Below, one piece after another: positions 1 through 64,000 of a stretch of DNA of 64,000 bases. The DNA is taken from the NCBI GenBank assembly GCA_020726505.1, contig JAHLEZ010000015.1, forward strand, positions 992,001-1,056,000, in the 5' to 3' direction. The DNA is from Leptodontidium sp. MPI-SDFR-AT-0119 (Eukaryota > Ascomycota > Leotiomycetes > Helotiales > Leptodontidiaceae). The notes under the pieces are model-generated. The model made no database searches and was not told where the DNA came from. It worked only from the letters and a program-made list of their open reading frames with translations. Every line of letters begins with the position of its first letter. The stretch's first letter is position 1. The position numbers were made by a program, and so were the translations under genes.

Positions 1-18
1 ATTCCCCACAGTCATTAC

Positions 19-1260
19 TTAGAGCTTTCGACGCTTATCCTTTGCGGCTTCCTCACACACTTCCGCCAACGATCCTTTCTTGACCAGAGACTCGTCCACA
101 ATCTCCTTGTTAAGATGGGTTAGAGTCTTGATCTCGAATTCTAGGAAGGACTTGATGGATTGAACATCTGTCGCTCCGGCTTTCATGGAATCGCGGACGT
201 TCTTGAGCATTTGACGGATGCGTGACTCGGCATTCTCAAGGTTGTACTCAACTGTTTGGCCGTAGAGGTCTGAGAGGTTGGAGATAGGTCGGACTGTGTT
301 CAAGACTGTATCGTCGCGGATCCTTGGAGAACGAGGTCGGAAGGATGTCACCATAGTTATGCGCTCCTGACCACCAAAGGCCGAGAGGGCTTGGTGGTCG
401 ATGTATCGACCCTGGAGAACAACTGCACATCCCTGCAATGTTATGTTAGAGATATCAATCAGGGTGGTTGGTGGTTGAGACTTGACATACCTTTGATGGA
501 CCCCGGACCTTCTTGATATCCCCGAAACCAGTTCTTAAAGCTGTCTCTCCACCAATCATTCCGGTGGTATCGCTCATCATCAACACGCAGACAAATGGAT
601 AACTGTCTCTGTGCCAGCCGACAATAGCTCCTCCATCTTCATCGTCGCCTGTGCTCTTCTGATCTTTCTTGTCACCTGGAATCGACAAGTTGACATGGCC
701 GATTTCGTAATCCATAACAGGAACGAGGTCAACACCTGCAATCTTTGAGATTATAGCGAGGGTTTCTGGATGCTTCCATGCCTCGAAGACGAACTTTCCG
801 TGTCTATGAATGTCAGTGGCTAGAGACAGACATGTGTTTGACAACCAACTTACTTGGGAGCATAACCGCGAATCTGTCTTGGCGCGATGTCGGATGCGTA
901 ACTGTACTTCTCGAGGACCTCAGGGTCGAGCACTTCTTTTCTCATGATATTGATGGCCTCTTCACTGAACAAGGGGAATGGGTCTGAAACGGCAATGGGT
1001 GATACGCCACTGTTTGCGGAGTAACCTATCTCTTCCATAGTGTGGATGTGTTTTGGTTCCTCGAATGCCAGGTGATCGATAGGTTGGAAGAGCTTGCCGA
1101 TAGCAGGAGAGCCATTGTCTGCCGCAAGGTACTTTTCAAATGAGCGCTTGAGAGAAGCCTGAGTCTCCCTTGGGGAGGGGAGGACCCTCGGTGGGCTTGC
1201 GATCTTTGAGTATGGAACATCAGGGGTGCCAGGCTGCACGTAGACATCTGGAGCAGCCAT
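19..1260 (-). CDS. 2OG-Fe(II) oxygenase-like protein
   Basis: Three exons on the minus strand (1260-854, 803-491, 432-19) give 377 residues. Junctions are GTAAGT/TAG and GTATGT/CAG and the frame is preserved. I chose the ATG at 1260 (MAAPDVYV); the frame opens slightly further upstream but without another ATG. The centre holds a W-H-R-D-S block (His200, Asp202), and His253 follows in G-R-Y-I-D-H-Q. An Arg-rich strand ending S-F-R-P-R comes next. This is the HxD...H iron site plus a 2-oxoglutarate-binding Arg expected of 2OG-Fe(II) dioxygenases. Fungal proteins with this WHRDS block are common but uncharacterised, so the substrate is unknown. The C-terminal 80 residues are charged and helical. 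Family assignment is moderate; exon structure is strong. No neighbour suggests a pathway. Confidence 0.75.
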
Positions 1261-3315
1261 CTTGTATGATTTGGGATCCAACTTGTTTGTCTGTGAACTT
1301 GTGTCAGAAGTCTTTCAAGTGATTGGTGATACATCCCGCAACTCCGAATGAAATAGGAGACAGCAGCGACGACACAAAGTCTTAGAACGATCTTCGACAT
1401 TAAGCGCTAGACTTGTCTCTGTGAGAGGGGTTGAAGATAAGAAAGACACCAGAAGATAGGCCGTTGAGCACACGGTTCTTGCCATGAACGCTGTAAATGA
1501 GACTGAGGGCTACTCACGTTGAGAGTTGAGGCGACTCTGAATGATGATTGTGATGTCGAAGATAGATAAGAATATGTATGAGAGAATGTATCCTCGAATG
1601 TGTGTGTTGACTTGGTGTTTGTCTATGATATGTGGTGAGGGTGGCGTCCAAGCTCTCTTATAATTAAGGGGTTCCTTGAACGGCGATGGCTATCTTACTC
1701 CTCCCGCTTGTTTGAGTGCTTGGTTCGCCGATGTAAACAAACCAATATGGTAATGCGCTACCGATCGACCAGCCGTGATTCTTGCACGTCCTTGATGCTT
1801 CGGTCCTGTCTCCCTTGTTCAGTTCCTCCACACCTTTCCCGCAGCAATATCCCAACGTCAAGAGGGATAATCGGTCAATCTGTGGAGAGCGACTCACGAT
1901 GCCTCGCGCGCAGCTGCCCCTCCAGAAGCCGCCTTATCGTTGTCCAACTCGATCAAGGCTTCTGGCCGTCAGACTGGATGGCTTGACCAGTATTATGGGA
2001 CAAACGACGACGTGGTCTACGGCACTAGCTGGACACGAGGGCAGGGGTCCGCGTGCAATGAGAGGACAATTGTATGGAAAGGGTTTCTCAAAATGGATAA
2101 GGAGCAGAAGAAGACGCCTAGACTTGGCCGAGAGGGAGGGCAAACATTCAGTCCTTGCAGACAATCTATACCAATCGGGGCAGCCGGCAGAGACCAAAGC
2201 TAGCCAAGGAGACACGAGAGGCAGTCTTTGACGCTACTCGAAGCAGCATCGACGGCACTTTCCCACATGTCATCAGACAACTCCAAAACTTGGAGTTCAT
2301 ATTACCAACTTAATCAGTTGGGCGCTGATGGTGGAGACAGCTTCAACAAGCCAGATCAAAAGTGGAGGGAAGACGAGACAGGTGTGGAGGGCTAAGAGGC
2401 ATCACACGTTGGCCAGAGCGGGGAGATATCGCAGACTGGATCGTTTGACCCGATTTGGAAGACGAAACGAGATGCACCGCTCTTTCGAACACCCACGATC
2501 CGCCGTTAACGGACGCATGTTGGAGCTTAATCCGAGACAAATGGACGTTCCATATGAAAGAGGCCATTCATGAGAGCGAGACGAATCTATCAGACCACAT
2601 ACGAATACTGCAGCAACAGAGCAGCCAGCTTTGGATCGACTTGACCAGTAGGATGTGCCTGCTCTGGGAAAATACAGACGGTGCTCTCTCTGCCCGTCGA
2701 CTAATGATGCAAGGACGGAGAATATGTTCAGACAGTCAACCCCATAGCTGGTAGCCCAGCATAAGGTCTAGATAAGGAATGGAAACCACCAGCACCCATG
2801 TCCATGGAGCCAAACATGAACTAACTAGCTGCTGAATTTGCCACTGGGCAAGTCCTCGTAGTTTGACCATTACTTTCAATGTCCTCTGATCAGCTGGTGA
2901 CATAGCGGTGAGCTGTGTGCAGTAAGAGCGGGCTTCTATCCACGATCAGGTAGAGGCGGGCATCGAGATGGAGAGTTGATGAGTTGACGTCTAAAAGGAA
3001 GGGAGGGTTGAAACGCGGAGGGAGAAGGAGAAAGAAAGTACGGAGCCGATGCCAATGCCGATTGCTGCTACTAGTGCCGTGCCGATATCCCTGTTGCCAG
3101 TAGCCAGCCTGCCTGTGACTTGATAAGTTCCCGCGATGCCAAGCTCGGCTAGGTAAGGTGGCTGGTGGTGGTTCGAACAGTGCTGCAGTGCAGTGCTCGC
3201 TCGCTCACTCGCCTTCCAGAAGACTACCAGCCCTACCTTACCCCATCTATTATTGCATTTCGCCGCATCCATCACACCAGAGCCGGAGATTCTTCCCTAC
3301 CTCGAAGCACCAATC
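1261..3315. other. Intergenic region with a possible decayed reading frame
   Basis: About 2 kb lies between the divergent oxygenase and COX23 genes. The first 400 bases should hold the oxygenase promoter. Between about 1940 and 2500 the plus strand shows protein-like stretches that break off and resume in different frames or behind single stops. Examples are a frame running 1940-2203, another ending at about 2310 with a plausible helical C-terminus, and one from an ATG at 2267 to a TAA at 2390. No splice arrangement I tried joins them into one protein and I recognise no family. It may be a gene relic or chance. The 500 bases before 3316 are the presumed COX23 promoter. Confidence 0.3.
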
Positions 3316-3999
3316 ATGTCGTCCAAAGACACGAACGACAATGCGGGCGAGCCGTGGAACTCCAAGACAAGCGAGAAGTTTAACAGGTCCGTCCCTGGCA
3401 TCTCCTCATTCTCTGCAAATGGCCCCCTACATGCTTGTCCAACGGAATAGCGCAGACCTCTAGCATAGGGATGGGCTCAGCTGATATTGTTGACTAGCAA
3501 ACTACCCGGAGAGTATCTGGATCCATGTCAGGAGGCGGCATCGAGAAGTCTGAAGTGTCTGCACCGGAATGGCGGGGATAGGGAGATGTGTACGGATTAT
3601 TTTCAGTGAGTGTTCCCTTCCTGCTTCGTTGCATCTCCAACCCTTGTCGAAGGTTTTCCCATTACCCTTGTTATCTCCAATGTAGCATTTACTTTTATAT
3701 ACGAGATCAAATTACTGACGATATCTTTAGAGCATACCGAGACTGCAAGCAGCAATGGGTGAGTTCATCTTTCTCCGAACCTCCGTCTATCCCTATTATT
3801 TGGTGGTCTCACACCCTCCATTCTGGTCTGGTTGAATGGATGTGGTTGAAATCTAGCGTTTTCGTATAGCCAGATTGATGCATGAGGACTTATGGACAAA
3901 CTTGATGCCAGATTATTACTGATACGCTTCTAGCTAACTGCGAGGAAAGAGGCGAAACTTGCCGCAAAGCAGAAGGAAGGGAAGTCTTGGTTCTCGTGA
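3316..3999 (+). CDS. COX23: Cytochrome c oxidase assembly factor COX23 (twin CX9C)
   Basis: Four exons (3316-3386, 3498-3605, 3731-3758, 3934-3999) encode 90 residues, and the third exon is only 28 nt. The core is a twin CX9C (CHCH) domain with Cys34-x9-Cys44 and Cys55-x9-Cys65, preceded by a Y-L-D-P-C block. These define the Cox23/CHCHD7 group of small intermembrane-space proteins. They are imported and oxidised by the Mia40 pathway and help copper-dependent cytochrome c oxidase assembly. The basic C-terminus ([14 protein letters not shown]) is usual for the family. The first intron has a weak GTCCGT donor; the others are GTGAGT. Every exon is too short for ordinary ORF calling, so an automatic annotation could miss the gene. 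It lies 0.7 kb upstream of NAA25 on the same strand, with no functional link implied. Confidence 0.88.
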
Positions 4000-4692
4000 G
4001 GATGCGGGAGAATGTAAAGCATTGTATCCAGGTTGTAAAATAATGATGGGCGCTGTATGATATGGGCAAAATAATACCAAAACTCTCCTTCCTGCACTGC
4101 TAGCTTCTTGGCTGTCGAAAACCTGTGGAAACGGGTTCTTCTAAAGCCCATCGTACACTGTCCGGGATTGATATTCGGACTGTCGTTGGGATGTGGGATG
4201 CAAATACAAATTGAAGCCTTGAAAATCCCTTTCATTCTTTGGAGGGGCTAGCGTGGCAATGCCCAGTATCCAGATTCCTAGCAAGCCAAACTAAGAGAGG
4301 AAGCAGAAGGGCGGAAAGAGTGCACCTTATATTATGGAGGGACCTTCCCGTTGCAGAAATAAGTTAAGATTTCCATAACAGTCAATTCAACGTCCAATGG
4401 TCCATTTATTTGGTGAGATTCTGACATTCTGTGAACTTCCTCTTAGATTGTAACGTCATGAACCACTTTCAGACCTTCTTATTGTTCAAGTTCGTTCGCT
4501 TCGGCTACGGGGCGATTTCATGCACCCCAAAAATTTAGCTCCAGCATACCACATCACCTTTCGAGCACAACCGCAAACACTCCCACTTACCAATTATCAT
4601 CCCAGACTACCAGTGACTCGATAGGCATCAGTGCTCAAGAGCCGCATGAGTTGCGGTCCTAAGTGACAACCCGATTTGACGTGTGCGCCAAG
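4000..4692. other. Intergenic: COX23 3' region and NAA25 promoter
   Basis: Just under 700 bases between two same-strand genes. I see no coding potential with splice support, no repeats and no RNA gene. It presumably holds the COX23 3' UTR and the NAA25 promoter and leader. Confidence 0.5.
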
Positions 4693-7600
4693 ATGGACCA
4701 ATTTCAAGATCGAGCAGATGCCCAGATATGGAATGCAATCGAGGCAAAGAATCTCAAGCAAGCCTTGAAGCTTGTCGACAAACGGCTAGCAAAGAAACAT
4801 ACCCCCTATCATGAGGTGAGAAGAAAATATCACAGAGCGAGTGCTGCGTTTGTCCTCTCCAATCTTTTTCATGCCATGCCCACGTGACATGCATCAGACT
4901 TCAATTTGCTAAACATATCGTCTAGGCTCTCAAAATCTACATCCGGGCTCTCTCACCTCAAGCTACTGAGAAGTCAGCTGTTCTTGTGCATCTAGAAGAA
5001 CTGGCAGAAAAGAAAACAGTACCTTCAGAGCTAGTGGTGACGGAGCTGTATGACGATGCTTTGAGTGAGGTTCTGCCGGATCCACAAGAACACTGGGCCA
5101 GGATCGTTGGTGAGCTGCGATGGCAGTGCGTAAAAGGATCGCCAAAGAATGAAAACACGAGTCTGAAGTGTTTCCAAGCATGTCTTGCAAGAAACGATTT
5201 AGATCACGCTCGGCAGGCAAGTCAAACCTATCAGACTTAACACGCAACTCGGGCTCTGGTTTCATTGCTAGGTCAGAGATGCCGTATACACAGACTGACT
5301 TCATCCTAGATTGCTAACAGTCTCGAGAAGGCTTTCCCCAAAAACCATGCCTACATTTTCTGGAATATATCCACGATGTTTCTATTTTCGGTAGTGTGCA
5401 ACCCGTGAAATGTTTGTCGACCTGCTAATAAGTCCAGATGTCACCCAAATGTCCTGAGATGCAAAAGAAGATCTGGGGAGGATTAGCCTTGGGTCAAATT
5501 GGAAAGCTCGCAACGGCCACAAAACAAGCTACTGTAAGTCGCCCCTACAATAATATTTCAACATCACCCTGAAATAACCCCCTGTCAGGATCAAAAGCAG
5601 CTTCCGATCAGGTCAATACAATCCCCTCAAGAGCTGCTTCTACTGCATAGAATTACCAAAGTGTATGGCAAAGCAGAGCACAATTTGGAATACATCCAAG
5701 ATCCACTTCTTGGACCCGAGTCAACTGTTGCAAAGGGCGAATGGGAACTGTGGCGCATGAAGCTTGATTTACTGCAAAAATCGCAGGATTGGAAGGCGGT
5801 GTTTGAGACTACTGCACCTCTCCTCAAACGAGCCCGTACGACAGATGAATCTTCCCAATATGCTGAAGCTCGACTAAGTGATTGGATTGTTTGGGATGCT
5901 TACATTCGTTCAGCAACCGAGCTAAACAACCCCGAGTGAGTTCTAAGTGCCATTCTCTCAGTCCAAGATTCTAACATTGTTTATAGGTTTACAAGTCAGG
6001 TAAGGGCGGAAGTTGAAGCCCATTTGGACCCTGTCTGCAAGATCGACAAGAGCTGGAAGAGAAACGCCTCCTTGGCTTTGGTAAAGCTGGCTTTCGAAAG
6101 CACTAGCGCTTCTTCGATATCGTCGAATGACAACAGCCATTCCTACCGAGTTACCGTCGTTAACAAGTATCTGGAGGAGTATGCCAATGCAAGCACTGCA
6201 TACAACGATCTCAGGCCTTTCGTTGGCAACCTGAGCCAGGACGAGCGGAAGCAACTATTAGATATACTGGACAAGAAAGTTGAATCTCAAAGTGTAAGTA
6301 ATCTATGGCTGTCTCGGGTAGTGACAACCACCATTGTATATTTTACATGCTTACCAGCTCTATAGCTATCAACGATACGTCAAATTACTGAAGCAATAAA
6401 CACATCTAAGCTCAGATATCTGCTCAGATGCTGTCTGCCGGAATTCGAGCGGAGCCAAAGTCCAGAAAAGAGGAACGGACAAGAGCTCTTCACCTGCATT
6501 TCATGCTCTGAACCATGTGGAATCAGTTGCCAGAATTGCCTGACGCTAACTGCAGAGGAGTCAATCAAATCCTATCGAGCAGCCGCGAGTGACGCCAAAC
6601 TCGTAGCAGATCTTCCTTCAACCGATCGACACCCAGCAGATGACTTCTCCGTCCTGGCAGCAATGTGCTTGATCAAACTCGCCCTGGTAGAGTCTGATCA
6701 TAGCTCAGAGACTCTCAATAGTAGTAGAGCTCGCTATCTTCTGCAGGCTGCTGTTTTGCTCGAAGTTGCTTCGGTACCATCCCGGTCCAACTTCCAGATT
6801 TCTTTGATACTGATCCGCCTGTACCGCTATCTTGGATGTGGATCCCTGGCCATGAGAGCATTTGAACGATTAGCTCTCAAGCAAGTCCAACTCGACACAC
6901 TGTCATATGTTATTCTCGACAGGATATCTACGTTTCACCCTCACCCCTTCGCACAGTTGCCGAATGGCTCCGACAAGACCAGAACTCCTATTGAGCAACT
7001 ACAGAAACAGCGAAAGCTGTACAAGAGCGCCCAGGAGCATTCCATCAAGAATGTCTGGCTCTCATTCAAGCACAGTAGTTACAACTCGGTCTTTGAGATT
7101 AGAGAAGTTCAGGATAGTCTGTCTCGTAGCTTGGCGAGAGTTATGTCTGTTGTAGAAAGCACCAGAATTGCCCGATTGGTGGAGCCCAAAAGACCACTAG
7201 CTGAGATCTCGCAAGAATATGACATTCTCAGTAAGTTCAACATCAACATAGAAATTACCGAAGCTAACATTCAGAAGCGCCAAACGCAGAGCTTGCCGAA
7301 ACCACGTTTGTTGATACCAATGACTACGAAACATTCCCCAACTACGAGAGCTTTACAGGTCCACGGTTCGACGATCTCAGTAGATTTGTACCGCGTCCAA
7401 CAGTTAGTAATCTCTTTTTCTCTCTTTCTTCCACCACGTATCAAAATTTAACATGACTCAGGACTCCCGATACCGGCAAAACCTCGTCACGCAGAAGATC
7501 CTCCTTATCATCGACCCGTCAACTCACACGAACGGTGAAGGTCTTATCCTCCAGCAATGGCTGAAGCAGTATCTGAACAGCCAAAAGCAACAACAACAAA

Positions 7601-8223
7601 AGCCGTCCTCGAAAGTGGGATCCGAGGACCTGACTCGGCTAGAGGCACTGGCGAAGTCAACCTATGATGCAATGGCACTTATCATCTATCATGCTAGCGA
7701 TCGCGCGTTGTGGACCGAGCCGGATGTCAAGGATAAGCTTGATGGCTATAACAAGGATCTTGCCGAAAGTCTTGAGAAGCGTTTAGCATTCATAGATAAG
7801 ATGGAGGATCTGGTACCGGCTTTTGAGAGGACACTACATGCTTTGTATACGGCACATGAGGTTGGGACTGCTGCTGTTAATCTCTGTGGCTATCTCTCGA
7901 GAAAGGGCAAAGATGTTTATGACAAGCAAGCGGACGCTAACAAGACGGTCTTGGACTTGGGACAGCGTCTTTTGCAAGCTACGGTTGGTAAGTGTGCAGC
8001 TGTCAAGAAGGGGCTTGATGAAGGGGGCTGGATTGATAAGGTTCTCGAGAGTGTTTTACCGGAGGAGACAGAGGGACAGCAAGGAGCGTCGGTATCGATT
8101 GTGGAGGCTTTGAGAGAGCATCTGGATGAGGGTTTTATGGAGCAATGGGCTGGTGAGGTTGCTGAGAGTTGGAGGGATTCGGTTACTGGCTTGTCTCTAC
8201 TTAAAGTGCCTGCTAAAGCATAG
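4693..8223 (+). CDS. NAA25: N-terminal acetyltransferase B auxiliary subunit (Naa25/Mdm20)
   Basis: Nine exons (4693-4815, 4926-5216, 5310-5390, 5438-5533, 5589-5935, 5987-6293, 6366-7230, 7275-7402, 7462-8223) give 999 residues in one frame. The sequence is helical and TPR-like throughout. It starts at the ATG of M-D-Q-F-Q-D and contains the family-typical F-P-K-N-H-A-Y-I-F-W and K-I-W-G-G-L-A-L-G-Q stretches. Naa25 is the ribosome-anchoring scaffold of NatB. It pairs with catalytic Naa20 to acetylate Met-Asp/Glu/Asn N-termini and supports actin cables and mitochondrial inheritance in yeast. The second intron (5217-5309) starts with GC, not GT: CAG|GCAAGT keeps the frame, whereas the nearby GT gives an immediate stop. 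Residues 459-473 contain five cysteines spaced CxxCxxxCxxxCxxC, resembling a small zinc site. Length and exon phases are convincing. Confidence 0.88.
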
Positions 8224-8780
8224 CCAATGAGGCGGTTGGGGACTTACATAGATCTTCTCTATACACCCAGTTTACCATGAGACTTAGTTAGGCTTCTCTC
8301 CGCAAAATCAAAATAGATCTTCTGTTCTTGTTGTTTGGCTTTCACTTACCTGTCAGAGTATGGAGAGAATGTCTATTTGCGCAACCCTATCAGCCTTATC
8401 GGTACTTGAATCACTCTAAAGTCCCTCCAATACCCTTCTTCAAAAGGGATATGCGCGGTCTTTCAAGCACACTTGCTTAAGTAGCAACATAAAAGTCATT
8501 AATCAAACTTAGGTAATTCTAAATCTGTAAAGACTGAAGAACGTGTTGACTTTTGTCTACCAGATCAAATGCCACAAACACCTTCTAGTACAGTATATTT
8601 GAAACCATGTCAACTAGCCTTTCAAAGGCCCTCACAACGAGACAGGTTTTGTAGTAAACGTCGTTAATCCTGTCCTGGTTGAAGCTTACTAAAAAGGCAA
8701 AGAGTGCTCGAAGCATTTCATCTGGGTTCGTTCGAGAACTCCAAAATGCTTAGAAAGGCTGTTGATTTTATTATTCATAA
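8224..8780. other. Convergent 3' regions of NAA25 and ILM1
   Basis: About 560 bases between two facing stop codons. The stretch is AT-rich compared with the genes and has no supported ORF, so it presumably consists of two 3' UTRs. No RNA gene or repeat was seen. Confidence 0.5.
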
Positions 8781-9421
8781 TCACATCATATCTTCCTCCG
8801 CCGCTCTCCGCTGCTGAATCCTCAACGCTATCTCCCTCCGCTCCTCCCTCAACGTAACAAACACCCAAAACCAAGTAATCATCTCGACGAACGCCCATGT
8901 AAACAGCACTCTATTCTTCAATCCCTCGCCCCATGAGCTCGGCCGGTAGGTATTTGTTGCGTACAGAGGAGAATTGTCGGAGAAGGCGAAGGAGTAGAGT
9001 GTGATGAAGAAGAAAAGCACCAGTCGAACCGGCGCTGCGGTGGAGGTTAGCTTTTGGCCGTCCCGTTGGCAAGGAGAGGAGGAAACGGACCTTGCGAGCC
9101 CCAGTGGTACTGCGAGATCTCTTCTGGGAGAGATACGGAGACTAGGTCGCTTACTCCTACGACGAGGAGTACGGCTGCGAGGAAAGCTAGCGGTGGGGAT
9201 TGGGTCTCGAAAGAGCGCACATGTGGCTGTGGAATTTGTTAACTGCATGCGCTTTTTCTTGTATGCGCTTCGGGGATGTGTACCAGTCCCATAGCCTCTC
9301 CGATTATAAACACCAGTGTCTGATCTGCTATGGTGATGGGGTTCGTGAGGAAGAAAAAGGCGAGTGTGATGTGGAAAAGGGAGAGAGATGTTATTATCGT
9401 TGCGCCTGAGATGATGCCCAT
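8781..9421 (-). CDS. ILM1: ILM1-like membrane protein (increased loss of mitochondrial DNA 1)
   Basis: Three exons (9421-9284, 9226-9091, 9034-8781) encode 175 residues. Four hydrophobic segments can be followed: an N-terminal one (S-L-S-L-F-H-I-T-L-A-F-F-F-L), one in exon 2 (P-P-L-A-F-L-A-A-V-L-L-V-V-G), one at the start of exon 3 (L-V-L-F-F-F-I-T-L-Y), and a final W-A-F-V-E-M-I-T-W-F-W-V-F-V before a basic tail. The order of T-N-P-x-x-I-A-D-Q, G-E-A-M-G and G-L-K-N-R-V matches the fungal ILM1 family. That family is named for mitochondrial DNA loss in the yeast mutant and is thought to reside in the ER or vacuole. A longer unspliced frame over the same DNA is a shadow, because it breaks these blocks. 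The gene is divergent from CDC43. Confidence 0.82.
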
Positions 9422-9790
9422 CTTGAAGGTTGTTGATGAGGAAAAAGGGAGGTTGAGAGTTCGGACGAAGGCGTTTATACGTGGAGATGGTAGGTATGGT
9501 TTGCGGAGTGAAGATGAAGTAAGTAAGTAAGTGAGGTCTCACAACATGGTCATGCAGCTATGTCTTGTGTACAAAATGTTGGAGCAAGCCGGTCAAAAGA
9601 TAGAATTACAGGGGGCAAATAAGGTTGGGTATTTATCCGAGCCGAGACATCAGGGGTCCATCCATGCCAAGCCAAAACAGTGCAGCTTGTCAAGAGCTTC
9701 GAGGTCAAGCCAAGGTACCCCTCCACCACAAAGCTTCGCGCCTCGAATATCTGAGACTATCTTAGATAACAACTGCACAATTGAGTCGCA
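9422..9790. promoter_or_regulatory. Shared divergent promoter of ILM1 and CDC43
   Basis: Only 369 bases separate the two start codons, so the promoters must overlap. No motif was assigned with confidence. Confidence 0.45.
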
Positions 9791-11332
9791 ATGACACAGC
9801 GGACGCTGGAGAAAGAGAAACACATCAAATACTGGCAGCGATGTCTCAAGTCTCTGCTACCAACCGCCTACACAAGCACAGACTCGTCGCGGATGACATT
9901 GGCTTTCTTCATCCTGTCTGCACTGGACCTCCTAGGCGTCGGCTCCTCTACCTTCCCCGAGCATGACCGCGCCAGAATACGGGAATGGATTCTGAAAAGC
10001 CAGCATCCGAACGGTGGGTTCTGCGGGTCTCCCAATCATCGGTTTCCTGATCAGTATTATGTTGATGTCGGTAGCGGGGTGCAGCAGATGGACCCTGCGA
10101 ATCTGCCGGCAACTTTCTTTGCCTTGTTGAGCTTGAGTTTTGTTGGTGGATTGGATAGAGTGAATAGGGTTGCGTGTCTGAAGTGGTTGAAGACGCTGCA
10201 GAGGAAGGATGGCAGTTTTGGAGAGCTGGTTACACAGGATGGTGATATCGAGGGTGGGAGAGATATGCGGTACTGTCAGACTGCTACAGCTGTCAGGTGG
10301 ATTTTGACGGCCGACGAAGAAGAGAAAGAGGAGGATATTGATATCGAGGGCTTGGTGGACTATATTCGAGCCGGTCAGGTACATTACAAGGCCATTATTG
10401 TGGAGGGTTGAAAGCTGATCTTTGTCAGACTTATGATGGCGGATTTTCGGAATCTTCTGAGCATGAAGCACATGGTATGGAGCGCAGCCCAACCATTAAA
10501 AGTTCATGACTGACATGCTTGTAGCTGGGTATACATATTGTGCAATAGCAGCTCTATCCTTTCTTGGTCGCCTTCCCAATGCCTCGCTTCAGACTAAGGT
10601 CGATCAGTCTAAAGTTCCCCAACCTGGCCTAACAGATCGTATTGCGACTATTGGGTGGCTTCTATCGAGGCAGGTGGGATATATAGATGAGGATGAAGAA
10701 GATGAAGAAGAAGATGAGGTCTCGCAAGAACCTATCGTGAAATTGGCTGGCGTATACAAAGACGATCGTCTGGTAATAGCTGCTGAAGATCATGAATTTG
10801 TGGGATTGAACGGTCGCTGTAACAAACCAGTCGATACCTGCTACTCATTTTGGGTTGCTGGCTCGCTAAGTGTGAGTCGTTTGACCCCAAGATGTTAGAG
10901 CTATTGCTGACCTTCCTGATTTGCAGCTGCTCGGTAAAGACGAAGTACATCTTCTGAATGTTGAAGCCATCCGTCGATTCTTGTTTGAACAGACTCAACA
11001 CGTCGTCGGGGGATTTGGCAAAGTACCTGGAAACCCACCAGGTGAGTACTCCCTTGTCTACATCACAACGGCATCTGACGGTTGCTGAAGACATTTACCA
11101 CTCGTATCTGGGTCTTGCAGCCCTGGCAATAATGAAAGAGCCAGGCATTAAATCGCTGGATCCGGGGCTCTGTATTAGTATACAACAGAAGGAGATTATT
11201 GAACAATTCCGGAGAAGCGCGGCAGTCCCGACCAGGACCTATTGGAAGCATGGATATTGTTTCTCGATTCGGGAGGACGACCCCGATTTTGAGAACATCA
11301 TGGCTTCCAGCAAGAAGCCCCAACATGCCTGA
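9791..11332 (+). CDS. CDC43: Geranylgeranyltransferase type I beta subunit
   Basis: Five exons (9791-10378, 10429-10474, 10525-10871, 10927-11041, 11091-11332) give 445 residues. The enzyme adds geranylgeranyl to CaaX proteins such as Rho and Cdc42 GTPases, together with the Ram2 alpha subunit. Prenyltransferase beta repeats are visible: P-N-G-G-F-C-G-S-P, D-G-S-F-G-E, Y-D-G-G-F-S-E and V-G-G-F-G-K. The zinc ligands are in place: Asp315 and Cys317 in V-D-T-C-Y-S-F-W, and His369 in I-Y-H-S-Y-L-G-L. The lipid-pocket block M-R-Y-C-Q-T-A-T-A is present. An acidic E-D-E-E-D-E-E-E-D insertion sits between repeats, as in other fungal Cdc43 proteins. The 46-nt second exon is small but fixed by frame. 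The start is the first ATG, 369 bases from the divergent ILM1. Confidence 0.9.
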
Positions 11333-12096
11333 AAGAGATAACGGGTGTGCCACCCGAAAATAGATATGTCCTCCAAGCACCGTACTTCGCTATTACTGTG
11401 CAACGGTTTGAAGATAGCTTAGGGCTTTGACGAATGATATGAAGCTGAGCAGAACGTTTCTATGGAAATGTTGGCCGTCGGTGCCAGCTCATCTCTCTAG
11501 GTAGATCTTGGATAAGCCCAAGAACATGAAGTTATTACTGGCTTATAGGGACCTGACTGGGTCATCACCAGAGGCTCTAGCACATCCAGCTAGAGTGCTC
11601 AAAACGTGGAACGAGAGAGAGAACCTGAGGTGTTGTCAGATATCTTCACTATGTATATACTCTAACTCTGAGCGGAATGAAAACTATCAGATTCTCGCTT
11701 CCCCTTCGTGGTCATGTCTCACATTGTGGACTTTATTGACGTGGTATGGGCAATGAGCGGGTTTGCGTCGAAGACAACAGTGGTCAATTCAGTATGGAGG
11801 CACGACACACGAGATCAGATTCTCGAGCCGTAACTGGTAAGATATTCAAACCAAACTATTCTTGAAGTTTTTCAATCCCGTCTCTTCATGATTATTGCAA
11901 AAATTTAAAGGGCTTTGCCGACTTCTCGACAACCCACTTTGAAGACGCAATTTGATGATGATCTTCACCAACCTCGGAAGAGCCGAGCTCCTCCAAGCTC
12001 CAAAAGCTTGCGGGAAAGACAACTTCACAGCTCCCCATCCTGTGAAACCTTCTCTTCCTCGTTTCCAATTGTGTATATTTCCTTCAGACCACCACA
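11333..12096. other. Intergenic: CDC43 3' region and M20 peptidase promoter
   Basis: 764 bases between tandem genes. There is one short plus-strand ORF (11508-11756) with no splice partner or recognisable content, and I see nothing else in it. Confidence 0.45.
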
Positions 12097-13308
12097 ATGA
12101 AGCTTCTCACACCTTCAACACTGGTGCTCCTAGCCAGCTGGGCTCAAACAGCACACTCAATCGACGCCCAAGAACCTCTCCAACCCCACTCTCTCGAAAG
12201 CTCCTCGACCAGCTCCCTCCTCGCCCTCCACAAAGGCCTCATAACGCACGAGTCGATTTCAGGCAACGAAGAGAGCGTAGGCGCCTACCTAGCCAAATAC
12301 CTCGAGAGCAAGAACTTCACTGTCGAGATCCAGGAAGTCGAGCCCCGAACCTCGTCGCACCCGCCCCGCAACAACATCTTTGCCTACGTTGGCAAGTCTC
12401 GCCAGACTCGCACCCTTATATCCTCGCATATCGATACGGTGCCGCCGTTCTGGAAGTATGAGAGGAGAGGAGATGAGATTTGGGGGAGGGGGAGTGTAGA
12501 TGCTAAGGGGAGTGTTGCGGCGCAGGTTATTGCTGTGGAGGAGCTGCTTGCTGCGGATAAAATCCAGGAGGGTGATGTGAGCTTGCTATATGTTGTTGGA
12601 GAGGAGGTTGGCGGGGAGGGGATGCGCAAGGCGAATGATCTGGACTTGGAATGGGAGACGGTTATTTTTGGGGAGCCGACTGAATTGAAGCTTGCCAGTG
12701 GACATAAAGGGATAACAGCCGTGGAGATCAGTGCGAAGGGCAAGGCGGGCCACAGTGGTTACCCGGAGCTGGGGAAGAGTGCTAACGCCATGTTGATTCC
12801 TGCGCTGGATGCGCTGCTGAATGTTGAGTTGCCTTGGAGTGAGAAGTATGGCAACACCACGCTGAATATTGGACGCATGGAAGGTGGGGTTGCTGGAAAT
12901 GTTATCCCGGAGAACGCGAGTGCCCTTCTTGCCATTAGGATTGCGGATGGTGAGCCGAAGGATGTTCAGAAGATCATCTTAGATACGGTGAATAAGCAGG
13001 GTGAGGAGCTAGAGGTCAAGTTCTTGGGTGGCTATGGACCGGTGTATATCGATAGTGATGTCCCAGGTGAGTTTCGTTGTTTACATATTTGGACTTGAAC
13101 TTGGCTAATGGATTTGTTTTTAGGATTCGAGACTATTGTGGTAAACTACGGAACTGATATTCCAAACTTGAAGGGAGACCATAAGAGATATCTCTATGGA
13201 CCAGGGACCATCTTGATGGCTCACAGTGACCATGAACACTTGTTGGTCTCGGATTTGGAAACTGCTGTCAAGGGCTACAAAGCCTTGATTGAGCACTCAT
13301 TGAAGTAG
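12097..13308 (+). CDS. Secreted M20-family metallopeptidase (carboxypeptidase-like)
   Basis: Two exons (12097-13066, 13124-13308) encode 384 residues. Residues 1-21 form a signal peptide (M-K-L-L-T-P-S-T-L-V-L-L-A-S-W). The ArgE/DapE/ACY1 metal-site motifs are all visible: S-S-H-I-D-T-V (His, Asp general base pair), S-V-D-A-K-G (bridging Asp), G-E-E-V-G-G-E-G (catalytic Glu-Glu), F-G-E-P-T-E-L, and H-S-D-H-E-H near the C-terminus (last His ligand). A dimerisation lid follows G-H-S-G-Y-P. Such secreted fungal M20 enzymes are usually annotated as carboxypeptidase s-like or vacuolar/extracellular di-zinc peptidases; the substrate cannot be read from sequence. Several N-glycosylation sequons are present. 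It converges with the HAD gene, leaving only 158 bases between stop codons. Confidence 0.85.
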
Positions 13309-13466
13309 ACAATATAATTACTTGATTATTGTCAATTACCTCAAGTCCTCTCTCTCAAACTCGGGTGTGAAGAGTGGCAGCCAGGTCTCTAAAACATATG
13401 AGGCATCATGAGCTGCAAACAGAAAAGCCCGCTTCAGGTTATGTCTGTCTGGAAGTGAAGGATGCT

Positions 13467-14459
13467 TCATATCTCTCTTCCTCCTTCCAAGCCAAATAAG
13501 GGACTCTTGATGATCTCCTCGAAATTGCGTGCCCAGTATAGTGAAGAACTCTTACCTTCCTGTTGACTTCCAACATGAACAGGACTAGGACCAATACGGT
13601 TGAGAATGTCTATCAGTCTACCCTTCCCATCAGTAGACATAGCAATGCCTATCACGCCTTCTGCTGTCAGGCACTCAATATCTGTCCCCGAGTCACCAAT
13701 GTACACGACCTTGGAAAAGCCTGTTTTGGAACCTGACTTCCGCTTCTGCAAAAGGTCTTTCATTGCAGCGAGCTTCGCGTCTGAAGTTGCCATCACTGGT
13801 CCATCATTTGGACCCAGAAGTTTCCCCTCTTCATCAGGGTGATTCGCCAACACTTCAATTTCAGTAGCTCCAGCTCCTGCACTTGCTGCTAGAACTCCCC
13901 TGATGAACTGGCTTGAGAAATTGACAGACACCACACCCCAAGTAGCCTTTGCTTTATTGACTTGCTTGACAAAATCTCCAAATCCTTTCCGGACATTCAC
14001 ATCGCCTTTCTCAAGCGCATCCTTTGCAAATTTCCGCCATTGATCATCCCCAATCTCCTTGAAGATACCAGACTGGCTGACGCGGTTAAAGCTCCCCAGC
14101 TCAAGACTTTTCAGAGCCCTCTGGTAGGTGACTTCCTCGGCAACTGTTTTGCGGTCTGCTTCAGCTGGCTTGTAGCCATGGAATGACCGCGAGAAGCTCT
14201 CGCCGTACGTGTCGTATAGTATGTACCAGGCATTCTCCAGATCATTCCCTCTGGTTTTTTGACATGCGATGCCAAAATGGGCGATTGTGGAGATGGTGTC
14301 TTCTTGTGTTATTGTTCCGTCAAAGTCGAGGACAAATGCTATGGGTGGCGGAGAGGTATCCATTGTTGGACTCTCTAGATCCGGAGAGAAGAAGACGAAC
14401 CAGATGAAGAGCGCCAAGAGAAAGATACTTGATGCTTTGATGGCAGTGCGAGAGATCAT
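13467..14459 (-). CDS. HAD-superfamily phosphatase, CTO1/YCR015C-like
   Basis: A single intronless exon of 330 residues. Motif I is D-F-D-G-T-I-T, with the nucleophile and acid/base Asp. Motif II/III elements lie in V-V-S-V-N-F-S and the Lys-containing helix after A-T-S-D-A-K. Motif IV is Y-I-G-D-S-G-T-D. This marks a phosphoserine-phosphatase-like HAD hydrolase; the overall pattern resembles fungal proteins related to yeast YCR015C (CTO1, UPF0655), whose substrate is not established. The first ATG gives an N-terminal hydrophobic segment (S-I-F-L-L-A-L-F-I-W-F-V-F-F), suggesting a membrane anchor. A second Met 32 residues later would give a soluble form. Both starts are plausible and I list the longer. 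It is divergent from CRZ1. Confidence 0.8.
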   Translation of the reverse strand: MISRTAIKASSIFLLALFIWFVFFSPDLESPTMDTSPPPIAFVLDFDGTITQEDTISTIAHFGIACQKTRGNDLENAWYILYDTYGESFSRSFHGYKPAEADRKTVAEEVTYQRALKSLELGSFNRVSQSGIFKEIGDDQWRKFAKDALEKGDVNVRKGFGDFVKQVNKAKATWGVVSVNFSSQFIRGVLAASAGAGATEIEVLANHPDEEGKLLGPNDGPVMATSDAKLAAMKDLLQKRKSGSKTGFSKVVYIGDSGTDIECLTAEGVIGIAMSTDGKGRLIDILNRIGPSPVHVGSQQEGKSSSLYWARNFEEIIKSPLFGLEGGREI

Positions 14460-16230
14460 CGGACGGAGATGACTCGGTAGGGGGTACTTTGACTGGGAAA
14501 AGTGTCAATGAAGTGAGGCTTTTAGTCACTTCTTACGAGAGAATTATTGACGGGTTTTGTTTAGTGCAGACCGAGTTGCTGATCCGGAAACGGATTATCG
14601 TGTCAATTAAGCTTAACCATCCTTCCAGGGGTCACAAGTTGGCAGGAACTACTTTATGACGCCAGTTTATTACTGAGAGCATCTTGCTCAACGTTGAAGT
14701 GATGAAAGAAACTTGTGACTTCAATATTCATCTGGTGGTACCACTCCCAACAGCCCCATACCCTTAGTAGACATTCCTACTCGTACCTGGACAGGAGAAC
14801 CAGAAGATAATTTGACACAGAGTGGATCTCTCGTATTCCTTCCTCATCACTGGACGTTAAGGATCATACAGTTTCCCTTCTTCCAATCGGAGTTCAACAG
14901 TCGCTTCAGGAGCAAATGGTTCTCCACACGGTCTTGGTACCCCTGGAAGTCAGACAGACGACATCCTTCTGAGAATCATCACTCGGGCCGGGATAGGGCT
15001 GTGATGGGAGAGTGCAATATGTACAGTATGGACCAGGTACGGGCTTCCAGCTCGAGGCCCAGCGGTTGCGTCGGTACGGTATGAATTGTAGGAAGTAGGA
15101 CGCCTCAATACCTCGGGCTTGGAATGTAATATTTCCTAACAATCATTCCCAGATCGTGTCGGATCTGACTTGACCAGCCAAGCCAAGCAAAAGAAAGAAA
15201 TAATGCACAGTAAGGAAGGAAAGGAAAAGGACTCAGAGGAAGTGGAAGTGCAAGGGAAGTGTTGTGTTGCAGCCAGCCCACATGCTCGGGCGCTTGCCTG
15301 CCCGCCCATCGCCAGTGTAAGCGACGTGATCACCTCAATGCTTGCGCTGGCTCGGTCTGTGTTCTGCTCAGTCAACTAACTACTCTCTCTGCTCGACTCC
15401 TGAATTCCATCCCACTCGATAAGACCCGAACACCCTCCTCCAACATTCATTCACGATACCTCACATCATTCTCGTCGCCAGCGCCGTCATTATTCTGCCC
15501 TCCGTCTCAAGGCTCCACAGGTCAACTCCGAAGTAGAACGAGGTATGAAGGCCCCATCCATGCGCCCATCATTCAACTCAGCAGCTCCATAATCTAAAGC
15601 GACCCCACCACCACCACCACCACCAACACCCGCCCACCGCAGAATCAACAACATCCGCTGACACTTCTTCTCTTCTGCAGACAAAAGATCTGTTCTCGGT
15701 GACAACATCAGAATTAGGATCTGACGCGTGGGGGCCCTTTCGCAGCGATATCATCCTGCCTGACGCAACAGCCTCATTCCATCATCGGGCGCCGGGCGAC
15801 GACCAAGACGAACTCTACATTGCGAACAAAGCCAAAATCCATCCCGAACGAATATCCTACACTCTGCGAATCCACCAGGCAATCGCGGCGAAGGGGCGAA
15901 TACTACCACATCCTCGAAGTTCTGTCGTCTGATCGATTACTGCTGTTCTCGTCAATCCGCTTGAAAGCCGCCAGTTCAGGCAACGACATCTATCCCAGCT
16001 ATCCCAGCTGTCCTCGAACGGTTTCATATCTTCTGCAGTCTCCATACAACGGCATTTGGAAGCACACACTACGACTTGCGACGGCTTCTGACTGGACAGC
16101 TCCTTGTTTCGCGCTTCACTGAGCATAGCCTCCCTCGAGCTCAGCCACCCCGCTGCGTGAGGCTGACAGCAGTTCGAAAAACAGCCTGACCGTGTTCTAA
16201 GAACAGCAACATCGACGAAATTCGGTCGGC
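14460..16230. promoter_or_regulatory. Long divergent intergenic region, HAD gene / CRZ1
   Basis: 1.77 kb without a supported gene. The last 900 bases are C-rich and pyrimidine-rich (for example CCACCACCACCACCACC near 15605), as in long 5' leaders of fungal regulatory genes, and contain several short upstream ORFs (15699-15932, 15820-16122). This suggests a long CRZ1 leader, possibly spliced or translationally controlled. That is inference only. Confidence 0.4.
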
Positions 16231-18448
16231 ATGGATCAACAACGCGGGAGATCACCGTCCGCTGGACATCAACAGCATCATATAAACCACAGTCACTCGC
16301 CATCCCCACAGTCCTTTCAAGATAATGGATCGCTTGGACTAGGAATCGGCCTCAACAACAGCAACAACCAGATTCAAAATAACGACCAGCAATTCATGAA
16401 CGGCAGCTTTAATGCTAATAACGGCTTCACTAATAACGAATACATGACTTCACAAACACAATCTTTCTCTCAGGGTGGTATGGGCGACTCGACGTATGTA
16501 CCTACTGCGGACTTCAATCAACAGTTCAAGCAAGAGGAGCAATCATCGCCTTTCATCCAGCCGCAGATGGGGAGTTTCACCCAGGACCTTATGAACGCGA
16601 CATCGAGCTTCAATGAAGGCGCCGACTTTCCATTGTTCCCCCCCAACCCAGCAGAATACGACCCCTCGTTCTTCTCGAACGACCCTACCCAGTCGAGAAA
16701 CCAGTCCGTGAATCCATCACAGCTAGATATGTCTTCTCCACAGAATGCACCTACACCACCGGGTAATCTTTTACAACCCGATGTCCATTCGCCTGCGTCT
16801 GCGCATCAGTCCCCGAACTTCAACACAGGTCAATTCCAAGCTTCCCCGAACCACTCCAGACACACTTCATTAGGACCAGAGAGTGCCGCCTTTCCACAGG
16901 GACAGAATCTCGAGTGGAGCATGATGCCCCCTCAATTCTCTGGCCACAGGAGGACTCCTTCAGAGTATTCAGACGTGTCTGTTTCCTCTGCCCACCATTC
17001 CCCTAATCTAGGACACCATGATAGCTTCGAGCCAATTGATCAGAACCATTCGCCAATGCAGCGACCACAAGACAGCATTTATGAAGGTGTTCTCGGTATC
17101 GGTAACTTCTCGTTGTCAGACAATCAGCATGGAGCAAGCCCCAGGCGAGGACTTAGTCCTGCTCATAGTCCTGCTATCTCCCCACGTCTGGGGCCGCAGA
17201 CTCTGCCGAATATGACCCAACAAACCCCTATGTACCTGATGAACAACAACGGCTTTGGTCAAGGCATTTACGGTCAAAACCAACAAGAGTCATTTCCTCA
17301 AATCCAAAATGAAATGGGCCAGCAAATGGTGCCGGATATCAATATTGATTTTGCACCGGCCTCAAGGCAAAACAGCTTTGAGCCTCCGAAGCCTTCCCTG
17401 GACGAAGCTGCACTGACTCCCCCTGACAGAGGTTTGTGATCTCACCATCTCCACGTTCTAATCACTGACAATTTCAGGTCGACGCCGTCGGGCATTCACT
17501 GATCCTAACAACAGTGGTACGGGCGTGCCTCGAGCTAGCACACCGTCAAGTGTATCGCCTCATCTTGGGAGCGACCTTGGATCTCGATCTCCAGATTCGC
17601 ATCGCTCTCTTTCTCCAAACGATCGATCTGGTGCCACTTCTCCAAGTAGACGACGACAGTCAACATCATCGCTACCAAACCGCGATTATATCCTTGGGCT
17701 AGCAGATCCAGAGTATCAGCCTTCAGTAGCCGAAAGTGGAAATGCGAAACGTGTTCAGAAACACCCTGCCACTTTCCAGTGCACACTATGTCCAAAGCGG
17801 TTCACTAGAGCCTACAACCTGCGCTCTCACTTACGTACCCATACGGATGAACGTCCATTTGTGTGCACTGTGTGTGGAAAGGCATTTGCACGTCAACACG
17901 ACCGAAAACGGCACGAAGGCCTGCACTCGGGAGAGAAGAAATTTGTCTGTAAAGGCGAGCTTAAGCAAGGCGGATCATGGGGTTGCGGTCGTCGTTTCGC
18001 TCGTGCCGATGCTTTGGGACGGCATTTCCGTTCCGAAGCTGGGCGGATCTGTATCAAGCCCCTTCTGGACGAAGAGGCCATCGAAAGACAACGTGTGTGG
18101 AATGAGCAACGTATGCAGAATATGCACAACATGCAGCAACCACAACCTTTGGGCCTCGACCCCAACGGGTTCCCAGTCGATTCCAGCGGCAATTACACGT
18201 TACCGGCCGCTCTTTTGGCTCAATACCCTGCGCTCGCGGGCTTGTCCTGGTCTGACTTGCCACAAGGAGATCCGGGCATAGATGACGATCCAAGCGGTCG
18301 GAGCAGTTTTGACGCAAGCGGCTCGGAGTACTACGATGAAGACAACGAAGGGGGCTACGTATCGAGTGGCCCCGGCCCCCAACAAGGATATGGGCAGCCC
18401 CAAATGCACGACGGGTACAATGGTTACAGTAGTGACATCGGCCGCTAA
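16231..18448 (+). CDS. CRZ1: Calcineurin-responsive C2H2 zinc-finger transcription factor CRZ1
   Basis: Two exons (16231-17431, 17478-18448) encode 723 residues. The N-terminal 490 are disordered, rich in Gln, Asn, Ser and Pro. Two C2H2 fingers follow: Cys502, Cys505, His518, His522 and Cys530, Cys533, His546, His550. A third, irregular finger follows with Cys558, Cys570, His583, Cys592. This architecture is that of Crz1, which calcineurin dephosphorylates on calcium signalling so that it enters the nucleus. A PxIxIT-like docking motif, P-D-I-N-I-D, sits at 368-373 just before the intron, flanked by many S-P phosphorylation sites. An acidic tail ends the protein. The single intron lies between the regulatory and DNA-binding halves. 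Function by homology is well supported for the family. Confidence 0.9.
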
Positions 18449-18827
18449 GGGCCGGATAAGCCCATGGGGGCGGAAAGTCTATTTTCTTGGCGTGATTACT
18501 TTACACCTTCGGAGGCTTTTATGATTTTGGGGAATCTCTCTTGGGCGCATTAGATACCACACTTGCGCTACTCAGGTTGACTTTTGCACTGAGTAGCATG
18601 ACCCATATTCCGGCACAATGTTCTGACAAAATCTCCTAGCTTGTTACTTTACTTTCTTTCGCTTATCTAGACGGATGACTTTTGGGTTGTAGAAGCCGCA
18701 ACGAACGAAATATCATGAATACAACTATTATTTTCAACCAAAACCAATCCTGCGAATGTCTGAACGTTTCTGAAAATAATCTCATCACTTTCTTGATATT
18801 ATGATATCTAGGTCGAATTTGACCAAT
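18449..18827. other. Convergent 3' regions of CRZ1 and the MDR reductase
   Basis: 379 bases between facing stop codons, with nothing recognisable beyond AT-rich UTR-like sequence. Confidence 0.5.
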
Positions 18828-20115
18828 CTACAAAGTAAATACCAGCTTCTCTCCACTAACATTGCCGTTCTTCATCTCATCCATACCCTTCAAGATACCC
18901 TCAAATCCCTTGCCATACTTGTCAACACTAGGCTTATGCACCTTGACCTTACCCTCCTCCAACAACCCTCTAGACAACTCCCAGAACATCTTGCCGAACT
19001 CCAGATGGTCAGGCATGGCTGGGATCTGATTCGGACCAAAGTTGAAGGCCTCTCCAACAGCGGTATATGCCAACGTGGACTTCGACTCGACCTTCTCATT
19101 GAAACCCTTCACCTGATCGGCTGGGACGGGCAGGAGGGATGAGTAAACGCCGCCTGAGGGTGACATGGCTGAGACTGTGATCTTGATACTGTCGCCTTCG
19201 GAGATGCAGTCGAATGCGTGACTGATCTTGCCTGAGCTCCATTCTTGGATGTCTTGCGCGCAGGTGGGGGAGTTGTAGTCGAATGCCGCGTCTGTTGTTG
19301 AGTTGTGGGTTAGTCGGTGTGGCCTAGCCTATATAGAAAGGCGGAAGTAGCAAAAACAAAAACAGAAACATACCAGCTCCAAGGCTCTTAACGTAGTCGA
19401 AGTTGCGAGGCGAGCAAGTGACAGCGACTGTGAGACCGGACAGTTTGGCGAACTGGATGGCGAGAGCTCCAGTCGCTGTCGAGCCGCCGTAGATGAGGAG
19501 GTATGTCTTCTCTGTCGCGGGCTTGTCGGGTAATGGGAGTTGTAGACTCTGGTACAGACCTTGCCCGACTGTTGTTATTCCCACACCGAGCGTGGACGCT
19601 TCTTCGAAACTCAAGTTGTCTGGAATCTTGATCTGGAGGTCGCCTTTGACTGTGATGATGTTTCCGAAGGCACCGTCTTCGTGGTTGACTTCGTTTCCTG
19701 GGGGTGAAGTGTTAGTATTGAGTGAGGATTGGAAGGGGAAGTTGAGGATGGGGAATGGTGGTGGGAGTTTTTACCTCCGTGGGCAACTCCCGCAATTCGG
19801 TCTCCTTTCTTGAAGGGCTTTGTTACTTTGCTGCCGACTTCTTCGACGATACCGGCGTAATCGCAACCGATCTGAAGTTGCAATTGGGTTAGAACAGGCT
19901 GATTCCAATGATATTGTTCAAGCTGGCCAGTGCTGCTTGTGACTTACTCGTGCGCCTTCAGATGTCAACCAATTGACATGCTTCCAATCCGTGGGATTCA
20001 GAGCAACAGCCTTGACTTTGACCAAGATATAATCATCTCGGAGAACTGGGACAGAAGCTTCAACCGCGGCAGCCTCGCCGGGCTTTTGGGTTGCAATGAC
20101 GATGTTCTTGGACAT
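18828..20115 (-). CDS. Medium-chain dehydrogenase/reductase (quinone/enoyl reductase-like)
   Basis: Four exons (20115-19948, 19871-19775, 19697-19374, 19291-18828) give 350 residues. The N-terminal GroES-like fold contains A-L-N-P-T-D-W-K-H and [12 protein letters not shown]. The Rossmann region has [13 protein letters not shown], followed by S-P-R-N, a sign of NADPH preference. The structural and catalytic zinc-ligand cysteines of true alcohol dehydrogenases are missing. It therefore belongs with the zinc-free quinone or enoyl reductases often annotated as ToxD-like or trans-acting enoyl reductases. No polyketide synthase or other biosynthetic gene is nearby, so a role in secondary metabolism is not supported here. 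It is divergent from the large repeat protein across 2 kb. Confidence 0.85.
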
Positions 20116-22147
20116 TTTTCTTTGGTGGGGTGATCTTTGATGGGAATTGATACTATTTTTGAAGAGAAGAACACAACGAATATTCAATTGGATTTGAATT
20201 AACGAAAGCAGCAGCAAGAAATAAATCAATATATACACAATAGAACAAGCTAGAAAAATATACTTCAACTTACGGTCTTCCTTCCTCCCCGACCCCGACT
20301 CAGTTATTATTAATCCAGCATAATGAAATCCCCATGACGACTTTTGCCGCGGCAGTTGTTTTGACGGAGGAACCCCACTGAGTCGAGTCGAGCGAGTCCT
20401 GATGTCACTAATCATGCCTCCTCACCTCCAACCCTTCCAGGTCCCCTTCCTTGGGTGGGTGAGTGGGTTGGTGGGTGGGTTGGGGGGTGGCCGCCGCCTA
20501 CAGAGTTTTTATTTTACCCCTCCATCTATCTATCTGAGCCTTATCACCACCTGACAGCTGTCCAGGCTACTGCAAGCTTGTTCCCAGTCTTTGTCTCCGA
20601 TTTAAGTGACGAGGGCTTTGTTCTATTTGTAGAGATGACGAGTGTGGAGAGACAAGAACTACTAACTGTGTAGAAGCGCGAAGAACACTTTTGGTATTTG
20701 TTTGTGGGGCCGCGCTGTGCTGTACTGTGAAGTCTGTAGTGTCCAAGACCAAGGGGGACTTCCGAAGAATGGGGCGAAATGACATTCATTGGACGAGTTT
20801 CCTGAAATTTCAGTTACCTGTCTACTTGGTGCGTGGCCGGGAATGTGATAGTAAGTAGTACTTCGTAGAGAATGTACTGAGAATCTCCCGAACAATGAAT
20901 GTATTGTAGTCCAATCTTACTTCGTTACCTTGTAACTCCTTCTGTATGGCTTCGTGCCCTGATCCTCTCGCTTCGGTCATGGTATATTTATTTATCCAAG
21001 GTTTCGGCGGGTTAATGAGTAAGGTAGGCAGTGAAATGAATAGCGACGTCGTGCTAATAATGTCAATAATTGGTCGCCGAAGAGCTGTTAATGCGAACTC
21101 GACTCAAACGAATCACAAGTCTCGTTGGTGTCGGCCCATCACTTTCTGGTCGTTCGGGCTGGGAAGTTGGCTGCCACACTCTTCTGCACGTCGCCGAGTA
21201 CCACAGACCAACCACAGGCCGGGCGACCGGCCCCCTTTATGCACAATCGAATTGTTGCCCTCGATTTGACGACTCTGCGAATTCCTATTTGATGCCAGAC
21301 TTGCGGTGAGGCCTGGAAGAGGAGACTGGAGGAATGAAATATGGGACCTGCGCGCGTGCTGGCAAATCGCCCGTCGTCCCCTCGATCGGTGGCTCGCTGG
21401 GCCTGCGAGCCTTGTATGCTGTGCTGCCGTAAATGCGGAAAGGCCTGTCTGCTGGTACCCGCTGCCGGCGCGCGTTCCTTTGTTTTTCTCCTAGGACATG
21501 GCATGCCTCCGACTCCTAGTAGGGAGTGAGGGACGGACGGAGGTGTGCTGTGGGCTCTGTACATGATAATGAAAATATTGTATATGCAGCTGGTAAAATA
21601 TCTTCATTTGACTCTCTTGCCAGTCGCTCGCCCAACAACTCTGGTCCCGTTCGTTCGTTCACACGGCCACGGCCTCGCCTCGCCTCCCGCAATTGATCGT
21701 CGTGTATCGCATACAAGGGGTGGCACGGACAAGGACAAGGACAAGCTCCTCGATAAGGGCATCGCATCTCTGTGATACACAGCAAATTTGCCTGGCTGTT
21801 GTCTCAGGTGTGTCCCTGTGCTCTGTCTGGCTCTGCTCTGCTGCTGTGGCTGCAACCCTTTGGCGAGAAACAAACGATAATTCCCTTCCCCATCCCTTGT
21901 TGAGAGCGAAAAAGTTCCTCCGTGTGACCACCACTCCTCTATCCCTTAGTTACTACACATACTTATACACGCTCTCTTGTCTCCTTTCCGCCTGGGATAT
22001 ATCTTCATATATATCTCACACCTCGCGATCTCCCCCCCCGAATCAACACTCCACTCCACCACTGTTCTTGCGCCTTATCCAGTCGTTGCACATAGCCCTC
22101 GATGAGTCTGACACCAATCCACAACTTCACGAGCTCGAATATCCACC
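20116..22147. promoter_or_regulatory. Large divergent promoter region, MDR reductase / repeat protein
   Basis: 2.0 kb with no supported gene. It includes a GGTG/GTGG-rich simple tract at 20450-20490 and a GC-rich stretch around 21150-21500. Pyrimidine-rich leader-like sequence (21880-22140) lies directly before the ATG at 22148. The short ORFs on both strands look like chance frames. Confidence 0.4.
20451..20491. repeat. GGTG-rich simple tract
   Basis: Imperfect GGTGGGT/GAGTGGGTT units. This is low-complexity DNA in a promoter region and has some potential for G-rich secondary structure. Confidence 0.6.
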
Positions 22148-25100
22148 ATGGCTGCTGTCGAGGGTTTGTTGTTCTGCGCGGATCTCCCAAGGAACGAGTA
22201 TGGGTCCACTACGATCCAGCCCTCGACGACTGGGTTGGCTAGGTGGAATGAGGAGGATACACGGATAAGGCTGAACCTCATATCGAGAGCATGGATGCAA
22301 TTGCGCACTGCCAGGAAGCTTGAAGGTGCATATCGGACACATTTGGTACGAACTACCCGCGATATATCTCCTCCCTCCCCCTCACCGGCTTCTCTTGCCA
22401 GGCGCTGTTGTCTTGCAGGAGTGCAGTAGCGGCTCAAGCCCGCCGCAGGACGGCGGTGTGGACCCTAACAACTCAGATCTCTAACGAACATCAATAGGAA
22501 GTACTTCCGCATTCGGAATCTACGTGGCCCTGCAGCAGGAATCCGCATCCTCTGAAAGTACCAGAAAGTCTGGGAATATTTGCAAAATGGCCTGGGACAC
22601 CACCATCACCACCAAGTGACGACGAACACAACCCTCCCCCCTACGAATCCTATACCGATGCACTTGCCAGAAAGAAGGCACACGACTCCTCCGAATCCCG
22701 AATTACCCCCCCTTCCTTTGTGGAGAAAGGAGAAGATCACTCATTATTCCGCGACCCCACGATGGCCACCTCGGTGGACTTCAAGTCTCAAGATGGCTTC
22801 AAGATGGCTGCTAAGAAGAAGAAAGGCAAAGCCGCCGCGGCTAAGAATGGATGGGATGACGACGAGGAAGAAAAGAAGAAGGAAGAGGGCGAGGGGGAGG
22901 GAGGTGACGGTGGGGACAAAGCTGGAGATATTGGTGCCGGTGGTGATGGAGACAAGAAGGACGAAGTAGGCGGTAATGGTGATGGGGCTGGTGACAACCC
23001 TCCTGAAGATGATTGGGATGCTTTCGTACCGGCAAAAGGTAAGAAGGGCAAGAAAGGAAAGAAAGGAGCAGTAGAGGAGGTCGCACCAGCGGTACCTGCC
23101 GTGGAGAAATTCGACGCCTTTCATGAGATCAAACTGGACGATACTGGACCGATGTTGGACTTGAGCTTCGATACTGGGACGAAACCGAGTACGGGTGGGT
23201 TTGGATCATGGGGTAGTAGTTGGAATACTGGGACAACAAAGTAAGTGTGGACTTTTGGAGACCAGGTACTGAGAAAGTTGGAGAGAGGGAACTAACTAAT
23301 GCTGTGTGCCAGTACCTGGGATTTCTCATCTACTACTGCGGAGACCACTGCGGCAACCGATACCAAGAAAGAGACCGAAGACAACCCCTGGAGTCTGAAT
23401 CGTGGCAAACCAACCAAGAAGAAGGACAAGGGGTTCTCCTTTGGATCACTTGATGAGGAGGAGAAGCCAGCAGAACCAGACCCTGTTCTCGAGAAGAAGG
23501 ACGACACATTCGACTTTGGATTCTCGGCTGGAAAGAAGGACAAGAAGAATAAAAAGGGTGGAGTGTTCGCTTTTCAGGAAGTGGAGGAGACACCTGCACC
23601 AACCCCGGCGGTTGTTGAAGAGCCTCCTGCTGAAGATGATTGGGGTGGGGGATGGGGAGCACCAAAGGCCAAAGGAAAGAAAGGCAAGAAAGGTGCCGTT
23701 GAACCTGACCCTCCTAAAGTTGAACCACTGAAGACCGAGGAGCCAGCTCCTGTTGAAGATGAATGGTCATCTTTTGCAACTGCGGGAAAGAAAGGGAAAA
23801 AGGGAAAGGGAAAGACTGCAGTTGAGAACCCGCCAAAGGTATGTTCAATAGATCATTGTTCCTCTCAGATATCTTCTTTTCTCGGTCGTTGTTGTACGAC
23901 ATTCTCCACTTTCCATCCCAAGTTGGTTCTGGGATGATACTAGGATGGGTCCATCTCGGGTCGAGCCGCAGTGGAGATCGGGCCGAAACGCTGGTCTCTC
24001 TAGTGCATCGTCGTACTGTCATTGTTTGATGTAGGCATTGGCAAGAGCTGTGAACTTGCTTAGATAAACCCTTCACTGTGAGAGGTGCTGTGTAATGCCC
24101 TCATCTCTCGACAACTATGTGTATAAATTTGGAAGACTACTAAAACATGTATCTAACGTTCTACAGGTCGAAGAACCGCCGCCGCCGCCACCGCCGGCAC
24201 CAGAGCCAGAGCCAGAACCAGAAGCGGCTGCCGATGACTTCGGCTGGGGTGCACCGGTCTCGAAAAAGGACAAGAAAAAGGGAAAGAAGGGAGTTGTTGA
24301 GGAGGCCCCTAAAGTTGAGGAAGTCAAGATACCGGACCCCGAACCCGAACCAGAGCCAGTTGACGATGGCTGGGGATCTTTTGGAACTGCCAAGTCCAAG
24401 AAGAAAGGTAAGAAGGGTGCTGTTGAAGAGCCCGCCAAAGTTGAAGTCATTCCCGAACCAGTGAAGGAAGAGGAACCAGCGGATGATGGCTGGGGCTCTT
24501 TCGGCACCGCCAAGGCGAAGAAAAAGGGCAAGAAGGGTGCTGTTGAGGAGCTCGCTAAGGTTGAAGTCATCCCGGAGCCTGCGAAGGAAGAGGAACCAGC
24601 TGATGATGGCTGGGGCTCTTTCGGCACCGCCAAGGCGAAGAAAAAGGGCAAGAAGGGTGTCGTTGAGGAAGCTCCTAAGGCGGAAGTCAAGATACCAGAT
24701 CCTGAGCCCGAGCCAGAGCCTGTTGATGATGGGTTCGGTTGGGGCGCCGCAGTGACGGGTAAGAAAGACAAAAAAGGCAAGAAAGGCAAGGCTGTCATTG
24801 AGGAAGTCAAAGTCGAAGCGCCTAAAGAACCTGATCCAGAACCTGAGCCTGAACCAGTTGTTGAGGATTTTGGCTGGGGAGCAACAGTTTCTAAGAAGGA
24901 CAAGAAGAAGAAGGGCAAAAATGCTATCGAGGAAGTCAAAATCGAAGAGCCCAAAGAGCCTGAACCTGTACCGGAGCCGGAGCCGGAGCCAGTTGTTGAG
25001 GACTTCGGGTGGGGAGCGCCGGTTTCGAAGAAGGACAAAAAGAAAAAGGGTAAAAACGCTATTGAAGAGGTTCCGAAAGTTGAAGAAAAAGCCCCCGAAC

Positions 25101-28100
25101 CTGAGCCCGAACTCGAGCCGCCTGCTGATGACTTTGGCTGGGGAGCTGCCATCACTGGGAAAAAGGACAAAAAGGGGAAGAAGGGGAAGGTTGTCGAAGA
25201 ACCGAAGGTAAGCAAATTTTCTTGTGTGAATGCAGCTCTGCCCGTAATCTACCCCCTTGGCACGTAACTTTTCTGCTGGGAGATCTGCATGATGTCTCGA
25301 TAAACCAACCCTGGTTTGGCCAGACACGTTGGGTTGCATCGAAACCTTTGACTAAATGATGTGGAACACGTACTCCCGATAACTGAACTTTTGGTGAAAC
25401 GAGCTCGCTTCTGACCTCCGCTATAGATTGAACCCATCAAAGAGCCCGATCCGATACCTGAACCTGAACCGGAAGTTGAGGAACCTTCTGGCTGGTCATC
25501 CTGGGGTCTTGGTGGAGGCAAGAAAAACAAGAAGACCAAGGAGGAGCCTAAAGCCAAAGAACCGACGCCTGAACCCGAACCAGCACCTGTTGTCGAAGAG
25601 GACAGCGGCTGGGGTTCGTTCTCGACTGGCAAGAAGGATAAAAAGGGCAAGAAAGGAGCCAAGACTATCATCGAAGAGTTGCCAAAGATTGAAGAGCCAG
25701 TTCCGGAACCGGAGCCGGTTGTCGAGGAGGATGCCGGATGGGGTTCATTTTCTCTTGGAGGTAAAAAGGACAAGAAAAAGAAAGGCAAGGAGGAACCTCC
25801 AAAGATCGAGCCAATTCCTGAACCTGCGCCGGTGGTTGAGGATGACGGATGGGTAAGCTGATCCCATTTTCCTGAGGCGAGCGTGGATGCTTGTCAATGA
25901 TAATTTAATTATTTATTGTAAACTTGTACTGACTCGTGGATCAGGGATTCGGAACTTTGAAGAAAGATAAGAAGAAAAAGACCAAGGACGAGCCCGCAAA
26001 GGTTGAAGTAATACCCGAACCCGAACCTGAACCTATCGTGGAGGACAGTGGTTGGGGATTCGGATTAGGAAAGAAGGCCAAAGCTAAAAAGGGCAAAGAG
26101 GAGCCAAAGATTGACCCAATTCCTGAGCCCGAGCCTGCTCCTGAACCTGAACCTGAACCTGTGATTGACGATGGATGTAAGTTTTACCTGGCGCCGAATG
26201 CCAATCGACCGAGCCGCATCGAAACTCGTGTCCTTCTATAAATGCACAATGCTAACTCGTTCCCAGGGGGCTTTGGAACATCTTCAAAGGACAAGAAGAA
26301 GAAGGGTTCCAAGACCAAAGAAGTATCTCCACCACCAGCACCAATTATCGAAGAGAAAGCAGATGATGACGACTGGACGAATTGGGGCCAAAAGACCACC
26401 TCGAAGACCAAAGGGAAAACATCCAAGGCACTTGTCGAAACCAAAGTCGAGGAGCCCATACGAGCTCCAACCCCACCTCCTGCTGTTCCTGAAGTCGGAT
26501 TTGGTGATGATGACTTTGGATGGGGAACCTCGAAGAAAGACAAGGACAAGAAAAAGAAGGGCAAAGCGTCGTCACCAGAAGCTTCTTTCCATGAGGATTC
26601 CATCAAACCTGATGCTATCGAGGAACCCAAGGCTGATGACATGTGGGGCACTTCGTCTTTGAAGAAGGACAAGAAAAAGTCTTCCAAAAGCAAGAGCGCC
26701 TTCGAGGTCATCGACGAGACACCGCCTGAACCTGCTGTCGAAGAGACCAAAGCTGTTGAGGACGACTGGGGCTCTGGATGGGGAGCCGCCACTACTTCCA
26801 AGAAGGACAAGAAAGGAAGCAAGAAAAAGGGTATTGAGGTTGAAGCCCCTCCGCCAGCTCCAACGCCGCCTGCCATGGATTTGACTGAACCTGAACCAGA
26901 TTGGGACTTTGGAGCGACTGCCGAGAAGACCAAGTCCAAGGAGAAGGAGAAAGAAGTCCCTGCTAAGAAACTCACCAAGAAGGAACAGAAGGAGGCCGAG
27001 AAATTGGCCGAGAAGGCTAAGAAACAAGCTGAAAAGGATGAGGCTGAAGCTAAGAAGAAGGCTGAGAAGGAAGAGGCTGCGGCCAAAGAGGCTGAGGAGC
27101 TAGCATTGGCTGAAGCGGAGGCAGAGGTAAGTCGAGCTTCTCGGAAGCTATTTCATTCTTCCGTTTTGTTTCGGGGAATACCACATTTGATTGCTTCGGA
27201 AGCTTTCGTCTTTTGTTTCTTCCGGAACAATCATCTCCTCCCCCGCGCTAGAATAGCAACTAATTCGAGTTCTCTAAATCCAGGCCAAAAAGAAGGAGGA
27301 GGAAGATGCCAAAGCCAAAGAAGAAGGTCAGTGATTTCCCCCTTCCATTTGGCTTCCCATCAGAATAATTCTGGGACTTTGATATTGAACCCGCGTTTCG
27401 ATTACATGTCGTTGGATCGCCTGGCGATATACATTCATCGATTGAAATGGCTCACAATACTAACTCCAATGTTCTCTCTAGCCGATGCTAAAGCCAAAGC
27501 CGCCAAAGCTCCAAAGTTGTCCAAAAAGGAGCAGAAAAAGGCAGATGACCTGGCCAAGAAATTGAAGCTGGAGGAGGAAGCTGCCGCTGCCGCCAAATTG
27601 GCTGAAGAGGAGGCCGCCCGAGAAGCGGAAGAGTTAGCAGCCAAGGAAGCCGAAGAGAAGGCCGCCGCCCTAGCCGAAGCAAAGCTGGCGAAGAAAGACT
27701 CGAAAGACAGCAAATTGAAGAAATCTAAGAAGGGCGGCGCAGTCAAGGAGAAGGAGCCCGAGCCCGAGCCCGAGCCGGAGCTAGACCTCATTGATCTCAG
27801 CCCCGTCAAAGAAAAGGTCGAGATCGAAGACAAGTCCGAGCTCTTCAGTTTCTGGGGAGCTAGCAAGAAATTGCCCAAGGGTGGTGCTGCGAAGGAGGCG
27901 CCATCGTCGCGAGACGAGATTGCGATTGCTGACAAAGCGAAGCTTCTGGAAGCTACCAATCCCAAGGACACGACAACATCATTCAAAGCATCCGCGATTT
28001 CGATGAAGGCATCAGCAATTACAAAGAAACCCGTAGGTGGAAAGATCGCGGATAGGTTGAAAGCCTTTGAGTCACCCAAGGAAGTTGTGGCGCCTCCTCC

Positions 28101-30375
28101 TCCCCCCCCCCCTCCCCCGCCGCCTCCCTCGCCACCACCCCCAGCCAAGGAGGATAAGAAGAAGTCCAAGTCCTCCTCTAAGAAAGAAAAGGAGAAGGAG
28201 AAGGAGAGAGAGGCAGAGATCATCGAGGAGCCACCGACACCCCCAAAGAAGATCAAACCAGTTCCCGGTAGTTTTCCCACGGACTTCTTGGATGACGATA
28301 TTGTCGAGATTATTGAAATGCCAACAGCCAAAAAGTCGAGCAAGAGTAAATCCGCCAGTAAAGCCAAGGAACTTCCAAAGGAGGTCCCCAAAGAAGAGCC
28401 CGTGGTAGTTGATACTCCTCCTACCCCGCCCCCGGAGCCTAAATCTTCAAAGAAAGAACGCCCTCGTGTCGTTCGCGATGGGAGTTCATGGGGTGCCTGG
28501 GGTGCTGCGCCTAGAGAAGAGAAAAAGAAGTCATCCAAGGATCGCAAATCTTCGCCCGGCAACGAGAAGAAACCATCCAGGGAGTCAAAGTCCAAACGAC
28601 CCGAAAAGGAAGAGAAGGTCTCGTCAAAGGATTCCTCATCCGACAAAGCCGATAGACCACCGATATCCAGAGGGTTGACCAGTATGTTTGGAGGAGCCGC
28701 GCCACCTCTTCGACGATCTAGTACTTCTGGCAAGACAAGTTCCAGACGACAATCCGTTGTTAACAGTGGGCTGATTTCCCCGCCACCTGAGATGTCTGCG
28801 AAAGCAGCAAAGATGCTTGGTGTCACTCCTGGCAAGCTTTCTAGAAGCAAATCCGAGAAACACAGCAGATCACGTGGTACATTTCCATTTCCCGCGGCTG
28901 CTGAAAGCAACAACGCTGACCATCCCACAGGCCTCGATGAAGATGAGGACATTGTGGTTGTCGGAGCCGATGAAGTCTCTCCCGAAAAGTCAAGTCGCGA
29001 TCGCAAACGAAAATCGAAGGTAACTCTAGACCCAATGGTGTTCAACAGTCCACCCCCAGCTGTACCAATGCCACCTGGAGACAACGATATGCCCTATCGG
29101 AGACACAGGATGCCGCCTTCGAAGGAATCGAGAGCTAACAGACGATCTTCAACACAGGCCAAAGCAGATGAAGACATTGTCATGGTCGATGCAGGTGGCC
29201 CATCTGAAAATCTCGGATCATCTGGACTGAAGAGATCTGAAAGCACCAAAAAGGCTGCCGGACTCGGTGGAATGTTTGGAGGGCTTCTCTCAAAGCCACG
29301 CCCGGAGACCAAACGCCGTGCCACTATTGACGATGATGTGCGTGGCCTGAGACGCGAAGATCGAAAGATCAAACGTCCATCCAGAGACCGGACCGAGACA
29401 GAGGATGCTGATGTCACGATGACTGGCGGAGTTGCTGAGGAGGACCTGGAGGCTCAAGAGGCTAGACGTGCAGCTAGACGTGCTCGTAGAGCGGAGAAGG
29501 AAGCACTGGACAGGGCCGCTGATGATGCCCGAAAGGCCAAGGATGTCGAACGCAGAGAACGCCGCAGGAAGCAAGAGGAAGAGACGGACGCTCGCCGACA
29601 AGAGGAGAAGGAAGCCAGACGTGCTGCCCGACGTGAACAGAAAGCTGCTGAGGAGGCTGAACGACAAGCTGCGGAGGCAAAAGCTGCCGAGCGAGCAGAG
29701 CGACATCGTGCGAAGCGGGCTGAAAGGGAAGCCAGAGAAGCCACCCATACCGATGGTGAGCCACTCACCGAAGGCCCAGAGCGTATGAGGAGATCCGATC
29801 GCCGCAAGTCTCACATGGACGGTCCTCTCGACGAAGACGAGGAACGTCGTCGGAGACGTGATGAACGACGGGCTGCTCGTGGAGTTGAAACTCCCAAGAC
29901 CAGTCGCCGCAAGTCAGCTCCCATTGTGGACAGCTACTTCGATTCTCGGAATGGTAGCAAAGCGCGTGATGCCGAGCCAGTAAAGGAGTCGAGACGTACG
30001 AAGGCTGGCTGGCCTCACTCTGGCACAGACTCATGGGTAGCAGATCATTCTGATGCTCCCCCACCGCCAGAAAACGCGCCCGCTGATGTCCAAGGAGATG
30101 AGACCGCTGGTGACGAGGGAGAGAGACGACGCATGAGGAAGACGCGTCGACACTCTAAGTACGACGAGGGCACTGAAGAGGACCAGGAGGAGAGGAGAAG
30201 GAGACGTGAATCACGCCGCCGGGAGAAGGAAGTGAAGAGTTCTGAAGGAAGTCAGCCCGATGGACGTAGGTCGAGTCGACGCGAGTCGGGCTTCATCGAG
30301 CCGCGATCGCGTGCGCCCAGTGCCGCAGGACAAGGTGGAGGCGGTATTTTCAGTCGATGGAAGAAGATGATCTGA
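22148..30375 (+). CDS. Very large low-complexity repeat protein (DDGWG / KKDKKKGKKG modules)
   Basis: Nine exons (22148-22345, 22498-23240, 23313-23838, 24167-25207, 25427-25852, 25945-26176, 26267-27126, 27284-27326, 27482-30375) join in frame to about 2320 residues. I do not recognise a characterised family. The first 130 residues are ordinary and partly helical. The middle is at least 15 degenerate modules of the form acidic D/E-x-G-W-G-S-F-G-T, then K-K-D-K-K-K-G-K-K-G, then V-E-E and (E-P)n. An Ala/Lys/Glu coiled-coil segment (about 26940-27700), a polyproline run (28095-28140), Ser/Lys-rich disorder and an Arg/Glu coiled-coil (29440-29760) follow. The C-terminus is G-G-G-G-I-F-S-R-W-K-K-M-I. 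There is no signal peptide or membrane segment. The highly charged make-up suggests a cytoplasmic or nuclear scaffold. Long antisense ORFs across it are compositional shadows. The first-exon join is the least certain; translation could instead begin at the ATG at 22762. Confidence 0.75.
24361..24660 (+). repeat. 120-bp in-frame tandem repeats inside the repeat-protein gene
   Basis: Blocks starting near 24361, 24481 and 24601 are spaced exactly 120 bp (40 codons). The second and third are almost identical over at least 58 bases and the first differs at scattered, mostly silent positions. This is recent unit duplication within the coding sequence. Confidence 0.85.
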
Positions 30376-32144
30376 TTCGATTCAATTCACGACCTTTGAT
30401 AGCATGGAGCTTTGGGGTGTTATGTTTTCAGTTCAGTTCGGGTAGCGAGCGATCGTTTGGAGTTTGTGATTGAGTCGCGTGTTTGGTTGGTCGGTTGGTT
30501 GCATGATACGGGGCTGGGAATGAATGGAGGGAAGGAATGGAAGGGAAGCGAACGAGCGAGCATTGGGTCGGCATCTGTCACGGGTCACAGCACGGTGTGT
30601 ACAAGTACTTACTATCTGCATCTGCATCTGCATCAGTGGAACGGAAGGAGGCAGACCTGGCTTGTAGGATCGGTGTACAGCTGGTGGTTTGACGATATTA
30701 TATACCCCATTTCGTGTTTTTGGATATGTCTAGTCTATCTGGCATAGACGAGAATGTTGTTGAGCGAGGAGACATCTACGTCGAGATATAATAGACCTAT
30801 TTATACCCCCAACTCCCTACTTACCTATCTATAAAATTTGTTAATTGTTGTCAAGTCAAGTTCACATAAGTTGATATCATCAAGTAATTTTTGCCTATCA
30901 GAAATGTTTGAAGCCCTCTGCCCTACCGTTGCGTTGTGGACATTTCTTGATACTCTTGTACTACTTCTTCGGGCCAGACTTGTATAGATCCAAGTCTGGC
31001 ACTGCAATTTCTACCCTGCAACTCCTCTCTGCGCATTTCCACAGAAGAATAATCAGACGTGGTCAGAAAATATCTCGTCACTAGAATGCCCTGTCTTGAT
31101 ATCGTCACTTCAACAAGACCATAGACATGCATCTCTTTGCCTGCCGTCTACATTAGGAGCACCTTCTTTAACCAAGTACGAACATTGCTACATTCTAAAT
31201 TCTGAATCGAGTTTTTCTTGAGTTCGTAGACTTGCTTTTGCTTTTATACTTCTCCATCGACCTTCCTCTCCCGTGTGCCTGCACACGTAGCTGAATGACA
31301 ATGCATTGATTGCACTGCACCCCATTCATTGACTTGACTGTAATAAAGCGAGATGATTGCCTTGAACATTCCCAAATAGGAAGTCAAATGCGGAGATACG
31401 GCTATTCCTAATACAGACTTGTTACCCACGAACGGATGGCGCACTGAACCCGTCCCCTGCCTCGAGTGCGGAGAGAGATAACCACCACCACTGATAGGGT
31501 CTTGATCAGAAATCGATCCTGGACGGCGCGGAAACATGCCATGCTATTCAAGGATGGTGCACCTAAACAGCAACATCCCCCCACCATCCATCAGCGATCC
31601 ATCAGCGATCCAGCGGCCGCTCATTCATGCTGGGCGGCTTGGGCTTGGGCTGGCTCGGATGGTCAACGACGTCCCTGGACAGACATAACCTGGCCATGCA
31701 CCCCCGCCGTTTCGTCCCATCCCAGCTTTCGTTACTTGAATGCATACTGTACGTCCACGAATCTGCTTGTCCGCCATTATTAAACATCAGAGTCGTACCA
31801 TTTGTCGACGTATATTTTACCTCTTCAAGCCCAAGCAAGCAAAGTCGCTATCATTCAAAGCCGCCCCCCATCCTTTCTCGAATTCGGGCACAAGTCCGGC
31901 CGTCTTTGATAAGTCCTTAGTGGCGGTCGAGATAAGGCTTTGGGGACGTCTTTATATACATACGTCTGCTCTGGCCGTTTTGTGAGCCAAGCCCTGTGTT
32001 CCTGACCATCTCACGGATTTCCTATTAAGTCCCTGGGTCTGTCGGAGCCGGAAGTTATTCACAGTCGCCCAATTCGCTCCGGGACACTTCATCGTCGACA
32101 ACCTTCATTGATAACAGACCATTTTAAATTGTACAGATCCCACA
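30376..32144. other. Intergenic: repeat-protein 3' region and N-demethylase-like promoter
   Basis: 1.77 kb between same-strand genes. It contains a short CATCTG microsatellite near 30617-30638 and otherwise only chance ORFs. Nothing else recognised. Confidence 0.45.
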
Positions 32145-33714
32145 ATGGCCATTTCATCATTTTTACCGGGCCAGTGGATGGCCAGCTTTGGTGTTCTGAT
32201 CCTGCTCTCATCCGCTGTTGTCCTCGTCATAAACAAGAGGCAACGAGAAGCTGTGCTAAGAAGACTTCACATCCAAAGAAGACGTACTTCCGGAGCATCA
32301 ACACCACCCCGCTCTATATCCCCCAGCAAAAAGGCCCCTACCACTGGTGCTCCAGATTTCGTCAATGCCTTCCCACCTTCGAGACGATCTGTCCTACCAG
32401 ATATTGCAAAGACACTTCCTCCAGCGTCAGCAAAGACACTCCTAAGCCCTGAGCCGTCAGGAAACTTCCTTGTCAAGCATGCTCTACCAACTACGCAAAC
32501 CTACAGCCTCGACAACAAAGTGCCTAAGTACACACCCACAGGATTCTCAACGGCAGAACTCAAGGCAATGGGTGACTTTCCAGCGTATGATATCTTGAGC
32601 GGTGTCCCACTCCCCCAAGCATATGAGAATTTCGATGCCACAAAAGCTCTTCCCAGACCATACCGACCCTTGAGATGGAAATACCACCAAACTATGTGTA
32701 AGTCAAGAAACAGAAATTTGCGTACATTACACTAACTACATCCAGCCTTCCAAAAGATGGAAACGGACTGGTGGTTGGAAGTCGAAAACACCTACGCAGC
32801 AAGAGTCAAGGAACGCCAAGACCTGTTCAAGGAATACGGCAGCAAAGTCCTAGATTACCTCCCCGGCTCTGAGCTCGCTTGCAAGGAACTCATGGAGATG
32901 TGTCTGCAATTCTACTGTGCCCGCTACCCCCGCTCACTTCTCCCTCTCAGACGACAAGAAAGTCTTCCACAACAAACTCCTCGGTACCGAGACCATCATC
33001 AAACGCTTCCACCCACTCCACATCCTCCTCAACAACGTCCCTGAAGACTTCGCCATCGTCCTCCGAAACGAGCAGGACGGCATGTACTATTTCCGCGCGG
33101 GCGTCATCTGTAGTTCGCTGGGCTGGAACGTCGGTACCAAGATCGGTATGCAGCTCGAGGAAATCCACGGCAAGATCCCGGATTACAAGGAGAAGATGTC
33201 ATTCAGCATGGACCGGTTCTTCAGCAAGATGGCGACGCACTCGCCGATTCAGCGGGGGAGCTGGGGTCTGGAAGTCGGCACCCCGCTGTTCATGCCACCT
33301 GGACATCCTCACGAGGCGCTCCGCGAGATCCAGAACGCCGAGTTGAAGATCGAGGAGTGTAATCTGAGGGTTGATTGGCAGACGCTCCGACGGTTGCCGT
33401 TAAGTGCTGGCGTGGTGTTTAATTTCAAGGCTCTCTTCACCCCCGTGACTGAGTTCCGCGATGAGCCGTATATCCCTGCACTACTCGTCAAGATCTTGAA
33501 GGAGGGCAAGAAGAACTTGATGGAGTACAAGGGAACATGGCATACCGAGCACATCTGCATCCCGAAGTTGGAGGAGTACGCGCAGGAGCAGGTGGCCAAG
33601 GGATGGGTGAAGCCGGAGATGGAGGGGCAGGAGGAGTGGAATGTTGCTACGCTGGCAGAGAGTCCGTATTTTCCAGGCTGGGAAGAGAAATGGCATCGTC
33701 AGCAAGGGTTCTAG
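32145..33714 (+). pseudogene. Haem-dependent oxidative N-demethylase-like (DUF3445) gene with a frameshift
   Basis: Exon 1 is 32145-32697 and exon 2 starts at 32746, which would give about 505 residues. An N-terminal segment (F-G-V-L-I-L-L-S-S-A-V-V-L-V-I) is a membrane anchor. The rest matches the HODM/DUF3445 family as I know it: an L-Q-F-Y-C-A-R-Y-P block, H-P-L-H, V-P-E-D-F-A-I, G-W-N-V-G-x-K-I-G and L-R-V-D-W-Q-T-L-R-R-L-P. The reading frame changes between A-R-Y-P and F-S-L-S-D-D-K. At 32927-32931 there are five Cs; four would restore one continuous frame through to the stop at 33712. A 34-nt GT-AG intron (32917-32950) could also reconnect the frames, but it is too short and would delete the conserved block. 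It is either a true frameshift or a homopolymer error; everything else looks intact. Confidence 0.72.
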
Positions 33715-34630
33715 GGCGAAATAGAGGGAGGTAGTTACATATGGAGAGGCTGGTGTTGTTCTTACCGTGCACTGCATGGCTAGAGTATATTTTTTTTATG
33801 ATTTATGATTGCATGATACAAGAACAAACAAACACGGATTTTGAACCAACCCCCGTTCTCATACGTTGCGTAACTGGATCCGACCTTGGGTTTGATTCCA
33901 ACAGAAGGTCCTTTGCTCCAACTTCTGGCAGTTCTATCATTTGGGCTGATGATACAAAAATTGGGGTAGGCTATGGAAGTCCAATATCACCTTCCTGATA
34001 ACTGCTTTTGCCCTAAAATCTCCAGGCAGAATAGACCACTCTTACATTCTATGTATACAATATGGTGCAAATATTTATATCAAAGATATGGGGGTAGGCT
34101 TAGTATCAATGAACACTGTATCGAGACAAGTATATTGCATCGATCCCCTTCTTATTCCTTGTTGAAAAACGAGGTGATGAAGAGGTGTAATGCGGAAGTG
34201 CATGCTTGCCTGATTAACACGAACCTAATATCTCATCGCCAACACTGGCTACACGGCACGTTGAGCAATTACAGAGAAACACAATTGCGAATCTGCACAG
34301 TCACATTAGAGGAACAGTGAGTGGCCTTTCAAATTAATAGAAGCTGTAACAAATATTTTTCTCCGCATTCTTAGTTCGCCTGTGCCCCTACTCTTTACCA
34401 GCAACTCCCTAATCTATGGGAATCGTAGACACCTTGACACAAAGCCTCTCCAATACATTCATCTACGTCCTTAGCAACATTTTACAATCTTGATATCAAT
34501 AAATAGCCCTCGCGGCAGAGCTTGCGCACCCTCCTCGCTTTCCGGAGCTGCCCACGACTCCACGAGATGCATCCGCCACCTCTATCACTCCGTGATTCTG
34601 TAATTGTATTCTGTTTCAGTGACCTGGCAA
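33715..34630. other. Convergent 3' regions
   Basis: About 900 bases, AT-rich, between the N-demethylase-like stop and the Zn2Cys6 factor stop. One plus ORF (33973-34320) has no recognisable content. Nothing else seen. Confidence 0.45.
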
Positions 34631-37614
34631 TCACGGCTCCAAGTTGTAAAGGGGTTGTAGGATCTTGTAGCACCAGAGAGCTAAGGGGTCGACGGCTTTA
34701 AGATCACGGATCCAATCTTGCATGAGCGCCACGCTAACGTCGAAATCGGCTTCGAATCTTGGCCCGCAGAGTTGGGCTCGTATGTCTCGCAACATGGGGT
34801 TGTGCTGTGTTAGGTGGAAGATGAGAAGGATGGAGAGGAATGTCTGGGACCAGCAGAACAGGCAAGGTATGAGTCGTTTGTGCCGAGAGGTAGGGGACAT
34901 TGTCAGGGGCCATTTCAAGCAGGACTGATGTGTCAATTAGCTTGGGGGTTCCCTTTGCAGTCTTCGTATTCCACTTACCCGTAGACATTCGGCGACGCCT
35001 TGCGCATCCTCTTGGGTCATTTGCTCGGGAAAGTGAAGAGCTTTATAAACAAACGGACGGTACACGACGTATTTAGCGTAGTAATATCTCGTCCGGAGTA
35101 CCGCGACCTGCACATCATACACAAATCGATACTGCATAGGGTCGCTGTTCAAATCTGTTGTGAACAGTTGTGCGCCAGGACGACCAGGCCGTGGCGTGGC
35201 GAGACTGGGATCAACAGCATCATTGACTCCGATGTTGCCAGTTTGAGGTGTAGGAAATGCTGCGGGATCGTCCTCTGGCCATTGGAGATCGCGAGGAAGT
35301 AGTCCTCGCCATTGAGTCAACTGCGCGGCTAGCGATTTCAGTGTGTTTGCGGATGGCCCACCAAATTCGTCGCTGCTGGGAGTCTCGCTGCTCGATGTAG
35401 CTAATTGCCATGAGTGTCTATTACCACCACAACACCAGAAGTGAGAGACCTACAGTCATAAATCTGTGCGTTCATACTTGCACACAAGCGGCGAAGGGCG
35501 AGGGCAGATGCAAAATGTGCTTCTATTGAGGGAGTCCCGTCAGCATTTACCAACAAGAATGAGCTAGGGATCCAAATTTGACGAGCAAATTTGACGAGAA
35601 CTCGACGGCTGAAATCGGAGAACAAACCGAAATTAGTTGCTTGGTTGCCGATATGATCGGCCTCACAGAACGGAACGTTGAAACTAGGCATGCCTACTCG
35701 ATCACTGAGTTCAAGTATCCCTGTGAGTGGCAAGTCGAGTTCTTGGTTCAGGGAGGTCTCCATTGCGATACAGTGCCAGACAGCACGTCTTATCAGATCA
35801 CCCCTGGGCGTGTCAAAGTCGAGAACGTTGCTTCAAGAGTTAGCCGCTTTTTGCCAGAATGGCTGGTCAGTACGTACCAAGTCACCAAGATGTAGCATGC
35901 TTGGCATGCACTTACAGTCATTCTCCAGAAATCCTACAAGAAGTAAGTCATATTGCATCGCCAACTAACCAAGTGACCAAGTGATACTTACCACGTGGCG
36001 GGAGCAAGACTGGTAATACAGTCTGTAAAATATATTTGTAAGCACAAAGGTATTTCCCGAATTGTCAACTGTCGGTGGCCAATTGACCCGTATATATTCA
36101 TGCCTGTTGCAAGGGGGGTACTTACGCAAACAACGAGAAAATTTGGACGTTCTCCAATTCCAAATCCGTGACGACAAAGCCTAGACATTTTCTTGCTTCA
36201 TTGAAAAGAGCCAAGCCAGGTGGTCGACCATTTGAACCTCCCCGAACACCAGAAGGAAGGTCATTGTATTCGCCAATGGGGTCTCCTGTTAGACCCTCTA
36301 TTGCAACTTCACCAAGACAGAAGATCATCAAGGCGATCACGGAATCAACATCTCCGTCAAAGCCCTCACTACAAACTTTAACGAGAGTGTCACTCTCGAA
36401 CGTTCTTCGATCCATAAACGGGTAGAGAAAATTGAAAGTGTCAAAGTATGCGGCTGTGAGGCGATACATTGCGTCGCGTGTCAAAGCTGGAAATGTGACC
36501 TGTAAACGTATGAGCACTTTGCAAAAGAAATCTGAGATGAATCTTGTGCAGCAAGAACCAATGGAGAGAAAAACAAATCATACCCGAGGACCACCTGAAT
36601 TTCTAGTTGCCTGAGTTTGCCTAATCAACGAACGATATCTTAGCCTTATATCCATGGACTATTGGGGAACCAAATTCCTCCGTACCAATCTCGAACTGCG
36701 CAAGAAAGGGGGATCTATTATAGTATCCGAATACGTACATGCCAACGAAAGGTCGGTCCTCTAGAGACTCATCCATTGGTAACTTGGGTTGCCCATTATG
36801 CATTCGGACAATGAAACTGGTCCCATCACTTTCGAGAGTCTTGAAATCACCGGCGTTGGTCGGTAGTACCTGAAGCATAAGCTGTTGCAGAGCAGGCCAA
36901 GACAGTATCTTATGGGCGGCGGAAGCATGTCGATATGGTTGGTTAGGGCTTTGCTGCTGTTGTTGTCGCGCGGAAGGTGTTGAATATGAGCTTTGCTCTG
37001 TCTCGGGGTTGAAAGAAGGCTGAGAGGAGGGGGGATGTTGTGGAGGGCCAAACCCTTGAGGAGCCCTACCCGTTGGAATTCGATCAACTTTGCCTTCCAG
37101 ACTCTTGAGCCTGTCTAATATCTCGACGAGGGTCTTATCCTTCCTTTAAAGAAATGATCAGTAAGGACGCTTCTTGCCGAATCGAAAGTCAGATAGGTTC
37201 AAAAAACATTGAATGCCATCAGCTGGGGGTCTTACTTGGTTGGCTATGGCACAAATCAGCACAGAAATCCAAGAGTACTTAGGCGGATATAACTGACCTG
37301 AGGTTCTCGGTAAACGCATTCCAGATTGATTCTTTTGCATAAGCCGCACTGGGACAAGTCATTAACAGGTTGGAAAAGGTTGGTACTTCTCAAAAGTAAC
37401 CGCCAATGTTATGGTCACTGCAGCCACAACAGCCACAACAGCCGCAAAAGCACATGAAGATGAATATACTAACACGAGGCCGGGCTTCATCGCATTTTTG
37501 TTTCCGTGAACGACATGTTTCGCAAGCCTGAGAGGCTATAGCCCCTCGATGCGCTCTGGAAGTAGGTCCACCAGGGCCCGAGCTTGCGCTGCTCGCGGCA
37601 CTGTCCGCGTTCAT
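34631..37614 (-). CDS. Zn2Cys6 fungal transcription factor with an 8-nt microexon
   Basis: Eleven coding exons (37614-37474, 37348-37298, 37243-37236, 37143-36660, 36610-36584, 36499-36126, 36022-35992, 35933-35878, 35830-35454, 35400-34979, 34924-34631) give 754 residues with all phases consistent. The binuclear zinc cluster is Cys31, 34, 41, 48, 51 and 58 (CX2CX6CX6CX2CX6C), split by intron 1. It is followed by Y-R-E-P-Q-P-T-K-K-D-K-T-L-V and a short coiled-coil (V-E-I-L-D-R-L-K-S-L-E) for dimerisation. A Gln/Pro linker leads into a fungal-TF middle domain with Y-F-D-T-F-N-F-L-Y-P-F-M-D-R and D-T-P-R-G-D-L-I-R-R-A. The third exon is only 8 nt (CCAACCAA) and is needed to spell P-T-K. Targets are unknown and no adjacent pathway genes are evident. 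The exact borders of the 27-nt exon 5 are inferred from frame. Confidence 0.8.
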
Positions 37615-39660
37615 TATTGTATCAGACTGTCAGAAGGCCCCGATGAAACGACGTTCCCGGGACCAGAAGGGTGCGTATCGGTGTGGTGATGATAGGGTGG
37701 CAGAGACCCAACCCAGCTCCGGGTTCACGTTAAAGTCGTTGGCGAGATGGGCCCTTGGGACATCCAAGGGGGGCCACACACACTCCAGGAGAAATATTCG
37801 ATCGAGCAACGGTCAGGATACGGGTCATCGGCATGCTTGCTGTACAAGAGTCTATTTCCCAGCTTCGGGTCGCCACAGATCGTGGGAGGGGAGCAGCACG
37901 CCGTGGCAATCACTCCGGTAGGACGAGCAGCACGTTGTAGATACACAGGTAGGTCGTAACAACTTTGCCGTCGCGCATGGCAGAACGTCGGTGGGGGATC
38001 GTGAGATGCGTCGATAGAGTATGCGGCGATTGCTTTGGGAGAGCCCAGCAGAAGCAGGACCTTTGACATCGCTCCGCTGAAATAAAAGAAGGTTGATGAT
38101 GTTCATCGGGGAAGAGCCCGCCCCCGAAGCACCATACAGGAGGAAGGAGCAGGACGGCGAAGGGTTTAATTATCGATGCCCTAGACCTTCAACGTCAGCG
38201 ACGGGCGCCAGGAAAAGTATATATTATCATAGTACTGAACGGCCCCAAGTACGGTACAGGATAACACTGTCGTAGATGAAGGGCTAGGACCTAGTATTCC
38301 GATAGTGCACCTTGACCTGAGTGCTGGGCCAAGTCCGATTCCAAGTCCACGGCCACAAAGATCGGGGTCTGTTTTGTCCTGGATTGGACTGGAGTGGAGT
38401 GGACTGTGCGATGCTAGACGGCGACGACGTCAAGAGCCAGAGCAGTGGTTTATGGCTTTATCGATTGGTTCTCTTTTGCTTCCAACGGTTTGGTGCGGTA
38501 GTCCCAGTAAAACGATATCAGCTTGATGGATAGATCAATGCGATTCCATCTAATAATGGAGTAGTAAGAAAGTGCAAGACCGATCGATGGGGAAAGAGAA
38601 GATGTGGCGGCGGATTGTACGTGAATGTGAACATCCACCATCGTTCATAGTAGCTGCAGTTGACGACAGGACCTGCCAAGGAGAGTATGGCATTTGTAAA
38701 TGGGATCTGCCTTGTTGGAACTGTCTTCGCATGAAGAATAAATGGAGCTGGAGATGGGGATGGAGATGGTATTGCAGTTGTTTGACGAAGGTGGATGGAT
38801 CGTTTGCGGGTGATCCAGATTCATCGAGGTTTTGGCGAAGAGGCTTGATCTCAATAATGATTGGAACACTGTCCGCTTTCACTCTTCCCAGCCCTCAGTA
38901 ATGTCATTGGCACGGAACTGAGATCCGTGCGAATAGGTAATGCTGCAACTTTCAGACTTTCTTGACCGTCGCTCGAACTGGTGCTGGTACAAGAGCGACA
39001 CTGGGTCGCTGTCGCCTCAACCATGTCAGATAGTGAAGCTTTGGGGATATTGCAAAGCTGTGTTGCCCACGTCTCGGATGTGCCAACCTATCCAATAAGA
39101 TACAATTGCTCAAAATATCACAAGATTGACCTGTTTCTAGACCAAGTTAATCATTTTTATCCCCATAATAGAGGTCGAATGTACTTGTTCCCATGGATTT
39201 CTCAACTTCGCGCTCGACTTTAGCTTATCACGACAAACTCTGTGGTAGAGGTGGCGAGGAGAGCATCCGGTCAATCAATTTCCCCTTCCTGTTCTTACAC
39301 ATGTATACGAGTGTACTACTCTCTTCGCGGTAGGCTCTCCATGGGTACTCTATGTGTTTCGGGCTGTGTTGTATAGGTTTTGTGAGCTCATATTCTTCGT
39401 TCGGTATCCCCATATATTCTGGAGATAAGTTTCATACTCTTCTCGAAACATCCTTGATGGAACCATTGCTAATTCTCACTATATATGTCAATTGAAGCAC
39501 AAAACTTGCCTCAATAGAGATCTTTATCTAACAATTGCGTTGCATGCGTGGCGCTGTCCTGTGGATATACTGAGGTGGGCTGTTCAAACAGACTTTGAGT
39601 CCCAGCAATCACCTTGGGTGTCGAGTGATGTAACATGACTACAACAATAACCTTCCCCCT
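37615..39660. other. Intergenic between the Zn2Cys6 factor and the dienoyl-CoA reductase
   Basis: 2.05 kb, holding the transcription-factor promoter (first several hundred bases) and the reductase 3' region. Short ORFs on both strands lack splice partners and family features. No RNA gene or repeat recognised. Confidence 0.4.
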
Positions 39661-40780
39661 CTACAACTTAGATTTCTTCGCGAAGGTATCATCAAGGAGA
39701 TAGTCAGGATATTCACTCCTTGCACCGCCAGGAGCTCCTGGCGATCTCCAGTCTCCTCCATCAATAACCAACACTTCTCCGTTCACAAAATTTCCCGCGT
39801 CACTGAAGAGGTATATCGTCCCATCAGAGATCTCCTTCACCAGCCCGTATCTTTGCAATGGGATCTTCTTGTAAGCACTGCCATTCCTTTCCTCTTCCCT
39901 ACCCCCCAGTCTAGCCATTCCCTCTGTGTTAGAGATCGGCCCAGGTGTTATGATGTTTGATGTGATCCCCCTTGGTCCATATTCGAGTGCTGCAGTTGCA
40001 GAAAGTGCGTCCACTCCTGCTTTAGCAACTGCGGCATGAGCTTGCAATGGCATACCGGTGAGGTGGAAGGACGCTGAGATAAAGATGATGCGTCCACCAG
40101 TAGAGGGGTTCGTCCCAGTGTTAGGGTTCCTTTTAGCGGATTTCAGAAGCTCTGGCAAAGTAGCTTTGAGAGTATTGAAGGAACCGATTGTGTCGATGTC
40201 GATGACGGTCTTGAAAGCATTCGAAGAGAGACCAGATATTGGTGAGATAAAATTTCCTGCCGCGCCGGCACTGCAGGACCATTGTCAGTTTCCTCATCGG
40301 ACCATGTAAAGAGGGAGAGAATATCTCTTACATGACATAGTCTATGCCTCCCAGTTCCTTGACACATCTGGCCACGGCACTCTCCAAGTCTTGTATCTTC
40401 CTTACATCGACAGCGCCGATGCCAATAACCTTGGCTCCTTTTCGCGCTGTAGCTATGCTCTTAGCCATCGTCTCTGTCTTCTCAACATTCCGTCCAATTA
40501 TCATGGCATTGGCTCCTAGATGTACCATAGCCCTCACTTGTGCACTGCAAATTGTCCCGGCACCTGGGAATGAGTTAGCATTGGCATTATTCAATGTCGT
40601 GGGGGCTGGGAGGGATATTGGGATCTTTCTTCCCAAGACAGCTCTGAGAGATTCCGCTTCCCAAAACCATGAAGTAGCAAGGGAAATATACTGACCTCCA
40701 GTACAAAAGACTACTTTGTTGTCGAAGATGCCATCTTTCCAGACACTAGACATGTACTCGGATTGAGGAAGGGCGGTCAT
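39661..40780 (-). CDS. SPS19: Peroxisomal 2,4-dienoyl-CoA reductase (SDR family)
   Basis: Three exons (40780-40696, 40563-40332, 40270-39661) encode 308 residues. The NADPH site is F-C-T-G-G-A-G-T-I-C. Other SDR elements are D-V-R-K-I, V-I-A-G-A-A-G-N-F and the P-G-P-I loop. In place of the usual Tyr-x3-Lys there is H-A-A-V-A-K-A-G-V-D-A-L, as in the DECR2/Sps19 branch, which lacks the classical Tyr. The protein ends in K-K-S-K-L, a type 1 peroxisomal targeting signal. The enzyme reduces 2,4-dienoyl-CoA so that unsaturated fatty acids with even-numbered double bonds can enter beta-oxidation in the peroxisome. The splice joins G|GT and AT|T restore the glycine motif and I-A-G-A-A-G. It is divergent from ATG33 across 611 bases. 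Confidence 0.92.
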
Positions 40781-41391
40781 GTTGATTGACTATCTGGAGG
40801 GGTCAATGAAGACTGAATTGACTGTTCGGTTATTGAACGGAGCTTTTGTTGTAGCAAAGATTAATTGAGGTCGAGTCGAAAGAGACAACGTTGGATAGAT
40901 AAGTAACTCGTCAGACCTGGTGAGAATAGGGCTAGGAAAGCTATCTCACGGCCGTAACAGGAAGCACATAACGTTTGGCATGGTTGATTATGGGGTACTT
41001 CCCCGGCCTGCGGTAGCCGGGTATTCGACGAGCCTCGGCTTATGAAGTTGTGAATGTCAGCAAGCCCAGCAAGCGTCTAGGCACAAGGCAGGAACTCGGA
41101 TTGGCAGGGATGGACTCATGGATTGATTGTTCCAAGACCAGACGTGGGGAAGAAAGGAAGGTGGGAAAGGTGGGAGTGGGAGCTCGAGGCTGAAGGGAGT
41201 GCGTGCGACAGCGAGTTCCAAGCGACAAGGACCAACTGCCAACTGCCAACTGCCAGCACCTAACCCAACCTACCTCTTCGCCTGATTGCATCCAGGTCAC
41301 CATCAACAACAAAACATCGACTCAGACCCCACCCCATTGTCGCGCAAAGCAAAGCCTTGATTCCTTCCAGAGGATCATTGTCTACCTGGCC
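40781..41391. promoter_or_regulatory. Divergent promoter of SPS19 and ATG33
   Basis: 611 bases between two start codons. The near-repeat CCAACTGCCAACTGCCA lies at about 41229-41245. No operator can be assigned. Confidence 0.4.
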
Positions 41392-42103
41392 ATGGCTTCA
41401 AGAACGGTCTCAACGTTGAAGTTCGTTGGAACTATCTCCTTGGGCTTACTCACCGTACGCCATACCCCTCCATCCAAGCTCTGCAACAGCGCTATCTACT
41501 CCTGCAATTCCTCCGCAGCCATTGACATGTTCTAACAAATGGAATGAATCATAGGGCCTATCATACTCCTTGACAACCCTCACTCTCCCAACGCTGTTAA
41601 CCCTCCCCTCCGCAACCAGCGCATCGAAAGCCTTCGCAAACCTCAACGCAAGCTCTCTACTCCACCTACGAACCCTCGCCGGTGTCTCAAGCACATCATT
41701 CCTGCTCGCATACCTGCTCTCTCCACGAAGCCAGAAACACCCATACCTGCTATTGACGACGCTTTTCATAGTCTCGTCCGGCTTCACGGAATACCTCGTC
41801 CAGCCATACATGACCAAGACAACTACTAGCACACGAACCGTCAAGCCCAGATCCAAGAAGGGTAAAGGAAGACAGATGGATTCGAGCTATGAGGTCCTCG
41901 GTGCAAGTGATCGGGATAGTGAGGGGACCATTAGCGGAGAGGAGATGGATGAGGATGTCAATGGAGAGGAAATCAGACAGCAAGTTGAGGGTTACATGAA
42001 GATCAATATCGCTAAGACGATTGTTGCTGGTATTGGATTTGCGATGAGCACAATTGGCATCTGGGGTGATGGAGCGGCGGATTTGGTTATCATTGAGATG
42101 TAA
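41392..42103 (+). CDS. ATG33: ATG33-like mitochondrial outer-membrane mitophagy protein
   Basis: Two exons (41392-41454, 41555-42103) encode 203 residues. The start M-A-S-R-T-V-S-T-L-K-F-V-G-T-I-S-L-G-L-L-T followed by G-L-S-Y-S-L-T is the recognisable N-terminus of fungal Atg33-type proteins. Hydrophobic helices lie at about 8-36, 55-72, 77-95 and 175-201, with a charged loop (R-S-K-K-G-K-G-R-Q ... E-E-M-D-E-D) before the last. Atg33 is required for part of mitophagy in yeast and sits in the mitochondrial outer membrane. Fungal homologues outside yeasts are assigned by similarity and are poorly tested. The splice join T|G gives the conserved L-T-G-L-S. Confidence 0.82.
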
Positions 42104-42927
42104 AATGTTACATGGAAGGGAGCTGGACGAATGAACGGATTATGATTCGAAATTTTTGGAAGGATTGATGGCATGGTACGGAGACGGTAGATACTCGACT
42201 CTTGCTCTTTACTTGATATTTTGGCTTTGGGGTTTTGGCGTTGGTTGTTGATTTAATTTTATTTCGAGACTACCCATCTCCTATCCAGGGACCGATTGAG
42301 TTGCCAATTTAAGAGCTGAATGGAATTTGCCACTCTATACCTTTGAATTTTCTGTTGGAATCGACTATTTTTTTTGCACCTCGTTGACCCTCGAGCGAGG
42401 ACAAATCCTTGATGATGCTCGGTAGAAGTATTTCACTTGAAGCATTTTTCGCACGTCACACATTTACGAGTTATACTTGCTGAATTGGGAAAGTGGCATC
42501 GTGTTTCGTCGGATATCAAAAAAAAAACTACTCGGATACTTTCGATGGGAGAATTCCGGTTGAAAGAGGCTGAAATGGACCAGTTCACAGCGTGTTGGAC
42601 TTTCCACATCAAAACTGAGCCACCCAAAAAGTCAAACATAGTTATGAATGGGAAGGAAATTTGTAATATTGTTCTTCGTATACTTGTCGTTTATGCATCG
42701 CCAAGTTCGCATTTATGTCAAGTGCGGACGAGGGGTCAAATAAAAAACAACAAGAAGGCAATCCCTCAGTTGGTATATTCGCTTAGGACTTGTTGACAAT
42801 CCAAGTCTATCGTCTTTGCCTTCATTACTATTCTCATTCCCAGTTCCCAATTCCCAATTCCAAACACCACTCCTTCCCGATATCCAAACCCTACACCCAA
42901 CACCCAAAACGCCTTCCTCAGTCAAAC
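42104..42927. other. Intergenic, convergent 3' regions
   Basis: About 820 bases between the ATG33 stop and the stop of the small membrane protein gene. Short A/T runs occur near 42370 and 42520. Nothing else recognised. Confidence 0.45.
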
Positions 42928-43330
42928 TTAAAATCCCCTCCCAAACCTCACCGCAAACTCATACGGCAATCTTGGATCCTGCTGTGCGTCTAAACTTCTT
43001 AACGGCGTCGATGCCTCCTCAGAATCTAGCGTATATCAGCAATTCCATCTCCAAGTAAGATACAGATTCTGAGGCCAGTAAACTTAGGCATGGACAGACC
43101 GCAAGTCGACATACCGTGGTGCAAACGTCTCCTCCGCCGAGAAAGTCTCCAAGTGGACCATGCTATCATAGCACTTACAATAGCAACAACTACTGCGAGG
43201 ACACCGATGATTACGTTGATCTTGCTATCCGTTGAGAGGCCGCGTGCGAATGTGTTCTTATGGGTAGCTGAAAGTCGGGGTTGGAATCAGTATAACTTTG
43301 AAAGAGGACTGCGAGACTCCACATACACAT
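42928..43330 (-). CDS. Small single-pass membrane protein, three exons, start exon of four bases
   Basis: This gene is too fragmented for ordinary ORF finding. Exons 43330-43327 (ATG plus T), 43267-43115 and 43025-42928 join to 84 residues. Introns are GTATGT...TTTCAG (59 nt) and GTATGT...GCTAG (89 nt). The protein starts M-S-T-H-K-N-T-F-A-R-G-L, then S-K-I-N-V-I-I-G-V-L-A-V-V-V-A-I-V (one transmembrane helix). The sequence W-R-L-S-R-R-R-R-R-L follows, a positive cytoplasmic edge. The tail ends D-P-R-L-P-Y-E-F-A-V-R-F-G-R-G-F. That Y-E-F-x-x-R-F-G-R ending is, to my knowledge, frequent in short fungal membrane proteins of unknown function. The ATG context CCACAATG is good. No function is assigned. 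The open frame and strong splice sites make it convincing; the start exon is the least certain element. Confidence 0.7.
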
Positions 43331-45181
43331 TGTGGCTGTTGGTTCGGGGATCCAATACAGAGAAACAACAGACAAGCAAGCAACCTAGACCAATGGAAGC
43401 TCAGATTGATGCAGTAGTTTCCGCGTATTTTTTGAGCAAGTATCGAGGGTTTGAATATTGATAAGATAGGATTGAATTCGAGAGAACAAAAGTTTCGAGG
43501 ACACTTCCTCTTATACCACAAATACGCCTTGCCGCCCACACGAATTGTTAACATCGACTTTAAAGGTGATATATGAAGGAGACATGAAGGTTTCTTTAAT
43601 GCCCCCTCATAAGAAGGTGTTTGCCCCAGGTTTCACCGTCAGCCAATTGTCTCAAACACAAGGCTCTGCGTGCCGGGAACTGTTCTTTAATGTGCCACTG
43701 CCATATTCAAAAGTTCCAACTTCAAGCCAGAATATGCAGCCACCGATCAGTTCGACCCACAGAAGGGAAGAGTTCAACCCCAGTCTAAGACCGGCCACTT
43801 TACGAAGCTGCAAGGTATGATACTTGTGGCTTTTAAACTCCAAGACCAGGCGTGCCAGCCCGGTTCCTCCTTACAAGTATGTCTGACTATATTGAACAGC
43901 GAATAGGCAGGCTATGCACAAGAGTCCATTTTCAAAAGCTACCATCATAAGAAATGCCTTGCCTAGGAGTAAATTCCCGCAACATCCAGACAAACAATTT
44001 AGCTCAATATCTTTCAGCTTATAGCGCACCCCGTGAATCCGGCGATGTGGAAGGTGTACACCGCAAGTGACCGTAGGACAACATATGTGAGCTGATGTAG
44101 TCAGAGGCGTGCCAGATCCCAGGTCTAGACCGTATCCGTATTCTGCCTTCCCCAAAGCTTCATCTGAATGCCACCGCGAGGCAATGAAAGCCACGTCTAC
44201 GTCCATTCTACTACGATCCAATGCAAGCCAGGCGGGGGTTAACAAAGGAGTGGCTTGTTGCGACCTTGAGAATCAAAAGACAACCAAAAACGCGTCGCCC
44301 AATCAGAGTGCAGACCTCAAGACTAGTGGGGGGTTATCACGCCCATAACCGACGGCTAGCCTTACAACGTCCATACTGTACTCTACCGACATGACGGATT
44401 CGCAGCTTCACAGCCTCCAAGTGCTGCAGGGATGGGATCAAGGGTCATGCCATGCATGTCATGGATGTCGACCTGGGCTCTGGGTTCGCGAGCCATAAAC
44501 GGGACAAGTTTCTTGCCTCGAGGATTTTCTCACACATACAGTAAGTACATTCAACCTCTCTGCCATATGCTGTCTCAACTCATCAGTAATTGACTGACTA
44601 GTCACCTAAATATGATTTTTCAGCAGAATTGAATGAGCCTGGCTTGCAGTGCCCGGCCTTAAAATTTGATTGGAAAGCACACTGAACATGTATAGGACGG
44701 TGTTACAGTAGAGCACCCTAGCTTTGGTAGAGACCAATTCTTCCAGTCATCCCATGTCCACGTACTTCTCCAAAGCGGACGACTTTATACTTGCAAGTCA
44801 CCAGCACCAAACAGGAAATCAAAGAGCAATAAAAACATATTCGAGCACAGGGTATCACATTCTGGACTTAACTCAAACACGCTACGCTGTGCTGTGCTGC
44901 GCATCTAATCGTACACAGATCTGGTATCTCTTTCTCTTATCTTGTCATTTCCACCCCCTTCCCTCTCCTCTCCTCTCCCTTCCTTTCTTCCGCTCCAATT
45001 TCACCAAATAACATCTCGCTCATCCGTGCCCGCACGCATATATCTACATCTCCATGCACAAAAGCAAGATGTTATCATCCATCCTTAACAAGTCAAGTCT
45101 CAAAAACAACTATCATACTCTCTTGCCCCTCACACACACACAAAGACACAGAGATCCGCATTGTTCTTTTTCATATTGCAG

Positions 45182-45215
<34 letters not shown>

Positions 45216-45646
45216 CATTAAAACCCTAGGGATCGCTCAAGAAGAAGGTTGTAGTAAAAAGATCAACGCAACAAAACGGGTCGCTAGAAAAAATCGTCTC
45301 GTACCAACCGTAGTTGCGGAGAGCTGTGAGAAGTGAAGTTGAAGAGCTCAAATCCATGAGAGCCCCAGTCCCATAGAGGTATACGCCGTGCTAGTGATGT
45401 GGAAGAAAACAAAAACGCCTATGGCCATCGATTCGCTTTATGGTGCACGTCTGAAACGATGATCTCTCGGTATTGACCTATTCCAACCGAAGAGTAAACA
45501 GCAAAGCCGCGAAAGTACCTAATGATTTTGGTGTCGTCCTGTGACAAACAATCAATGGCTCCATCCGCGCCGGAAATTCTATCCCAAGCGAACGCCAATT
45601 CCGATCGAAAACAAATAGTGCAAGTCCCGAACATGGTCGGTGACAA
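43331..45646. other. Intergenic region upstream of the small membrane gene, downstream of KAR9
   Basis: 2.3 kb. It includes the small-gene promoter, several chance ORFs, a CA-rich tract near 45128-45140 and the A30 run at 45184-45213. The last few hundred bases are the presumed KAR9 3' UTR. Confidence 0.4.
45184..45213 (+). repeat. Poly(A) homopolymer, 30 bases
   Basis: An uninterrupted run of 30 A, far longer than any other homopolymer in the window. It lies about 430 bases beyond the KAR9 stop codon (T run in KAR9 sense). Confidence 0.9.
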
Positions 45647-48600
45647 TTACTTCCAAGGTTTCTTCTCTTTGCCCTTACTATCCGTGCTACTGTTGCTACT
45701 GGATTTCATGGCGCTTGCAGCACCGGCAATAGCTTGAGGAGATTCTCTCCCAGTAACACCAGAATTATGTTTCCCTTTCGGCTGAGGAAGCAGGCTCACC
45801 CGTCTATTTGTAGCTAAGGAGGACGCAGGTCTTATGGGTTTAGATGGCGGACTGCTGAAGCCAGTAGGGTCACTGGACTTGGGTTGCATGGAAGCTCGTC
45901 GATTTGTGGTGTTGCCGAGAGTTGACATGGAGGTCTTGGAGGCGAGCAGGCGTGGCCGTGCGGGAAGAGAGTTCTGGGACAGGACTTGCTGAGAATAAGG
46001 ACCAGGACTGGTGAGTCTGTCACGGAATCCTGTTCTTGATGTTGACTTCCGAGATGGTGTTGTTTCAGGAGCTGGAGAGGATGTGTTGTCTCGACTAAGC
46101 GGGGACCGCAATGGAATTCTAGAGTCAATTGAAACATTCGACCTGTTGGAATGAGTGGATGGGGGCTTTGTTCGAGCGTGTGGACTTGGAGTAGTGAGAC
46201 TCAATGGCTTGAAATTATGCCCAATGATCGTGTCCTTGGTGTTCACACTGGAATTCCAACGGGGTCGGCCATCTGGGTTGTGAGTCAAGGAAGGTCGTGG
46301 CAGTCTGTTTCCTGTCGGAGTTGCGGATCCTTGTCTAGATGAGTTTGGTGAGGGAGATGCTCGATCGATGGGCGCGGCGATGGTTGAGAGTCGATTTGAG
46401 AGTCCTTTGCGAGGCAACTGACTTTGAGCTGTTGTATTGCTACTATTTCTCCTTGCACCCGGTTGAGGAAGACTACTACCTGGACGCACTTTGCCGTTCT
46501 TTACTGGAGTCAATTCGGATCCGCCATTGAGTCCGGTCAGGACAACGGAAGAAGCTGGTGAACTGCCTGGCGTATCATAGTGGCTGCCAATCGTCGACCG
46601 ATCGTTGGAGAGCATGCTTGAGATGGAGTCCCGAAGCTGTTGGTTCTTCTTGTCTGCCTGAAGTTCTTCCAGGCTCGTATCAAGCTCGCTCATCTGCTCC
46701 TTAAGGGCTTCCCATTTGCGTTGCATCTCAGAGTGAAGTCGTAAAATTTCGCCATTGACCGTCAAACGGTCCTTGACCCCTCTTTCGATGATGGACAATA
46801 CCCGCTCAATTGCCGGCCCATAATGCATCTTCTTTGCCTCATAACTTTCAATCTTCTTGCCCATGGAAGCTGGATTATGGAGATGGGTTCCAGATTCAAC
46901 TGCTTCCTTGAGCTTAACAACGCTACGATCGACTGATTCATACATCTTCTGAGCCTGTCGACCAGCTCCTCGGAACACCAGAACCCAGCGGTCTTCGCCC
47001 AATTCTCTCCTGAGAGACTCGGCATCCTTTTCAAGATTTTTCCAGCTGCTCTCCAGACCAGTTCTCCTGGTTTCAAGCTCCTCGCAAGCCGTGGGGAATA
47101 TCTTCTCGGCTCTGTAATGGAAGGTCGATAGTCTCATCGGGAGAAAGTCTAACGAAGCACGAAGGGGTTGCATCCTAGCGAACAATGCTAGTAAACTTGA
47201 ATCGTCTTGCGCTGCAACGGCTGAAGGGTTCGGCGAATTCGGACTGAGAGGGAAGGATCCCGTAACACTGAATCGGTTGTTTGCATTGAGCTTTGCTTTT
47301 GATGGAGGGGTGTCCTCGACGATGTTTTGAAGCTCGTTCAGATCTAAGCCTCCCTCTCCACCTGTTTCTGCCATTAATGACTTGTGTCTTTTTTCCTCCA
47401 TCTCAAAAACCAGTCGGGCAAGAACATCCATTTCGTTGCCGATATCTCCTAAAACGGTATTCCAAAGCTCCTCCCATTCCATGGCAATCTCTACAGAGTT
47501 CTTGACGGCTTTCAATGTCCTCCGTATTTTTTCCCACTCTGAAAGAATCGTTTCCACTTGTAATACCACCTTCTTGAGCTCATCCGGAGCCACTGTAGAT
47601 ATGTCTGGCCGACCCTGGAGTGATTCGATCGCTGAGACGTAAACATTGATAAGTTCCGTAAATCTGGAAATGGCATTGTCGACTTCTTCTAGTCCTTCTC
47701 TGCCACCGGCGGCCGCCCATTCAACATCGTCCTCGCCATCTAAACCTGATACAACCTCGGATGCTTTTGAAATCCAACTTCGGATCTGCTCAGCGGCTCC
47801 CATCAATGCCTTGGAGGCAGATTTGGAGGTCGGGATGGCAGAAACTTTTGTTGAGAGCGACTCGGCGTCTGGAAGTTGTAGCGATGTCAATTGTGCAAGT
47901 TGGTTTGCGAAAGAGACCCTCGAAAGTGTGTATATCGATCCTGTGCGCTGCAGCCCAAAAGGGTTGAAAAAAGCAGATGCATCTCCTTGAAATTCAGCTG
48001 GTGTTGTACCTCCTGGAGGAGTGTCCTTTGCTATTGGCGGTGGAGGAGTCTCGTCGTCTGGGGGAATATCTCTCTCGATATGTGCCTGCTTCGTCTCCGA
48101 CATTGCTTTCGTTCCATTTCCATTGGTATGTTCTGGTAACCGGTACTTCTGCGAGTCCATATCTATTGGTTCTGCATGTGTGGTCATCTCCCGATCTCTC
48201 GAACTCGCAGATGACGACGGCCGACGTGTTCCACCCTCCAAAACTCGAAGGTCGACCGGTGGGATTTCCGTATAACTTCCACCAGTCACCTGCGGTGTGA
48301 GAAGGCCGCTGGTGCCACTCCAGGCTCGTCCTCGAGGTTGAAAACTGGGCGACTTCGCAGACTTCACTGAATTGGCGCGGTGAATGAGATCGAGTTTCTG
48401 GATCTGGTCTTCAGGTATTCGACCTATTCGATCGTTCGAGGGCGAGCGATGTAGTGTGGGTTCATTCGAGTCTTTGCCAAAGCCTAAAGCTTTAAGACGC
48501 GCTGCGAGACCAGGGGATGGCTTGCGCGCCTGTCGTGGTTTGCGTTGGTCGTGGTCGTTACTGGTCGTTAGAGCTGCAGCTGAGGCAGCAGCAGAATTAT

Positions 48601-48688
48601 TGTTGTTCACGCGGTGTTGATGCAGGTCGAGGTGCCAGGATGATGATGGAGAGTCTGATCGCGGCGCTGGACGCAGGGAGGTTGTCAT
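45647..48688 (-). CDS. KAR9: Karyogamy/spindle-positioning protein KAR9
   Basis: A single exon of 1013 residues. Residues 1-240 are disordered. About 270-680 is the helical Kar9 domain, with F-A-N-Q-L-A-Q-L-T-S-L-Q-L-P, W-I-S-K-A-S-E-V-V, I-A-M-E-W-E-E-L-W and L-P-M-R-L-S-T-F-H. The C-terminal third is Ser/Pro/Arg-rich. It contains an S-R-I-P sequence at 856-859, an SxIP motif of the kind that binds the EB1 protein Bim1. Kar9 links astral microtubule plus ends through Bim1 to myosin V on actin cables and so orients the spindle and nuclei. Its long basic tail with R-P-A-S-S-L-A-T-N-R-R-V-S repeats fits microtubule association. The start is the only upstream ATG in frame. No introns. Confidence 0.88.
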   Translation of the reverse strand: MTTSLRPAPRSDSPSSSWHLDLHQHRVNNNNSAAASAAALTTSNDHDQRKPRQARKPSPGLAARLKALGFGKDSNEPTLHRSPSNDRIGRIPEDQIQKLDLIHRANSVKSAKSPSFQPRGRAWSGTSGLLTPQVTGGSYTEIPPVDLRVLEGGTRRPSSSASSRDREMTTHAEPIDMDSQKYRLPEHTNGNGTKAMSETKQAHIERDIPPDDETPPPPIAKDTPPGGTTPAEFQGDASAFFNPFGLQRTGSIYTLSRVSFANQLAQLTSLQLPDAESLSTKVSAIPTSKSASKALMGAAEQIRSWISKASEVVSGLDGEDDVEWAAAGGREGLEEVDNAISRFTELINVYVSAIESLQGRPDISTVAPDELKKVVLQVETILSEWEKIRRTLKAVKNSVEIAMEWEELWNTVLGDIGNEMDVLARLVFEMEEKRHKSLMAETGGEGGLDLNELQNIVEDTPPSKAKLNANNRFSVTGSFPLSPNSPNPSAVAAQDDSSLLALFARMQPLRASLDFLPMRLSTFHYRAEKIFPTACEELETRRTGLESSWKNLEKDAESLRRELGEDRWVLVFRGAGRQAQKMYESVDRSVVKLKEAVESGTHLHNPASMGKKIESYEAKKMHYGPAIERVLSIIERGVKDRLTVNGEILRLHSEMQRKWEALKEQMSELDTSLEELQADKKNQQLRDSISSMLSNDRSTIGSHYDTPGSSPASSVVLTGLNGGSELTPVKNGKVRPGSSLPQPGARRNSSNTTAQSQLPRKGLSNRLSTIAAPIDRASPSPNSSRQGSATPTGNRLPRPSLTHNPDGRPRWNSSVNTKDTIIGHNFKPLSLTTPSPHARTKPPSTHSNRSNVSIDSRIPLRSPLSRDNTSSPAPETTPSRKSTSRTGFRDRLTSPGPYSQQVLSQNSLPARPRLLASKTSMSTLGNTTNRRASMQPKSSDPTGFSSPPSKPIRPASSLATNRRVSLLPQPKGKHNSGVTGRESPQAIAGAASAMKSSSNSSTDSKGKEKKPWK

Positions 48689-50531
48689 TGGGCTCGATTG
48701 CCGGTGCTCGCGCAGCAGCTAAGTAGCTAAGGTTGAGTGAGGGATCCGGGGTTGGAGGCGGCTTCGATTGGGCTGGCGGAGCGGTTCGTTGAGAGTGCGC
48801 TGGGTGTGGGATGTGATGGTGATGCGATGCGATAGAAAGATGGGATGGGATGGGATGGAGAGGTTGACGACGAGCTGATATGAAGATTAGATGTCAAGTC
48901 ACGGCTGCGACTTCGACACTTTCCAGGTCTCAAGCTTCTCGGACGGAGCTGGTTCGCGTTGGGAAAGAAAGTGGCTTCTGAAGTTCCAGGGGTGCCAGTC
49001 ACGACCTGACCCTTCTTGGGGGGAGATGCAGGTGGCAGGGCAGGGCAGGGGCAGGCACAGGGCAGGAGCAGAGCACAGCACAGCAAGACGAGAGGAATGG
49101 AACTTCAGGAACGAAAGCATATCAAATGTGCTCAACATAACTCAGCATAATCAAAGCACAGCAAGTAAAGTTGAAGGAAAGTAACGAGTCAGTCAATATC
49201 CGGACGACTATTTACTGCAGGCTGCCTTCAACACGGCTGGCTGGCTGGCTAGCTGCTTGCCTGTCCTTCGTCCCGACGCGTTCGTGGTGCCTTCGACGGC
49301 GTCCAACAGCGTCGACGGGTGGCTGGACTGAAGAACTACTTACTGTACTAACTACCCAAGAAGGCGGATCTCTGCTGGAGTAGGCGTAGGCTTGAAGGAG
49401 TGGAGTGGGATCGTGGCAGAGTGCAATCTATTTATTCTGTTTGCTGACACGAGGACTAGAAGAGAGATGTGACCCAATAGAGCCTGAAGGATGGATGTAT
49501 GAGTAGGTGTTTGTTGTCACTTCACTTACTAGGTATTTAACGTGTTTGCAACAATGGAAGCAAATCGGGCTAGATATGTTAAATCGGGAGGATTGGCAAA
49601 TTGGTATTTTGAAGGATCTCCCCCCACGCACCACAGTACGAAGGTACGAACACTCGGAAACCATTAAATCGAGCTTAACTAGTAACGTAAAATGTCTCAG
49701 ACCAGAAAGCCGGACTACACTCAACTGACTCCAACTAAAACTCTCTCTCAAAGGCAAAGCTCTCCCGAATCCGTTAGGACTTACCCTGAAGCCTTTCCTC
49801 AAATTTACACTTGGCCAACCCAATCCAACCTAATCCATGTCCTCCCCTGCAGCAAGCCAAGCTAAGACCGATGGCAACCATGGAAAGACAAACAGAAAAG
49901 AGACGACTTAAAAGGGTGGAGGAAGGATGGCCTCACGTGGATGGATATGTTCTAAGTTGTGCTGTACACCGCAAATTCCAAGGACCGACTGATTGGAACG
50001 CCCCACCTGCCAGGCCCTGGTAAATTTACATAAAATGTGATATGATGTAAGGCGATGGTGGATGTGATGAGAAAGTGAGCTAAGAGATAAAGGCAAAAGA
50101 TCGATGTGTTTCATGTTATGCACACTTGTCTATGGGGTGTGATGTCGGGTGAATGAGAAGATCCATGACTGCTAGGGCCGAGGCAGTACCTAGGTGTAGG
50201 AGATGGATATCGTGACCTTTCGAGGAACATGAATTCTCGGACTACAGCTTCTATCAAGAAAGGTGGTGGACGATGTAAGTACCAGGGCTGAACATAGCTA
50301 CCTTTAAATATAACGAGGTAATTTCTTGTGCGTTTATTCAATCAACTATTTGCGATCATGGTGTCAAAGTTTCCCGAAGGTCTTCTATTGATGATGCTCA
50401 ACGCTCGAACAAAGTACGGAGGAAAAGTAAACATATACACCGAATTGGCCATCCAAAATGCTGACCTGGTATCCAACGCCGTTCCCTCTCCAACCCGTAT
50501 ATGACAAATACATGTAGCGCCCATTTATTAT
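48689..50531. other. KAR9 promoter and exchanger 3' region
   Basis: 1.84 kb with no supported gene. Simple tracts occur at 48840-48860 (GGGAT units) and 49034-49086 (GGCAG/CAGAG/CACAG units), the latter within the presumed KAR9 promoter. Confidence 0.45.
49034..49086. repeat. GGCAG/CACAG-rich microsatellite-like tract
   Basis: Imperfect five-base units (GGCAG, then GAGCA, CACAG) in the KAR9 upstream region. Confidence 0.6.
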
Positions 50532-53500
50532 TTACTTCCTCGAGGTGTCGAACACACCACTCACTTCGACCGCTAAATTTACAACCGTACTTATGCTCCA
50601 AAGACCAATAAGACCCCATCCGATTCTTCTGCTCATTACCCATTTGTTCAATGGGACAACAATCAAGAGGCCGACGAGTGTGATTATCAATGTGACTGCA
50701 CTGATCATCAAGGTTCCGCTGACTTCAATCTCGTATGGTTTGTAGTGTATTTTCTTCCCTGGATGTTTCGCGTGTTTGTGATTTGCCCCCTTAATTGTCA
50801 TGTACATTCCACTCAAGCCGATGCCGAGGAGGATATTGAGCATAGGTCCACCAAAACAGGCCGACAGAGCCATGACAGGGTATCCAAGACGGGCAACAGT
50901 GATGTCTGCGACCAAGTCGCCTAGCGAGTTACCCACGGCGAAGATAGTCAATCCAAGAATAGCATCCGAGATCCCAAGAATCACGCCGATAGCTTTGAGC
51001 ACGCCAACGACTTCGTTTGCAATCGTAGAAATCCAAGCAATGGCAACGACAAAGCCGAGAAAACATAAGACGAAGCGGTATTTCGGAGGTTGGGTCGGCG
51101 AGGTTGTAAGTACTAGGATTATAAAAGTAATCATCGAGCCCAGAAGGGAATAAAGAACGAGTTGAGTGAGGAGGCGGGAGTTGCCCTCTACGCTGTTTGC
51201 CCAGACAATAATGACCACGAACAGAGGCGCGGTAAATATTTGGACAGACACGAGCCAACGATTCCAATCTTGGGATGAAACCGACGTTGGGCTACTCGGA
51301 GGATTCTCTACCTGTGATACGGAAGATTGCTTGGAAGGCATTGGAGCTAGGTGGGGGTGGTGATGGAGGTTCTCCGCTGACACAGCTACAGCCGCAGAGC
51401 TATGTCCGCTATAGCCTCGAAGTTGAGGTGACCGTGGTGCATGGGTGTGCGATTCCGTAGCTCGTCGATAGCGAATCCATTCTGGCTCGTTCTCTAGTGA
51501 TGGGCTATCTGGTATCAACGGGGGAACAACGCTGCTATGGCGTCTCGGTAAGGACGGAGTTCTCTCGTCAAGAGTAGCTTCTTCTGCCTCATCGTCCTGA
51601 GATTCGGCTTCTACCACTGGAAGAGTGATTGCCAAAAGGAAGATGCTTGGTGCCGATACCAGTCCAACGAATTTGTCCCACATAGTCTTCTCTCGCCAGG
51701 TGCATAGTGTTGGGAAAAGTGTAGATCCCAATATACGGGGGCTGGGAAGATACCGGTAAGGCCACCACCAGATCGGCTTCTCCTGATATTCCATGTCATG
51801 GCTGCCGTATACCGATTCGGTAGTCATTTCTGGCTCTGGTAGCAAAATGCTCGGAGCTTTTGAACTGATAGCTGACATCGGCGCAGGCGAATCGGTATAG
51901 GCGGGAAATTGAATGATTGGCGATAGTGTTCGCGTGTGGGAGCTGTCCCTCGATGAAGAACCGGGGATCTGAAGGCGAGGTCGTTGAGCAGCTCTAGATC
52001 TCGTCTTCGGGGAATCGTGTACAGAGTCTCTCTCTGCTTCATGATCTTTGAAGTAGTCAGTCCGTAGGTGTCTTGCCCCTGGGAAACCTTCTTCGGGTGG
52101 CGCAAGGGTATCACGCTTCGGGCGTTCCTGAGAAGGAGAAGGACTACGATCTCGAGACTCGTGTAAAGAGGGGGGAGGAGAGATAGAAAAGGTCGGCGAG
52201 GAAGGAGGCCGTCCATGAATAGATGGGGAGCTATGAATGGACCCTGACCCAGGGACTTCAAGATTTCGTGGAAATGTTGGTGTAGCAGCAACGACTCCAA
52301 TATACGGTACCGTTGCGACACTGAAAGCAGCAGGGTCGGTTGGCTTGGTGCTAGCTGCGTCGTTGAGGGATACAGCCCTTGTCCTGGTGGTAGGCGGTGC
52401 AAGCTTCGATGGGTCATTTCCATTTGATTCTGGCACAATATCCGAATCAGGGTTATCTGTATACCGTTCTTGCGGTGCTCCTGTGCCATCGACCTGGGCC
52501 ACGAAGCCTGTCGTAGGATCATCCGAATATCTGCGTAGATGGATTGGCCTTGCATTCGACTCTCGTGCCTTTTGCAACGACGAAAGAACTGATCTGAACT
52601 CCAAGGCACCCACTAAACTTGGGCGGATGGGAGTAATCGTATTCCTACGGCTTCCTGCTGGCCTTGTAACTCGCATGCTGCTCGCCATTTCAGCTGCTAG
52701 ATGCATCCCTTCGTCTCCATCTTCGTCACTCTCGTCGTTTACGTGAGCAGGACTTGCAGCTCGCTCCAACGCAGCGAAATCCTCGGCATCTCTATATCTG
52801 GGGGTTCTTGCTGGGGCATCTTCATCGTCATCATTTTCTTCGGAGACCTCTATCTCCTCATTCGCCATAGCTAGATACTGCCCACGGGCAGTAGCTTCAC
52901 GTTCGCGATGTCTCCTTTTCCGTCCAAGGTACCAGTGCCAAACGACGACGACAACCACGTAGAAGACGTAGAATCCCACCATAACGCAGCATTCCCATAA
53001 ATGCAATGCTCCGTCGGCAAGGAATACCATACTGAAGCTTGCAGCAACGATGAAAAATCCAACGTCTCTAACGAAAGACTTCTTTCCAACCTTAAACTCC
53101 CGCACCAATGCCATGGACCCTGCGACAACCGCAGTAATGAATCCAGCAGCACCGATCAACTCTCCCACTGCCAAACTTCCACTATGCGAGCTCATTGCCG
53201 CAAAGGTAGAGAACACATCCGGGCTTCCGTTGCCAAATGCCAGAAATGTCACCCCCGCCATGCTTTCGCTCATTCCTAATATAGAGGCGATAGTGCTGAG
53301 ATTGATGCAAAAGAAGTCCGAAGCAGCGATACCAATCGTCGTAAAAAGTAAGGCGAGCCATAGTGAGAGGATTATGAAGGCAACTGGTTGTGCGTTTGGG
53401 AGTGTGCAGTAGTATAGCGATAGGTAAGAGAAGAGGCCAGCTTCTTCGTCGGGACAGTTTAACTTGATGAATTTGCATTTATCCTCCGAACCGTGAACCA

Positions 53501-53809
53501 GGCGACACTGTGAAATGCGAAAAAAATCAGTCTGGGCTTCTAACAGCGAAGGGATCCTGGGAATATAAAGGTCTGACGCACCTCTTCGTCTCTCTTCACA
53601 AGGCGGTGGGGGTCCAACTGCTCCAGAGCTCTTCTTTGCGCCAGGCCATACTGAGTGCCATGTCGGTACCTGGCAGACTGGTCTGCAACGAGACTGATGA
53701 CCGCCAACAGAGACAAACAGAGTATGGTAATGTAGAATGCGCGGAATCTAAATGTCCTGGGCGATCGCGGTGTGTGCTTCAGCACCGCCTTTGGACTTTG
53801 TTGTCGCAT
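50532..53809 (-). CDS. Na+/Ca2+ exchanger family protein (NCLX/YDL206W-like)
   Basis: Two exons (53809-53582, 53507-50532) encode 1067 residues. An N-terminal hydrophobic helix (F-Y-I-T-I-L-C-L-S-L-L-A-V) is probably a signal or anchor. A cysteine-containing lumenal stretch comes next, then the first membrane block. The alpha-1 repeat contains G-V-T-F-L-A-F-G-N-G-S-P-D and the alpha-2 repeat contains L-T-I-F-A-V-G-N-S-L-G-D. These are the paired ion-binding motifs of the Ca2+:cation antiporter superfamily. A loop of nearly 500 residues, Ser/Pro-rich and disordered, separates the halves and would be the cytosolic regulatory region. The pattern is closest to NCLX/YDL206W-type exchangers; the organelle (vacuole, ER or mitochondrion) cannot be decided from sequence. 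The start is the ATG of M-R-Q-Q-S-P. It is divergent from BRN1. Confidence 0.88.
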
Positions 53810-54625
53810 GTTCCACAAGCATTATAACCTGGGATTCATCGAGAGCGGGTGTGTTGTTGCGAAGCCGATGGGATTGTTGAAGACAGGATTGAAGTGGGAC
53901 CAAGAGGTAGAAGTAGGAGTGACGTTGGAAGTGGAAGTGGAAGTGGAAGCGGAAGTGGGAATGGACCGAGGGGGGTGAAGGGCATGAGAATCAAGCATTG
54001 TATCGTGTCAGTTCAGACAATCAGTGCCACTTCCAAGCTCATCCAAGCCCAGGTGCACGGCAAGTGGAAGTGCACCAGTGCAGCAGTGCAATGAGCGGAG
54101 GCGATGACGCTGCCCTGAACAAGGTTCCGATCTGTTCTGGTCTGGTCTCGTCGCAATGCGGAAGCTGGAGAGAGCCAGCGCTAAGATATGGAGATAAGGG
54201 ACATCGGGATCGGGATACAGTGCAAGCAGTGGAGTGGCCAACCAAGAAGAAAGAATATCAAATACTAAGTAGAGACTTGTCTGTCCCCAGAAGGCCTTGA
54301 TTTCTATAGCATGCAGAGAAAGCACAATATAATAAAATCAATCTATTAAATCGGGACATGTCATATATTATCATGCACTTTTAATGAGTGCATTTATGGT
54401 CACTTCAAGGTGAGGGCGTTGATGTATCATGGCTGGCTGGCTGCCCTGGACAAAGAGAAGGCAAGTTTAGCGTGGGGAGTCAGTACGGCAGCCGCGATTC
54501 TCAGCCACGCTGCGGTTGCTGGGTGTGTGTAAACACGGCGCGCTCTCCGCAAAGTAAACATCGCGATTTCAAGATCCTCCATTTCTTTCTGGACAACGAC
54601 AACACCGCACCAAGACGGACGCACC
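53810..54625. promoter_or_regulatory. Divergent promoter of the exchanger and BRN1
   Basis: 816 bases. It contains an imperfect GGAAGT hexamer array at 53926-53963 and otherwise no assignable site. Confidence 0.45.
53926..53963. repeat. (GGAAGT)n microsatellite
   Basis: About six imperfect GGAAGT units within the exchanger/BRN1 intergenic region. Confidence 0.7.
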
Positions 54626-57600
54626 ATGCCTCGAGTCGCGCAAAATCCCCGCGGAGCTAGTAATGGCAGAGTTGCCTCTGGCTCCATTGCTGCAGCTCCA
54701 TTTAAATCGCCCGTCAAGTACGATTCAACTTGCAGCATCTTCCAATTGTTCTAACATTGTTCAGGATTCCCCTTAACGACGATGCGCAAGAGAAGGCCAA
54801 GCGTCTGCAATCGCGGCACGCCCTTCACGACATACATATGAATCAGATCAAAGCTGCAGCCTCTCCCATGCGCAAATTGTCAAGCTTCGAACGAGCCGGC
54901 AGCTCCTCGCCTTCTTCCAACCCCAAGACACCGCGACGGACACTCGGAAAGGAGAATGACCTAGATGGAGGAGTCATGATGGTCGGTGGGACTGCTGTCA
55001 CCCCTATGAAGCGTGTACCTCTGCTTGCCAATTTCGAGGAGTGGATGAAAATGGCCACGGACAACAAGATCAATGCAGCCAACTCGTGGAACTTCGCCCT
55101 GATCGACTACTTCCACGATATGTCTCTGCTGAAGGAAGGGGATGGAGTCAACTTTCAAAAAGCGAGTTGCACCCTGGATGGGTGTGTCAAAATCTACACC
55201 AGTAGAGTTGACAGTGTGGCTACGGAGACCGGCAAACTTCTGAGTGGTTTGGCAGACAGCGGAAACAGCAAGAAGAAGAAGGGTGAAAGCGAGGAGGGGG
55301 AAGAGAGTGAGGAAGAAGTCGAGGACGAAGATGGAGTTGTCAGGAAGAAGCCAAAGAAGCGGGTGAGTGGACAACATTTCTCTGTGCTGGTTTGATTTCG
55401 ATACCCTTGGGATTGCGATTGCGATTGCGTAGCATTTGTTTTTCTGCCATTGAGGCAAAAGACACCTGAATTGAATTGAATTGCAAGCGCAATTCTATGT
55501 CAGACTTCTCCCTATGTCTCTGGATTTGCGCCGCTTCTCCATCCACTTCCACAGGCAGCTTTGCTACATTCAAGTACGACCACTTTTTCCAACACCATCT
55601 GTAGCGGAATAAGAGTTTGGCTGTCACATACGACCATAGACTGGTGAGAACTGGGCATCCCGTCCGCTCTGCCATACACAAGCACCAGATCGGCAGATTA
55701 GTAGTTGGGTGGGTGACCACCAGCGAATACCTGCTGTTGTATGTTTTTGCACTTTTTTGGCATTTTTTGGGGGCCTTTGAGCAAGTTTCTTTTGTTGTTG
55801 GTACTAGCAATTGTAAGGAGAAGTTTCTTCCTGGTCACGATGGATTGTCGCGCATCATAATATCTATATTATCCCCGAAGTTTTTTGTTTTTGTCTCTTT
55901 TTTTTGGCATGTGAAAGCGTGGATTTAGCACCTTGCCGCAAAGCATTTCGTGGGAAACAAGCCCACCGAAAGTCGACGGCAACGATGGATTCTACCACTA
56001 AACCGCAAACTCCTGCTGCCAAGCCACTTTGTTTCTGTTACTAAGCGATCCTGTCAACTCGGGGCCTGCTTTCTTCATGCTTTTATGACCGCATATAAGC
56101 CAATTGCTCCCATCCAACCAGGACTGTCCGGAATGGTGTAGTGTGAGCATTCTCTCTCCCACTCTCCTTGCCAAAACTAACATCTATCCAGGGCTAGCAT
56201 TTCTGCCTCTCATGATCTGTTATTACAGCAGTAAATTTGTTCGCAGGAGACCGGGGTTCAATTCCCCGTTCCGGAATCAACCTTTTGACTTTTTGGCTAA
56301 GTAGTCAAGCAGCGAAACAGTTCAGCTGGAGAGGTTCGCTGTATTAACGATGCTCACGAGCTCTCTACAAGTCCTATCGGGTGCTGGATGTGTCTGCTGT
56401 CTGCGACTCTTTTGCCTTCCTTTCTTTTTGCCGATTTGAGGCTTGGGTGTGAGGGTGCACCGATGCACAGTCCTTTAGTCTGGAACTTCGCAGTAGCCTG
56501 CCTTTTTTTTTTGGCCGATTTGAAGCTTTGGTATGACAAAGTGGGCGGGATGCCCAGTTTTCCTCAGTCCCACAGTCTAGATTTTCAGTGGTCTACGTAT
56601 TGCTGCGCCTCCCCACAACGCCGGAAGTTCGGAGCTTAGGGTTACATGTCATTCTTCATGCCAATATCTACCCACATAAGAGCTTTCGGGCATATCAAGC
56701 AGCTTCAAAGCTTCATCTTTGATGGTCTAACGGTCATGATTTCCGCTTGTCATCTCAGACAAGTCGCGGGAGATCGGGGTTCGACTCCCCGTCAGAGAGC
56801 TTCTCTAGAGTTCATGTCCCCGAGTATGCTCGGATGCACGTCTACCATTTTTTTATTTATTTTTCTTTCCTTCCCCCCCTGGGTCGTTCTATTTGTTCGC
56901 TATGAAATTCTTGCATTATGCCTATAATTTGACGCTGTCTGGGTTTGCAGCGCTCTGCCACTTATTTTTTTTTGGATTTTTCCGGTTTCGCTTTTCAGCG
57001 CCTTTTTGCTGATGTCTCACCTAATAACGGACAACCGAGCTATTTACTGACTCAAACAGGCCCAACGCTCTTCAGAAGCAACACTAGCAAGTTCATTTGC
57101 AGCCCTGCAATTGAAAAAGTTCGAACTTGAATTCTCTGTCGATCCATTATTCAAAAAAGCTTCTGCAGATTTCGACGAAGGAGGTGCCAAAGGCTTACTC
57201 CTCAACCATTTGGCAATCGATTCCCAAGGTCGCATTGTATTCGATAGCAGCGACGATGCCGGCGACGCATCTGGTGAAGGCCAGGGCAGACAACGAAAAG
57301 GCGATGTCATCGAGGAAGAGGAGGAAACAGAACCCGATTCTATGGTCGACACCACTGTGAAAGATCTCGAGGAAGATGAGGAGGATGTTGAAATCGATAT
57401 AGGAGCTCTTGGCGCCAAATTCTTCCCAAGCCTGGATCTTTTGGATGAACAAGACATCTGCCCATCTCTGAAGAACTTCGACTTGGGAGATCCCTCTGGT
57501 ACCATGGACATTCCTTTCTTAAAGGCACCAGAAGACTGGAGGGAGAAAGACAAGCCTGTCGAACCTGCTGTTGGTGACAAGTCGGGAATTTTCCTTGATG

Positions 57601-58995
57601 ATGACAACCCAGTCGGGTTTGATGATGATGAAGATGGACTACTCGGAAACTTTGAACTTCCTGCCGATACCGGGTTCGGTGAGGGTGGTGAGGCATGGGC
57701 TCGAGATGCTGCTATCGAAACCCGAATGCGTGTGCATGATGGAGGCTTCGACAATGACGGTATGGGAGGCGGGGATGGCGAAGATGGCGATGGAGCAGGA
57801 GCCGGTGTTTTCAATCCAGAAACTGGCGAATACGTTGTTTCTTTGGATCATGGCTCAAAAGTGCAAGGTGGCCATGATGACATCTTGAGCTACTTCGATG
57901 AGGCACTTCAGAAGAATTGGGCTGGACCAGAGCATTGGAGAATTCGAAAGATCAAAGACATCAACAAGCCAGCCTCAGCTACTAAGGCACGCAAGGAGAA
58001 GGAACTGTTCGAGATCGATTTTCTTTCTCCTCTCTCTGCGAGCTTAGCGGAATCCATCTACACACCAGCCTCCTCCAACAGCATCATTTCTCTCCCCAAG
58101 AAAGACTGGAAATCCAAAACTAGGAATCTTCTCCCGGATGACAAGCACTTCAACTCCAAGCAACTATTGCGACTCTTTTTGAAACCCAAGGCTCGCATGG
58201 GAAGTCGCAGATCTGGCCTTGGAATGAAGACTAACAACTTCGGTCAACGGAAGGAAGAAGAGGCTCCTGAGGGTGAAATGGATGAGGCCTTCTGGGCACA
58301 GAATGAAGGACCTGCTGGAGCTGATGACGCGCCTCAGGGCGATTACGATGCGAACTTCTTCCAAGATGATGGTCTACCTATGCCTGGAGGAATTGATGAT
58401 GATGACGACATCGAATTCGCTGATGCTCGAGACCACTTCTCACCTGGCGCCGAAGAGCGTGGAGAGGGTGGCATGGCCGGTATCAACAACGTCTTGAACG
58501 GCGGCATGACTCAACTTCCAGAGGGAGAGGAAGGCGCTTTCGGAACCCAACTCGTTACTCAAAGCAGAAGAATGAGGCCCGAGTATGTACAGTACGCTCG
58601 TGTTGCGAAGAAAGTCGACGTCCGAAGATTGAAGGAAGAGCTGTGGAAGGGTATGGGTATTGAAGCGCTTGACCTTGTAAGTTGCATTTATGACACTGCC
58701 GCTGAACGCCATCTAACACATACAGAACATGCCAGCCCAGACACCTGGAAGATTACCTACACCTCAACCCGAGCTAAAGAAGGGGGAAGATGGCAGTTTG
58801 AAGTTCACATCCGTGATGCAGAACTTGCAAAGCGTCTACCCAAAGCAGGCCATGAACGATATTTCAACCAGTTATTGTTTTATTTGCTTGCTGCATCTAG
58901 CCAACGAGAAGGGTTTAGTGATTGAGAAGCAAGAAGGTCTCATGGAATTAGATATTAGGAAGGATCCCACTGCAGAGATCACTGTTGGTGGATGA
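54626..58995 (+). CDS. BRN1: Condensin complex subunit 2 (kleisin, Brn1/Cnd2/CAP-H)
   Basis: Four exons (54626-54717, 54765-55362, 57060-58676, 58726-58995) encode 858 residues in a continuous frame. Conserved barren-family blocks include I-P-L-N-D-D-A-Q-E-K, N-S-W-N-F-A-L-I-D-Y-F, K-K-F-E-L-E-F-S-V-D-P-L-F-K-K, D-E-G-G-A-K-G-L-L-L-N-H-L and G-R-I-V-F-D-S-S-D-D. The C-terminal winged-helix part is D-I-S-T-S-Y-C-F-I-C-L-L-H-L-A-N-E-K-G-L. Brn1 is the kleisin that closes the Smc2-Smc4 ring and drives mitotic chromosome compaction. The join R|A-Q-R-S between exons 2 and 3 is phase 0 and matches the family. That intron (55363-57059, 1697 nt) is unusually long and carries three RNA polymerase III genes. 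Its own donor is GTGAGT, with branch TACTGAC and acceptor AACAG. Confidence 0.92.
55626..55744 (+). rRNA. 5S rRNA: 5S ribosomal RNA, inside BRN1 intron 2
   Basis: About 119 nt with typical filamentous-ascomycete 5S sequence: the 5' end ACATACGACC, CCCGTCCGCTC, TTAGTAGTTGGGTGGGTGAC and ACCACCAGCGAAT. The 3' end GTTGTATGT pairs with the 5' end to give helix I (nine pairs with one G-U). A T5 run follows directly at 55744-55748 as terminator. It lies on the same strand as BRN1, 263 bases after the splice donor. Dispersed, non-tandem 5S genes are normal in many filamentous fungi; being inside a protein gene's intron is less usual. The internal promoter region looks conserved, so I expect it to be active. 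Confidence 0.93.
55744..55748 (+). terminator. RNA polymerase III terminator of the 5S gene
   Basis: T5 run immediately after helix I closes; further T6 runs follow within 25 bases. Confidence 0.75.
56092..56099 (+). promoter_or_regulatory. TATA-like element upstream of tRNA-Glu
   Basis: CATATAAG lies 27 bases before the tRNA start. This matches the upstream TATA element that assists TFIIIB placement in some fungal tRNA genes. Its relevance here is inference, but it could matter because the internal A box is split by an insertion. Confidence 0.4.
56143..56191 (+). other. Spliceosomal-intron-like insertion in the tRNA-Glu D-loop
   Basis: 49 nt with a GTGAGC donor, pyrimidine-rich centre, CTAAC branch-like site with its A at 56180, and CAG end 11 bases later. 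These are the size and signals of the protein-gene introns in this window and unlike a tRNA-endonuclease intron. Excision rebuilds TAGT|GGCTAG exactly. Confidence 0.75.
56213..56241 (+). other. tRNA-Glu anticodon-loop intron
   Basis: 29 nt inserted after position 37 of tRNA-Glu(CUC), the normal place for introns removed by the tRNA splicing endonuclease. Confidence 0.8.
56283..56294 (+). terminator. RNA polymerase III terminator of tRNA-Glu
   Basis: T4 (56283-56286) and T5 (56290-56294) runs begin seven bases after the discriminator base. Confidence 0.7.
56716..56799 (+). tRNA. tRNA-Asp: tRNA-Asp(GUC) with a 12-nt intron
   Basis: The acceptor stem TCTTTGA pairs with TCAGAGA (one U-G), and the discriminator is G, as expected for tRNA-Asp. 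The D arm TGGTCTAACGGTCA, T arm GGTTCGACTCC and anticodon loop TTGTCA fit fungal tRNA-Asp(GUC). A 12-nt intron (56753-56764) follows base 37. It contains GACAAG, complementary to CTTGTC at the anticodon, giving the anticodon-intron pairing usual in pre-tRNAs. No T run follows at once; the first strong one is at 56848-56854. It is the third polymerase III gene in BRN1 intron 2, again on the host strand. Confidence 0.93.
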
Positions 58996-59417
58996 GTTCA
59001 TGAGGGTCTGGAGTATTTTGTATTTTAAGGGCTGTTGTCTTTGTGGCGTTGAGGGCAAACATGAATGTCATGAATGAAGCATAATGCATTGAACTATTCG
59101 CATATCTCCATAAAGTGAATATATGCACGGATTTTTACTGAGTCATTGGTGGTGTAACTATACACAGAATATCTTAACATTGAGGAAGTGTGAATCCAGG
59201 GTGTAACTTTTCATACTGGCGTCTTTCGCAGATTCCTGAACCTGCCTCCTGCCTGAGGTGGCCGGTGACATCTTGCTCCGGAACCAAGATTTTGATGAGA
59301 CGAGGCTGAATTCCTTGGCGCATTCTTCCTCGTTTGGTACCAACTTCCACCAAAGAGATACACTTCCACCTACATCACCCCAGCCAAAGGAATCACCCTT
59401 CATACAACTCACTAATC
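58996..59417. other. Intergenic between BRN1 and the THOC5-like gene
   Basis: 422 bases with nothing recognisable apart from presumed 3' UTR and promoter. Confidence 0.5.
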
Positions 59418-60158
59418 ATGGCAATTAAAGACATCGTCACCGATCCAGGTCTCAAAGCCGCCCTGGAAACATCTGCGCAAGCCCGAGAGCAAGCTGTCGC
59501 GCTCCTCGACTTCGTCTCCAGCCAGCCTGCGACATCCACGCCCTCCGACGAATTCCAGATCCAAGTCTCCAAGCAGCAGAAGCTCCTCCTTACCTACCTT
59601 GCGCAACTACGAGGTCTCCACCGCGATGCGCACATGGCTGCTCGAGAGACCAAGGCCGTGACGGCAGAGGCGCGTCAGGAGGTCGACAAACTACATCTCC
59701 AACTCCAGAACCTCTACTACGAACAACGGCATCTTCAAGGGGAGATCGCTGCTTGTGAATCTTTTGAGTACGCTACCTTGTGCGAGATTAGATTACTTTG
59801 CGGAAGCTAATTGTCTACATAGTCACAAGTACACTCAATTACCTCTCATTCCAGTCGAACAATTCCTTGCAGAACACCCAGAGCACGCCGACGCTGACGA
59901 GAATGCGCTCATGACTGCACGTATCGACCATGAACATGCGGGACGTGAAGCCTTGGAAAGTCAGAGACAGGGTCTGCTGAAGAAGAAGTTGGGCCTCGTT
60001 GCGGAGAACAAGAAGCGGAAGGATGATCTGGCTGCTCTGGATAAGGATTTGGAGACCTTCATTGACGTATGTATACTATTTCATTGCCTGAAGACAATGC
60101 TAACATGGTTCTATAGGCGGCGAAGCCCATAATCGCTACTTTTGAGAAGGTCAACTGA
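59418..60158 (+). CDS. THO complex subunit 5-like (Fms-interacting family)
   Basis: Three exons (59418-59767, 59823-60066, 60117-60158) encode 211 residues. Almost the whole protein is predicted coiled-coil. The THOC5/FMIP signature order is present: L-Y-Y-E-Q-R-H-L, then E-I-A-A-C-E-S-F-D-H-K-Y, then L-P-L-I-P-V-E-Q-F-L. THOC5 belongs to the THO/TREX complex that couples transcription to mRNA export. Fungal members are much shorter than the animal protein, and this length fits. The start is the ATG of M-A-I-K-D-I-V; a Met 28 codons upstream in frame is less likely because the sequence there lacks conserved character. The last exon is 42 nt. Confidence 0.82.
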
Positions 60159-61145
60159 GTTAAAGCCGAGGCATTCTCACAAGAATGAATACTTCACGGC
60201 TGGAATCTCCGCAAGAACGGCAGAAGCTAGTATCAGTTAGGGCTGTGTCTTATCATGGCTTACTGTCCTATGCCGCGGACGGTACAATTGTGAATGTGTT
60301 ACACAGCTCCCCCACACATCGATGAGGCTGGGCATACAACAACTTGTCAGCGGTGGAGGAACAAGAGTTGTCGGCCTCAGAATGAACGCGGGGTACTAAT
60401 AAGCAGCAGAGTGCTGCAAGGCGAGGTATGGTCCGCAAGCTGGCTTTGTTTTCTGAGCCGATCCTTAATGTAGAAGGTTCTCTGTCCGCCATGGTTCTAC
60501 CGACTCACTGTCCTGGCCATGCAATGTATCGGCCACTTGGTTTCGACGCGCACCTACCTCAAAAAATACATCCGATTTACAACCATCTACTCTTTCGTGA
60601 CTTCGTTCTTAACTCTGTCCTGTCTCATCTGCACGTACTAATCGCTTTCGCTTTGTACCTTAACTATCCCGAGCAAGTCCAAAGTCAATTTTCGAATTCA
60701 AGCTTGTCCAAGCCTTGTAAGATCTATTTTCAATCATGCATGCATTCGGATGTGTGGCTGCCAGCTAGTCAAGAAAAACACGGGCTGTGTGGAGATGGGC
60801 GAATCCAAGCCCAGCTTCTGACTGCTGTGCATGAGAAGGGCTGAACCTTGTCTATAATCGGGCTTGAAACTCCTGGATCGAATGGCCTCGCTTAGCCCCA
60901 TAAGCAAACAAAGGCTCACAACTCGGTCATCACCATCCAGAACGAAGCATCCTTTCAAGCCACGGAATGCCAGCTTATTGACCATGGCAGCTGTGCCAGC
61001 ACCCCAGTGCCCCATCTCCGTGCTTCGAATCTGCACTTCATCGGAACCTTCTTCAGCACATGGCTCTCTACGTCCCTTCTTAATTATCAATCCTGCTGAA
61101 TTGCTTGATCTTTGAAATTTGGTATCAAGTTGATTGTCCGTCAAT
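60159..61145. other. Intergenic upstream of the cupredoxin-like gene
   Basis: 987 bases. ORFs on both strands (for example 60428-60844 plus, 60268-60492 minus) have no supported start context or family. Nothing else seen. Confidence 0.4.
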
Positions 61146-62542
61146 ATGTTGTTATCAGCCAATCTAGGTTTTATGCTGTTTGCAGCCCATTTGGGCCATG
61201 CGCAGACATTTACATCCTCCCCCTCTTCGACGTCCAGTGCTCCAGCCGCAACACACTCGGTCAATGTCGGCGCCGTAAGCTCTTGACACTTCCCATGGCA
61301 TGAGAATATATTAACAATGTACAGGCTGGTCTCGTCTTCACTCCTAACTCTTTGACGGCAAACGTTGGAGACATAGTTGGTGAGAGATATCTAGCTATGC
61401 ATGAGGGTGCCAGCTAACAAGTCAGAATTCCGTTTCTATCCTCAGAACCATTCCGTAGCCCGGGCCGAGTACAAGTACCCATGTATTCCATACGAAGTCG
61501 TCGACGTAGGAAAGCAAGGCTTCTGGAGTGGATTCAACCCCATCAGTGTGGTGTTATCTAATGTAAGTCTCTTCACCGCTATGGCCTTGTCTAATACATA
61601 CTAACTTCAAGAAGCCTCCAACGTTCACCGTCTTAATCAATGACACCGAGCCAATATTCTTCTACTGTTCAGCTCCCGGTGCTTGCGAGGAGAATGGTAT
61701 GGTCGGTGTGATCAATCCAAACTCAACCCAGACACTCGAAGTCCAACAAGCATTCGCACACAACTCGACGATAGCTTTCAGTCCAGGCGAGAACTTCCCC
61801 GCAGAAGTAGAATCCACCAAATCCGCCGCTCCATCCTCGACATCTACGACTGCATCTCCTACCACTGCGACTGTAACAGCCACACCTACCACAGCTACCG
61901 CCGCCGCATCCTCGGGCTCACACCCACCACTCTCAACTGGGGCAATTGCAGGAATAGCAATCGGTGGAGCAGCAGTCCTCCTACTGGGAGCTGCATTGGT
62001 ATATCTCTGCGGTCGGCAACGCACATTGGGCGAAATAATCAGCCATAATCAACAACAACCACCACCTCCGTCCTACGTCCCCAACCCAGGCCACATGTCC
62101 ATGGCATCGTCAGCCGCCTACGCCAAATCTCCACAAGTCGAAGTCGACCAGCAGCGATTCTCTTCCCCGGGAGGAGGGTTCTACAGAGGCGACGACGAGA
62201 GTTACCGCTCGAGAAGTCCGGTGCCTGAAGAGGGTATGGAGTATTCGAATCTCGTTGGCAATGCGAGTCCCAACCGTACGGGCAGTCCTCTGATAAGGAG
62301 ACCCGTGCCGCAGAGTCCTGGGAGACAGGGTGGGTTGACGCCGGTGAACTTGACTGATAGACCGATGTCTGAAGCCTTGGGGACGGGAGAGGGGTGAGTT
62401 CACCTTCCTTTGAAAGATGTTTTTACTGTTTACTGATGTCTGATATAGTGTTCGGAGAACGCAGTCGCAGTTTGGTCCACATGAGTTGGGGGTCGAGAAT
62501 GATCGGGGTTACATACCGTATTCGAGTCCGAATTCGGGATAG
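61146..62542 (+). CDS. Membrane-anchored extracellular cupredoxin-like protein
   Basis: Five exons (61146-61274, 61325-61379, 61426-61562, 61612-62393, 62449-62542) give about 398 residues. A signal peptide (M-L-L-S-A-N-L-G-F-M-L-F-A-A-H-L-G-H-A) is followed by a Ser-rich spacer and a cupredoxin fold: A-G-L-V-F-T-P-N-S-L, V-E-F-R-F-Y-P-Q-N-H-S-V, F-F-Y-C-S and G-M-V-G-V-I-N-P. A Thr/Ser/Ala-rich stalk leads to one transmembrane helix (G-A-I-A-G-I-A-I-G-G-A-A-V-L-L-L-G-A-A-L-V-Y-L-C). A cytoplasmic tail of about 150 residues, rich in Pro and Ser, ends the protein. The usual second copper His, just before the second Cys, is Ala here (G-A-C-E-E-N-G-M), so copper binding is doubtful. The exon 4 start could be 61612 or 61615. 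Role unknown; cell-surface sensing or wall attachment is inference. Confidence 0.8.
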
Positions 62543-63152
62543 TTTTGCATTTTTTTTTCCAGGTATGAGACTTTGTAATTATGTACAGTGGCGTTTTGGA
62601 TTTGGTGTTCTTCGTGGTCTGCCTAGCGGCGGTTGTTATCGCTGTTTGTATGACTTTGCTAGTTTATGCTAGCTGCTTAGATGATAGTATAAAATTTATT
62701 CGAATTTGTAATGTATCTAGTCTTTTTTGAGATGGTACAACTTCTGAATGCCGTTATGAGGGACTGAGATACTGCAATAGTATATATCTATCTATCACGT
62801 ACTCTTGCTTTGATATTGCTGCTTCCTTCCCTCTATCGAGGTGGAGACAAAAGAGGAACTCGAACTCGTGCTTTCAAGAGCGCATATCGAATGCAGTCCG
62901 TACATGGGAAGCACCGCTGGCTCTTTCCGAACTCATCTAGGTAGGTAGGGACGCAATTGAATCTCATCGTCATCGTCGTCACCTTTAAAAAGTGAATCGA
63001 AATCCTAAACTGGCCTCGCTTAGCAGGTATAAACACCCCAACGCCAACTTCCATTCTCCACAACTTCCTACCTACAACAACATTAACTGACGACAACGAG
63101 GAGTAGCCGACATCGAGATCGATCAACCACAATACCATACAACACAGTAACC
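62543..63152. other. Intergenic upstream of the BTB gene
   Basis: 610 bases. A minus-strand segment around 62850-62960 has a weak tRNA B-box look but no consistent cloverleaf. Nothing else recognised. Confidence 0.45.
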
Positions 63153-64000
63153 ATGTCGTCATACGGCGAGGACTACTCCGATGAGGAGCAGAACTTCATT
63201 GAGCATGGTGGTGCGAGTCAAGGCGAGAGCGATATCGAGGGTGAGAGTGAAGGTTAAGGTGTGGAAGAGGGTGGTGTTAATGGCAGGTCAGGAGGTGGAG
63301 GAGGAGTTGGAGGTGACAATGGCGAGGGAAGTGCTGCGACTAGTGGAGATGGCGGTTCTGGAGCTGTTGACAAATCTGATGGCGATACCCATGGCGTGTC
63401 TGGAAGTGAGGGCATTGGTGGAGTTGAGGACAACCGTGGTGCTAATGAGGCAAATGGCTCTGGTTGGTATGTTCGACAGAATGCAGTTGGGGATTGGAAT
63501 GAGGGTGATGTTCAAACAAGCAGCTCTAGTTGGGCAACTGGTGGGAACTCTTCTGGCAACATCAGGGAAGGCGAAGTGGCTGTTCGGTGAGTACCCTTTG
63601 GTTTATGAATTTCTCTTCTTTGGTGATGAGGAACTAAAATTTATTAGATCACAGTTTCCCCTGGTGGATTCTCCTATACCAGTGAGCAGTCTTACACCAA
63701 AGGAGTTTTGCGAGTAGGAATTCCAACTCATATCTCTTCTTTACCACGAGTTAACATTTGACAGGAGATTGAAGCTTTTCCGAAGCCCAGATGTTACCCT
63801 TATCGTTGGACCTGAGGAAACTGTTTTCACCTTGCCCAAAGATCTGCTCTGCCAACATTCCACATTCTTCGACCGAGCCTTTAACGGCAAATTCAAGGAA
63901 GGCGTCGATCTCACCATGCGTCTACCTGAAGATACTGTGGCGGCTTTCCAAATGATGATTCAGTGGATCTAAACCGGCAACATTGTGGTAGCTAGCTACT
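63153..64000 (+). pseudogene. BTB/POZ-domain gene, 3' end outside the window, with in-frame stop(s)
   Basis: The gene starts M-S-S-Y-G-E-D-Y-S-D-E-E. A Gly/Ser-rich spacer follows, then S-P-D-V-T-L-I-V-G-P, H-S-T-F-F-D-R-A-F and D-T-V-A-A-F-Q-M-M-I-Q-W-I, which is the first half of a BTB/POZ fold. A TAA at 63255 interrupts the opening frame. A 51-nt intron (63241-63291, GTGAGA...GTCAG) would remove it and keep the Gly-rich frame, so this stop may not be real. Two further introns (about 63589-63654 and 63692-63764) fit the frame into the BTB core. A second TAA at 63970, directly after Q-W-I, replaces the Tyr of the very common Q-W-I-Y-T-G motif, and T-G-N-I-V continues afterwards. It is either a disrupted gene, a sequence error, or a truncated BTB protein. 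The gene is cut by the window end. Confidence 0.55.

Follow-up and report, generated by a model that had tools for sequence, protein, structure and literature searches.

The window analysed here is a stretch of 64,000 nucleotides (C7:992001-1056000, C denoting a contig) from a genome of 77 Mb in 69 contigs. It contains the gene for BRN1 (condensin subunit 2), which mapping of the protein to the DNA resolves into four exons. Over 87% of the query, the main exon matches a Leptodontidium sp. MPI-SDFR-AT-0119 protein with 100% identity (99.8% by protein-to-DNA comparison); Cadophora and Rhynchosporium rank next, which makes the fungus a member of the Helotiales. Intron 1 has 47 nt and intron 3 has 49, both contain the motif CTAAC, and the branch A stands 10 nt before the end of the former and 9 nt before that of the latter; in the long intron 2 the last CTRAY motif lies 9 nt from the end. 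Intron 2 is a Pol II intron housing a cluster of Pol III genes (5S rRNA, tRNA-Glu and tRNA-Asp), all in the sense orientation (Table 1).

Table 1. Features of BRN1 intron 2 and of the tRNA-Glu(CUC) gene inside it, in window positions.
Feature	Position	Strand	Basis
BRN1 (condensin subunit 2) intron 2, 1697 nt	55363..57059	+	Protein-to-DNA exon mapping
5S rRNA gene in BRN1 intron 2	55626-55745	+	Rfam
TATA-like ATATAA, possible Pol III upstream element, begins 34 nt before the tRNA	56093..56098	+	
tRNA-Glu(CUC) gene, two introns, 150 nt	56127..56276	+	Spliced 72-nt RNA = Glu(ctc) by ARAGORN
tRNA exon 1, nucleotides 1-16, 16 nt	56127..56142	+	Parse of gene
Ectopic spliceosomal-type D-loop intron (16/18), 49 nt	56143..56191	+	Parse, chance estimate, same-site insert in C68
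tRNA exon 2, up to nucleotide 37, 21 nt	56192..56212	+	Parse of gene
Ordinary 37/38 tRNA intron, 29 nt, without GT-AG and without branch motif	56213..56241	+	Parse
tRNA exon 3, nucleotides 38-73, 35 nt	56242..56276	+	Parse of gene
TTTT, possible Pol III terminator, 6 nt beyond the tRNA; longer T-run after	56283..56286	+	
tRNA-Asp gene in BRN1 intron 2	56716-56799	+	ARAGORN

A first-pass annotation of this DNA had described a tRNA-Glu(CUC) gene broken in its D-loop by a 49-nt insert with GT-AG ends, and such an insert does lie between nucleotides 16 and 18. It opens with GTGAGC, has the branch motif CTAAC with its A 11 nt from the end and closes with CCAG; its border admits one alternative alignment, a one-base shift that yields the same mature RNA. 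Removal of the insert restores the tRNA, as had also been claimed, the spliced 72-nt RNA being read as Glu(CUC) by ARAGORN. In the raw window the gene is called by neither ARAGORN nor Rfam, the latter of which misses the adjacent tRNA-Asp too; given the unspliced gene with introns allowed, ARAGORN reports Glu(CUC) with one misplaced 81-nt intron. Folding of the unspliced gene gave no cloverleaf in the minimum-energy structure, a modelled hint that the D-loop intron would have to leave first. When the insert was shuffled 20000 times, GT-AG ends arose in 0.2% of the shuffles and GT-AG together with a correctly placed branch site in 0.015%, and a chance origin of these signals is untenable given a same-site insert in a paralogue and 16 other like inserts elsewhere.

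The Glu T arm is common to seven genes, five of which (on C4, C7, C23, C36 and C68) are Glu(CUC) by their anticodon loop. Comparison of these five copies, as suggested in the first-pass annotation, reveals an insert at the same site in C7 (the window) and C68 and its absence from C4, C23 and C36. The mature tRNA-Glu(CUC) sequences of C7 and C68 are identical. Between the two D-loop inserts 31 of 57 aligned columns match, and the splice signals are kept (5' GTATGT, branch CTAAT and 3' TAG in C68). The possibility that the C68 gene is an allele of the C7 gene was considered and rejected, as no alignment extends into the flanking sequence. An ORF on the same strand flanks the C68 gene on either side (minimum length considered, 130 aa), and nothing points to an enclosing mRNA intron. 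As for the ordinary introns at 37/38, those of C7 and C68 are identical in 24 of 29 columns, and that of C23, which has no D-loop insert, matches them in 23 of 30 and 23 of 29 columns, respectively. Since the C23 intron is thus near those of the two interrupted genes, the sequences suggest that the D-loop insert was gained or lost fairly recently.

A partial census of the genome identified at least 14 tRNA genes with at least 18 ectopic inserts, in genes for Glu, Arg, His, Pro, Ala and Ser; because the census is partial, 14 is a lower bound. A profile search with RF00005, in which 63 of 2877 candidates were scored, gave 46 matches, all of which were read, and these include two Arg(UCG) genes interrupted in the variable loop. 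Four gapless T-arm patterns were also run. The pattern GGGTTCRANYCCC gave 61 matches (reversed control 10), all read or already known, over about 200-260 nt upstream only; CGGTTCRANYCCG gave 19 (reversed control 31), all read; AGGTTCRANYCCT gave 41 (control 59), 28 of them read (17 new and 11 from the RF00005 set); and GAGTTCRANYCTC gave 63 (control 34), 13 of them read (eight new and five from the RF00005 set). A long tRNA query matched Asp and Ile genes only. Sorted by search, eight of the 14 genes came from GGGTTCRANYCCC (two being the known Glu genes), one each from CGGTTCRANYCCG, AGGTTCRANYCCT, GAGTTCRANYCTC and a Pro anticodon-arm pattern, and two from RF00005.

Recognition of the genes followed several routes. 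A script that pairs the T stem and the acceptor stem and is blind to splice signals led to six of the 14: His and Pro(AGG) on C3, Glu on C7, Ala(CGC) on C9, Glu(UUC) on C10 and Pro(AGG) on C67 at 799.1k. Seven were spotted by eye (Glu on C68, the two Arg genes, His on C45, Pro(CGG) on C56, Ser(AGA) on C6 and Pro(CGG) on C67), a manner of recognition that may be biased toward inserts with GT-AG ends. The fourteenth, Pro(AGG) at C67:801.9k, came from the Pro anticodon-arm pattern and a prediction test described below. Exon borders were chosen to yield a good tRNA, and equivalent borders were listed for 17 of the inserts.

Three loci were left out of all counts as ambiguous. One (L039; C2:157628-157795) is Gly(CCC)-like and is interrupted in the anticodon loop by about 90 nt beginning with GTATGT, whose junction shows no clear 3' splice site. 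The other two (L101, in the region of C11:590761, and L132, in the region of C33:31738) are Gly(GCC)-like, with an intact 3' part, an altered 5' acceptor and common upstream sequence; they may be interrupted copies or belong to a dispersed element derived from a tRNA. Two adjoining odd tRNA-like genes, L146 and L160 (C12:404725-405365), have unusual anticodon arms and are perhaps of mitochondrial origin.

The positions of the inserts reflect our own assignment to the standard tRNA numbering. They fall at 5/6 (Pro CGG), 6/7 (Glu UUC and Pro AGG), 9/10 (Ala), 10/11 (Ser), 12/13 (two His genes), 15/16 (Pro CGG), 16/18 (two Glu CUC genes), 21/22 (Ala), 27/28 (three Pro genes), 46/47 (two Pro genes) and 47/48 (two Arg genes). 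The A box (nucleotides 8-19) holds seven of the 18, and none of the 18 is at 37/38.

All of the counted inserts have GT-AG ends, and their lengths run from 49 to 79 nt. The 5' sites are GTAAGT and GTAAGC (five each), GTGAGC and GTACGT (two each) and GTATGT, GTATGA, GTAAGA and GTCAGT (one each), and the 3' ends are CAG in 11 inserts, TAG in four and AAG in three. Every insert contains a CTRAY branch motif whose A precedes the end by 9-14 nt. Length and branch spacing resemble those of mRNA introns, the three introns of BRN1 being the whole of the comparison. Shuffling each insert 20000 times, with equivalent alignments allowed and a branch window of 8-16 nt, produced GT-AG ends in 0.3% of shuffles and GT-AG plus a branch site in 0.02% (averages per insert). 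The ordinary 37/38 introns, which are present in all 14 genes, serve as an inner control: GT-AG occurs in 0/14 of them and CTRAY in two of 13, both from His genes and both with the motif at the very end.

Inserts that share a site in different genes were compared further. The His inserts of C3 and C45 are identical in 43 of 66 columns, the three Pro inserts at 27/28 in 34/57, 37/80 and 40/79 columns pairwise and the two Pro variable-loop inserts in 33 of 55. The two Arg(UCG) genes (L038 and L040, at C1:6677966 and C23:971813) are duplicates with related flanks; their inserts agree in 54 of 59 columns, one having the branch site CTAAC and its counterpart CTAAT. Among paralogues, inserts at a shared site have diverged in sequence, whereas the exons and the splice signals are retained.

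With the inserts and the 37/38 introns removed, ARAGORN assigns the expected isoacceptor to all 14 genes, three of which have acceptor or D-loop blemishes and look worn: Pro(CGG) on C56 has a 2:71 G.G mismatch and A73, Ser on C6 has acceptor G.U pairs and T73, and Pro(AGG) on C3 has one D-loop G rather than two. Presented with the unspliced genes and allowed introns, the same program finds nothing in eight, names the wrong isoacceptor in four and is right in two, namely the window Glu gene, with its intron misplaced, and Pro(AGG) at C67:801.9k, with the 5' exon missed. Its silence on eight of the 14 means that interrupted tRNA genes have possibly been overlooked in other fungi. Copies without ectopic introns are present for Glu, His and Ser.

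The proline genes allowed a prediction. An uninterrupted Pro anticodon-arm pattern matched exactly at C67:801931, where the half of the gene that had been fetched showed the 3' acceptor strand TAAGACC and, upstream, CCAACTAACAGGTGCTCTAG preceding the matching A. Before the 5' half was fetched, we predicted in writing that GGTCTT and an adjoining GT splice site would be met about 45-70 nt farther upstream. The fetched sequence, GGTCTTGTAAGC, has this arrangement and yields a 53-nt intron at 6/7 in the Pro(AGG) gene at C67:801.9k. With up to one mismatch the pattern gave 11 matches (five for the reversed-pattern control), and the three that were read are this exact one, the known Pro(CGG) and one on C23 whose next 51 nt contain no T-loop motif.

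Among the genes found in the partial census, Pro(AGG) is interrupted in three of three and Pro(CGG) in two of two. No intact Pro(AGG) gene turned up in an insensitive search, with eight candidates scored, that took the spliced forms of Pro, Ala, His and Glu(UUC) as queries. The spliced-form search also missed two interrupted Pro(AGG) genes, that at C3:2064615, although the query included its sequence, and that at C67:801.9k, so that its silence on intact Pro copies means little. A Pro(UGG) gene without an ectopic intron is present, and its product might read all CCN codons. From the sequences found, normal decoding of Pro codons may require splicing. A stronger version, that the spliceosome is an essential tRNA-processing enzyme which the Pol III transcripts of Pro(AGG) and Pro(CGG) need before the tRNA endonuclease acts, is offered tentatively, at somewhat under an even chance; were it correct, the supply of some tRNAs would depend on the condition of the machinery that splices mRNA.

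A run of TTTT occurs within 45 nt downstream of nine of the ten interrupted genes with enough flank (His on C3 is the exception) and of 22 of 24 uninterrupted controls. An AAATAR or TATA-like motif, chosen after inspection, is found at -20 to -60 in ten of 11 interrupted genes with enough flank (Glu on C68 being the exception) and in 13 of 24 controls. The tRNA genes of this genome commonly have an AAATAR-type element some 32-67 nt upstream, similar to the upstream TATA box that tRNA genes of fission yeast possess.

Taken together, these observations lead us to propose that the 49-nt insert is very probably a U2-type spliceosomal intron and the nuclear tRNA-Glu(CUC) gene around it a functional one; introns of this kind would number at least 18 in this fungus, spread over 14 or more tRNA genes. 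The first-pass annotation had seen here a double-intron tRNA gene in which one intron bears spliceosomal signals, a view now backed by the same-site Glu paralogue with its diverged insert and by 12 more genes. The interrupted genes would be transcribed, most likely by Pol III, perhaps with help from the upstream TATA-like element; such help is proposed because seven of the 18 inserts lie inside the A box. The spliceosome would take out the ectopic introns first, letting the cloverleaf form, and the tRNA endonuclease and ligase would then remove the ordinary 37/38 intron. Against a spliceosomal reading stands the tRNA part of exon 1, which is as short as 5 nt and thus unusually short for the spliceosome.

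The setting of the window gene, in sense inside a BRN1 intron, suggests another route: for this gene alone, the insert could also be removed within the BRN1 pre-mRNA. That removal depends on the BRN1 transcript, as raised in the first-pass annotation, is not favoured by the position of the C68 copy between same-strand ORFs or by the mostly Pol III-like flanks. The general form of the idea, in which the inserts are spliced only inside Pol II transcripts and have no role in tRNA supply, is unlikely on similar grounds, namely the C68 setting (C7 and C68 being the genes whose setting was looked at) and the Pol III-like T-runs in nine of ten genes; it also would not predict selection on the tRNA exons. 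The annotation's other suggestion, that the copy was newly interrupted and is silent, is hard to square with exons that are identical next to inserts that have diverged. Extended to the whole set, it would have mRNA-type introns put into disused tRNA pseudogenes. One review holds that eukaryotic tRNA arm insertions occur mostly in one of many synonymous genes and are hence supposed to mark pseudogenes (PMC4090602), and both the uninterrupted Glu, His and Ser genes and the three worn genes would agree with such a fate. The exons, however, are tRNA-like in all 14 genes and remain identical between C7 and C68 while the inserts fall to 31 of 57 columns, the splice signals survive that divergence, and Pro(AGG) and Pro(CGG) are interrupted in all five genes found in the partial census; we consider disuse very unlikely.

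Two further explanations concern the origin of the inserts and the way in which they are cut. Mobile intron copies (introners) recently spread into tRNA genes would account for the many positions and isotypes struck, and would speak to origin rather than function. Pairwise comparison of 17 inserts nevertheless revealed no near-copies except the Arg pair, the best-scoring other pairs sharing about 55-65% of their columns, signals included, which renders a recent spread of this kind highly improbable. The bulge-helix-bulge, a 4-bp helix between two 3-nt bulges at the junctions, is the fold by which the tRNA endonuclease could cut introns at ectopic positions. Such introns are known in a red alga, Cyanidioschyzon merolae, and in archaea (PMC3978253 and PMC4090602). 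For the present inserts this mechanism is very unlikely: bulge-helix-bulge pairing in 17 of them is no better than in shuffles (mean 4.24 versus 4.48 pairs; lowest p 0.07, for Ala 9/10), and it would leave GT-AG ends plus a branch site in 18 of 18 unexplained.

The spliceosomal reading remains the one that we prefer. Judged by their sequence, the inserts are best described as a known kind of intron in a new host and with a new consequence, that is, as spliceosomal introns in nuclear tRNA genes. If so, a single tRNA would be the product of two splicing machines, in at least 14 genes, and the spliceosome would act on transcripts that are probably made by Pol III and whose exons are very short. 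The genes would also provide a clean system for the study of intron gain, with exons of about 72 nt in total, of known structure, and with interrupted and uninterrupted paralogues together. Among the papers listed by a search judged on title and abstract opening, with subscription literature mostly outside its range, none reported spliceosomal introns in nuclear tRNA genes, and the accessible sections of PMC6461891, PMC11782384 and PMC13149111 make no mention of such an intron.

Several known systems invite comparison. The U2-type introns of ascomycete mRNAs are alike in their GT-AG ends, CTRAY near the 3' end and length of about 50 nt, as in BRN1 introns 1 and 3; here, by contrast, the host is a tRNA gene, the exons are as short as 5-16 nt and there is no reading frame. 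Spliceosomal introns are known in fungal genes for U6 and other snRNAs and in lichen rRNA. These are likewise mRNA-type introns in RNA genes, U6 being transcribed by Pol III, whereas the present cases involve tRNAs for six amino acids, each with one or two ectopic introns in addition to the 37/38 intron. Ordinary 37/38 tRNA introns are removed by the tRNA endonuclease; they co-occur with the ectopic inserts in all 14 genes and, unlike these, never have GT-AG ends. Eukaryotic nuclear tRNA introns lie mostly at 37/38 and are taken out by a protein endonuclease, as stated in one review (Yoshihisa 2014, PMC4090602). In C. merolae, the nucleomorph of Guillardia theta and archaea, introns likewise occur away from 37/38 (in the D-loop, stems and variable arm), sometimes several to a gene. 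PMC3978253 gives the ectopic introns of C. merolae a bulge-helix-bulge, which those of G. theta often lack; the latter are 3-24 nt long and their cutting mechanism is not known (PMC3978253 and PMC4090602). C. merolae and archaea rely on bulge-helix-bulge cutting, whereas the inserts described here carry spliceosomal signals and no such fold.
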